35,096 nt of DNA, from IMG/VR virus record IMGVR_UViG_3300042309_000653, positions 1-35,096 of that record. The stretch is one strand, 5' to 3'. The position numbers were made by a program, and so were the translations under genes. Below, piece by piece: positions 1 to 35,096 of this stretch. Numbering within the stretch: position 1 is the stretch's first letter; every line of letters begins with the position of its first letter. The notes under the pieces were generated by a model that saw only the letters and a program-made list of their open reading frames with translations, was not told the origin of the DNA and did no database searches. Source of the stretch: a virus.

Positions 1-1
1 G

Positions 2-181
2 CAAATCAGGCTGGCATTCTACGAAAAATTCCAAAGCTACGGAATTGACCCGGCAACGATCATGCTGCTGGTTCAACTTGCTTTGCTGATCTACAAAGCA
101 CTCAAGGCGGCCGGCTATTTTGATCAGGCCGAAGGTTTTCAAAGCGTGGCGAACGCGAAATCAATCATAGGGGACTTGTAA
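2..181 (+). CDS. Partial small hypothetical protein, possible holin-like
   Basis: This reading frame enters from the left edge and ends at TAA 179-181, so only the last 59 residues are visible. It contains one hydrophobic stretch (MLLVQLALLIYKAL) followed by an amphipathic, glycine- and lysine-containing tail. The stop overlaps the next start (TAATG), which implies translational coupling with the small membrane protein that follows. Location in a run of small membrane proteins ahead of a protease suggests a lysis-cassette role, but no family is recognised. Confidence 0.6.
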   Translation, partial: QIRLAFYEKFQSYGIDPATIMLLVQLALLIYKALKAAGYFDQAEGFQSVANAKSIIGDL

Positions 182-372
182 TGGACTGGGCATCAATTGG
201 CCGAGGTGCGGTCATTGCAATCGGCGGGGCGGCATTGACGTTTGCGGCTAGCGTGGTGATTCCGGCGATGCAGGCGAGCGGCAATGCAACATTGCTAACG
301 GTAGCCGCTTTCGCGTCCGTGGCAATCAACATCTTGCGGAAGTATCTGGAATCGAAAAATGCCGGCACTTGA
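181..372 (+). CDS. Small membrane protein, holin-like
   Basis: A 63-residue protein with two hydrophobic segments (about residues 8-29, GAVIAIGGAALTFAASVVI, and 38-53, ATLLTVAAFASVAINIL) and a short charged C-terminus. Size, two predicted membrane passes and the basic tail fit a small holin, the protein that permeabilises the inner membrane at lysis. The start overlaps the preceding stop by one base, and the end overlaps the next gene by 14 bases. The holin call is inferred from topology and neighbourhood. It could equally be a membrane protein of unrelated function. Confidence 0.6.
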   Translation: MDWASIGRGAVIAIGGAALTFAASVVIPAMQASGNATLLTVAAFASVAINILRKYLESKNAGT

Positions 373-628
373 TCCGCAGACAATCGCACCGATAGCGTTA
401 GCTGCGGCCGCCGTTTGGCTGCTTTTCGGTGACAAGATTCGCTCCGTGTGGGGCACCTGGGGGAGGATCGGTAGCGGCAACTCAGCCGGAGGTGATCTAC
501 AATCACTGGTTGCCGCTGCCGATCTTTTGATTCGACACTTTGATGCGAACGGCGACGACGAAGGATCGCAGGCGGCACGGACAGCCGCCGGTCGTCTTTT
601 TGCTTCAAGGCCGGAGGTGAAGCCGTGA
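359..628 (+). CDS. Small single-pass membrane protein
   Basis: An 89-residue protein with an N-terminal membrane segment (about residues 9-24, APIALAAAAVWLLFGD), a glycine-rich linker and an alpha-helical acidic tail with LIRHFDANGDDEG. It starts inside the end of the previous gene, and its stop (TGA 626-628) overlaps the GTG start of the next. The neighbours suggest an envelope or lysis role. No known family is recognised. Confidence 0.6.
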   Translation: MPALDPQTIAPIALAAAAVWLLFGDKIRSVWGTWGRIGSGNSAGGDLQSLVAAADLLIRHFDANGDDEGSQAARTAAGRLFASRPEVKP

Positions 629-885
629 TAGATGGCGACACAATGCAGTCCGCGGAGTATTGCAGATATTTTTTTGGCGGCGAGAGTCGCGGCCGAGATA
701 CGACTGAACCGGTAACGATAAATCTTTCCTTTGTGGACCGGTGCGGCCCTGAGTGGACCGAAACGGCAGTTGTCAAAGACGAAAACGAAAGAAAGCCTTT
801 TGACGGCAACCGGCACGAACGGCGCAAAGCCGCAGCAATCGATCGATCGTGGGAAAAGCGACGAAAGAAAGAGGCCAAGCCGTGA
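625..885 (+). CDS. Hypothetical protein with basic C-terminus
   Basis: An 86-residue soluble protein starting at GTG 625, four bases before the previous stop ends (GTGA overlap), with GGAGG at 612-616 as ribosome binding site. The last 30 residues are strongly basic (RHERRKAAA, EKRRKKEAKP), suggesting nucleic-acid or membrane-surface contact. No family is recognised. The overlap with neighbours on both sides supports it being translated. Confidence 0.55.
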   Translation: MIDGDTMQSAEYCRYFFGGESRGRDTTEPVTINLSFVDRCGPEWTETAVVKDENERKPFDGNRHERRKAAAIDRSWEKRRKKEAKP

Positions 886-1265
886 CCCACAAGCAGCGAA
901 TCGGGCTGGCTCTATTGCTCTTGGCCGCTGCAGTTTGGATGCGTGGCGGTGGTGCGATCGGCCGCGACATCAGCGACGATGGTCTGTACGTGCTTGTGCT
1001 CGAAGATGGCAGCCGACCTGAAGCAATCACGGCAGAACAGGGTGCGGTTATCAATTCGTTGCGATTGCTTGAGGCCGTTAAATCGAAAGGCGGGCAGTAT
1101 CTTAAACAGGACGTTCGCGACAGCTTCGACGGGCTGGGCATCTGGCAACAATTAAAAAACAAGATCCCAAATCCGCCGGGAATGGCGATCGCGAAGGGCG
1201 GATCGGTGCGGGTCGAAGCGATACCGTCGCGAATCGATGACGCTATCAGGATGGTTGAAAGATGA
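882..1265 (+). CDS. Exported/membrane-anchored hypothetical protein
   Basis: I place the start at GTG 882 (GTGA overlap with the previous stop, GAGG at 871-874) instead of the upstream ATG 849, because this puts a signal/anchor segment (RIGLALLLLAAAVWM) directly at the N-terminus. The 127-residue product then continues with a compact domain (LYVLVLEDGSRPEAITAEQ) that is probably periplasmic. The domain could be a divergent thioredoxin-like fold, but no CxxC is present and I cannot assign it. It sits in the putative envelope/lysis operon. Confidence 0.6.
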   Translation: MTHKQRIGLALLLLAAAVWMRGGGAIGRDISDDGLYVLVLEDGSRPEAITAEQGAVINSLRLLEAVKSKGGQYLKQDVRDSFDGLGIWQQLKNKIPNPPGMAIAKGGSVRVEAIPSRIDDAIRMVER

Positions 1266-1441
1266 GCGTCGAAGAGCTTGCCGAAATGCTGCCAGCTACC
1301 GTGCGAGATTTGGTTTACGCTCTTGCAGACGTCCGGACGCTTAGCAGCGGACCGGCATCGAAGCGGAATAATGAGACGATCAAGCAGATAGCGGATAACG
1401 CACTGACGCGGCTAAAAGAGGCCGTGCAGGAAATGGAATGA
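1262..1441 (+). CDS. Small acidic helical hypothetical protein
   Basis: A 59-residue ORF, ATG 1262 to TGA 1439-1441, with ATGA overlaps at both ends. The product (MSVEELAEMLPATVRDL...) looks all-helical, with a repeated pattern of leucine and alanine and no membrane segment. It fills exactly the space between two confident genes, so it is very likely real. Function is unknown. Confidence 0.6.
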   Translation: MSVEELAEMLPATVRDLVYALADVRTLSSGPASKRNNETIKQIADNALTRLKEAVQEME

Positions 1442-1776
1442 CAAACAACAGAATCGACGGAGTGATTATCGTGATTGCGTTAGTTTTTTGCGGCTTGCTT
1501 TTCTGGCAGAATCCGCCTACCGAAACGCGGCAAGCATCGAAGCTTGTTCGCGATCCCGTTACGGGCATCGAGGTCAGCGGGCGTGCCGTGATCATGATTT
1601 CGAAACAGGGCTGCGCACCGTGCGAACAGCTCAAGCGTGAAACGCTACCAGAGGCACGGGAAGCCGGCTACGAAACGACGATCGTTGAGCAGCCGTCCGA
1701 GCGTTATCCCACGACTCGAATCTTCGACGGTAAGCGATGGCAGACACGGTTTGGATTCTTTCGGTGGGGACGTTGA
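1438..1776 (+). CDS. Membrane-anchored thioredoxin-like protein (CAPC)
   Basis: A 112-residue protein with an N-terminal membrane anchor (about residues 8-23, GVIIVIALVFCGLLFW), a short linker, then a minimal thioredoxin fold. A beta strand (AVIMISKQG) leads into the redox motif CAPC at residues 59-62, then a helix, then a probable cis-proline in YPTTRIFDG (P91). By family rules this is a thiol-disulfide exchange protein whose catalytic domain lies outside the cytoplasmic membrane. The gene runs directly into the papain-like protease gene (TGATG at 1774-1778), so the two are probably translated together. A redox partner or reducer of envelope disulfides is the likely role, but this is inference. 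Confidence 0.8.
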   Translation: MTNNRIDGVIIVIALVFCGLLFWQNPPTETRQASKLVRDPVTGIEVSGRAVIMISKQGCAPCEQLKRETLPEAREAGYETTIVEQPSERYPTTRIFDGKRWQTRFGFFRWGR

Positions 1777-2609
1777 TGTATCTTTCGGACCTGGGCAACA
1801 ACCCGCTCATTATCGACGATGGCAACGCAACAAAGTTTGTCGACCAGTGGCGACAAGAGGGCTATTCGTTCGGGATGACGCCGCGGGATTATGCAGCCGC
1901 ACCGTTTGGAAGTGCAAACAAGCCGGCCCGTGATCTATCAATGGGCGAAGTGCTCAAGCGATCGCAATTTGCGGACGCGATCAAGCGAGCGGACGAGAAT
2001 AAAACGACGCCGGACGATTGGCGGATGGCACTGGCACCATGGATTGAAATGCAGAGTTCATGGGGTTTCTGCTGGGGATTTGGGACTTGCAAAGCGATCG
2101 AAATTACTTACGCAATGAGCGGCAACAATGTACCGCATCTAAATCCATTTCCTACATGCTACCGAATAAAAAACGGACGCAATCAAGGCGGGTGGGCCGA
2201 AGAGTTTTTGCGCGGCGTAGAGCAATTTGGAATCGTTGAACATAGCCTCTGGAGAGGCAACGAAGCCAACATGCAGAATTGGGAACGTGGCGAGATCAAA
2301 TCAAATGGCGAACTCCACAAAGTGACCGCATCGCTAGAGCTTCCGACGAATGATTTTGCCGCACTGGTGACATCGTTGACGCATCCGAAAGTGCCGCGAC
2401 CCGTTACGCTAGGACTGAACTGGTGGGGGCACCTCGTTTGCGGCGTTAGGGCAGTAGTGATCGAGCCCGGAAAATTTGGTATAAAGATCGTCAACAGTTG
2501 GGGCGACAGTTGGGGCGAAGGCGGGTGCGCGATCCTCACGGAATCGAAAGCAACCGCAGCGGAACAGATCAGAATCGAGCGAGCGAAACCGAGGCCGGTA
2601 GCAGCATGA
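1776..2609 (+). CDS. Papain-family (C1) cysteine protease
   Basis: A 277-residue protein from ATG 1776; I prefer this over the in-frame ATG 1737 because it gives a TGATG overlap and follows GGTGGGG at 1763-1769. The C1 peptidase hallmarks are in order: oxyanion-hole Gln93 and nucleophile Cys99 in QSSWGFCWGF, His219 in WWGHLVCGV, and Asn240 in IVNSWGDSWGEGG. A glycine-rich NQGGW block resembles the papain GCNGG region. No pro-region or signal peptide is evident; residues 1-90 form a short N-terminal extension. It sits among holin-like genes and after a thioredoxin-like gene, and no muramidase or amidase is seen nearby. A role as a protein-degrading endolysin or envelope protease is therefore plausible but unproven. 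Substrate is unknown. Confidence 0.85.
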   Translation: MYLSDLGNNPLIIDDGNATKFVDQWRQEGYSFGMTPRDYAAAPFGSANKPARDLSMGEVLKRSQFADAIKRADENKTTPDDWRMALAPWIEMQSSWGFCWGFGTCKAIEITYAMSGNNVPHLNPFPTCYRIKNGRNQGGWAEEFLRGVEQFGIVEHSLWRGNEANMQNWERGEIKSNGELHKVTASLELPTNDFAALVTSLTHPKVPRPVTLGLNWWGHLVCGVRAVVIEPGKFGIKIVNSWGDSWGEGGCAILTESKATAAEQIRIERAKPRPVAA

Positions 2610-2887
2610 CAACCGAACTAAAAACCAGCAAACGCCCCGACGGCAGCGGCTTCGGCGAAGTCATTCGCGACGGCTTGCAGGTCGTGCGGATTAACTGGCG
2701 GGGCGATGGCGGGGCAACGCCTAGCGACGTGATCCGCCTCACGATTACGCGAATGGAAGACGAGCAACGCGGCGGGCCGTTTGCAGATCCGAAAGCGGCA
2801 AAGGCACTGGCGTTGATGCTCCAAGCCGACAGAGAGCTTCGCGGCGATCAGACCAACGTGGACGGCGTGCCGATTATCGGAGACTGA
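2606..2887 (+). CDS. Small hypothetical protein
   Basis: A 93-residue protein whose start at ATG 2606 overlaps the protease stop (ATGA). An upstream in-frame ATG at 2498 would overlap the protease by over 100 bases and is rejected. The sequence has a beta-rich start (GFGEVIRDGLQVVRINWRG) and a helical middle (DPKAAKALALMLQADREL). No membrane segment or family is recognised. Coupling suggests co-expression with the protease. Confidence 0.6.
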   Translation: MTTELKTSKRPDGSGFGEVIRDGLQVVRINWRGDGGATPSDVIRLTITRMEDEQRGGPFADPKAAKALALMLQADRELRGDQTNVDGVPIIGD

Positions 2888-2888
2888 A

Positions 2889-3335
2889 TTGGATCGCAGG
2901 GACGCATTCATCATCCTATCAATCGCACTTGCGGCATGGTCAGCCGCTTCGGTCGGCGTCCGTAATAGCGAGACGGCACCAATACAGCAACTCGTTGAAG
3001 ATGTGCCAACATACGAGGACCGCGACGATAGTTACAGAGCCCCGATTGATCGATCGACGATCGTTGTCGTGTGCGACGTTCACGGGCAGCCGATGACCCG
3101 CTGGATGGCAAGCGAAGGGGCGGCACTGATCGCGAAGGGCTGGCGTATCCAAACGATCGATCTAGAGGGCTCAACCGAGTTCCGCTTCTACGTTTATCAA
3201 GGTGGAACATGGAAGATCCACAACGGGCATCTATCACTGCAAACACTCACGACCCTTCTGTCACGGACGACACCGCCGCAACCACGAAGCATGCAGACGG
3301 GTTCGCCGTCCGTGGCGGAGGGCTTGAGCAAGTGA
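2889..3335 (+). CDS. Exported protein, degenerate thioredoxin-like
   Basis: A 148-residue protein starting at TTG 2889, right after the previous stop. An N-terminal hydrophobic segment (FIILSIALAAWSAASVGV) is a signal or anchor. Residues about 58-118 (TIVVVCDVHGQPMTRWM..., ending YVYQGGTWKIHNGHL) can be laid beside the CAPC protein encoded at 1438-1776: strand, loop, helix ending in an AKGW/EAGY turn, strand, then a YQGGTW/FDGKRW hairpin. The CxxC position reads HGQP, so redox activity is not expected. The thioredoxin-like fold is my inference from this hand alignment. The last 40 residues overlap the next gene. Confidence 0.6.
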   Translation: MDRRDAFIILSIALAAWSAASVGVRNSETAPIQQLVEDVPTYEDRDDSYRAPIDRSTIVVVCDVHGQPMTRWMASEGAALIAKGWRIQTIDLEGSTEFRFYVYQGGTWKIHNGHLSLQTLTTLLSRTTPPQPRSMQTGSPSVAEGLSK

Positions 3336-3634
3336 ACTTGCCACTAGACAACGACACGAAAAAGCTTGTCGCCGCGTGGATTGCACAGCAGGGCGTCCCG
3401 ACGATTTTGCTGTTTTGCATTCTTGGTTTTCTGGCGTACTCGATGGTCGTGCTGATTCCCGAAGTGGATAAGAAGCGATCGGAAGAAATCGCACAACGAA
3501 TATCAGATTTAGTCACTCGCCAGAATGAAGCGATTACCAAGATGGTTGAATCGCATGACAAGGACCGCGAACTATTTATTGAGCTGATGCGTGATCGGCT
3601 CCCCGCCAAATCCTCACCCTCCGAGGTTCGATGA
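3209..3634 (+). CDS. Membrane protein with coiled coil, holin-like
   Basis: Start ATG 3209 is chosen because AAGGTGG lies just upstream (3199-3205). The earlier in-frame start at 3071 lies deep inside the previous gene. The 141-residue product has a Thr/Asp-rich N-terminus, one strong membrane segment (PTILLFCILGFLAYSMVVLI), then a long charged helix (RSEEIAQRISDLVTRQNEAI...) that probably forms a coiled coil. This layout is seen in some phage holins and spanin-like proteins. The assignment is by topology only. Confidence 0.65.
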   Translation: MEDPQRASITANTHDPSVTDDTAATTKHADGFAVRGGGLEQVNLPLDNDTKKLVAAWIAQQGVPTILLFCILGFLAYSMVVLIPEVDKKRSEEIAQRISDLVTRQNEAITKMVESHDKDRELFIELMRDRLPAKSSPSEVR

Positions 3635-3804
3635 TGGATGTGTTGTTTCTATTTGTGTTGTGTGGTGCGACAGCGGCCGTTAGTGTCGTTGTTTACGCAC
3701 CGCGACCAAGGAGGGCTTGCGATGTACGAATGGTTTTCGGATCTAGTTTTTCAGCCGATGATAACCGGCCAAGATCCGTGGACGATTGCAATTGTGCTCG
3801 ATGA
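3631..3804 (+). CDS. Possible tiny membrane protein
   Basis: A 57-residue ORF starting at ATG 3631, overlapping the preceding stop (ATGATGG), with a hydrophobic N-terminus (MDVLFLFVLCGATAAVSVVV) and a polar, cysteine-containing tail. The hydrophobic segment ends in a way that could be a signal peptide. Its 3' half overlaps the better supported ORF at 3722-3844 in another frame, so one of the two may be spurious, or the pair may be a nested set as in spanin genes. Confidence 0.4.
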   Translation: MMDVLFLFVLCGATAAVSVVVYAPRPRRACDVRMVFGSSFSADDNRPRSVDDCNCAR

Positions 3805-3844
3805 TTACTTACGATGGTTGTTTAACGCACCGCCGAGGACATAA
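3722..3844 (+). CDS. Tiny hypothetical protein with strong RBS
   Basis: A 40-residue ORF (MYEWFSDLVFQPM..., ending FNAPPRT) preceded by AAGGAGG at 3708-3714, a near-perfect ribosome binding site 7 bases from the ATG. It is aromatic and amphipathic with no clear membrane pass. The stop TAA overlaps the ATG of the next gene (TAATG). The ribosome site and coupling make translation likely. Function is unknown. Confidence 0.6.
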   Translation: MYEWFSDLVFQPMITGQDPWTIAIVLDDYLRWLFNAPPRT

Positions 3845-4014
3845 TGCCGCTTTACACTATCGTTTTTGTGCTAGCCGTAGCCTCTGGCTTGATTGCTTGG
3901 CAGTCATATTGGCTACGCGAACAAGTCAAAGAGCAACGCAAAAAAGCAGAGGCCGAAAGGAACTTTTTGCTTGAGCTTGCAGTTTGCATACAGAAAATAA
4001 GCAATAAGCTTTAG
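3844..4014 (+). CDS. Small membrane-anchored helical protein (spanin/holin-like)
   Basis: A 56-residue ORF, ATG 3844 to TAG 4012-4014, with an N-terminal membrane segment (YTIVFVLAVASGLIAW) and a long charged helix (LREQVKEQRKKAEAERNF). This is the layout of an inner-membrane spanin or a small coiled-coil holin accessory. It closes the small-protein cluster; 33 bases with no visible signal separate it from the next gene. The call is by topology only. Confidence 0.6.
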   Translation: MPLYTIVFVLAVASGLIAWQSYWLREQVKEQRKKAEAERNFLLELAVCIQKISNKL

Positions 4015-4047
4015 ACCGATCCTCCCGCCTTAACACCCCGCCAAAAC

Positions 4048-4563
4048 ATGATTGACTGGACACAGCCATCCGCGACCATTCTTTCTCAATTATTGGAAAT
4101 CGTCGAGCGGCGAAGGCCGATCAGCGAGTCATGGGCAACGGGGGCGCGAGGCTTGCGAGACTTTGGCCCCGGCTCAAGCGGCTGGGGCGGAATGGTTGCA
4201 AAGCTTCGGCAGATGGGCTTTAGCGACGTTGCCGACCAGATGGTTAGCGGAATGGATTTCGGCGACCCTCAAGTGCAAACAATGCTAACGCAATTGGGCG
4301 AGATTGAACCCGACACGTTTACGCCAGAACGCATTGCAATCATGAAAGATTGGGGCGTCCAGAGCCAGCCGCGTTGGATGCTGGAAGCATTCGCAGAGGA
4401 ACCGACGATCGGCGACGTTGAATTTCGTAAAGGTCGAGAGCTTGCGATTGCATCGACCGCCGCACGCATCAACGCAGCAAGCGAAGCGAGACGCGAAGCA
4501 ATTGACGACACGACAAAGACCGGCGAAGAAATTGAAAACGCAACGGTGGAGGCGTTTGACTGA
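4048..4563 (+). CDS. Hypothetical protein
   Basis: A 171-residue soluble protein with an N-terminal helical part, a glycine-rich stretch (FGPGSSGWGGMVAKL) and an alanine-rich helical C-terminus (IASTAARINAASEARREAI). No catalytic motif is visible. It starts a three-gene block with the LamG-like and fibre-like genes, so it may be a tail or adhesin accessory protein. Its stop overlaps the next start (TGATGG). Confidence 0.6.
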   Translation: MIDWTQPSATILSQLLEIVERRRPISESWATGARGLRDFGPGSSGWGGMVAKLRQMGFSDVADQMVSGMDFGDPQVQTMLTQLGEIEPDTFTPERIAIMKDWGVQSQPRWMLEAFAEEPTIGDVEFRKGRELAIASTAARINAASEARREAIDDTTKTGEEIENATVEAFD

Positions 4564-5348
4564 TGGCATTGTGGACCCCGGCAGACACTACCGAGGCTCT
4601 TTGGTTAGACGGTGCGGACTCGTCTACCGTTACTCTCGTTAGCTCCGCCGTGTCTCAGTGGAATGACAAAAGTGGCAACGGCCGGCACGTGTCGCAGGCG
4701 ACGTTCACGGCGTCGCGGCCAACGTATTTGACCGCAGGTTTCGGCGGATTAAATTGTCTTGATTTTGACGGCGGCGATTTTCTGAGCAGTACTTCCGGAG
4801 TCACAGGCGGCACTTATGCCGAAAATTTTAACGTCTATTGGGTTGCGTCCCGAGACGCTGCCGCAGGTGGCGCAATTATCACAGAGCGGCTCACTTCCTT
4901 GGTTGGGGCATCGATGTGGTTTTTGCAATTCATTTCTAGCGATGGTGCTAACGTATCAAGCAATCACGCAATAGGCGCGACAGATTACGGAAATTTATCT
5001 ACTGGCGGCGGACTGGTTTCGCATTTCCATTTGCCCGGTTTGCGCGATCAACTTTGGCTCAACGGTGCAAGCGTGACCGTCACAAGCGGCACCGCGTCGA
5101 ACATCACCGGTTCGGCCGGTTTTGTCATTGGCAGGCGCGAAGGAAACTTCCAATTTTGGGATGGCAAAATCTGCGAAATAATCGTCGTGACGACATCTCA
5201 AACGACGACACAGCGTCAGCAATTTGAAGGCTATTTAGCCTGGAAATGGGGACTGCAAGGCAACTTGCCAGTTGGGCACCCATACAAAAACGGCCCGCCG
5301 ACAAAGGGCGGCAATGCAGCGGTTCATTTTTTTAACTTTGGGTACTGA
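4563..5348 (+). CDS. LamG/concanavalin-like lectin fold protein (adhesin)
   Basis: A 261-residue protein with the classic features of a laminin-G-like jelly roll: WNDKSGNGRHVSQ (residues about 33-45), NCLDFDGGDFL, a central beta-rich part with LWLNGASVTVTSG, and the terminal signature GYLAWKWGLQGNLPVGHPYKN-like block (residues about 223-243). Such domains bind carbohydrates or proteins and are common in planctomycete surface proteins and in phage tail fibres. No signal peptide is present, which fits a virion protein. It lies ahead of a fibre-like gene and the packaging genes, so receptor binding is the best guess. Confidence 0.75.
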   Translation: MALWTPADTTEALWLDGADSSTVTLVSSAVSQWNDKSGNGRHVSQATFTASRPTYLTAGFGGLNCLDFDGGDFLSSTSGVTGGTYAENFNVYWVASRDAAAGGAIITERLTSLVGASMWFLQFISSDGANVSSNHAIGATDYGNLSTGGGLVSHFHLPGLRDQLWLNGASVTVTSGTASNITGSAGFVIGRREGNFQFWDGKICEIIVVTTSQTTTQRQQFEGYLAWKWGLQGNLPVGHPYKNGPPTKGGNAAVHFFNFGY

Positions 5349-5351
5349 GCG

Positions 5352-6611
5352 ATGACCGCAAAAGATATCTTCAACGGATCGACTGGCAATCGGGCAACGA
5401 TTTTGATTTTGGATGATGCGACAAGCAAGCCGAAAACTGGCGTGGCTTTTAACGCGGCGGGATTGTCGATCAGTTATCGAATCGGCACTGGATCCGCGGT
5501 TGCGATCACTCTTACTTCGGGCAATTGGTTTGAGGTCGGCGGCGGCAAGTATTATGTCGACGTGGCTGATAGCGTTTATGCGGTTGGAAATCTTGGATCG
5601 CTCGTGCAATTCTACGGGGCACTGACTGACAGCAGTGTCTACGCAGAGCAGCATCGAGTAGTCGCGTATAACCCATTGCTTGCGGCATTAGGCGCGAACA
5701 CGACGACACCTCCAACGGCAGCGGCCAACGCAGACGCAGTATGGGACGAGCCCTATAATCAGCACACGACCGCTGGCACCTTCGGCAAGCTGATGGACAT
5801 CTTGCGGAAATCCAACACAGTAATCGAAGGCACGATCCTAGCGAGCCCGACGCCGACGACGACGACTTTCAAAATCAGCGGGGCGGATTACCCGACGGGA
5901 GCGCTGGAACATTCAGTGTTGTGGATGAGCAGCGGGACATCGGCGGAACAAAATAGCCCGATTTTGACAACGGTTAACAACGGCGACGGCACGCTAACGA
6001 TTACGCTGGAAGAGGCTTTGGTAACCGCACCGATAGCGGGTGACGTAGTGCTGATTGATCCCACGAGCCATGTTCATGCGATCGTTGATATTGTGACGGC
6101 GGTTTGGTCTGCTTTGACCAGCGGGCTAAGCGTGGTCGGCTCAACAGGCAGGGCGTTGGCTAGGTTGATCGGGTTGGTGGTCGATGACGGCGGCGATGAG
6201 TTTACAGCGAAGTCATTAAGCAATGCACCGGCAGGCGGCGTGCAAGTGCTACCAGCAATCGGCGTAGCGGCTGGCCGTGGTGATCGGACAACGCTAGTAG
6301 CTTATGTCGCGGAAACGATTACGACATCGATCACTGTTTATCAAGCGGACGGAACCACGGCTTACAATTTGAGCGGAAAGACGTTGGCCGTGATATTTGA
6401 AAATCCGAAAACCGGTGACGATGTGGCAGTTGTGGCAAGCGGGTCAATCACGATTAGTGGCACGGACAGCAATGTAGTAACGTTTGCTTACCCATCGGCA
6501 GCGACATCGGCACAACGGGAATTGACGTGGACGATGAGGGATGCGTCTGCACCGAAGACGGTTTACTTACGTGGCGTGCTTGAGGTCAGAGCAGCGGCAA
6601 CGGTGGACTAA
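5352..6611 (+). CDS. Tail fibre / baseplate upper protein-like
   Basis: A 419-residue beta-rich, Thr/Ala/Gly-rich protein. The first 120 residues (TILILDDATSKPKTGVAFN...YYVDVADSVY) and the last 100 (TTLVAYVAETITTSITVYQ...LTWTMRDASAPKTVYLRG) both read like immunoglobulin-like sandwich domains of the type found in baseplate upper proteins. The C-terminal phrase structure (VYQADGTTAYNLSGKTLAV) is typical of BppU-like N-terminal modules. A middle segment (WSALTSGLSVVGSTGRALARLIG) could trimerise. It probably forms part of the host-binding apparatus; the exact position in the tail is not shown. Confidence 0.6.
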   Translation: MTAKDIFNGSTGNRATILILDDATSKPKTGVAFNAAGLSISYRIGTGSAVAITLTSGNWFEVGGGKYYVDVADSVYAVGNLGSLVQFYGALTDSSVYAEQHRVVAYNPLLAALGANTTTPPTAAANADAVWDEPYNQHTTAGTFGKLMDILRKSNTVIEGTILASPTPTTTTFKISGADYPTGALEHSVLWMSSGTSAEQNSPILTTVNNGDGTLTITLEEALVTAPIAGDVVLIDPTSHVHAIVDIVTAVWSALTSGLSVVGSTGRALARLIGLVVDDGGDEFTAKSLSNAPAGGVQVLPAIGVAAGRGDRTTLVAYVAETITTSITVYQADGTTAYNLSGKTLAVIFENPKTGDDVAVVASGSITISGTDSNVVTFAYPSAATSAQRELTWTMRDASAPKTVYLRGVLEVRAAATVD

Positions 6612-6952
6612 TGCGGCAAGCGTGTTACCAGTGTGGTGGCTATTACGAGGGCAGGTGGTGTCATTGCAAGGCAAAGAAAAAGAACAGAGTCGGGACGCAT
6701 GATAGAGGCTACGGCGATGATTGGCGAAGATTGTCGGAGAGATTCCGCAAGTGCAATCCGTTGTGCCAACCATGCTACGATCAGGGACGAATTACGGCGG
6801 CTAGAGAATGTCACCACATCGAAGCCATTGTGGACAGGCCGGATCTACGATTGGACGAGTCAAATCTAGTGGCAGTGTGCAGGCAATGCCATCAGATGAT
6901 TGAAGCTCAAGAATTGTGCAAAAAGGACGGGCAATGGTTGCTAAAATCTTAG
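6611..6952 (+). CDS. HNH endonuclease adjacent to terminase
   Basis: A 113-residue HNH-family nuclease. An N-terminal zinc-binding set (CYQCGG and CHC) is followed by the core: CNPLCQPC, ECHHIEAIVDRP (the catalytic HH), N in DESNLVAVC, and CRQCHQM. In many HK97-like cohesive-end phages an HNH protein encoded beside the terminase genes is needed for cutting at cos. The gene's start overlaps the fibre gene stop (TAATG), and a 246-base gap to TerS follows. A packaging role is therefore likely; a free-standing homing nuclease is the alternative. Confidence 0.88.
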   Translation: MRQACYQCGGYYEGRWCHCKAKKKNRVGTHDRGYGDDWRRLSERFRKCNPLCQPCYDQGRITAARECHHIEAIVDRPDLRLDESNLVAVCRQCHQMIEAQELCKKDGQWLLKS

Positions 6953-7198
6953 GCTGCTTAAAAATTGTGCAACAAGGGCTGCCAAAATGGCGGGGGTGCC
7001 TAAAAAATAGGCAAAATAGCCCACGATTGCCGTGTGATCCTTCGCTTTTACCTCCACAAAACGAGAGCCGCCCTGTTTTGGCCGATTTTAGCCCGCCCAA
7101 AGGCCCGCAAATGACCCCAAAAGCGTCCGAAGCAGAGATCCGGCAGATTATAGAACGCGAAATGATTCGCTCCTTGTACGCCAAACAAAGGCCCGCAA
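6953..7198 (+). other. Dyad-rich gap before terminase, candidate cos/pac region
   Basis: This is the longest stretch without a confident gene, between HNH and TerS. It holds several small inverted repeats with A-rich centres: GCC-AAAAT-GGC at 6981-6991, TGCCT-AAAAAAT-AGGCA at 6997-7013 and CAAAAC/GTTTTG at 7057-7080. Position next to HNH and TerS is where cohesive ends of HK97-like phages commonly lie. No cleavage site can be read directly. Part of it may also encode a 33-residue ORF. Confidence 0.4.
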
Positions 7199-7201
7199 AT
7201 G
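7099..7201. repeat. 15-bp direct repeat at two start codons
   Basis: The sequence AAAGGCCCGCAAATG occurs at 7099-7113 and again at 7187-7201. Both copies end in an ATG that opens a reading frame: the 33-residue ORF at 7111 and the terminase small subunit at 7199. The copies are 88 bases apart, so they bracket the little ORF. Confidence 0.8.
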
Positions 7202-7212
7202 GCACGACCTAG
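7111..7212 (+). CDS. Possible 33-residue ORF before TerS
   Basis: ATG 7111 to TAG 7210-7212 encodes a short helical, charged peptide (MTPKASEAEIRQIIEREMI...). It overlaps the first 14 bases of TerS in another frame. The ribosome site is weak. It may be a translated leader peptide or a chance ORF created by the repeat that precedes it. Confidence 0.3.
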   Translation: MTPKASEAEIRQIIEREMIRSLYAKQRPANGTT

Positions 7213-7699
7213 AAAGCCGCCAGAAGAACTAGAGCGAAGCGGAGCCTACGACAAAAACCCTCAGCGCCGCATCACCGACGCTGCCAAGCCGCTGGCCGGC
7301 TGCCCCGTCAAGCCGCACGAGGTAGCCGACGATCCCGCAGCGGACAGGGCTTGGGACGAAGTTGCCGAGATCCTAAGCGGCATGGGCACGCTATCGCCAA
7401 GCTACCAAAAGCAGATGACGCAATACGCGAAGGCATGTGCCCGTGCTGATCAGTGCTGGCGGATTGTTAACGAAGAAGGGTTAATCATCCAGAACGAAAA
7501 GGGCGTCCCATCGGTCCACCCTGCCCAAAAAGAATGGGACGCACTAACGGACAAGATTCTGAAAATCTGCATTGAGTTTGGTTTAACGCCGGCCGCTCGG
7601 TCGCGGGTCAGAACAGGAAAAACCGAAGAGGACGCGGATCCAGTGCTCGAAATGCTCAAGAGGATGCAAACGAAAAAGGTTGTCGCAGCAAACGGTTGA
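7199..7699 (+). CDS. terS: Terminase small subunit, P27 family
   Basis: A 166-residue protein with the P27-type layout: basic N-terminus (MARPRKPPEELERSGAYDKNP), then a helical body with WDEVAEILSGMGTLSPSYQ and YAKACARADQCWRIVNEEG, and the characteristic HPAQKEWDALTDKILKICIEFGLTP block leading to SRVR. TerS recognises phage DNA and recruits the large subunit to start packaging. The gene overlaps TerL by 20 bases, as is common for this pair. Confidence 0.92.
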   Translation: MARPRKPPEELERSGAYDKNPQRRITDAAKPLAGCPVKPHEVADDPAADRAWDEVAEILSGMGTLSPSYQKQMTQYAKACARADQCWRIVNEEGLIIQNEKGVPSVHPAQKEWDALTDKILKICIEFGLTPAARSRVRTGKTEEDADPVLEMLKRMQTKKVVAANG

Positions 7700-9356
7700 C
7701 ATCCGCCGCGACGTTACGGCTTATGCCGAAGGCGTCGTCAGTGGCAAGATAACCGCCGGCAAGTGGGTCCGCCTAGCTTGTGAGCGATTCCTGCGCGACC
7801 TAGAGGATCCCGGTGATTATTATTTTGACTGGGACTTGGCCGAAAATGCTTGCCTAATCTTCCCGCTGATCTTTCGTCACTACAAGGGTGAATGGGCGGG
7901 GCAGCCGATTGAGCTTTGCGATTTTCAAAAATTTGTAACGGCCAACATAATCGGATGGAAACATAAACAAACCGACTTCCGACGCTTCCGTCGTGCTTTT
8001 GTGTCGGTTGCTCGAAAGAACGGAAAAACAACATGGGCGGCAGGGCTTGCTATCCTGTTCGCATTTTTTGACGGCGAAGCCGCTGCCGAAGTCTATATTG
8101 GAGCGACCAAGCGAGAGCAAGCGGCGATCCTATTCACTGACGCGAAACAGATGATCGCGGCATCGCAGACACTAAGCAAGCACGCCGATAGCCGGGTTAG
8201 TGTTATTCAATTTCCCGCCACCCATAGCCTTATCAGGCCGCTTGGCAGCGATAAGCCTTATGACGGATTGAACCCTCACGCAATCTTTCTTGATGAGCTA
8301 CATGCTTGGGTAGAGCGTCACCGAAAATTCTATGACACGATGCGGACCGGCTCAGGTGCAAGGCGACAGCCGCTACTCTGCACAATCACAACCGCAGGAG
8401 ATGACAAATCGGAGCTATGGAAAGACGAAGTTGGATATTGCAAGCTCATCCTAGAGCAACAGGCAGCAGATCCGCAGTTATTCGCCTACGTTGCCGAACT
8501 CGATGACGACGATGACCCGTTTGACGAATCAACGTGGATCAAAGCAAACCCCGGCCTGGGGCAATCGGTGAAGCTTGACTATCTACGAGAGCAAGCCGCG
8601 GAAGCTAAGGCCAAGCAAACAGCCAAGAATCGATTCTTGCGCTACCATTGCAACCGCATGACATCGTCCACAGAGCACGCCATTGACGTGCGGCGATGGG
8701 ATGAACTTGGCACCGGATTAACCGAGTGGGAAGACGCTGACGCAATCGCAGCGGGGTTTGACCTAGGCGGCCGCGACGACTTGGCATCCTGGGCGGTGGT
8801 TGCACGATTCAGGGTTGGCGAGGATGAAGACGAAAGGCCAATCTATCGCTATGAGTGCAAACAGCGATCGTATATGTTTGCAGACACCCGCCGCGACTTG
8901 TCGCTACAGCCTTTCGCGTCGTTTATTTCGCAGGGACTAATCGACGTTGGCAAGTATGCTCTTGATTCACTCCGGGATGACTTGATCAAAGAATGCGAAG
9001 ATTGGAGCATATCGGAAATTGCATTCGACCCTTATCAGGCAAATGTGATTGCGGGGCATCTTGAGCAAGAAGGGCTTAAACCTATTCGTATGCCTCAGAA
9101 TTACCTTCATTTTAACGAGCCTATCCGAGCATTCTTGCAAGCGATCACCGAAGGGCGATTCTCGCACAGCGGAAGCGATTCCCTGCTAAGATACTGCGTA
9201 CAAAATGCGGTAATTGTCAGGGATCGGGCGGATAGGTGGATGTTTGACAAGAGTAATAGCCGCGACAAGATTGACCCGGTGGTTGCGGTGGTGATGGCGT
9301 TTCGCGCTTGCATGAGCACGAGGGCACGGGCACACGGTTCGATGTTTATTAGCTAA
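7680..9356 (+). CDS. terL: Terminase large subunit, HK97/Terminase_1 type
   Basis: A 558-residue packaging motor. The ATPase domain has Walker A ARKNGKTT (residues 111-118) and Walker B AIFLDE (201-206). The C-terminal RNase H-like nuclease has acidic residues in GFDLGGRDD (D361), EIAFDPYQ (D450) and KIDPVVAVVMA. Start is TTG 7680; the following AYAEGVVSGKITAGKWVRLAC block is the usual N-terminus of this family, so no later start fits. It translocates DNA into proheads and cuts it. Position between TerS and portal is standard. Confidence 0.96.
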   Translation: MSQQTVDIRRDVTAYAEGVVSGKITAGKWVRLACERFLRDLEDPGDYYFDWDLAENACLIFPLIFRHYKGEWAGQPIELCDFQKFVTANIIGWKHKQTDFRRFRRAFVSVARKNGKTTWAAGLAILFAFFDGEAAAEVYIGATKREQAAILFTDAKQMIAASQTLSKHADSRVSVIQFPATHSLIRPLGSDKPYDGLNPHAIFLDELHAWVERHRKFYDTMRTGSGARRQPLLCTITTAGDDKSELWKDEVGYCKLILEQQAADPQLFAYVAELDDDDDPFDESTWIKANPGLGQSVKLDYLREQAAEAKAKQTAKNRFLRYHCNRMTSSTEHAIDVRRWDELGTGLTEWEDADAIAAGFDLGGRDDLASWAVVARFRVGEDEDERPIYRYECKQRSYMFADTRRDLSLQPFASFISQGLIDVGKYALDSLRDDLIKECEDWSISEIAFDPYQANVIAGHLEQEGLKPIRMPQNYLHFNEPIRAFLQAITEGRFSHSGSDSLLRYCVQNAVIVRDRADRWMFDKSNSRDKIDPVVAVVMAFRACMSTRARAHGSMFIS

Positions 9357-9366
9357 AGGAATAACT

Positions 9367-10998
9367 ATGGCAGGACTGCTCAACATCGGCCGCATTTTCA
9401 ACGGTTGGTTCGATGCACTTGTAAACGATGAAAATAAGAAAATAGTTTCGCCAGTAAAGGCGATGAGCTATGCACCGGTATGGTATGCCGTCAACAAGAT
9501 CAGCGGGCACATGGGGCAGTTGCCGCTGGTGCTCCATCGCGGACTAGAACGCGGGGCGGAGCGTGCGACCGACGACTATCGTTACATGCTTTGCAAGAAG
9601 CGTCCGAACTACTATCAGACACCGATGCAGTTCAAGCAATCGCTACAGGCGAATTGTTTAATGTACGGCAATGGCTTCGCATGGATCCGCAGGGCCGGCA
9701 CTACGGCAAACTCTCGCATCCTCGACTTGCTACCGCTGGACTCTGCGAAGATGGCGATCGTCATGTGGCAGGGCGAAAAGTGGTATCTATACGATTCGCA
9801 CAAAGATGAGCCGATCCGCAAGTATCGAGACATCGACATGCCGGCCGATCCCGACATCCCCGGCAGCGGCGGCTTGATGGTTATCGCGGACAGTGAAATG
9901 TGTCACTTTCCGGGGCTTGGGTTTGATGGATTCGCAGGGTTTAGTCTATGGAAGATCGCAAACGATAATTGGGCGATCGGCATCGCAGCGGATAAGCTTG
10001 TGAAAAGCGGATTTGACAAGGGATTCCGCTCATCGATGCTACTTGAGGCACCGGCGAATATGTTCCGCGACGAAAAACAGGCCCGTGAGTTTCTCGAAGG
10101 GTTTCGCAAGCAGCATGGCGGGCCGGACCAGAACGGCAACATCGGGCTATTACGCGAAGGCATTAAAGCTAACGTCGTGTCGATGAACAGCCGAGACGCT
10201 GAGATCAATGACAGCCGACAATTTAGTCGCGAAGATGTTGCGTTGTGGTTTTCAATTGAGACGATCCTTGGCGACGACTCGACATCGTACAACGGCATCG
10301 AGCAGCGGACGTTGGCATATCTATCGAACTGCTTGGCAAAGTGGCTCAAGACCTGGGAGGAAGAATTAGACCGCAAACTGCTAACCGAACGCGAACAAGC
10401 GGCGGACGTGCTGTACTTCAAGTTTCACGACCGGGCACTACTTCGGACCGACTATTCGACGACGATTAACAGTTTGTCTACCGGCATCAATGCTCGTATC
10501 TATTCGCCAAACGAAGCCCGCGAACTGCTTGACCTGAACCCATACGAAGGCGGCGACGTCTACGCTAATCCGGCTATCACTCCGGGCGCCGGCGATGAGA
10601 TGGGCGAAGACGACGACCCCGAAGACGACCTAGACGAAAGCGACACCGGGGCGCGAGCGATGCGGGTAGTTATTTCGCGGGTGCAATCGGTAGAAAAGAA
10701 TCGAGTCATCAAAGGATGCAAATCGAAAAACTTTGTCGATTGGGTCGATGGCTTCTATGCTCGATTTACCTCGACAATTTCGGACGCTATTCGGCCGCTG
10801 CTAGACGATCGAAGCGAGATCGCAGCGGAGACGATTGCAACCGAGTACACTGAGGCCAGTAAAGCGGCACTGCTTGACGCTGCCGGTAATGCCAAAGACG
10901 AAACCGAGCTCGTTGCCATCGTTGGCGAAACGGTTGCGGGCTGGGATTCCCGTGTTGACCAAATCCTGAACGCTATTTCGGAGCAAAATAGCAAATGA
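9367..10998 (+). CDS. Portal protein, HK97 family
   Basis: A 543-residue protein with the portal signature segments: PVWYAVNKISGHMGQLPLVLHR, a helix-rich stem region, FRKQHGGPDQNGNIGLLREG, FSREDVALWFSIETILGD and EQRTLAYLSNCLAKWLKTWEEELDRKLL. It forms the dodecameric ring at the unique capsid vertex through which DNA enters and leaves. An acidic linker (about residues 412-430, EDDDPEDDLDESD) joins a C-terminal helical extension of some 110 residues, longer than in minimal portals. Start ATG 9367 follows AGGA. Confidence 0.95.
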   Translation: MAGLLNIGRIFNGWFDALVNDENKKIVSPVKAMSYAPVWYAVNKISGHMGQLPLVLHRGLERGAERATDDYRYMLCKKRPNYYQTPMQFKQSLQANCLMYGNGFAWIRRAGTTANSRILDLLPLDSAKMAIVMWQGEKWYLYDSHKDEPIRKYRDIDMPADPDIPGSGGLMVIADSEMCHFPGLGFDGFAGFSLWKIANDNWAIGIAADKLVKSGFDKGFRSSMLLEAPANMFRDEKQAREFLEGFRKQHGGPDQNGNIGLLREGIKANVVSMNSRDAEINDSRQFSREDVALWFSIETILGDDSTSYNGIEQRTLAYLSNCLAKWLKTWEEELDRKLLTEREQAADVLYFKFHDRALLRTDYSTTINSLSTGINARIYSPNEARELLDLNPYEGGDVYANPAITPGAGDEMGEDDDPEDDLDESDTGARAMRVVISRVQSVEKNRVIKGCKSKNFVDWVDGFYARFTSTISDAIRPLLDDRSEIAAETIATEYTEASKAALLDAAGNAKDETELVAIVGETVAGWDSRVDQILNAISEQNSK

Positions 10999-11627
10999 CC
11001 GGCACGCAATCGCCAATGGTGGCAACCGAACTGCGTTTTGAGTGGCTAAACGACCGTGCAGACGGCTGGCAATTCGGAGAAACGGGCATCCTTGAGGCAC
11101 TTTCAGAGCGTTTTAGCCCCGATTTAGCGGTTGAAATCGGAGCTGGCGACGGGCAAAGTTTGCCGCTTACGCTCGGCTTTTTGCTCGAAAAAGGCGTCAA
11201 AACAGTGCTTTTTGAGGCCGATGAACTACGCCAAAACGCGCTCAAAATGACACGAAAAGCGGCTGTTATCCACGGTTTCTTTGACGCAAGGCTGCTAGAT
11301 GGCCTGGAACTGTCTCAAAGTTTCGTTGTGGTTGACGTCGACGGGCAAGATTGGCCGATTGCTGAGGAAGTGCTGAGATGCGGCAAGCCGCAAGTAATGA
11401 TGATCGAACACTATGACGAATTCGGGCCGCGGTACGGCAGGTGCGATCCGGAAGGGCTACCGCCGCGGTGGTGTCTTGGTCTGCTTGTCGATGGATTTTC
11501 GATTCAGGCACCAGCAAAAGAAATTGAAAAACGCATTCGCTGGTACGGCTACACGCTCATCGCAAAAAGCCGCGTGAACTCTCTTTTTGTCCGCAACGAT
11601 CTATTGCCAACCCTGGAGGGCTGCTGA
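10995..11627 (+). CDS. SAM-methyltransferase-like (FkbM-like) protein
   Basis: A 210-residue Rossmann-type protein. Motif I is AVEIGAGDGQS (residues 45-55), followed by the acidic end of strand 2 in VLFEADE (E74) and a strand VVVDVDGQDW (111-120) that matches the motif after the SAM site in FkbM-like methyltransferases. It starts in an ATGA overlap with portal and ends one base into the prohead protease, so it is built into the head operon. Substrate is unknown; modification of a virion glycan or protein would fit the two glycosyltransferase-like genes in the same operon. It could also have lost catalytic activity. Confidence 0.65.
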   Translation: MTGTQSPMVATELRFEWLNDRADGWQFGETGILEALSERFSPDLAVEIGAGDGQSLPLTLGFLLEKGVKTVLFEADELRQNALKMTRKAAVIHGFFDARLLDGLELSQSFVVVDVDGQDWPIAEEVLRCGKPQVMMIEHYDEFGPRYGRCDPEGLPPRWCLGLLVDGFSIQAPAKEIEKRIRWYGYTLIAKSRVNSLFVRNDLLPTLEGC

Positions 11628-12289
11628 TGTTTTCTTACAACACGTCAACGAAAGAAATTTTTTTGTACGATTACATCGGCCCTGAATGGTTCGGGATGAT
11701 CGACGCGGGGGCTGTGCAAGAAGCGTTAAACGCGATTCCCGGCAGGGCTACCGTTCGCATCAACAGCGGGGGCGGTGGGGTCGATGAAGGAATTGCCATT
11801 TACGAAATGCTGCGGCGACACCCCGGCGGCGTTGACGTTGTCGTTGACTCTTCGGCCTATTCGATTGCTTCCGTGATTATGCTTGCGGGCGAATCGTTGA
11901 CGATGGCGAGGGGTGCGGCGGCTATGCTGCATTCCCCGTGGATGATGTTCGCTTCGGGCAACGCCAAAGAGCTTCGCAAGATCGCAGACATGCTAGAGAC
12001 GAGCGAGGAACGCCTAGTGTCAATCTACGAGGACGCATTTGCCAAGCGTGATAAGCGAAAGGACCGCGACGAAATCAAGGCGATACTAGACGCCGAGACG
12101 TGGTACACGGCACAGCAGGCACTAGATGCCGGTCTGATCGATGCGATTGATGGGCAAGCGGTAGAGCCGGTGGCGGCCAAGTATCGAAACATCCCGGCAG
12201 CAATCGCACGAGCACAAAAGGCAGGCGATCGAACGCCGTACCCGTTTGCGCGTGAATCGGCAAAACTGAGGCTGCGGAAAAACAGTTGA
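11627..12289 (+). CDS. Prohead maturation protease, ClpP (S14) type
   Basis: A 220-residue serine protease of the ClpP-like head maturation family. RINSGGGGVDEG (44-55) matches the INSPGG oxyanion region. The nucleophile is probably Ser79 in SSAYSIASVIMLAG, and the His is in AMLHSPW (H102). The terminal ETWYTAQQALDAGLIDAI block is a family hallmark. It cleaves the N-terminal scaffold (delta) domain of the capsid protein during maturation. The last codons overlap the TTGACA of the downstream promoter. Confidence 0.93.
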   Translation: MFSYNTSTKEIFLYDYIGPEWFGMIDAGAVQEALNAIPGRATVRINSGGGGVDEGIAIYEMLRRHPGGVDVVVDSSAYSIASVIMLAGESLTMARGAAAMLHSPWMMFASGNAKELRKIADMLETSEERLVSIYEDAFAKRDKRKDRDEIKAILDAETWYTAQQALDAGLIDAIDGQAVEPVAAKYRNIPAAIARAQKAGDRTPYPFARESAKLRLRKNS

Positions 12290-12313
12290 CAAGCGGCAGC
12301 AATTTGCTACCGT
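12286..12313 (+). promoter_or_regulatory. Putative sigma70-type promoter for the capsid unit
   Basis: TTGACA at 12286-12291 is a perfect -35 consensus and overlaps the protease stop codon. A 16-base spacer leads to TACCGT at 12308-12313, which keeps the T, A and final T of a -10 box. It opens a 176-base gap before the capsid gene, the right place for a strong capsid promoter. The -10 is weak, so this is moderate. Confidence 0.5.
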
Positions 12314-12356
12314 AATAACACACGACGACTCTATCGCATTCTGGCAACTCGTTAGC

Positions 12357-12453
12357 GGCCGGATTTCGATTGGCGGCGATTTGGACAAACACCAAACCGC
12401 GGCCGATTAAATCCAGGCCGTTTGGCTTTTTAGGACATGATCGGCCGCCAATC
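12357..12453 (+). promoter_or_regulatory. Structured capsid leader with competing terminator hairpins
   Basis: A hairpin of CCAAAC (12392-12397) plus GGCC (12401-12404) with GGCC (12416-12419) plus GTTTGG (12420-12425) is followed by CTTTTT (12426-12431), an intrinsic-terminator layout. A mutually exclusive fold pairs GCGATTTGG (12376-12384) with CCAAACCGC (12392-12400), one mismatch, extended by ATTGGC/GCCGAT and GGATTT (12361-12366)/AAATCC (12409-12414). A third pairing joins GATTGGCGGC (12368-12377) to GCCGCCAATC (12444-12453), just before the ribosome site AAAAGG (12454-12459). The layout suggests attenuation or translation control of capsid expression. Confidence 0.6.
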
Positions 12454-12465
12454 AAAAGGCTGATC

Positions 12466-13794
12466 ATGGAATTGAAAGCACGAATCGAAGGGCTGCAAGC
12501 CAAGCGGAACGAACTCTACGCCGAAGCCGAAGCAATCTTAGCGGTAGCTAAAGACGCCGACCGCGATCTTACCGGCGACGAATCGGCACGACTTGTTGCC
12601 ATCCAAGGCAAGAACGAAAGCGACCTCGGAGAGCTCGGAGCGGTCGACGCACAGCTCAAGCAATGGCAGCATGTCGCGACCCGCATGGAGATCACTCGGG
12701 CGCAAGCGTCGGCACCTACTCCGCGGCTTGGGGATCCGCCGGCGACCGTGGTCAACGTCAAGAAGTACCGCGGCAAGGCAAAGAATTTCGATAGCCATCA
12801 AGACGCCGTCGACGCCGGCCTATTTTGTGCGGCCGCGATCTACGGGCACAAGCCTTCGTTTGACTACTGCCAAGAAAAGGGCCTGATCGTCAACGCGCAT
12901 TCGGTTGGCGACAACACAAAGGGCGGCTACGTTGTTCCTGAACCGCTAGAGGCGTCGATTATTCGGCTGGTGGAAACCTTCGGAAACTTCCGGCGATTCG
13001 CTTTCAATTACCCGATGGGATCGTCAAGCGTTTTGGTTCCGCGTCGTGCAGGTGGCTTCACCGCCAATTTCATCGGCGAAGGAAACGAAGTTAGCGAAAG
13101 CGACATGGCTTTTGATCAGATCAAATTGGAGGCCAAAAAGCTTGGCGTTTTGACGCGGGTGTCAAGCGAGCTTGACGAAGATGCCATCGTTGCGTTGGCC
13201 GATTTGATTTCGCTTGAAATCGGTCTTTCTTTCGCATCAAAGGAAGATCAGTGCGGATTCAACGGCGACGGAACCGGCACTTTCGGCGGTATCGTCGGGC
13301 TGAAAAACGCACTGAATGCGGGAAGCATTGCAACCGCAGCAAGCGCAACGACATACGCAACGCTGACGATCGACGACTACTTGGCCGCAATTGCCAAGCT
13401 CGCCGATTTTGAGGGCATGTCACCCGCTTGGTACGTGTCAAAACAATGCTGGGCCGTGAGCATGTCGAAGCTGCAATTTGCAGGCGGCGGCAACACGACT
13501 GACAACATTGCCGGAGCGGCACAGGAAAGCTTCTTGGGCTATCCAGTGCGAATGGTCAACGTCTTACCAAAAGCACTGACGACCCTTACCGGCCAAATGT
13601 TCGGTTACTTCGGTGACCTTTCAATGTCTTCGACTTTCGGCAGTCGCCGCGGCGTGACGCTCGCTTCGGATTCGTCACGATACTTCGAATACGATCAGAT
13701 CGGCATTCGAGGAACCGAACGGTTTGACATCAACGTTCACGAACGCGGAACCGCAACCGAAGGCGGACCGATCGTTGGCCTGAAGATGGCCTGA
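12466..13794 (+). CDS. Major capsid protein, HK97 fold with delta domain
   Basis: Start ATG 12466 follows AAAAGG; the upstream in-frame ATG 12370 lies inside the structured leader and is rejected. The 442-residue product begins with a coiled-coil scaffold (delta) domain of about 100 residues (MELKARIEGLQAKRNELYAEAE...), then the HK97 shell: GGYVVPEPLEASIIRLVE, a P-domain helix in DAIVALADLISLEIGLSFA, NGDGTGTFGGIVGL, and the C-terminal FGYFGDLSMSSTFGSRRGV and QIGIRGTERFDINVHERGT. The delta domain should be removed by the ClpP-type protease upstream. Confidence 0.95.
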   Translation: MELKARIEGLQAKRNELYAEAEAILAVAKDADRDLTGDESARLVAIQGKNESDLGELGAVDAQLKQWQHVATRMEITRAQASAPTPRLGDPPATVVNVKKYRGKAKNFDSHQDAVDAGLFCAAAIYGHKPSFDYCQEKGLIVNAHSVGDNTKGGYVVPEPLEASIIRLVETFGNFRRFAFNYPMGSSSVLVPRRAGGFTANFIGEGNEVSESDMAFDQIKLEAKKLGVLTRVSSELDEDAIVALADLISLEIGLSFASKEDQCGFNGDGTGTFGGIVGLKNALNAGSIATAASATTYATLTIDDYLAAIAKLADFEGMSPAWYVSKQCWAVSMSKLQFAGGGNTTDNIAGAAQESFLGYPVRMVNVLPKALTTLTGQMFGYFGDLSMSSTFGSRRGVTLASDSSRYFEYDQIGIRGTERFDINVHERGTATEGGPIVGLKMA

Positions 13795-13822
13795 TAATCC
13801 TTCCCTTGCTCCGGGTAGGGTT

Positions 13823-13855
13823 GGGGCCGGTTGGCAAATGCTGGCCGGCCCCTTT
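13823..13855 (+). terminator. Hairpin terminator or attenuator after the capsid gene
   Basis: GGGGCCGG (13823-13830) pairs perfectly with CCGGCCCC (13845-13852), with a 14-base loop, followed by only three T. It probably reduces transcription beyond the capsid gene, as expected where capsid is needed in excess. A TTGACA at 13854-13859 directly follows, but no matching -10 precedes the next start. Confidence 0.6.
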
Positions 13856-13887
13856 GACACAAACAAAACACAGACAGGAAAAACAAT

Positions 13888-14316
13888 ATGAAAAGCCTTC
13901 AGCCGATTTATCAGGAACTTGTTTTTGCACCGGCAGCCGCGGCCACTACGACCGCGGCAAAGTCGATCGACACGCTAGGGGCAAAGAATCTTTGTGTGTC
14001 GCTGAACTTCTCCGCGAACCTCAACACGAATGCCACTGGACCCGCTTTGCAATTTGCCCACAGCGACACCGATGCTGCAACGGCATTTGCGACCTTCGAC
14101 GCTGCCCTAAACCGCAGCGTTAGCCGTGGCACCGCTGGCGTGATTAGCGTCTCGCATATCAACCTTGACGGAAGCGTCAAGCGATATGTGCAGGTTAAGG
14201 TCACTCCCGGCACCGCGACGAATGACACCGTCAGTTACGGCGGGGTCGCGCTGGTAGACAAGGAAATCAGGCCAAGTGCCGTTGCCGACGTTGGCGGCAG
14301 TGCCGTCTTGAGCTAA
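13888..14316 (+). CDS. Probable capsid decoration or minor head protein
   Basis: A 142-residue Ala/Thr/Val-rich, beta-strand-type protein directly after the capsid terminator, with AGACAGGAAAA upstream of its ATG. No membrane segment or catalytic motif is present. The phrases NLCVSLNFSANLN and VKRYVQVKVTPGTATND resemble small jelly-roll-like head proteins. Gene position next to the capsid gene is typical of decoration proteins. Function is assigned by context only. Confidence 0.55.
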   Translation: MKSLQPIYQELVFAPAAAATTTAAKSIDTLGAKNLCVSLNFSANLNTNATGPALQFAHSDTDAATAFATFDAALNRSVSRGTAGVISVSHINLDGSVKRYVQVKVTPGTATNDTVSYGGVALVDKEIRPSAVADVGGSAVLS

Positions 14317-14343
14317 GTAACACCAACACCCGGAGCAAATGGG

Positions 14344-15009
14344 ATGGAAACGAAAGTCAAAGTACATGCCTTCATGACGGCGGCCCGTTACGAAAACAGC
14401 ATGGCACGAAATCACATCGAGATCGCATTGCGAACGATTGGGATCCCGATGCAGGTAAGCGGCGGCGTATTTTACGGTCAGTGTATGCAGAACATGCTTC
14501 ATGACGCTCTGAAATACGGCATCGATTACGCAATCACGATCGACGGGGACAGCATGTTTACGCACAAGCATATCGAGCGATTGCTTGGCGTAATTGTTCG
14601 ACCCGATTGTGGAATTGACGCATTGGCGGCCCTGCAATGCAAGCGAGGTTGTCACTACCCGTTAGCGAGTTGTGGGGAATCGACACTAACGATCACAGGC
14701 GAGCCTTTTAAAGTATCAACAGCACATTTTGGGCTAACGGTACTCGACATGCGGAAGCTTGCAACGGTTCCGCTGCCGTGGTTTGCAGATCGACCAGGAC
14801 CGGATGGAACGTGGACGCATAACGACAAGATCGACGCCGACATATCGTTTTGGAAAGCTTGGGGCGAGGCTGGCAATTCGCTCTACATGGATCCAGGATG
14901 CAGCATTGGACATATGGAAGAAATGATCACGGTTTTTGACGACAAAATGCAGGTACAACACCTCTACCCGAAGGAATGGCGGGCAGCGAATGGTTATAGC
15001 GCCACCTGA
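14344..15009 (+). CDS. Glycosyltransferase-like protein (GT-A)
   Basis: A 221-residue protein with a GT-A-like nucleotide-sugar fold. It shows HAFMTAARYENSMARNHIEIAL at the start, the metal-binding DxD-type motif in AITIDGDSMF (residues 63-72, D67/D69), and further on WTHNDKIDADISFWKAW and CSIGHMEEM with a histidine that could ligate the metal. It lies between the decoration and connector genes, so it is expressed with head genes. Likely it transfers a sugar onto a virion protein or host surface. The acceptor and donor are unknown. Confidence 0.65.
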   Translation: METKVKVHAFMTAARYENSMARNHIEIALRTIGIPMQVSGGVFYGQCMQNMLHDALKYGIDYAITIDGDSMFTHKHIERLLGVIVRPDCGIDALAALQCKRGCHYPLASCGESTLTITGEPFKVSTAHFGLTVLDMRKLATVPLPWFADRPGPDGTWTHNDKIDADISFWKAWGEAGNSLYMDPGCSIGHMEEMITVFDDKMQVQHLYPKEWRAANGYSAT

Positions 15010-15244
15010 TTACGTGACGGTTGTTTTTCTTCGGGACTGGTTTTTGATTAGGAAAGATCAACGCCACTTAGTGACCTGGGGACAAGCCGACTTACTGACC
15101 CGCCGCGGATTTTGCGAGATCGTACAAGATGGAATTGACAATCCCGAAATGGAAGCGACTAACGCAGCCGACAAGCGAGCCGGTGAGCCTATTGCAAGCC
15201 AAGCAGGCATTGAACATCGGCACCGGCGACGGCACACACGATGA
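14990..15244 (+). CDS. Small head-region hypothetical protein
   Basis: An 84-residue ORF from ATG 14990, overlapping the glycosyltransferase end by 20 bases and the connector gene start by 116. Its core (PDYVTVVFLRDWFLIRKDQ...WGQADLLTRRGFCEIVQD) looks like a small beta barrel followed by the ADLLxRRG helix seen in small phage head-tail proteins. The C-terminal part lies over the next gene and is low-complexity basic. It is probably real, but the long overlap lowers certainty. Confidence 0.55.
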   Translation: MVIAPPDYVTVVFLRDWFLIRKDQRHLVTWGQADLLTRRGFCEIVQDGIDNPEMEATNAADKRAGEPIASQAGIEHRHRRRHTR

Positions 15245-15707
15245 GCGGTTGACGCTACTTATTCAGGCGGCCCGCGAGAAATGGGAACGCGATACGCAAC
15301 GGGCAACTACGGCAGGAACATTTCGGCAAGTGTTCGATGCGTTTGCGGATCCGCTAGAGCTGTTGCCGCTTGGCGTTGGTGCCGTATCGTCAATCAGCTA
15401 TTTCGATGCGAACAACGCCGCACAAACGGCATCGGCATCGCTTTACGTGTTCGACGATTACGACAACGTTGTGCGGCTTGCTTACGAGCAAGAATGGCCC
15501 GACACCTCCGCACGCTACGACGCGGTGACGGTCAATTTCACCGCAGGCACAAGCGATCCGCTTGAAGTGCCGGCAATGGCCAAGGCCGCAATGCTTTCGC
15601 TTGTTGTGTACTACTTTGACAAGAACCCCGGCGACAATGATGGGCTCTACGATTTGAGGCATTACGACGATTTGGCACGGCAGTACATGCGGAGTAGCTA
15701 CCCATGA
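15129..15707 (+). CDS. Head-tail connector (HK97 gp6-like)
   Basis: A 192-residue adaptor protein. The N-terminal part has PVSLLQAKQALNIG, HDERLTLLIQAAREKWERDT, which is the typical opening of gp6/gp15-like head-tail connectors. A beta insertion (SISYFDANNAAQTASASLY) follows, then a helical end (AMAKAAMLSLVVYYFDKNPGD). It forms the ring that docks under the portal. Gene order before the head-tail joining protein is standard. Confidence 0.85.
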   Translation: MELTIPKWKRLTQPTSEPVSLLQAKQALNIGTGDGTHDERLTLLIQAAREKWERDTQRATTAGTFRQVFDAFADPLELLPLGVGAVSSISYFDANNAAQTASASLYVFDDYDNVVRLAYEQEWPDTSARYDAVTVNFTAGTSDPLEVPAMAKAAMLSLVVYYFDKNPGDNDGLYDLRHYDDLARQYMRSSYP

Positions 15708-16045
15708 GTGGCCGCCCACGTCGTTTCAGTGTCGCCAATATGCGATACCGCGTAGTGCTACAAAAGCATGTCGACAGCGTCGATGCTGCCGGGCAACCGA
15801 TCGCAACTTGGACCACGGTTTACCAAAGCGAGCCGGCAGACTACGCCGCGGTGAGTGGCGGGCAAGTTTTTCGCGGGTCGCAAGTGAACGAGGGCATCAA
15901 CGCAGTATTTACGGTTCGGTATCGCGACGAATACGCCCCACAGCATCGCATCCTTTACAACGGCCAATCGTTTGGCATTGTTTTCGTGCAACCGATCGAA
16001 GGCCGCGACCGCTATTTGGATTGTCACTGCAAGGTGGTCGAATAA
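15704..16045 (+). CDS. Head-tail joining protein (stopper, SPP1 gp16-like)
   Basis: A 113-residue protein with the head-tail adaptor pattern: RYRVVLQKHVDSVDAAGQPIATWTTV near the N-terminus, then FTVRYRDEYAPQHRILYNGQSFGIVFVQPIEGRDRYL. These correspond to the small beta barrel of the phage head-tail joining family. It seals the connector after packaging. It overlaps both neighbours by a few bases. Confidence 0.85.
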   Translation: MSGRPRRFSVANMRYRVVLQKHVDSVDAAGQPIATWTTVYQSEPADYAAVSGGQVFRGSQVNEGINAVFTVRYRDEYAPQHRILYNGQSFGIVFVQPIEGRDRYLDCHCKVVE

Positions 16046-16599
16046 TGGCACCACGAAAAACAAAGGCGAGATTCGGAATCATCGTTGGCTTTGACAAAAA
16101 GCTAATCGATCGACTTACGAACGGGCTTCCGGACGAAGTGCGAAAGGCGGCAACCGCTCACGGACTGCCAGCGGCGGCGGCTGTTGTCGAAAGGCGAGCA
16201 AAGCAAATCGCACCAAGCGGACGAAGGGCCGGCACATCGAACAAGCAATACGGGACATCCCGCACAAAATGGTATCCCTACCAATTAAAAGATCACATCA
16301 CGTCAAAAGTGCTTGATGACATGATGGGGACTGTTGTTTCCGTGATGGTCGGCCCGATGCGACCGTGGGGCAACAAAGTCAATTTTATTTCGCCGAATGT
16401 TCGGAGCACGACCGGGAACACCAAGTATCAAAAATTCTGGGGCAAGGTGCCGTTTAGCCCTGCCAATCGAAACCCAAAGACTAACCGATTCCTTGAAGAC
16501 GCTTCGCACCAAACACGCCCACAACAAGTCAGGGCGTTGGTAACAGCAATGCGGCGAGCGATCAAAAGGAATATGGCCAGGAGGTTTTCAATTGGCTGA
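16045..16599 (+). CDS. Tail completion protein (HK97 gp10-like)
   Basis: A 184-residue basic protein starting at ATG 16045 in a TAATG overlap; an upstream in-frame start at 15808 would lie deep in the previous gene. AAVVERRAKQIAPSGRRAGTSNK is the VxxxAKxxAPxxTG-like motif of HK97 gp10 proteins. The middle carries an insertion (SPNVRSTTGNTKYQKFWG) and the terminus FLEDASHQTRPQQ. The protein probably links the connector to the tail tube. Confidence 0.8.
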   Translation: MAPRKTKARFGIIVGFDKKLIDRLTNGLPDEVRKAATAHGLPAAAAVVERRAKQIAPSGRRAGTSNKQYGTSRTKWYPYQLKDHITSKVLDDMMGTVVSVMVGPMRPWGNKVNFISPNVRSTTGNTKYQKFWGKVPFSPANRNPKTNRFLEDASHQTRPQQVRALVTAMRRAIKRNMARRFSIG

Positions 16600-17014
16600 C
16601 GCTGGCACCGCATTCCGGGCTTTCGTTGTTGCTCAAGCGGGCGTGTCCGCTTTGATCGGCGATCGAATGCTACCTGACGAACTATTGCAAAAGACGACTA
16701 TGCCAGCGGTCACGTATCACCGCATAAGCACGCTACACCATGAAAACATCAACGGCAGCAAAGCAGGCATGGCAGAGGCAATTATCGAAGTCAGGGCATA
16801 CGCTGCAAGCCGCACAGCGTGTACCGCGATTTGCGAAGCCATCCGCACGTGTGGCGTACTCGACATGCTGGGCGTTTACTCGGGCGTCAACTTTCGATGC
16901 GTGATGCTGGCAAGCGGCCGCAATGATTTCACCGAATCGCCAATCGATGGCACTCACGAACTTCGTTACGTTTCGTCGCAGGACTATTCTCTGACCTACT
17001 TGGAGGCTGTTTAA
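16592..17014 (+). CDS. Tail completion/terminator protein (DUF3168-like)
   Basis: A 140-residue protein starting at TTG 16592 with GGAGG at 16580-16584 as ribosome site. The pattern fits DUF3168: LIGDRMLPDELLQKTTMPAVTYHRIS near the N-terminus, EAIIEVRAYAASRTACTAICEAIR in the middle and a terminal YVSSQDYSLTYLEAV strand. Members cap the tail tube and join it to the head. Gene order between gp10-like and tail tube genes agrees. Confidence 0.82.
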   Translation: MADAGTAFRAFVVAQAGVSALIGDRMLPDELLQKTTMPAVTYHRISTLHHENINGSKAGMAEAIIEVRAYAASRTACTAICEAIRTCGVLDMLGVYSGVNFRCVMLASGRNDFTESPIDGTHELRYVSSQDYSLTYLEAV

Positions 17015-17015
17015 C

Positions 17016-17414
17016 ATGCCAATCGCAGGACGTGGGGCAACCCTTACCGCAACGACTTACACCGCTTCGCTTGACATCGTCGAAATCAGCGGGGGCAGCG
17101 AGTCAATCGAAGCTCTCGACATTTCGACGCTTGGGCAAACGACAACTTTCATGAGGTATCAAGTTGGCGACCTTGCCGACACGCCGGAAATCTCGGTAAC
17201 GATCAATTGGACCAACACCAACCCGCCGGCGATCGGGGTGAAGGATACGTGGACGCTGACCTTCCCGAAAGAAGGAACCGCGACCACTGCACGGAGCCTT
17301 AGCGGAACTGGTTTCGTCACCGAAAAGGGCTACCCGACTTTCGTTAACAACCAGATCAGTCAGGGCACCTTGACGATCAAGCTCGATGGCGCAACCGGAC
17401 CCACCTACACATGA
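17016..17414 (+). CDS. Major tail tube protein
   Basis: A 132-residue beta-rich protein following the tail terminator gene. IVEISGGSESIEALDISTLGQTT matches the segment around the tube-protein loop, and TPEISVTINWTNTNPPAIG with DTWTLTFPKEG is a typical strand pair. Size is at the small end for siphophage tube proteins. It polymerises into the hollow tail tube. Assigned from the pattern plus order ahead of the tail chaperones. Confidence 0.85.
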   Translation: MPIAGRGATLTATTYTASLDIVEISGGSESIEALDISTLGQTTTFMRYQVGDLADTPEISVTINWTNTNPPAIGVKDTWTLTFPKEGTATTARSLSGTGFVTEKGYPTFVNNQISQGTLTIKLDGATGPTYT

Positions 17415-17704
17415 GCAAGCTAAGTGTTGAACTGTTGCCGCACGTGGCGAGTTACTCGTTAACTGGCGAAGCAATTGAATTTCCGCAGTGGGCGTTGGTA
17501 GTCAACGGATCCCATTGCGGATGGGTGCCCAAAGAAGGCAAGCACGTTTCTTTCTTTGAGCACTTTCACGAAATTGACCGTGCCGCAATTTGTGCGGAAG
17601 TGGCACGGATCCGCGGCGAAAAGCAAAGCCGCATTGAGTCAGTACCGCCAAGCATTTTGTACCCGGAGCAAGCAGAGGAAAACGATGAGCCTGACGAAGA
17701 TTGA
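17411..17704 (+). CDS. Hypothetical tail-region protein
   Basis: A 97-residue protein coupled to the tail tube gene (ATGA at 17411) and overlapping the chaperone gene by 20 bases. It has a beta-rich start with WALVVNGSHCGWVPKEG, then a helical stretch and an acidic tail (QAEENDEPDED). No family is recognised. Position suggests a tail assembly accessory role. Confidence 0.6.
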   Translation: MSKLSVELLPHVASYSLTGEAIEFPQWALVVNGSHCGWVPKEGKHVSFFEHFHEIDRAAICAEVARIRGEKQSRIESVPPSILYPEQAEENDEPDED

Positions 17705-18038
17705 ACTGTTGGGATTTTGTAATCGACGCTTTGGCATTGTCGACTTGGGCGACGGTGCAAAGGTGCGGATTCAAAGCCTAACACAAGAAGAAATAGCCCG
17801 GCACAACTTGATGATGCTTGACAAAAAAGGGCAAGTGTCACAAGCGGGATTGATGGCAGCGGAACGGCTCTACGTCGCAATGGCACTTGTCGACGACCAG
17901 GGCAATCGGCTGCTAACCGACGACGAAGCCGGAGAGCTGGCGAAGCTCGATGGCGGGGTTTTCCAAAAGATTGCACAAGCGGCAAGGCGGCTAACCGATC
18001 GCGATGCCGTCACCGCTGAGGCGATGCTGGGAAACTAA
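17685..18038 (+). CDS. Tail assembly chaperone, short form (gpG-like)
   Basis: A 117-residue protein from ATG 17685, with the chaperone-type start KIELLGFCNRRFGIVDLGDG and a helical body (QEEIARHNLMMLDKKG, LTDDEAGELAKLDGGVFQKIAQAARRL). Position between tube and tape measure is the standard place for the gpG/gpGT pair. It ends at TAA 18036-18038 immediately after a GGGAAAC slippery site, so a fraction of ribosomes should read on in the -1 frame to give a longer form. Confidence 0.82.
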   Translation: MSLTKIELLGFCNRRFGIVDLGDGAKVRIQSLTQEEIARHNLMMLDKKGQVSQAGLMAAERLYVAMALVDDQGNRLLTDDEAGELAKLDGGVFQKIAQAARRLTDRDAVTAEAMLGN

Positions 18039-18085
18039 CAAGGAGTGCCACGCTAAGGCTTGCTTGTCGAGTCTGCTTGGCACTC
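18018..18085 (+). promoter_or_regulatory. Programmed -1 ribosomal frameshift signal
   Basis: The heptamer GGGAAAC at 18029-18035 lies in the correct phase (G GGA AAC) directly before the zero-frame stop TAA. Seven bases downstream begins an 8-bp perfect stem, GAGTGCCA (18043-18050) with TGGCACTC (18078-18085). An SD-like GAGG at 18018-18021 is suitably placed upstream. All three elements of a bacterial -1 frameshift cassette are thus visible. The -1 frame is open from 18020 to 18382. Confidence 0.88.
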
Positions 18086-18382
18086 GGAATTGACGACCCG
18101 GAAGCGTGGCTAGCGAGCGTGTCACAACGCACGCTAGCGATATGGGAGGCTTACTACATGCTGGAACCGTGGGGCAGGGAATGCGAACGCGACGCGGTTC
18201 ACTCTGCACAATTGTCCGCACTTGGGGCAACGATCGCGGCCAGTAATGGGATCAAGCCTAAGCCGCCGCTAAGGGTCGCAGACTTCATGCCAAGCAATTG
18301 GCATCAACCACCGGCACCGACAAACGCCAGCAGCATCAAGGCCGCCGAACAAGCTTTCGCGGCTAAGTGGGGCATGAAATGA
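18035..18382 (+). CDS. Tail chaperone -1 frame extension (gpT part of gpGT-like)
   Basis: This open frame continues the chaperone by -1 frameshift at 18029-18035; the fusion (17685-18035 joined to 18035-18382) would be about 230 residues. The extension reads LTRSATLRLACRVCLALGID and then DPEAWLASVSQRTLAIWEAYY, the helical tape-measure-binding type of T domain, ending FAAKWGMK. An independent start at ATG 18077 is possible but has no clear ribosome site. The long form should bind the tape measure during assembly and is normally absent from virions. Confidence 0.82.
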   Translation, partial: LTRSATLRLACRVCLALGIDDPEAWLASVSQRTLAIWEAYYMLEPWGRECERDAVHSAQLSALGATIAASNGIKPKPPLRVADFMPSNWHQPPAPTNASSIKAAEQAFAAKWGMK

Positions 18383-20256
18383 CGACTAGCATCACCGCCC
18401 TAAACATTCGCATCGCTACTGACGCCTCAGAGGTTTACGAGGCTGGCAAGCGTATGTCGTCGACGATGCGGACAGTAAACCAAATCATGGACGCCGCAAC
18501 AACTCCGGTCGAACGCTATCAGCAATCATTGGCGAAACTGGAAGCAGCGTACATGCGAAATCGCATCACGACGGAGCAGTATATTCGCGGCGTACAACAA
18601 ATTGGAAAAGCTTACGACGATTCGGTAGCAAAGCAGAACAGAGCAAGCAAGCAACAAACAGAATCAAGCAACGCAATGATTTTGTCTTTGAGACGGCTTG
18701 CTGGGGCTTATCTTGGCCTGCAAACAGGAAAACAAATAATACAAATTGCCGCCGAAGCCGAAGCCGCATCGGTGCAATTTGAAGTGCTGACGGGATCGGC
18801 ACAGGAATCCGCAAGCTTGATTGCGGACATGAAGCGACTTGCGCAAGCTTCACCACTATCGCTTCCAGCCGTTCAGCGTGGCGGCCAGTTGCTACTATCG
18901 TTTGGCATGAACGCCGAAAGGGTAATCGCTACGCTGAAAATGCTTGCCGACGTGTCGGGCGGAAATCAACAGCGGTTTGAAATTCTTTCGCTTGCGTTTG
19001 CACAAACAACGGCGGCCGGCCGGCTAATGGGCCAAGACCTGTTGCAGATGATCAACGGCGGATTTAATCCGCTGCTTGAAATATCGAAAACGACAGGCCG
19101 TTCTATGCTGGACCTAAAGAAAGACATGGAAGCCGGGGCAATATCGGCCCAAATGGTTGAAGACTCTTTCCGCCGTGCTACATCGCAGGGCGGATTGTTT
19201 TTCGGCATGACCGAAAAAATGAGCAAAACGACATCTGGAGCACTTGCTCAGATGATCGGCAATGTAACCGAAATGTCAATTGAAATCGGCTCAAGACTAA
19301 CGCCTACGGTTATCGAGCTTGCCAATTCTATTTCCGAGCTATCCAAAAACATTCGAGATTCGGAATCGGCACTAGACGGGCTAGAATTTGGAGTTAATCG
19401 CACTTACCGAACGTTTGCACTAGCCGGTGCAATCATTGGCGATACGTTTGAAAATGCCGATTTACTAGGCCAGTGGATTGCCGGGACAAAAGACATCGAA
19501 TTCAATATCGCAAGAATCAACGCTCAACTAGATGCCTATTACGGAAAAACAAAGTTAGTAAACGATCTAGATAGCCAAAAGTCGGTACTACAGGAAGCGA
19601 TTGAAAAGACGGAAGCAAGGCGAGCCGACAGAGCCAAGAAAGCCGCACAGGACGCAATTGATGCTCAAGTGGTGTCAATCAATCTTGAGGCCAAGAAACT
19701 ACATCAAGCACAAAAGGCACTTGAGGTTTATTCAGGGCAAGCACAGCAACTGATGCTGCAGCGTGCAGAGCTAATGTATTCCGCAGAGGAATATGAAAAG
19801 ATCGTCGACAGGGCAAACGGCCTTAATGATGCCCAAGTCGAATCGCTTGCCAACATACGAAAGGACATCGCCGAACGCCAAAGGCAAAAGCAAGAACAGG
19901 AAGATTTGGCGAGATTGCAAGAACAAGCGGCCGATGCTGCAATTCGTCACTTTGCAGAACAGCGACAGAAGCAAATGGAAATGCGATCCGCCGTTGCCAA
20001 AGGCCCGAGTGGCTTTGAGGTTGGCAGTAGCGAAGCGATGCGATTTTTGGCCGAGCAATCAAATGCCCTGATGGCAGCGATAGCCGCACCAGTCGACCCG
20101 ACACCAGGTGAGGCGGAAATTGCAAAACAAGCCGAAAAGGAAATGGAGAGGCAAAGGATACAAGACGAGCGGCGACGACTGATTTTGATTGAGCTTCAAA
20201 AATTGAATGTCAACGTCGTCGAAAACAAGGTCCAAAAGCTACCGGGTAGGGGTTAA
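18379..20256 (+). CDS. Tail tape measure protein
   Basis: A 625-residue protein from ATG 18379 (ATGA overlap with the chaperone frame). The N-terminal part is helical, with RYQQSLAKLEAAYMRNRITTEQ, the usual tape-measure entry motif, then a segment ALRRLAGAYLGLQTGKQ-like. The central tape-measure domain follows: VQFEVLTGSAQESASLIADM, SPLSLPAVQRGGQLLLSFGM, RLMGQDLLQMINGGFNPLLEI and GALAQMIGNVTEM. The last 250 residues are a charged coiled coil rich in K, Q and E. It sets tail length; at this size the tail should be short for a siphophage. Confidence 0.92.
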   Translation: MTTSITALNIRIATDASEVYEAGKRMSSTMRTVNQIMDAATTPVERYQQSLAKLEAAYMRNRITTEQYIRGVQQIGKAYDDSVAKQNRASKQQTESSNAMILSLRRLAGAYLGLQTGKQIIQIAAEAEAASVQFEVLTGSAQESASLIADMKRLAQASPLSLPAVQRGGQLLLSFGMNAERVIATLKMLADVSGGNQQRFEILSLAFAQTTAAGRLMGQDLLQMINGGFNPLLEISKTTGRSMLDLKKDMEAGAISAQMVEDSFRRATSQGGLFFGMTEKMSKTTSGALAQMIGNVTEMSIEIGSRLTPTVIELANSISELSKNIRDSESALDGLEFGVNRTYRTFALAGAIIGDTFENADLLGQWIAGTKDIEFNIARINAQLDAYYGKTKLVNDLDSQKSVLQEAIEKTEARRADRAKKAAQDAIDAQVVSINLEAKKLHQAQKALEVYSGQAQQLMLQRAELMYSAEEYEKIVDRANGLNDAQVESLANIRKDIAERQRQKQEQEDLARLQEQAADAAIRHFAEQRQKQMEMRSAVAKGPSGFEVGSSEAMRFLAEQSNALMAAIAAPVDPTPGEAEIAKQAEKEMERQRIQDERRRLILIELQKLNVNVVENKVQKLPGRG

Positions 20257-21098
20257 TGGCACACACGCTACAAGGCAAAACAATTACCGGCAGCGTAGAG
20301 CTTGCGATAAAAAACGGCGGGCCAGTTTGGCGACAGTCGCAAGGCTACCGCGTCGAAGCCGACAGCGACGATCCGCAGTACAGCAGCATCCTGCTTACGT
20401 CGGGGCTGCCGATCCCAATGACGACGTTTACCGATGATGGGCTAATGATTTGCCAATCTTTGGGAGCCGATCGCATCCCAAAGCATAGGCGACTATGGGA
20501 GGTAACGGCGGAATTTAGCAGCGAGGTAGAACAATCGCAGAACACGCAATTTCCCGAAGAGTGGGTGCCGATTTATGAGCTTAAAAAGGAGCGTGTTCAA
20601 GAGCCGAGTTTTTTCGATAGATCAGGAAACGCGATTACCAATTCGGCAAAGCAATGGTTTCCTCAGGGACTTGTCTTAACGCGATACCTTCCGGTCTGGG
20701 AATTTTTTCAATTTGAATCGGCATCGCTATCAGACGAACAAATGCTGACGCGGGACGAAGTGGTCAATTCAACGCCATTCAAAGGACGTGCAGCGAAGAC
20801 GCTACTCTGCACGATCACATCTTCGGTAATCGGCTTTTATTACGGTCGATTGCGGCGGCTAACGCAGTATAGGATCATCTACAACCTTAGAGACTGGACA
20901 GACAAGCGACTCGACACAGGCACCGGCTATTTAGACGGTGACGTTTTGAAAAAATACACCATCGGCGACCCGCCAAATGACATAGTCATCGAGGGCAATT
21001 TGAATGGAAGCGGCGGAAAACAAACCGCTGGACTAGCTGCCGCGATTCTAAGATTTGACAGGTTCGACCCAATCGATTTTAACACGTTTCTGAGGTAG
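20256..21098 (+). CDS. Tail protein after tape measure, unknown family
   Basis: A 280-residue mixed alpha/beta protein coupled to the tape measure gene (TAATG). Recognisable stretches are WRQSQGYRVEADSDDPQYSS, WVPIYELKKERV and ILRFDRFDPIDFNTFLR, none diagnostic to me. Genes in this slot usually encode the distal tail protein or a tail-tip hub. Assignment is by position only. Confidence 0.55.
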   Translation: MAHTLQGKTITGSVELAIKNGGPVWRQSQGYRVEADSDDPQYSSILLTSGLPIPMTTFTDDGLMICQSLGADRIPKHRRLWEVTAEFSSEVEQSQNTQFPEEWVPIYELKKERVQEPSFFDRSGNAITNSAKQWFPQGLVLTRYLPVWEFFQFESASLSDEQMLTRDEVVNSTPFKGRAAKTLLCTITSSVIGFYYGRLRRLTQYRIIYNLRDWTDKRLDTGTGYLDGDVLKKYTIGDPPNDIVIEGNLNGSGGKQTAGLAAAILRFDRFDPIDFNTFLR

Positions 21099-21100
21099 CA

Positions 21101-21514
21101 ATGGCTGATTTATCACGTACCGCGGCAAACGTTAAACCGATGAGCGTAGGGCCCGTATCGATGGGCAAATCGGGCGAGGCGCTGGCACATGCTGACCCGG
21201 CATACTTTGACACAAGCGGCAAGCTCAAGAAATGCCAATCAGACGGCACAGCGGCAGAGGCTAATTGCCGTGCCATGATTTTGACGCCAGCAACGGCGGC
21301 CGATCAGGACGTGGTGTACATGCTTCCCGGTGGCGACATCGACGTCGGGGCTACGCTGACCGTTGGGGAAACGTACATCGTTTCGCGGACTGCTGGGGCA
21401 ATCGCACCGATCGGCGATCTTTTATCGAGCGACTATTCGACGATTCTGGGCACCGCGACGGCTACGAACAAGCTTGCGTTTCGGCCGATTGTCAGCGGCG
21501 TGGAGAAGCCATAG
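21101..21514 (+). CDS. Small virion protein, decoration-like
   Basis: A 137-residue protein with an Ala/Gly/Thr-rich beta pattern. VGPVSMGKSGEALAHADPAYFDTSG is followed by a small barrel-like segment (ILTPATAADQDVVYMLPGGD, GATLTVGETYIVSRTAGAIAPIGD). Such patterns occur in DUF2190-like capsid or spike-associated proteins. It sits among tail-tip genes, so a tip or fibre accessory is also possible. Confidence 0.55.
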   Translation: MADLSRTAANVKPMSVGPVSMGKSGEALAHADPAYFDTSGKLKKCQSDGTAAEANCRAMILTPATAADQDVVYMLPGGDIDVGATLTVGETYIVSRTAGAIAPIGDLLSSDYSTILGTATATNKLAFRPIVSGVEKP

Positions 21515-21867
21515 TGGCAAAGGATAGTCGGACATACGGATTTAGCCTGACCGACGCTGAGAGCCTAGCGGGGCTGATTGGCGGTCGGGCTGAGATCATT
21601 CCCGGGCGGCAACCGATTGGCGGTGGCGGCGGCGGTGGCTCTACCCTCTACCGCTTTGAAACGACCGCCGCATACACGACCGGCACCAGCGTAGCCGCAA
21701 CGATTAAAACAATGGCCGGCACTACGTTTGCCAGTGGTGCAACGCTCAAAGATCCCGAAGCGATTTTCATCGGCCTAGCATCCGGAGCGAAGGGCTATTG
21801 CATCGCACAAGGCGGCGAATACTTTGCCATCCAGGCATTATGTTCACCCGAAGAAGGGTACGTCTAA
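21514..21867 (+). CDS. Hypothetical tail-tip protein
   Basis: A 117-residue protein starting at GTG 21514, which overlaps the previous stop (TAGTG). The first 35 residues contain a TYGFSLTDAESLAGLIGG helix and are joined by a seven-glycine linker (GGGGGGG) to a small beta domain (LYRFETTAAYTTGTSVAATI...GYCIAQGGEYFAIQALC). The linker architecture fits a virion surface protein. No family is recognised. Confidence 0.55.
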   Translation: MAKDSRTYGFSLTDAESLAGLIGGRAEIIPGRQPIGGGGGGGSTLYRFETTAAYTTGTSVAATIKTMAGTTFASGATLKDPEAIFIGLASGAKGYCIAQGGEYFAIQALCSPEEGYV

Positions 21868-22694
21868 TGGCGACCCGCTGGTTTGGTCCGCGGCCGGTTG
21901 TTAGTCCGTTTGAAGCATATACGCGGCATGGCTCTTGCGGTTGCTGCAAGTGCGGAGGATTCGACAACGGGACAAACGTTTTTAGCAACACAGCCGGCAA
22001 CATCACCGATCTAGTCACTTACCCTGCCTATCGCGATGGGCTGCGGATAAAGCTAGTCATATCCGGCGTGCAGGATGCACACTCAATTGAGATCGACGAA
22101 TATTATACCGACATCACTGGCATGAGCGGGCTTAACGGCACTTGGTATCTATCGGTGGTCCGCACGCAGTACGGCTGCATATGGACGGCAGACGATTCCG
22201 AGCTTGTTGAGATCAATTACAATATCTACGAAAATTACTTTCCTTACGATTACAATTACACGCTGTACGCCAACATTGAAGCGAAATCCACTAGGCCGGT
22301 AGGAGTTGTTCCGTCTAATTTTTTCAATATTCTTTCGCTTGGGATCATACTGGACATCGGAGCTGGGGCATGGGACCCAGGAGCATTAGTCCCGCCGCCA
22401 TCGCCAGAACTTCATCCGATTCTCGGTATTGAGTTTGTGCCAACGTCCAGCGAATACAGGCAAGCAACAAACGCAGGAGGCGTATACAACACAAGCCGCA
22501 TTGGCTGGGACGGCGGAAGAACCCAGGACGTAATCAGCGGAAATTTGAAATTCTACAAGGCGTACTTCGGCGAATGGGCAAACGTGCTTGATTTCGACGA
22601 TCCGCAGTGGACCGGCATCGGTGATTTTTATGACACGACCACGAACACATTCAAAACCGCTGGCACGTTTACCGCAGAGCTCGAAAGACTATGA
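21867..22694 (+). CDS. Hypothetical tail-tip/fibre protein with Cys cluster
   Basis: A 275-residue protein from ATG 21867 (TAATG overlap). Near the N-terminus is a cysteine cluster HGSCGCCKCGG (residues about 21-31) that could bind metal. The remainder is aromatic and beta-rich (YGCIWTADDSELVEINYNIY, YFPYDYNYTLYANIEAK), as in receptor-binding or fibre proteins. A proline-rich PPPSPELHP segment links to the C-terminal part. Function is unassigned; position suggests the tail tip. Confidence 0.6.
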   Translation: MATRWFGPRPVVSPFEAYTRHGSCGCCKCGGFDNGTNVFSNTAGNITDLVTYPAYRDGLRIKLVISGVQDAHSIEIDEYYTDITGMSGLNGTWYLSVVRTQYGCIWTADDSELVEINYNIYENYFPYDYNYTLYANIEAKSTRPVGVVPSNFFNILSLGIILDIGAGAWDPGALVPPPSPELHPILGIEFVPTSSEYRQATNAGGVYNTSRIGWDGGRTQDVISGNLKFYKAYFGEWANVLDFDDPQWTGIGDFYDTTTNTFKTAGTFTAELERL

Positions 22695-23854
22695 GGCGGC
22701 TTTTCCGTTGCCCTGCTTGCGGTCAGTCAGGCATCATTGGGTCCGCTAATTTTGTGCGATGCGGGTGCAAAGCAAAGTACCGCGGCGAAGATCTATTGCC
22801 GCACGTTCAAGAGATCCACGACGAAGAACGCCGGATAGATTTGCCATGCAGTCACCGCGGCGAAATTGTCGATCGGGTCGATTGTGGCTGCGATGGCGAT
22901 GCGAACGTCTACGGGTGCGAAATACACGGACGGTGCCTAGTGCGGCAATTAATTCAAAGCAGGTGGCAAGGCGTGGTCTGCGATGGGTGCAAATCGAGAC
23001 GCCATCCCGTCGAAGATTTGGCAATCATCACAACGCACTTCAACCCCGCGAACTTTCAACGCCTCCGCGACACCTACCGCCAGTGGATCAAGGCAATGCC
23101 GCCGGGCGTAGTCACAATCGAGCTAGCCGGCAGCGATGCAGACATTCCCGAAGCGATTCACCTCTACCGCGGACACGATGCGATAATGTGGCAAAAGGAG
23201 CGGCTAATAAATCACGCCGTGACGTTGCTAAAGCCGTCCGTTAAATACGTCGCTTGGGTTGACCACGATCTAATCTTCACCCGCGGCGATTGGGCACAGG
23301 CCGGCGTAGAGGCGATCCTAAGCGGCTTGGATTGCGTGCAATTATTTGACCGCGTTGACTATTTGGACCGCGACGGAAACGCGGCAAGCCACCAGCCCGG
23401 AGCCGTGGCAGAGATCCAAGCAGGCAGAGGGCCAAGCGGGGCACCGGGCGGGGCGTGGATCGCGTCCCGTGAATGGCTTGAGGGTATCGGCGGGCTATAC
23501 GATCGCAACATCTTAGGCGGCGGAGACGCTACGTTTTTACAAGCCGTCACGGGGGCCCCTACGTCGTTTGTAGAGCGTCAGGCACCGCGGTTGCGTGATG
23601 ATTGCTTGCGATATGTTGAACGCGTAGACGGGGCCAAATTTGGGCATATCAGCGGGGCGGTAAAGCACTTGTGGCACGGTGACCGAGCAAATCGGCAGTA
23701 CATTAGCCGCGACGAAATTTTATGCCGCTGGGACTTCGACCCGGAGACGATGATCGAGCACGACGGCGGGGCGTGGAAATGGACGGATGCCGCACCGGCA
23801 GGGCTGCAAGCTCAGGTTTGTGAATACTTCGCAAACAGACGCGACGACGGATGA
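22691..23854 (+). CDS. Glycosyltransferase (GT-A) with N-terminal zinc ribbons
   Basis: A 387-residue protein. The first 100 residues carry CPAC (7-10), CGC (24-26), CSH, CGC, CEIHGRC and CDGC (97-100), consistent with one or more zinc sites. From residue 108 a GT-A fold begins: DLAIITTHFNP, the metal-binding DHD at 191-193 in YVAWVDHDLIF, GGAW at 253-256 followed by LEGIGGLYDRNILGGGD (276-279), and KHLWHGDRANRQY with a metal-ligand-like His. This is a convincing nucleotide-sugar transferase. It is coupled to tail-tip genes, so a virion-protein acceptor is plausible. Confidence 0.85.
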   Translation: MRRLFRCPACGQSGIIGSANFVRCGCKAKYRGEDLLPHVQEIHDEERRIDLPCSHRGEIVDRVDCGCDGDANVYGCEIHGRCLVRQLIQSRWQGVVCDGCKSRRHPVEDLAIITTHFNPANFQRLRDTYRQWIKAMPPGVVTIELAGSDADIPEAIHLYRGHDAIMWQKERLINHAVTLLKPSVKYVAWVDHDLIFTRGDWAQAGVEAILSGLDCVQLFDRVDYLDRDGNAASHQPGAVAEIQAGRGPSGAPGGAWIASREWLEGIGGLYDRNILGGGDATFLQAVTGAPTSFVERQAPRLRDDCLRYVERVDGAKFGHISGAVKHLWHGDRANRQYISRDEILCRWDFDPETMIEHDGGAWKWTDAAPAGLQAQVCEYFANRRDDG

Positions 23855-23906
23855 CAACCCGCTATAATACGGACGAACTCCCCTCATCTAAATGGAGTGC
23901 CAACGG

Positions 23907-24776
23907 ATGGCGATTGATTCAAATCTTGAAATCGAAAAGCGTGGCGATTGCTTGGTCTTACGCTGGGACTTTTCTGCCGGCGATTTGCCGCCGGTACTCT
24001 TGGCCGGTGACGCCCACTGGGACAATCCCGACAGCGACAGCGAGCTACTCAAGACGCATCTATCTGAAGCGGTTGAAAGAGGATCACCGATAATCTTAGG
24101 CGGTGACTTTTTTTGTGCGATGCAAGGAAAATATGACAAGAGATCAGACAAGCGAAAGCTAAAGCCAGAGCACGCAAGTGGCAACTATCTAGACAGGCTT
24201 GTAGAAACGGCAGCGGAGTGGTTGCGACCTTATGCCACCAACGTCATTCTCATTCACCGCGGCAATCACGAAACCGCGATCCAAAAAAATCACGAAACCG
24301 ACCTAACGGATCGACTTTGTGCAGAATTGCGGCGACAAGGGGCACCGACAATTGCGGGCGGCTATACGGGCTTCGTCCAATTCTTTTTGAGTCAAGGCGG
24401 CGGCAATCGCGGTAGCCTGGACCTTTACTATCATCACGGGCACGGCGGCGGCGGGCCGGTAACAAAAGGGACAATCGATTTTGCCCGCTACGGAATGTTT
24501 GCGCTGTGTGATGCGATTTGGAGTCAGCACGTCCATCAAGCGACCTACGGAGAGAGTCAAAAAATATACGTCAATCATGCCGGAGCGATTGAACAAAAAA
24601 CAGTATTGGAAATTCGTAGCCCGAGCTACAAAGATGAGCACGGGAAAGGTGAAGGCGGATTTCAAACAGAGAAAGGAGTCGGGCCGCGACCGAGGGGCGG
24701 CTACTGGCTAAGCGTCTACAAAAAACGCGGCGACAAGTACCGTTACCAATTTCATGTCGAAAGGACGCGACAGTGA
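23907..24776 (+). CDS. Calcineurin-like metallophosphoesterase
   Basis: Start ATG 23907 follows GGAG at 23894-23897; the upstream in-frame ATG 23892 has no such site. The 289-residue product shows all dimetal motifs of the family in order: GDAHWD (34-39), GGDFF (65-69), HRGNHE (117-122), HHGHGGG (176-182) and HVHQ (208-211). It hydrolyses a phosphoester; phage homologues can act on nucleic acids or nucleotides. The gene stands between the tail-tip genes and the early operon. Substrate cannot be deduced. Confidence 0.88.
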   Translation: MAIDSNLEIEKRGDCLVLRWDFSAGDLPPVLLAGDAHWDNPDSDSELLKTHLSEAVERGSPIILGGDFFCAMQGKYDKRSDKRKLKPEHASGNYLDRLVETAAEWLRPYATNVILIHRGNHETAIQKNHETDLTDRLCAELRRQGAPTIAGGYTGFVQFFLSQGGGNRGSLDLYYHHGHGGGGPVTKGTIDFARYGMFALCDAIWSQHVHQATYGESQKIYVNHAGAIEQKTVLEIRSPSYKDEHGKGEGGFQTEKGVGPRPRGGYWLSVYKKRGDKYRYQFHVERTRQ

Positions 24777-25060
24777 CACGCTACAAAAAGCCGGCAGATT
24801 TTGATTGCACTTTGGGCGGCAAGGAGTGGCGAATACAATTCGTGACCCGCCGCAAACTGCCGAAGCTCGACGGGATCTGCTATTGGGATGATCGACTGAT
24901 TTTAATTCGATACGATCAACCGCCCGATAAGCTGCTAGATGCGTTGATACATGAGTGCCAACACGCACTATCGGAGATGCACTTCGCCGCAGAGGCTTGG
25001 ATCAATCAAACCTCGACAGAGCTTGCCGTTGCTATTTTGCGGGCCGGATTCGAGCGGTGA
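24773..25060 (+). CDS. HExxH zinc metallopeptidase-like protein
   Basis: A 95-residue protein starting at GTG 24773 (GTGA overlap with the phosphoesterase stop). HECQH (60-64) is a zinc-binding HExxH motif within a helix (LLDALIHECQHALSEMHF), and TSTELAVAIL could supply the third acidic ligand. The preceding strand (RLILIRYDQPPDKL) is typical of minimal zincins such as the SprT/ImmA type. Target is unknown. It is the last gene before the early promoter. Confidence 0.75.
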   Translation: MTRYKKPADFDCTLGGKEWRIQFVTRRKLPKLDGICYWDDRLILIRYDQPPDKLLDALIHECQHALSEMHFAAEAWINQTSTELAVAILRAGFER

Positions 25061-25079
25061 AAAATCTTTGGGAATCGTC

Positions 25080-25108
25080 TTGACGCGGTGATTACCCTCG
25101 TCTATCTT
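25080..25108 (+). promoter_or_regulatory. Early operon promoter
   Basis: TTGACG (25080-25085), a 17-base spacer and TATCTT (25103-25108) form a good sigma70-type promoter. It lies just after the HExxH gene stop. The predicted transcript start is about 25115, where the structured leader begins. Direction and location fit the early operon. Confidence 0.65.
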
Positions 25109-25114
25109 TCTCAA

Positions 25115-25216
25115 ACCACAACTCGAACAGGAAACAAATCACCGCGCCGGCGGGAATTCTTTCGCTTGCTATGCGAACGGGTTGTGGTAACCCGCCGGCG
25201 TTTTTAACCACAACCC
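25115..25216 (+). promoter_or_regulatory. Early leader RNA: terminator with competing stems
   Basis: Five elements in order: A ACCACAACTC (25115-25124), B CGCCGGCGGG (25145-25154), C GGGTTGTGGT (25179-25188), D CCCGCCGGCG (25191-25200) plus TTTTT (25201-25205), E ACCACAACCC (25207-25216). B and D pair perfectly (10 bp) and with the T-run form an intrinsic terminator. C can pair with A (10 bp, one G-U) or with E (10 bp perfect), and both pairings cross B-D. A small hairpin TTCGC/GCGAA (25161-25177) lies between B and C. The layout is that of an attenuator or a pseudoknotted switch placed 3 bases before the first ATG. Confidence 0.75.
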
Positions 25217-25219
25217 AAC

Positions 25220-25399
25220 ATGAAACTTTCAGACGTACTAGCCGCAGCAATGGCTCTAACGCCAGAGGACCGGCTGCGGCTTGTCGACGCAATCGCGGTA
25301 GTCGACGATTGGCGTATCGACATCGTTGACAAGCCGAAAACGATGGCGGAGGCAATAGCGGAAGCCAAGCCGACAAGCAAAGCAAAGGCAAAGAAATGA
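25220..25399 (+). CDS. Small early protein
   Basis: A 59-residue ORF, the first gene after the early leader; ATG 25220 lies 3 bases after element E. The product is helical (MKLSDVLAAAMALTPEDRL...) with a lysine-rich tail (TSKAKAKK). No clear Shine-Dalgarno sequence is visible, so initiation may depend on folding of the leader. The stop overlaps the next start (ATGA). Function is unknown. Confidence 0.6.
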   Translation: MKLSDVLAAAMALTPEDRLRLVDAIAVVDDWRIDIVDKPKTMAEAIAEAKPTSKAKAKK

Positions 25400-25539
25400 T
25401 CCACTCAATAACCCTACTAGCGATCGCACTATTTTGCACGATCGCGGCGATCCTAACACAACCCCGCGAAGACAGAGAAACGCGGGCACGATGGCGAGAG
25501 TGGCGGAAACATCACAACCGAACGAGGGCGACAGAATGA
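25396..25539 (+). CDS. Tiny membrane protein
   Basis: A 47-residue ORF with an N-terminal hydrophobic segment (MIHSITLLAIALFCTIAAIL) and a very basic arginine-rich tail (RETRARWREWRKHH). ATGA overlaps at both ends (25396 and 25536) support translation. It is probably an inner-membrane protein with a cytoplasmic basic tail. Role is unknown. Confidence 0.6.
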   Translation: MIHSITLLAIALFCTIAAILTQPREDRETRARWREWRKHHNRTRATE

Positions 25540-25967
25540 TCACAGTTGAGCTAGCGCGACCGTCCGACAATGCCTTCGTTCACCTCCTGCACGACGAGGC
25601 TTTCGGCGACATGACGATTGCGGACTATATGCAATGGATCACGGAACGCGGCAGGCGTGTCTACGTTATCAGATACGGCATCTGTTGCGTTGGATTCGCG
25701 TTTGTGCGACTCAGGCGCGACGCCGCAACGATTTGCAAGATCGCAATTAATCCGCACCATCGACGACACGGCATCGCTACCGAAGCCGTTCGCCAGATCG
25801 CAGCAAAGCACGGCAAGCGGCTTACGCGGGCCGCGGCGAAAGAGCCCGACGCAATTGCACAGGACTTTTTCCGCTCGCTTGGAATGGAGTTGAAAGTGAT
25901 TGACGGCAAGCCGGGTGAACGATTTTGGATTTTTGAAACGACTAATAAAGAGAGGGCAAAGCGATGA
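25536..25967 (+). CDS. GNAT-family acetyltransferase
   Basis: A 143-residue protein from ATG 25536; an upstream in-frame ATG 25434 overlaps the previous gene and is rejected. The acetyl-CoA motif A is ATICKIAINPHHRRHGIATEAV (residues about 64-85), matching the RxxGxA pyrophosphate loop, and FFRSLGMELK matches the final strand of GNAT proteins. It transfers an acetyl group to an unknown acceptor. Phage GNATs may modify host proteins or antibiotic-like molecules. Confidence 0.82.
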   Translation: MITVELARPSDNAFVHLLHDEAFGDMTIADYMQWITERGRRVYVIRYGICCVGFAFVRLRRDAATICKIAINPHHRRHGIATEAVRQIAAKHGKRLTRAAAKEPDAIAQDFFRSLGMELKVIDGKPGERFWIFETTNKERAKR

Positions 25968-26260
25968 GCGAAGAAGACGAAAATCACGAGTGGCAGTTTC
26001 GAGTTGTGTATCGGCAAAATGGCAAATGGTGGGACGTTCCTGTTGATCCGTGTGCGGAACGCGAACGAATATCGTTTTATTGCCACCATTGTGCAAGCGA
26101 AGTTATTTTGCAACGTCGACGCAAACGCGATCACCTGGACCCGACACCCTGCGAAGGCATTGAGCATCCGGTATGGCGAGACTGGGAAGCGAGCCCGGAT
26201 GCGGAGATTCAAGCGGTTTTGGTTCGGAAGGGTATGCCGTTCAGGAGCCTTGAGAAATGA
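25964..26260 (+). CDS. Hypothetical early protein, possible zinc site
   Basis: A 98-residue protein with a beta-rich start (QFRVVYRQNGKWWDVPVDP) and a CHHC motif (FYCHHCASEVILQRR) that with a later Cys (TPCEG) and His could bind zinc. Coupled to neighbours on both sides by ATGA overlaps. No family is recognised. Confidence 0.6.
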   Translation: MSEEDENHEWQFRVVYRQNGKWWDVPVDPCAERERISFYCHHCASEVILQRRRKRDHLDPTPCEGIEHPVWRDWEASPDAEIQAVLVRKGMPFRSLEK

Positions 26261-26499
26261 GTTGGCAGATTATTAAAAAGGACTACAGCTACAATCCGTG
26301 GCGATTGTGTGACGAACGCGGCAACGAGCTTCAAGAGATTGAAAAATTCGATCATCCGACGTTTGGGCCGTCGCGCATAACGGCATCGATATCAGCAGCG
26401 ACCAAAACGCAACTGATTGATGAAATACTGTCAAAGCTTGAGCGACAAGCAGAGGTAATACAAAAACTACGGCAACAACTAAGCGAGGTGAAGAAATGA
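26257..26499 (+). CDS. Hypothetical early protein with C-terminal coiled coil
   Basis: An 80-residue protein; the first half is aromatic and beta-like (WQIIKKDYSYNPWRLCDERG), and the last 40 residues form a helix with heptad character (TQLIDEILSKLERQAEVIQKL). Short ATGA overlaps link it to both neighbours. Possibly a dimeric regulator or adaptor, but no function is shown. Confidence 0.6.
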   Translation: MSWQIIKKDYSYNPWRLCDERGNELQEIEKFDHPTFGPSRITASISAATKTQLIDEILSKLERQAEVIQKLRQQLSEVKK

Positions 26500-26729
26500 C
26501 AACCCCCAACAAATACCACCGCACCATCTACCCCAACGCAGCCGGGCAAGTCGACGTTTACGACGTGCTAGTCGCTTTCGACGTAACATGCCCGGCACGC
26601 CAGCACGCAATTAAAAAACTGCTTTGTACTGGGCTACGCGGCAAGGGCGACACGGAACAGGATTTAATTGAAGCATTGGACGCAGTAGAATTAGCTATTC
26701 AGCTAACCAAAATAAAGGGGCAAAAATGA
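26496..26729 (+). CDS. Conserved small phage early protein
   Basis: A 77-residue protein with a distinctive order: DVYDVLVAFDVTCPARQHAIKKLL, a short glycine loop (GLRGKGDTEQDL) and a helix IEALDAVELAIQL. From memory, proteins with this pattern recur in prophage early regions, often described only as hypothetical. The first helix has a cysteine in a helix-turn position, so a DNA or protein adaptor is possible. No assignment beyond this. Confidence 0.65.
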   Translation: MTTPNKYHRTIYPNAAGQVDVYDVLVAFDVTCPARQHAIKKLLCTGLRGKGDTEQDLIEALDAVELAIQLTKIKGQK

Positions 26730-27112
26730 ACCGCGAACTAACACAAGACGAATGCCGCGACCAGCGGACGCTGTTGAAGATCCTAGAGCGAAACAAAACA
26801 GCCGAGTGGCTAGGCGGTGCGGAATTTTACGATGAGTTTCGCGCAAACCTTTTTGCCATGCAGCAAACCGGCACGACTGACGGCGAGGAGCTAGCGAAGC
26901 TGACCGATGAGGACGCAAAGGATCGGCCGTGGGTGATGGTGAGGGAGAAAGAAATGGAAAGCTGGATAGGGCCAAGGATGCTTCTGGCCGCACCGCCAAA
27001 AACGGGAAAGTATGTCACTGCCGATCGAACTCACGGCTATTTACCTACGCACTGGGAACAAGCTCGTCGTGCAACCGAAAGCGAACTCAAGCAAGCGGGG
27101 ATCACACAATGA
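26726..27112 (+). CDS. RPWVM-domain protein 1
   Basis: A 128-residue protein. The N-terminal half is helical (DECRDQRTLLKILERNKTAEW). The C-terminal half (residues about 58-128) holds the signature LTDEDAKDRPWVMVR, a W-x-GPR segment, a small beta region and a closing RRATESELKQAGI helix. The same module occurs in the proteins at 27109-27618 and 29774-30157. Function is unknown; the fold may be a small beta-barrel binding module. Confidence 0.65.
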   Translation: MNRELTQDECRDQRTLLKILERNKTAEWLGGAEFYDEFRANLFAMQQTGTTDGEELAKLTDEDAKDRPWVMVREKEMESWIGPRMLLAAPPKTGKYVTADRTHGYLPTHWEQARRATESELKQAGITQ

Positions 27113-27618
27113 CACTGACAGACAAAGACGCACAGCGGCGGCCGTGGTGTATGTTCGGAGATGCGGACGAAATGCTAAGGCGTGGCCGGCTCGTATACGC
27201 TGGCAGCGGTGTTAATGAGGGCATTGTGGTCTACATTTCGCACAACGGGGAAGTGTGGTCGCATTGCCGCGAATGCACGCCGGAAGAACTCGCCTTGCAC
27301 GGACTAACGCAGCCGCCGCGGCCGTGGGCGGATCGGGTGACGCAATGGGCGATTGATCGAAATATCATCGGAGGGACGACGGCCAAAGACCAATTTGGAA
27401 AGCTTAAAGAAGAAATCGACGAGCTATACGGTGCGATTTGTGAAAACAATCTGCCTGAGACCATTGACGCAATCGGCGACTGCTCTGTAGTTCTGGCGAT
27501 CATCGCGGCACAGTACGGGCTGGCGTTTGAGCAATGCCAGGAAGCGGCGTGGCATGAAATTAAGGACCGAAAGGGCAGGATTGTGAATGGGACTTTTGTC
27601 AAAGAGGTGAGCGAATGA
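27109..27618 (+). CDS. RPWVM-domain fused to MazG-like pyrophosphohydrolase
   Basis: A 169-residue protein from ATG 27109 (ATGA overlap); the longer in-frame ORF from 26929 is a shadow of the previous gene. Residues 1-68 are a copy of the module LTDKDAQRRPWCMF...WSHCRECTPEEL. Residues 78-165 are MazG-like: the metal-binding KLKEEIDEL (98-106), DAIGDCSVVLA (120-130) and the phage-type ending EIKDRKGRIVNGTFVKE. MazG-type enzymes hydrolyse (d)NTPs or ppGpp and may help the phage by altering nucleotide pools. The fusion is unusual. Confidence 0.85.
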   Translation: MTLTDKDAQRRPWCMFGDADEMLRRGRLVYAGSGVNEGIVVYISHNGEVWSHCRECTPEELALHGLTQPPRPWADRVTQWAIDRNIIGGTTAKDQFGKLKEEIDELYGAICENNLPETIDAIGDCSVVLAIIAAQYGLAFEQCQEAAWHEIKDRKGRIVNGTFVKEVSE

Positions 27619-27818
27619 GCGACAGCGGAAAATCAGGCGGCGGCGGCATTGGATTGCTAGGCGGCGTCTTTCTTGTGTTTTTGTTTCTCAAGCTAAACGG
27701 AACCTTGGCTTGGTCGTGGTGGTGGGTCGCCGCCCCTATTTGGGTGCCGATTGCGTTGATTGTTTTTCTGCTTGTCATTCTTGTCGTTATTAGGGCCATT
27801 GCGGAGGCAATTGATTGA
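27615..27818 (+). CDS. Small two-pass membrane protein
   Basis: A 67-residue protein with a glycine-rich N-terminus, two hydrophobic segments (about residues 12-30, IGLLGGVFLVFLFLKLNG, and 37-62, WVAAPIWVPIALIVFLLVIL) separated by a tryptophan-rich loop (AWSWWW), and a short acidic end. It is encoded in the early operon and not the lysis region, so a role such as superinfection exclusion is possible but unproven. Confidence 0.65.
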   Translation: MSDSGKSGGGGIGLLGGVFLVFLFLKLNGTLAWSWWWVAAPIWVPIALIVFLLVILVVIRAIAEAID

Positions 27819-28012
27819 CCGACTGGACCGACGCCGAGCTGCACGAGACTTGGGAAGAGCGTGCGGCGATTATTGAGCACGACGGCCGAACAAGCCGCCA
27901 GCATGCAAACTACCTTGCGGCCAAGTGGCTACGGGATGCCATTAGGCCGCGGGGATTACCAATCACGATACAGGGAGCGATTAAAGCAGATGAGTTATCA
28001 CAACCGTCCTGA
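27815..28012 (+). CDS. Small early protein with ERAAI-EHDG motif
   Basis: A 65-residue ORF starting at TTG 27815 (TTGA overlap with the previous stop). The segment EERAAIIEHDGRTSRQHANYLAA matches AERAAIAEHDGGLSRRVAEYNAA in the protein at 30366-30539, so the two are paralogues. The product is helical. Its end overlaps the exonuclease gene start by 23 bases. Function is unknown. Confidence 0.55.
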   Translation: MTDWTDAELHETWEERAAIIEHDGRTSRQHANYLAAKWLRDAIRPRGLPITIQGAIKADELSQPS

Positions 28013-28733
28013 ACTATCAGCGACACAACTTAAATCAATGGCAGTCGGTTGGCGTGTGTTCGAGGCCGAGCACATCACTAAAACGGCACCGCGGCAAGAG
28101 TCGGCCGCAATGGCTTTAGGGTCAGCGATACACGCCGCTATCCTTGAGCCGGAACGGTTCGATGCGGATTACGCTTGCATCCCGCCGCAATGCGACGACA
28201 AGCGAACGAAGGCTTACAAAGACTGGGCGGCTGCGCACGAAGGAAAGGTCCATCTGAAACAAGATGAGGCACAGGTGATCGCGACAATTCGCAATCATAT
28301 TCGACTCGACAAGATGGCTTCAACGCTGTTCAAGAGCGGCACCGCGGAGGCAGAACACTTCTGGGAATCGTTCGGTGTCAAGTGTCGAGGGAAATTCGAT
28401 TGGCTAACGGGTCGATTCATCCTCGACATCAAGACATGCCAAGATGCGACGGACAAGGCATTCGCTAAAGACATCGCACAGCGGCGGTACGATCTACAAG
28501 CCGCACACTATCTATCGGCTGGCGTTGCGGATCGGTTTATCTTTGTGGCTTGCGAAACGACATCGCCATACCGAGTGCGATGCTATGAGCTTGGCGACGT
28601 TGATTTACAGCGAGCGAATGAGGATCGGCAGAACCTAATCGAAGAATATGCGGAACGGCGGACGCGGAACGATTGGCATGAGGCCGGAGAGAATGAACTG
28701 CGGACTATCTTTTTACCAAACTGGAGAGCGTGA
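27990..28733 (+). CDS. RecE-like phage exonuclease (PDDEXK, DUF3799-like)
   Basis: A 247-residue protein starting at ATG 27990 (GGGAG at 27973-27977); the upstream in-frame ATG 27861 is inside the previous gene. Motifs of RecE/exonuclease VIII-type nucleases are present: SATQLKSM at the start, ALGSAIHAAIL (42-52), GKFDWL (134-139), FILDIKTCQDA (144-154; the D-x-K core) and RYDLQAAHYLSG-like (166-176). It should resect double-stranded DNA ends to make 3' tails for the RecT protein encoded directly downstream. The pair forms a Red-type recombination system. Confidence 0.88.
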   Translation: MSYHNRPELSATQLKSMAVGWRVFEAEHITKTAPRQESAAMALGSAIHAAILEPERFDADYACIPPQCDDKRTKAYKDWAAAHEGKVHLKQDEAQVIATIRNHIRLDKMASTLFKSGTAEAEHFWESFGVKCRGKFDWLTGRFILDIKTCQDATDKAFAKDIAQRRYDLQAAHYLSAGVADRFIFVACETTSPYRVRCYELGDVDLQRANEDRQNLIEEYAERRTRNDWHEAGENELRTIFLPNWRA

Positions 28734-28735
28734 AC

Positions 28736-29503
28736 ATGACAGAGCAAACAACGATAACCGAAGTACCGAAGAAACAACTGACGATCCGCGAACACCTCAG
28801 CGGCGAGGCGTTTCGAAATACGATCGCCAGCATCCTCCCGAAGCACTGCACACCAGAGCGGATGGCACGGGTAGCGATTACAGCACTGACGCGAACGCCA
28901 AACCTCAACAGGTGCACGCAGCAATCGTTTTTCGATTGCATGATGCTCCTTTCTCAGTGGGGATTAGAGCCTGATGGCAGACACGCCCATTTGATTCCGT
29001 TTGGTGATAAATGCACCGTAATAATCGACTACAAAGGGTTGGTTCAACTTGCGATGCGCTCAGGGACGGTGCGGAGAATCCATGCCGATACCGTGTGCGA
29101 AAATGACGTCTTTGAGGTTGATCGCGGGCTGATCGTCAAGCACGCAATCGATTACCGCAAGCCACGCGGCGAAGTCTATGCGTACTACTGCATTATCGAA
29201 ACGGTAAACGGCGGGACGAAATGCGAAGTCATGACGATTGATGAGGTGAACGCAATCCGCGACCGATCGCAGGCGTGGAAAACGTTTTTGTCTAAGGGTA
29301 GGGAATGCCCGTGGAATACTGACCCGCATGAGATGGGAAAGAAAAGCGTTTTTAAGCGAGCAACCAAGTGGACTGAGCTTTCGGCCGAGATCCGCGACGC
29401 GATCGCGGCAGACGATGAAATCGAAGGCACGGTAACGCATCGCGGACCGACCACAACGACAGCGGACGAACTAGCGGGGCTGCTGGCAAGCGATGAAGCC
29501 TAA
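28736..29503 (+). CDS. recT: RecT-family single-strand annealing protein
   Basis: A 255-residue protein from ATG 28736, 7 bases after GGAGAG (28723-28728); the GTG 28730 in the same frame is too close to this site. Family features: MARVAITALTRTPNLNRCTQQSFFDCMMLLSQWGLEPDG, AHLIPFGDKCTVIIDYKGLVQLA, VYAYYCIIETVNGGT, EVMTIDEVNAIRDRSQAW and EMGKKSVFKRATKWTEL. It anneals complementary single strands during phage recombination. It follows the RecE-like gene by two bases. Confidence 0.93.
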   Translation: MTEQTTITEVPKKQLTIREHLSGEAFRNTIASILPKHCTPERMARVAITALTRTPNLNRCTQQSFFDCMMLLSQWGLEPDGRHAHLIPFGDKCTVIIDYKGLVQLAMRSGTVRRIHADTVCENDVFEVDRGLIVKHAIDYRKPRGEVYAYYCIIETVNGGTKCEVMTIDEVNAIRDRSQAWKTFLSKGRECPWNTDPHEMGKKSVFKRATKWTELSAEIRDAIAADDEIEGTVTHRGPTTTTADELAGLLASDEA

Positions 29504-29777
29504 TCGAGACCCTGACAAACCGGCGGCGGTGATCGTCAAGCTGATGGAGCCGCCGCCGGGCTTCCGATTCTTCACCATTGGGCCGGAAGCGATGGACGCG
29601 ATACCGCTTTGCAGTTGCGGGTCGTACATGACTACCGAGACGCTCGAAGATGAATGGCTCTGCCGATGGTGCGAACCAGAGCGAGCACGGGAGCGAGGCG
29701 AACGGACGATCGGGATCTTAAAGGCACGGGCGAAGATTTTACAACAACACGGACCAACAAAGAGGGAGATCAAATGA
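29493..29777 (+). CDS. Small zinc-ribbon-like protein
   Basis: A 94-residue protein with CSCG and CRWC (PLCSCGSYMTTETLEDEWLCRWCEPE), spaced like a treble-clef zinc ribbon. A proline-rich beta start (LMEPPPGFRFFTIG) and a basic helical end (RERGERTIGILKARAKIL) flank it. Position after RecT suggests an accessory recombination or regulatory protein. No family is assigned. Confidence 0.6.
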   Translation: MKPNRDPDKPAAVIVKLMEPPPGFRFFTIGPEAMDAIPLCSCGSYMTTETLEDEWLCRWCEPERARERGERTIGILKARAKILQQHGPTKREIK

Positions 29778-30157
29778 CGCAACGAAAATTGGATGATGAG
29801 GAAAGAAACGGCATTCTAAACGCCGCGGACGCTATTGCCGAAATGTGCGATTGGGACAATTTGCCAGAAGGCAGAAGCTACTGGGACAGCATTCACACAA
29901 ATCTTTCAGACAAAGCCAAGCACGGCACCACCGACGGTAAGCCGTGGGTCGAGCCGGAGCTGACCGACGAAGACGCGAAGCAGCGGCCGTGGGTGATGGT
30001 GCGGGATAACGATTGCCAAGAATGGAAAGGGCCGCGAAAGCTTGCCGCAAAAGCAGGGCAATTTTACGTTTTTACGTTTCCTGATGATGCATTGTCATCG
30101 TGGATCCATTGCCGCCGCGCCACCGCCGAAGAGATCGAGGCCGCCAATGTCCGATGA
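29774..30157 (+). CDS. RPWVM-domain protein 3
   Basis: A 127-residue protein from ATG 29774 (ATGA overlap); the upstream in-frame start 29654 overlaps the previous gene. A helical N-terminus (DEERNGILNAADAIAEM) precedes the module LTDEDAKQRPWVMVRDND, EWKGPRKLAAKAG, SSWIHCRRATAEEIEAA. This copy is closest to that in the protein at 26726-27112. The last residues (EAANVR) lie within a direct repeat. Function is unknown. Confidence 0.65.
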   Translation: MTQRKLDDEERNGILNAADAIAEMCDWDNLPEGRSYWDSIHTNLSDKAKHGTTDGKPWVEPELTDEDAKQRPWVMVRDNDCQEWKGPRKLAAKAGQFYVFTFPDDALSSWIHCRRATAEEIEAANVR

Positions 30158-30380
30158 CGACAGGTCATACCGCTCTGTCTGGCGAAAGCAATGCGGGAAA
30201 AAGTACAAAAACATTTGCGGAAACTGGACTTCGAAGGAAAACGCTATTGCGTTAGGTAATGTGCCTTGCTTGCTCGATGGCGAATGGGTTGGAGTTCAGA
30301 AAGTCGGTGAATGCGTAAAGATTACAAAGCGCGGACCGTTTATTTTGCATAACTAGAGGCCGCCAATGTCCGATAACGAC
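30137..30380. repeat. 25-bp direct repeat bracketing a small gene
   Basis: GAGGCCGCCAATGTCCGAT is present at 30137-30155 and at 30356-30374; with one mismatch the match continues to 30161 and 30380. Each copy contains the ATG of a gene (30147 and 30366). The first copy also encodes the C-terminus of the gene at 29774-30157. The copies are 219 bases apart and flank the gene at 30147-30356, which looks like an inserted cassette. Confidence 0.85.
30147..30356 (+). CDS. Small basic protein in a repeat-flanked cassette
   Basis: A 69-residue protein starting at ATG 30147 inside the first direct repeat. It is basic, with a probable beta barrel character (SVWRKQCGKKYKNICGNWTSKE, DGEWVGVQKVGECVKITKRGP). 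The Cys pair CGKKYKNIC is noted but has no partner. It ends at 30356 where the second repeat begins. No family is recognised. Confidence 0.55.
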   Translation: MSDDDRSYRSVWRKQCGKKYKNICGNWTSKENAIALGNVPCLLDGEWVGVQKVGECVKITKRGPFILHN

Positions 30381-30539
30381 ATCACTGCCCACTTCGCCGA
30401 GCGTGCTGCCATTGCTGAGCACGACGGCGGCTTGTCGCGGCGGGTCGCGGAGTACAACGCGGCACGGGCGACGCGGGAAGCTCACGGAAGGCTGACCGAT
30501 GAGATCGAGAGGCAGATGCGGGAGACGAGAGGATTATGA
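30366..30539 (+). CDS. Small early protein with ERAAI-EHDG motif, copy 2
   Basis: A 57-residue ORF, ATG 30366 (inside the second repeat copy) to TGA 30537-30539. It contains AERAAIAEHDGGLSRRVAEYNAA, paralogous to the protein at 27815-28012, then a charged helix (RLTDEIERQMRET). The stop overlaps the methyltransferase start (ATGA at 30536). Function is unknown. Confidence 0.55.
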   Translation: MSDNDITAHFAERAAIAEHDGGLSRRVAEYNAARATREAHGRLTDEIERQMRETRGL

Positions 30540-31195
30540 AGCCTTACTATCAAGACGACGCGGTAACGATCTATCATGGCGACTGCCGGGAGATCCTTCC
30601 GACGCTTGGGAGGTTCGATTTGCTGCTTACTGATCCGCCGTATGGGATCAACGCGGAGCAATTTCGGGCGACGCTACCGGACTCAAAGGGTACTTGCTTC
30701 ATTGACAAAATCAGCGGCGACCATTCAACAGAGCTTGTCGAGTTCGTTATCGACTGGTTGCCGGTTGATCATCCCGCCGTTATTTGGGGTGCAAATCACT
30801 TTCCAGAATTGCTTCCACACAAAGGCCGCTGGCTTTGCTGGGACAAGCGGCTAACCGAGCCGGCAGACAAGATGCTCGGGTCGGCGTTCGAGCTTGCGTG
30901 GGAAAATCGGAAAAGCGGGTTCGATGCGATGCTGCGAGTGCTGCATGGCGGCGTGGTCAACGCGGACGGCGGGAAACGATTCTATCCAACGCAGAAACCG
31001 GTAACGCTATTTAGGAAGGTGCTAGGGCGATACTCAAAAGCCGAGGCCATCATTGACCCTTTTGCCGGAAGCGGCACGACTGGCGTAGCGGCGAAGCTTG
31101 AAGGCCGCAAGGCTACGCTGATCGAGTTTGACGAACGTTACTGCGAGATTGCGGCCAAGCGGCTGGAGCAGCAGGTTTTCGAGTTCGGCGATTGA
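30536..31195 (+). CDS. DNA methyltransferase (N6-adenine/N4-cytosine, beta class)
   Basis: A 219-residue enzyme with the amino-methyltransferase order DPPY (33-36, in LLLTDPPYG) before FAGSGTT (176-182). The N-terminal YHGDCREILPTL and the C-terminal TQKPVTLFRKVL and YCEIAAKRL segments are typical of small beta-class phage methyltransferases. No restriction endonuclease is adjacent, so it is an orphan enzyme, probably protecting phage DNA or marking replication. The recognition sequence cannot be read from the protein. Confidence 0.92.
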   Translation: MKPYYQDDAVTIYHGDCREILPTLGRFDLLLTDPPYGINAEQFRATLPDSKGTCFIDKISGDHSTELVEFVIDWLPVDHPAVIWGANHFPELLPHKGRWLCWDKRLTEPADKMLGSAFELAWENRKSGFDAMLRVLHGGVVNADGGKRFYPTQKPVTLFRKVLGRYSKAEAIIDPFAGSGTTGVAAKLEGRKATLIEFDERYCEIAAKRLEQQVFEFGD

Positions 31196-31218
31196 TCGAA
31201 GCCGACGACGTTTTTTAG

Positions 31219-31247
31219 TTGCGAACAGGTTGACAGATTGTTATAGT
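31219..31247 (+). promoter_or_regulatory. Replication operon promoter
   Basis: TATAGT (31242-31247) is a near-consensus -10 with TTGCGA (31219-31224) 17 bases upstream. A perfect TTGACA also lies at 31230-31235, but is only 6 bases from the -10, which is too close to act as its -35. Predicted transcript start is about 31254, just before the structured leader. Confidence 0.6.
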
Positions 31248-31256
31248 GTACGAAAT

Positions 31257-31346
31257 CAGCCTTGGCCGGCTGACCAATCCAAGCCACCGCCCGGCGTTCT
31301 GTGGGAATCTCCACAAGCCGGCCAAGCTGCTGGGCGGTGGTTTTTT
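31257..31346 (+). terminator. Replication leader RNA: terminator with competing stem
   Basis: Elements in order: A CTTGGCCGGCT (31261-31271), B CCACCGCCC (31284-31292), a small hairpin TGTGG/CCACA (31300-31315), C AGCCGGCCAAG (31316-31326), D GGGCGGTGG (31332-31340), then TTTTTT (31341-31346). B-D is a perfect 9-bp stem, extendable by AAG/TTT to 12, directly followed by the T-run: a strong intrinsic terminator. A and C pair perfectly over 11 bp and cross B-D, so forming one should disrupt or knot the other. A can also fold locally as CAGCC/GGCTG (31257-31272). The layout mirrors the early leader at 25115-25216. Confidence 0.78.
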
Positions 31347-31357
31347 CAGGTCGAGCG

Positions 31358-32572
31358 ATGGGAAGAATACGAACAATCAAGCCGGAGTTTTTTGCTCACG
31401 AAGAGTTATTCGACTTGGAGCAGTCTGAATCGCTACCGCTCAGACTTGCGTTTGCGGGCTTATGGACGGTTTGCGATCGTGACGGGCGTTTTGTGTGGCG
31501 ACCTAGGACTCTTAAATCTCAAGTAATGCCGCACGACATTATCGACTTCGGCGAAGTGCTTGACGCTCTTGAACGCGGCGGGTTTGTTCAATCCTACATG
31601 GTCGACGGAATCAAGTTTGGTTGCGTACCGAGCTGGAGGAAGCACCAAGTAATAAACACCCGCGAAGCCTGCTCAAAGATACCGCCGTTAGACGAAGACA
31701 GTACAGGCAACGTGCAAGCACGTGCACGCACATGCCACGACATCCAATACCGCGGAGTAAACATTGCCGACACACTGCGAGAAACAATCCTTGCACGTGA
31801 TGAGTACAAGTGCTGTCGATGCGGTGCAACTGAAGACATGACAGTCGACCATATTTTTCCCAGATCAATTGGAGGAAATCACGCACCGGCCAACCTTCGG
31901 GCGATGTGCAGGAAGTGCAATTCTGCACGGCCGGTTGCGGGAAAAGCGTTGATAGAAGACCTAGGAAAAGACGGTTTTACACTTGATGACATGCAACGCA
32001 CGTGCACGCACATGCCTAGTAACGTGCAGGCACAAGGGGAAGGGAAGGGAAGGGAAATGGAAGAGGAAAGGAAGGGAACAGGAAAGGAACAGGAAGGGGA
32101 GCGGGGAAGGAGTGACGCGGCTTCGCCGCTAGTGTCTGATTCTCCCAAACGCACCCGCCGTCCCTCAGTTGCAATCGACCGCCCCGACGACATCGCCGAA
32201 GCTCACTGGCGGGACTGGACCGCGTGCCGACGCAAGCCGGTTACGGAATCCGTCCTAGTGCGGATTAGACGCGAAGCCGCGAAGGCTGGCATAACCGCCG
32301 ATGAGGCGATCAGAACCGCGGCAGAACGCCAGTGGGAGGGCTTCCAAGCCGAATGGCTCAACAGTGACCGACAATTGACGACGGAGCGTAAGCCGTCGCA
32401 ACCGAAAACGTTTACACAGATCAGAGAGGAACGGACCAAAGATGTATTCAGGAAATTCCACGAGTCAGGGCAATTCGACGCAATTGTTAACGCTGTTAGA
32501 GGGGTTGATGCAGAGTCACCAGATCGAACCGACGGAGGCGATGCTACAAGTTTACACCCTCGCATTGGGTGA
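31358..32572 (+). CDS. Phage replication initiator with inserted HNH domain
   Basis: A 404-residue protein from ATG 31358; the longer frame from 31301 would start inside the terminator. Residues 1-105 are the N-terminal DNA-binding part of phage replication proteins (MGRIRTIKPEFFAHEELFDL, LAFAGLWTVCDRDGRF, FVQSYMVDG, WRKHQVIN). Residues about 138-200 form an HNH nuclease (ARDEYKCCRCG, DHIFPRSIGGNH, CRKC). A charged low-complexity linker (226-250) leads to a C-terminal part with TWRDW-like AHWRDWTACR and FRKFHESGQF. It probably binds the origin; the HNH insertion is flanked by in-frame repeats. Confidence 0.75.
   Translation: MGRIRTIKPEFFAHEELFDLEQSESLPLRLAFAGLWTVCDRDGRFVWRPRTLKSQVMPHDIIDFGEVLDALERGGFVQSYMVDGIKFGCVPSWRKHQVINTREACSKIPPLDEDSTGNVQARARTCHDIQYRGVNIADTLRETILARDEYKCCRCGATEDMTVDHIFPRSIGGNHAPANLRAMCRKCNSARPVAGKALIEDLGKDGFTLDDMQRTCTHMPSNVQAQGEGKGREMEEERKGTGKEQEGERGRSDAASPLVSDSPKRTRRPSVAIDRPDDIAEAHWRDWTACRRKPVTESVLVRIRREAAKAGITADEAIRTAAERQWEGFQAEWLNSDRQLTTERKPSQPKTFTQIREERTKDVFRKFHESGQFDAIVNAVRGVDAESPDRTDGGDATSLHPRIG
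31709..32033. repeat. Direct repeats flanking the HNH segment
   Basis: AACGTGCARGCAC occurs at 31709-31721 and 32021-32033, exactly 312 bases apart and in the same reading frame (both encode NVQA). GCACGTGCACGCACATGCC occurs at 31718-31736 and 31998-32016, in different frames. The two repeat pairs bracket the HNH-coding segment. GTGCA or its complement TGCAC occurs at nine places from 31712 to 32028, far above chance. Confidence 0.8.
32034..32112 (+). other. Polypurine tract with G-quadruplex motif
   Basis: A 79-base stretch with only four pyrimidines (32058, 32079, 32090, 32102). It opens with GGGGAAGGGAAGGGAAGGG at 32036-32054, four G-runs separated by AA, a canonical G-quadruplex motif on the + strand. 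In the protein it encodes a Glu/Gly/Lys/Arg linker. It lies right after the GTGCA repeats inside the initiator gene, where a lambda-type origin would sit. Confidence 0.75.
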
Positions 32573-33071
32573 TTTGACGACCGATCAGGTGCAGACGGCG
32601 GTGATGCGGGCGATCCGCGAAGTACCGCGAATGCCGCGACCTGCTGAACTGCGAGAGCTGGCCGGGGCGAACATCGGCAGCGACACCAAAGCAATCGAAG
32701 CATGGGACGACGTGTTACGCGCCGTGCCGATCGGATCCTACAAGTGGCTCGATTTCGGCGACCAACGCATTAACGCGACAATCCGCAACCTCGGAGGCTG
32801 GCCAAGCTTCCTCAAAAGGCTCGATGGTGCAGAGAATGAAAAGTGGGCACGGCATGAGTTTTTGAAGACCTACGCCGCGATCGGTGACAACCCCTCAGCG
32901 GAAGCGTGCCGGCCGCTCATCGGGCTGGGCGAAAAGGTTTGCGTGGGCGGCCAGATGCGAGATCCCATCGTGAGAATCGAATGCCGCAACCCAGAGCGGC
33001 GAACGGCAATTGAGCACAGGCGAGCGGAGCCAGTGACGTTACGGATCGCGAGTTTTCGGAGGGCAGACTGA
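32442..33071 (+). CDS. Helicase-loader-like replication protein
   Basis: A 209-residue protein. The N-terminal helical domain (STQLLTLLEGLMQSHQIEP, MLQVYTLALGDLTTDQVQTAVMRAIREVPRMPRPAELRELAG) matches the pattern of small phage helicase loaders or their N-terminal domains, which bind the replicative helicase. I keep ATG 32442 because this includes the first helix; ATG 32508, 5 bases after AGAGGGG, is a credible alternative start. A WDDVLRAVP...KWLDFGD, LGGWPSFLKR region follows. The gene overlaps the initiator by 131 bases. Confidence 0.7.
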   Translation: MYSGNSTSQGNSTQLLTLLEGLMQSHQIEPTEAMLQVYTLALGDLTTDQVQTAVMRAIREVPRMPRPAELRELAGANIGSDTKAIEAWDDVLRAVPIGSYKWLDFGDQRINATIRNLGGWPSFLKRLDGAENEKWARHEFLKTYAAIGDNPSAEACRPLIGLGEKVCVGGQMRDPIVRIECRNPERRTAIEHRRAEPVTLRIASFRRAD

Positions 33072-33358
33072 TGGTGAGACTTGACGCAAATACTAGGCTT
33101 CGCGGCGGATTTTTTAATTACAGGCGATTTGCCTACCTAAACAAAAGCGATCACACGAGCTTCGGATTACTTGAGGCGACAAGCCACAAGGACGCTAGGC
33201 GATGGCTTGGCAAGAGATATTACATTCGGCAGGTTTGGCTAAGCGAAAGCGAATATGCACTCGCTGGCGATCGCGATAGGAAATGGGAGATTGTTTCGTC
33301 AGTGTTTTTGTCGCCAAATTCCGTAGCATACATTGGAGCTAAAAATGCTAACGATTGA
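33071..33358 (+). CDS. Hypothetical protein
   Basis: A 95-residue basic protein starting at ATG 33071, overlapping the previous stop (TGATGG). Features: a beta-rich start (TRLRGGFFNYRRFAYLN), a helix SHKDARRWLGKRYYIRQ and a closing strand SVFLSPNSVAYIG. It may bind nucleic acid, given its charge and neighbours. No family is recognised. Confidence 0.55.
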   Translation: MVRLDANTRLRGGFFNYRRFAYLNKSDHTSFGLLEATSHKDARRWLGKRYYIRQVWLSESEYALAGDRDRKWEIVSSVFLSPNSVAYIGAKNAND

Positions 33359-33767
33359 ACTACCCGAACGTCCCTCCCGCTACTGGTACAAGGTCCGCAC
33401 CGACGACATCCGAGTCATTGACGGCGATACGATCGAGTGTCTGACCGACCTAACGCACGGCGTGCACATCGAAGCGACGTATCGGCTGGCGTCGATCAAC
33501 GCGCCAGAGATGAAGGGCAAGACACTCAGGGCGGCCAAGCTTGCGGCGTTGCGACTCGCAGGGCTGATCGAAAACGAAAATTATCTTTGGCTAAAAAGCC
33601 TAAAGAATCGCGGCAACGATAAGCAGATCCAAACCTTCGGGCGTTACGTTGCTTATGTGTTTACTGAGTTCGGAGAATGCTTGAACGTGAAGATGGTCGC
33701 AGAGGGGCACGCCGTGCCGTATATGATTGAGATAATTCAAGAGGATTCCTTTGAGGCGAAGAAATGA
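33345..33767 (+). CDS. Staphylococcal-nuclease-like (SNase) protein
   Basis: A 140-residue OB-fold nuclease. Start ATG 33345 follows GGAG at 33334-33337. Family residues appear in order: VIDGDTIECLTDL, YRLASINAPEMKG (the R and E of the active site), and FGRYVAYVF (second catalytic Arg), then CLNVKMVAEGHAVPY. It should cleave nucleic acid in a calcium-dependent way. No signal peptide is present, so it acts in the cytoplasm, perhaps in host-DNA degradation or phage recombination. Confidence 0.88.
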   Translation: MLTIELPERPSRYWYKVRTDDIRVIDGDTIECLTDLTHGVHIEATYRLASINAPEMKGKTLRAAKLAALRLAGLIENENYLWLKSLKNRGNDKQIQTFGRYVAYVFTEFGECLNVKMVAEGHAVPYMIEIIQEDSFEAKK

Positions 33768-34471
33768 AAATCAAGACAGTTTGGGAAAAGTGGATCGAAA
33801 AAGTCGAAGCCGCTTGGCCGATCACGGCAACGGAAATTGCAAAGCTATGCGATTGTGATTACAAGACCGCAACGCGAATCCGCGACCATATCGCCAGCGT
33901 ATACGGACAAGAGCCGCTGCGTGGCCAAGGTGGGGCACGGAAGGTTATGCCCGAAAGCGAAATCATTGACGAACTCGGCAGGGATTGGCCGGTTAGTCTT
34001 GACGACGTTGCAAAGCGATATCGCTGTGGAAGAACAGTTGCAAGAAGGTTGCAGCGCGAGGCAATTGCTAAACACAGACTAGAGCCAAATCTTCACAAAG
34101 CAAAGCACGCGATTAAGTCGAAGGAAGTCTTCGCGAAGCTTGACCAGTATTTAGCCGAACACGACGGCAAAACAAATCGATTAGAGATGCGAGCGTTGAC
34201 TCATTGCACTTGGGAAACCTACAAGCAATGGAAGATCGCAAGAGGCATCTACAGAGAGACAAAGCTAGTCGGTCGAGCGGTGGAGCGTAAAGCGATTGCC
34301 GAACGTCAGCTGCCTACGCGATTGCGGCCGGTTGTTGTGCCGATTGTTGCCGCTAAGCCACAACACTACGCACCAGGCCAATGGTTTCGCAACAAGCGAT
34401 CAGGCGAGATTGTGCCAGCGTTGTTTGTCGTGAGTGGGTCAGAGGTTAAGTTTTTTGGGGTGACGACATGA
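33764..34471 (+). CDS. Putative DNA-binding protein with tandem HTH motifs
   Basis: A 235-residue protein. Two helix-turn-helix-like units are visible: WPITATEIAKLCDCDYKTATRIRDHI (residues about 18-43) and WPVSLDDVAKRYRCGRTVARRLQREAI (about 74-100). A third helical unit follows in LEMRALTHCTWETYKQWKIARGI. The C-terminal 45 residues form a small beta domain (YAPGQWFRNKRSGEIVPALFVV). It could be a transcription regulator or replication accessory. It overlaps both neighbours by four bases. Confidence 0.65.
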   Translation: MKIKTVWEKWIEKVEAAWPITATEIAKLCDCDYKTATRIRDHIASVYGQEPLRGQGGARKVMPESEIIDELGRDWPVSLDDVAKRYRCGRTVARRLQREAIAKHRLEPNLHKAKHAIKSKEVFAKLDQYLAEHDGKTNRLEMRALTHCTWETYKQWKIARGIYRETKLVGRAVERKAIAERQLPTRLRPVVVPIVAAKPQHYAPGQWFRNKRSGEIVPALFVVSGSEVKFFGVTT

Positions 34472-34704
34472 GCGAAAAAGTGGAATACGAAACGCGGGTA
34501 ACGCGTCTGCTTGTCGGTGTCAAAGGCAAGCCGATCTACAACGATCTTGCATACACGATCGAAATCACGGACGAGGGCGGCGGTGAGTTTGTCGAGGTTT
34601 CACCGACAACAGAGCCGGGCAAGATCCGCATCGACTCGGCAAGCTGGCCGGCGTTGCGGGATGCGATTGAACGACTGCTAGGGGAGTGCCGCGAAGATGC
34701 TTGA
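34468..34704 (+). CDS. Small hypothetical protein
   Basis: A 78-residue acidic protein coupled by ATGA (34468). Beta-rich first half (YETRVTRLLVGVKGKPIYNDLAYTIEIT), then GEFVEVSPTTEPGKIRID and a terminal helix SWPALRDAIERLLGE. This looks like a small single-domain protein of the kind common beside RusA in phage replication operons. Function is unknown. Confidence 0.6.
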   Translation: MSEKVEYETRVTRLLVGVKGKPIYNDLAYTIEITDEGGGEFVEVSPTTEPGKIRIDSASWPALRDAIERLLGECREDA

Positions 34705-35096
34705 ATTTACAATACCCATCAAACCACAAGGCAAAGCACGACACCGAACGCGGGTTGTGATGATTGGGCGCAAGCCGGTGGCGATGCAGTACAGCGACCG
34801 GAAGGCTAAAGCGTACGAGCAAGCGATTAAAGATTCGGTAATCGCTCGCTACAAAGGAGATCCGCTCGACGGGCCGCTGATTGTTTCAATCTACGCTTGG
34901 ATGAAAAAGCCGAAGTCGTCAAAGCTTGTTTATCCAACAGTCAAGCCGGACTCGGACAACATTGCAAAAGCAGTGCTTGATTCGCTCAATGGGATTCTCT
35001 GGCACGACGACAAGCAAGTCTGCCAGTTGGCCGTGCACAAAGTGTACGCCGATCGGGACATGATTGAACTTGAAGTCATGAGGATGAACGAGATAT
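34697..35096 (+). CDS. rusA: RusA-family Holliday junction resolvase (3' partial)
   Basis: The first 133 codons of a gene cut by the window end. ATG 34697 follows GGGGAG. Family motifs: IPIKPQGKARHRTR at the N-terminus, KAKAYEQAIKDSV, then the catalytic block KPDSDNIAKAVLDSLNGILWHDDKQVCQL with its conserved aspartates, and KVYADRDMIELEV. RusA dimers cut four-way junctions made during phage recombination and replication. It complements the RecE-like and RecT pair encoded upstream. Confidence 0.92.
   Translation, partial: MLEFTIPIKPQGKARHRTRVVMIGRKPVAMQYSDRKAKAYEQAIKDSVIARYKGDPLDGPLIVSIYAWMKKPKSSKLVYPTVKPDSDNIAKAVLDSLNGILWHDDKQVCQLAVHKVYADRDMIELEVMRMNEI

Follow-up and report, generated by a model that had tools for sequence, protein, structure and literature searches.

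How do tailed phages burst planctomycete cells? We know of no mechanism by which phages leave these cells. Our literature search had nothing on point for planctomycete phage lysis, for lysis cassettes with thioredoxins or for papain-like lysins in the phylum, and under two names of the phylum the taxonomy held no phage named after planctomycetes. The locus described here raises the question because it was proposed, in a preliminary description, to hold a thioredoxin-like protein and a papain-like protease among holin-like genes in the place of an endolysin. Disulfide reduction followed by proteolysis was suggested to open a protein- and cystine-rich planctomycete envelope. The window, i.e. the whole stretch of DNA analysed, comprises all 35,096 bases of the virus record IMGVR_UViG_3300042309_000653. 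Its genes for a terminase, a portal, a ClpP-type head protease, an HK97-type capsid, a tape measure, RecT and an exonuclease VIII-like protein are those of a siphovirus-like phage; a RusA-like gene at the right end was assigned by eye. The record is a linear fragment with unjoined ends. In relatives, the RusA-like gene is followed by 2-3.6 kb of small ORFs and then by genes matching the left end of the window, and a short stretch of this size is therefore missing from the record. The features of the locus are the following.

2 to 181, + strand: 3' end of a gene for a small protein that contains a hydrophobic helix (DPATIMLLVQLALLIYKALK), truncated by the window start and intact in loci L002 and L009
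181 to 372, + strand: holin-like protein of 63 aa, predicted to have two hydrophobic helices and a charged tail, so called from its topology
359 to 628, + strand: protein of 89 aa with a single hydrophobic helix, conserved beside the module
882 to 1265, + strand: protein A, N-terminal transmembrane helix and thioredoxin fold without CxxC, according to model and PDB matches
1438 to 1776, + strand: membrane-anchored thioredoxin-like protein, 112 aa, with N-terminal hydrophobic helix and GCAPC motif
1774 to 1778, + strand: TGATG stop-start overlap from the thioredoxin gene to the protease gene, read directly
1776 to 2609, + strand: cysteine protease of the papain family (C1), 277 aa, without signal peptide, predicted from sequence and fold
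2606 to 2887, + strand: 93-aa conserved protein overlapping the protease stop, no function assigned
2889 to 3335, + strand: 148-aa protein with N-terminal hydrophobic helix and soluble domain, conserved downstream of the protease
3209 to 3634, + strand: 141-aa protein with a hydrophobic helix followed by a long charged helical tail, a candidate by its spanin-like topology

The thioredoxin and protease genes were both found at the coordinates given before, and their predicted translational coupling shows in the overlap of the thioredoxin TGA (1774-1776) with the protease ATG (1776). The open frame of the protease extends back to an in-frame ATG at 1737. As the starts of the relatives correspond to 1776 and not to 1737, residue numbering from 1776 is right. 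Purifying selection acts on all genes of the module, and the dN/dS values of the thioredoxin (0.11) and the protease (0.16), calculated with the nearest relative, mark both as real genes. The CAPC codons lie at 1612-1623, and the two cysteines are invariant in 10 relatives. While Pfam gave no match for the thioredoxin of the window itself, up to 5 of the 10 aligned members of its set matched Thioredoxin_2 or Thioredoxin. A hydrophobic N-terminal segment scored above threshold in 7 of 10 thioredoxins, the other 3 being just below, and in 21 of 23 protein A sequences, compared to none of 26 proteases, which thus show no export signal. A cytoplasmic thioredoxin serving nucleotide metabolism was considered and appears unlikely, since the window protein is membrane-anchored and its relatives carry signal peptides.

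By its residues, its Pfam match and its modelled fold, the product of 1776-2609 is a member of peptidase family C1 (papain), with proteolysis as the predicted activity. The oxyanion glutamine (Gln93, codon 2052-2054), the nucleophilic cysteine (Cys99, 2070-2072), the catalytic histidine (His219, 2430-2432) and the asparagine (Asn240, 2493-2495) follow each other in C1 order. All four were described as intact and numbered correctly from the outset, and none of them varies across 26 aligned relatives, the most distant at about 20% identity. Pfam Peptidase_C1 (PF00112) scored 26.4 bits at a curated cut-off of 20.7, with several distant relatives scoring below this cut-off. At E<=0.001 the AlphaFold2 model (pLDDT 92) had 276 matches in the PDB, and all of the top 50 were of the papain/cathepsin type, proforms (procathepsins) included. 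Between the window and L002 (6025-6852) the synonymous divergence of the protease gene is saturated (dS 2.4), compared to 0.7-0.8 for most flanking module genes and 1.2 for the short holin-like gene. The high value relative to the neighbours suggests that phages have exchanged the protease gene without the genes around it. In one relative (L028 5738-7624, genome G022) a large in-frame insert, intein-like in appearance, splits the protease gene directly before the catalytic cysteine, with the junctions GLGY-[CATADTEVLT...LISGN]-CWVYA. No relative of the protease was found among 50,697 isolated phage records.

Protein A is the most constant partner of the protease and had been overlooked in the preliminary description. 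A profile search (E<=1e-3) found it close upstream of the protease wherever the upstream side is readable (31 of 31 loci), a count that includes loci outside the profile training (L012, L014, L018, L111). The profile gave no match in the two most divergent loci, L112 and L113, the latter of which shows a similar protein by eye. The gene usually overlaps that of the protease by a few bases; in the clade of the window the thioredoxin gene sits between the two. The model of protein A reached a pLDDT above 90 in the soluble domain, and its PDB matches were thioredoxins (probability 1.00, E 3e-3) at TM-scores of only about 0.5. It contains no CxxC and is thus not a redox enzyme of the thioredoxin class.

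Searching 2.9 million viral contigs identified 32 loci encoding relatives of the protease, with a conserved order of the module genes. In about half of these loci the protease is adjoined by a CxxC thioredoxin that carries an anchor or a signal peptide, upstream in the clade of the window and downstream in others. As this thioredoxin is missing from the immediate neighbourhood in the other half, it is not essential to the module. The reverse search of the same contigs with the CxxC thioredoxin as query gave 8 contigs, 7 of them with a protease of the window family next to it. The eighth, L123, carries beside its thioredoxin a papain-like protein without Pfam match, recognised by motif only (Q..C, WAH, NSW). 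The expected pairing of redox protein and protease in relatives is thus reciprocal in 8 of 8 reverse-search loci, one by motif only. In L123 the divergent papain-like protein lies at 2070-3065, the exported CPPC thioredoxin at 3737-4243 and a CAP/SCP-like domain protein, assigned by eye, at 7603-7968. Two unrelated phages, L014 and the integrated prophage L110, share a further arrangement, in which the gene directly after the C1 protease (L014 7868-8815, L110 18035-19168) encodes an exported trypsin-like domain fused to a CGPC thioredoxin. Trypsin_2 matched above the cut-off in both fusions, and Thioredoxin above the cut-off in L014 and weakly in L110. These natural fusions are the strongest independent support for redox chemistry and proteolysis acting together.

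Other genes were observed near the module. A DUF1353 (PF07087) protein recurs close upstream of the protease (L027 5168-5650, L033 5357-5743, L120 1514-1885, L121 1524-1895, L122 1525-1899), lies between protein A and the protease in L120-L122, and may by its position be a further part of the module. A membrane protein of 110-140 aa that contains a long charged helix and resembles Band-7/SPFH proteins by eye is encoded a few kb upstream of the module in L009 (4546-4977), from a phage of the window group, and in L111 (5382-5789), from the unrelated G228 prophage; the two proteins are 61-67% identical. The 99-kb phage G020 (L086-L091) carries a sialic-acid set of NeuB, a cytidylyltransferase and a GT29 sialyltransferase, together with several glycosyl- and methyltransferases.

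The remaining genes of the region were described as holin-like surroundings. Small membrane proteins are indeed present, while the term holin-like reflects topology only: the candidate at 181-372 is 97% identical in L002 (dN/dS 0.05) and has no family match. The protein at 2889-3335 is without Pfam match and thioredoxin-like by eye only. In PHROGs the module genes of the window matched only weakly, to a peptidase, a thioredoxin domain and one unknown family (E 0.016-0.041). The terminase gene follows directly on the module in several phages, a lambda-like order of lysis and packaging.

A conventional endolysin was searched for in the rest of the genome and in the relatives. Amidase_2, Phage_lysozyme, Amidase_3, SLT, Peptidase_M15_3 and NLPC_P60 matched none of 29 phage records, in a search that also covered two MAGs and had positive controls in all six families. 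Pfam scans detected no peptidoglycan hydrolase among the 59 ORFs of the window (E<=4e-4), among those ORFs of G001, the closest near-complete relative, that had no assignment, in two phages of 42-44 kb, in one of 47 kb and in the G228 prophage, nor among the best 25 of 40 families in the 99-kb phage. CHAP, M23, GH19, GH25 and GH108 were covered by these whole-phage scans only. The earlier statement that no muramidase or amidase is visible therefore extends, by Pfam, to all records searched, most of which are fragments and in which enzymes beyond the reach of Pfam would be missed. An endolysin hidden in the stretch missing from the window was rejected, as relatives spanning this gap show no hydrolase there. 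Since these viruses have no recognisable wall-dissolving enzyme, they may burst their hosts by a previously undescribed route.

The host had been taken to be a planctomycete, and the genome data agree. A scan of 84,980 species genomes for the protease gave two matches, both Planctomycetota MAGs, and 4 of 392 planctomycete genomes carry the protease. Altogether five cellular genomes harbour the module, all of them planctomycetes. In G228 it lies on a 3.0-Mb planctomycete contig within an element with tyrosine integrase, terminase, portal and capsid genes; in G239 and G361 the protease is found on long contigs with an adjoining terminase-like gene. Because the module-bearing cellular genomes, including that with the G228 prophage, are planctomycetes, the host assignment is good at the phylum level. 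A few genes downstream of the module the G228 prophage contains an ORF of 1,598 aa (L110 11738-16534), unusual for a phage, and this part of the prophage has Pfam matches to cadherin and PEP-CTERM.

The envelope assumed for the host is a weak premise. A proteinaceous planctomycete layer resistant to boiling SDS has long been described (PMC3422733). The picture of a wall rich in protein and cystine and free of peptidoglycan is nevertheless outdated, as planctomycetes have peptidoglycan sacculi that are disrupted by lysozyme (Jeske 2015, PMC4432640). In our data mraY scored above the cut-off in 42 of 51 planctomycete genomes, including the prophage host G228 (321 bits), and a peptidoglycan-less host as a general premise is thus unsupported. 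With peptidoglycan in the phylum and mraY in the G228 host, a papain-fold enzyme cutting peptidoglycan peptides is conceivable.

On balance we consider it just probable that region 2-3634 is a planctomycete phage lysis module, with the C1 protease as a substitute for the endolysin and with exported thioredoxin-fold partners. The lysis function, the identity of the holin, the substrate and the redox step are what we infer here. The cytoplasmic, leaderless papain-family protease would replace the peptidoglycan endolysin and would be released through a holin, a role for at least one of the small membrane proteins, with the exported thioredoxin-fold proteins waiting at the outer face of the inner membrane. 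There the CAPC protein could reduce disulfides of envelope proteins and/or keep the active-site cysteine of the protease reduced in the oxidising periplasm, and the cysteine-less protein A could bind or position the protease or its substrate. The cell would then burst as proteolysis breaks envelope proteins that bear load or form cross-links, or else peptide bonds in the wall. The target may be the protein layer, envelope proteins tying the outer membrane to the wall, or peptidoglycan peptides. That thioredoxin-driven disulfide reduction and papain-type proteolysis together break a cross-linked protein layer, without any peptidoglycan hydrolase, is a tentative and rather doubtful version.

Four other explanations were weighed against the lysis module. 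The papain-fold enzyme could be an endolysin that cuts the peptide stems or cross-links of peptidoglycan, the thioredoxins only keeping its catalytic thiol active. The papain fold is indeed shared by CHAP and NlpC/P60 lysins of phages and by the C71 enzymes that cut pseudomurein (PMC10318531), and the presence of peptidoglycan in planctomycetes (PMC4432640) and of mraY in the prophage host fits as well. Against this stands the position of both sequence and model within the C1 papain/cathepsin group with Gln-Cys-His-Asn, not with CHAP or NlpC. C1 enzymes are protein endopeptidases, and the trypsin-like-thioredoxin fusion in the module likewise points to protein substrates. Moreover, mraY fell below the cut-off in 4 of the 5 module-bearing genomes (G033, G034, G239, G361) versus 5 of 46 others (Fisher p=0.002), a post hoc comparison of a small sample, in which genome completeness is not known and 2 of the 5 genomes carry the module on short contigs. 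We therefore regard a peptidoglycan endolysin as unlikely.

An alteration of the host envelope during infection or lysogeny, such as receptor removal or superinfection exclusion, instead of lysis would agree with the occurrence of the module in an integrated prophage and with its exported, membrane-anchored partners. The protease itself, however, has no export signal, the module also occurs in phages without a detected integrase, where it leads into the late terminase block, and these phages would be left without an identifiable lysis enzyme, all of which makes this quite improbable. Little probability is also given to a protease acting in the host cytoplasm (take-over, amino-acid supply or inactivation of defence proteins) with neighbours unrelated to it. 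It lacks a signal peptide, and the reducing cytoplasm would keep a thiol protease active, but the start-stop overlap and the invariant adjacency to exported thioredoxin-fold proteins across very divergent phages argue against unrelated neighbours. Some phage proteases carry out head maturation, and the C1 gene lies upstream of the structural genes, as might suit a virion component or assembly protease. We hold this to be very improbable, since a ClpP-type head maturation protease is already encoded within the head block (11627-12289) and the C1 gene is surrounded by genes for membrane proteins, away from those of the virion. An identity of the C1 enzyme as the prohead protease was rejected for the same reason.

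If the lysis reading is true, a protease-thioredoxin module in the place of the endolysin would be a proteolytic lysis route new for tailed phages; to our knowledge, such a route is not known from any of them. The long debate over which parts of the planctomycete envelope bear the load, next to peptidoglycan or in its stead, could then be addressed directly. For dissecting this envelope, the proteases and the trypsin-thioredoxin fusions offer testable reagents.

Compared with known systems, the module most resembles in layout the lambda-type holin-endolysin-spanin cassette, in which a leaderless enzyme is encoded among small membrane proteins just before the packaging genes. In the window the same arrangement precedes the terminase block; in contrast to lambda, it is without a peptidoglycan hydrolase and has a C1 protease and exported thioredoxin-fold proteins, holin and spanin being candidates. 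Archaeal pseudomurein endoisopeptidases (PeiW, PeiP) are likewise virus-encoded cysteine enzymes of the papain superfamily that lyse hosts with an unusual wall. They differ in belonging to family C71 and in having pseudomurein as substrate, and we know of no thioredoxin partners for them. CHAP and NlpC/P60 phage endolysins have the papain-like fold and the cysteine nucleophile in common with the window protease and use them for lysis, whereas the latter shows C1 signatures, no CHAP, NlpC or amidase match and no recognised cell-wall-binding domain. With papain and the cathepsins (C1A) it shares the catalytic Gln-Cys-His-Asn, the NSW motif and the fold, but it is phage-borne, leaderless and about 20% identical, has a conserved N-terminal extension and carries its histidine within a WWGH signature. 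Finally, the phage thioredoxin has the CxxC and the signal peptide or anchor of secreted bacterial thioredoxins (Thioredoxin/Thioredoxin_2); unlike these, in the retrieved viral contigs it always stands beside a papain-like protease and is joined by a cysteine-less thioredoxin-fold partner.
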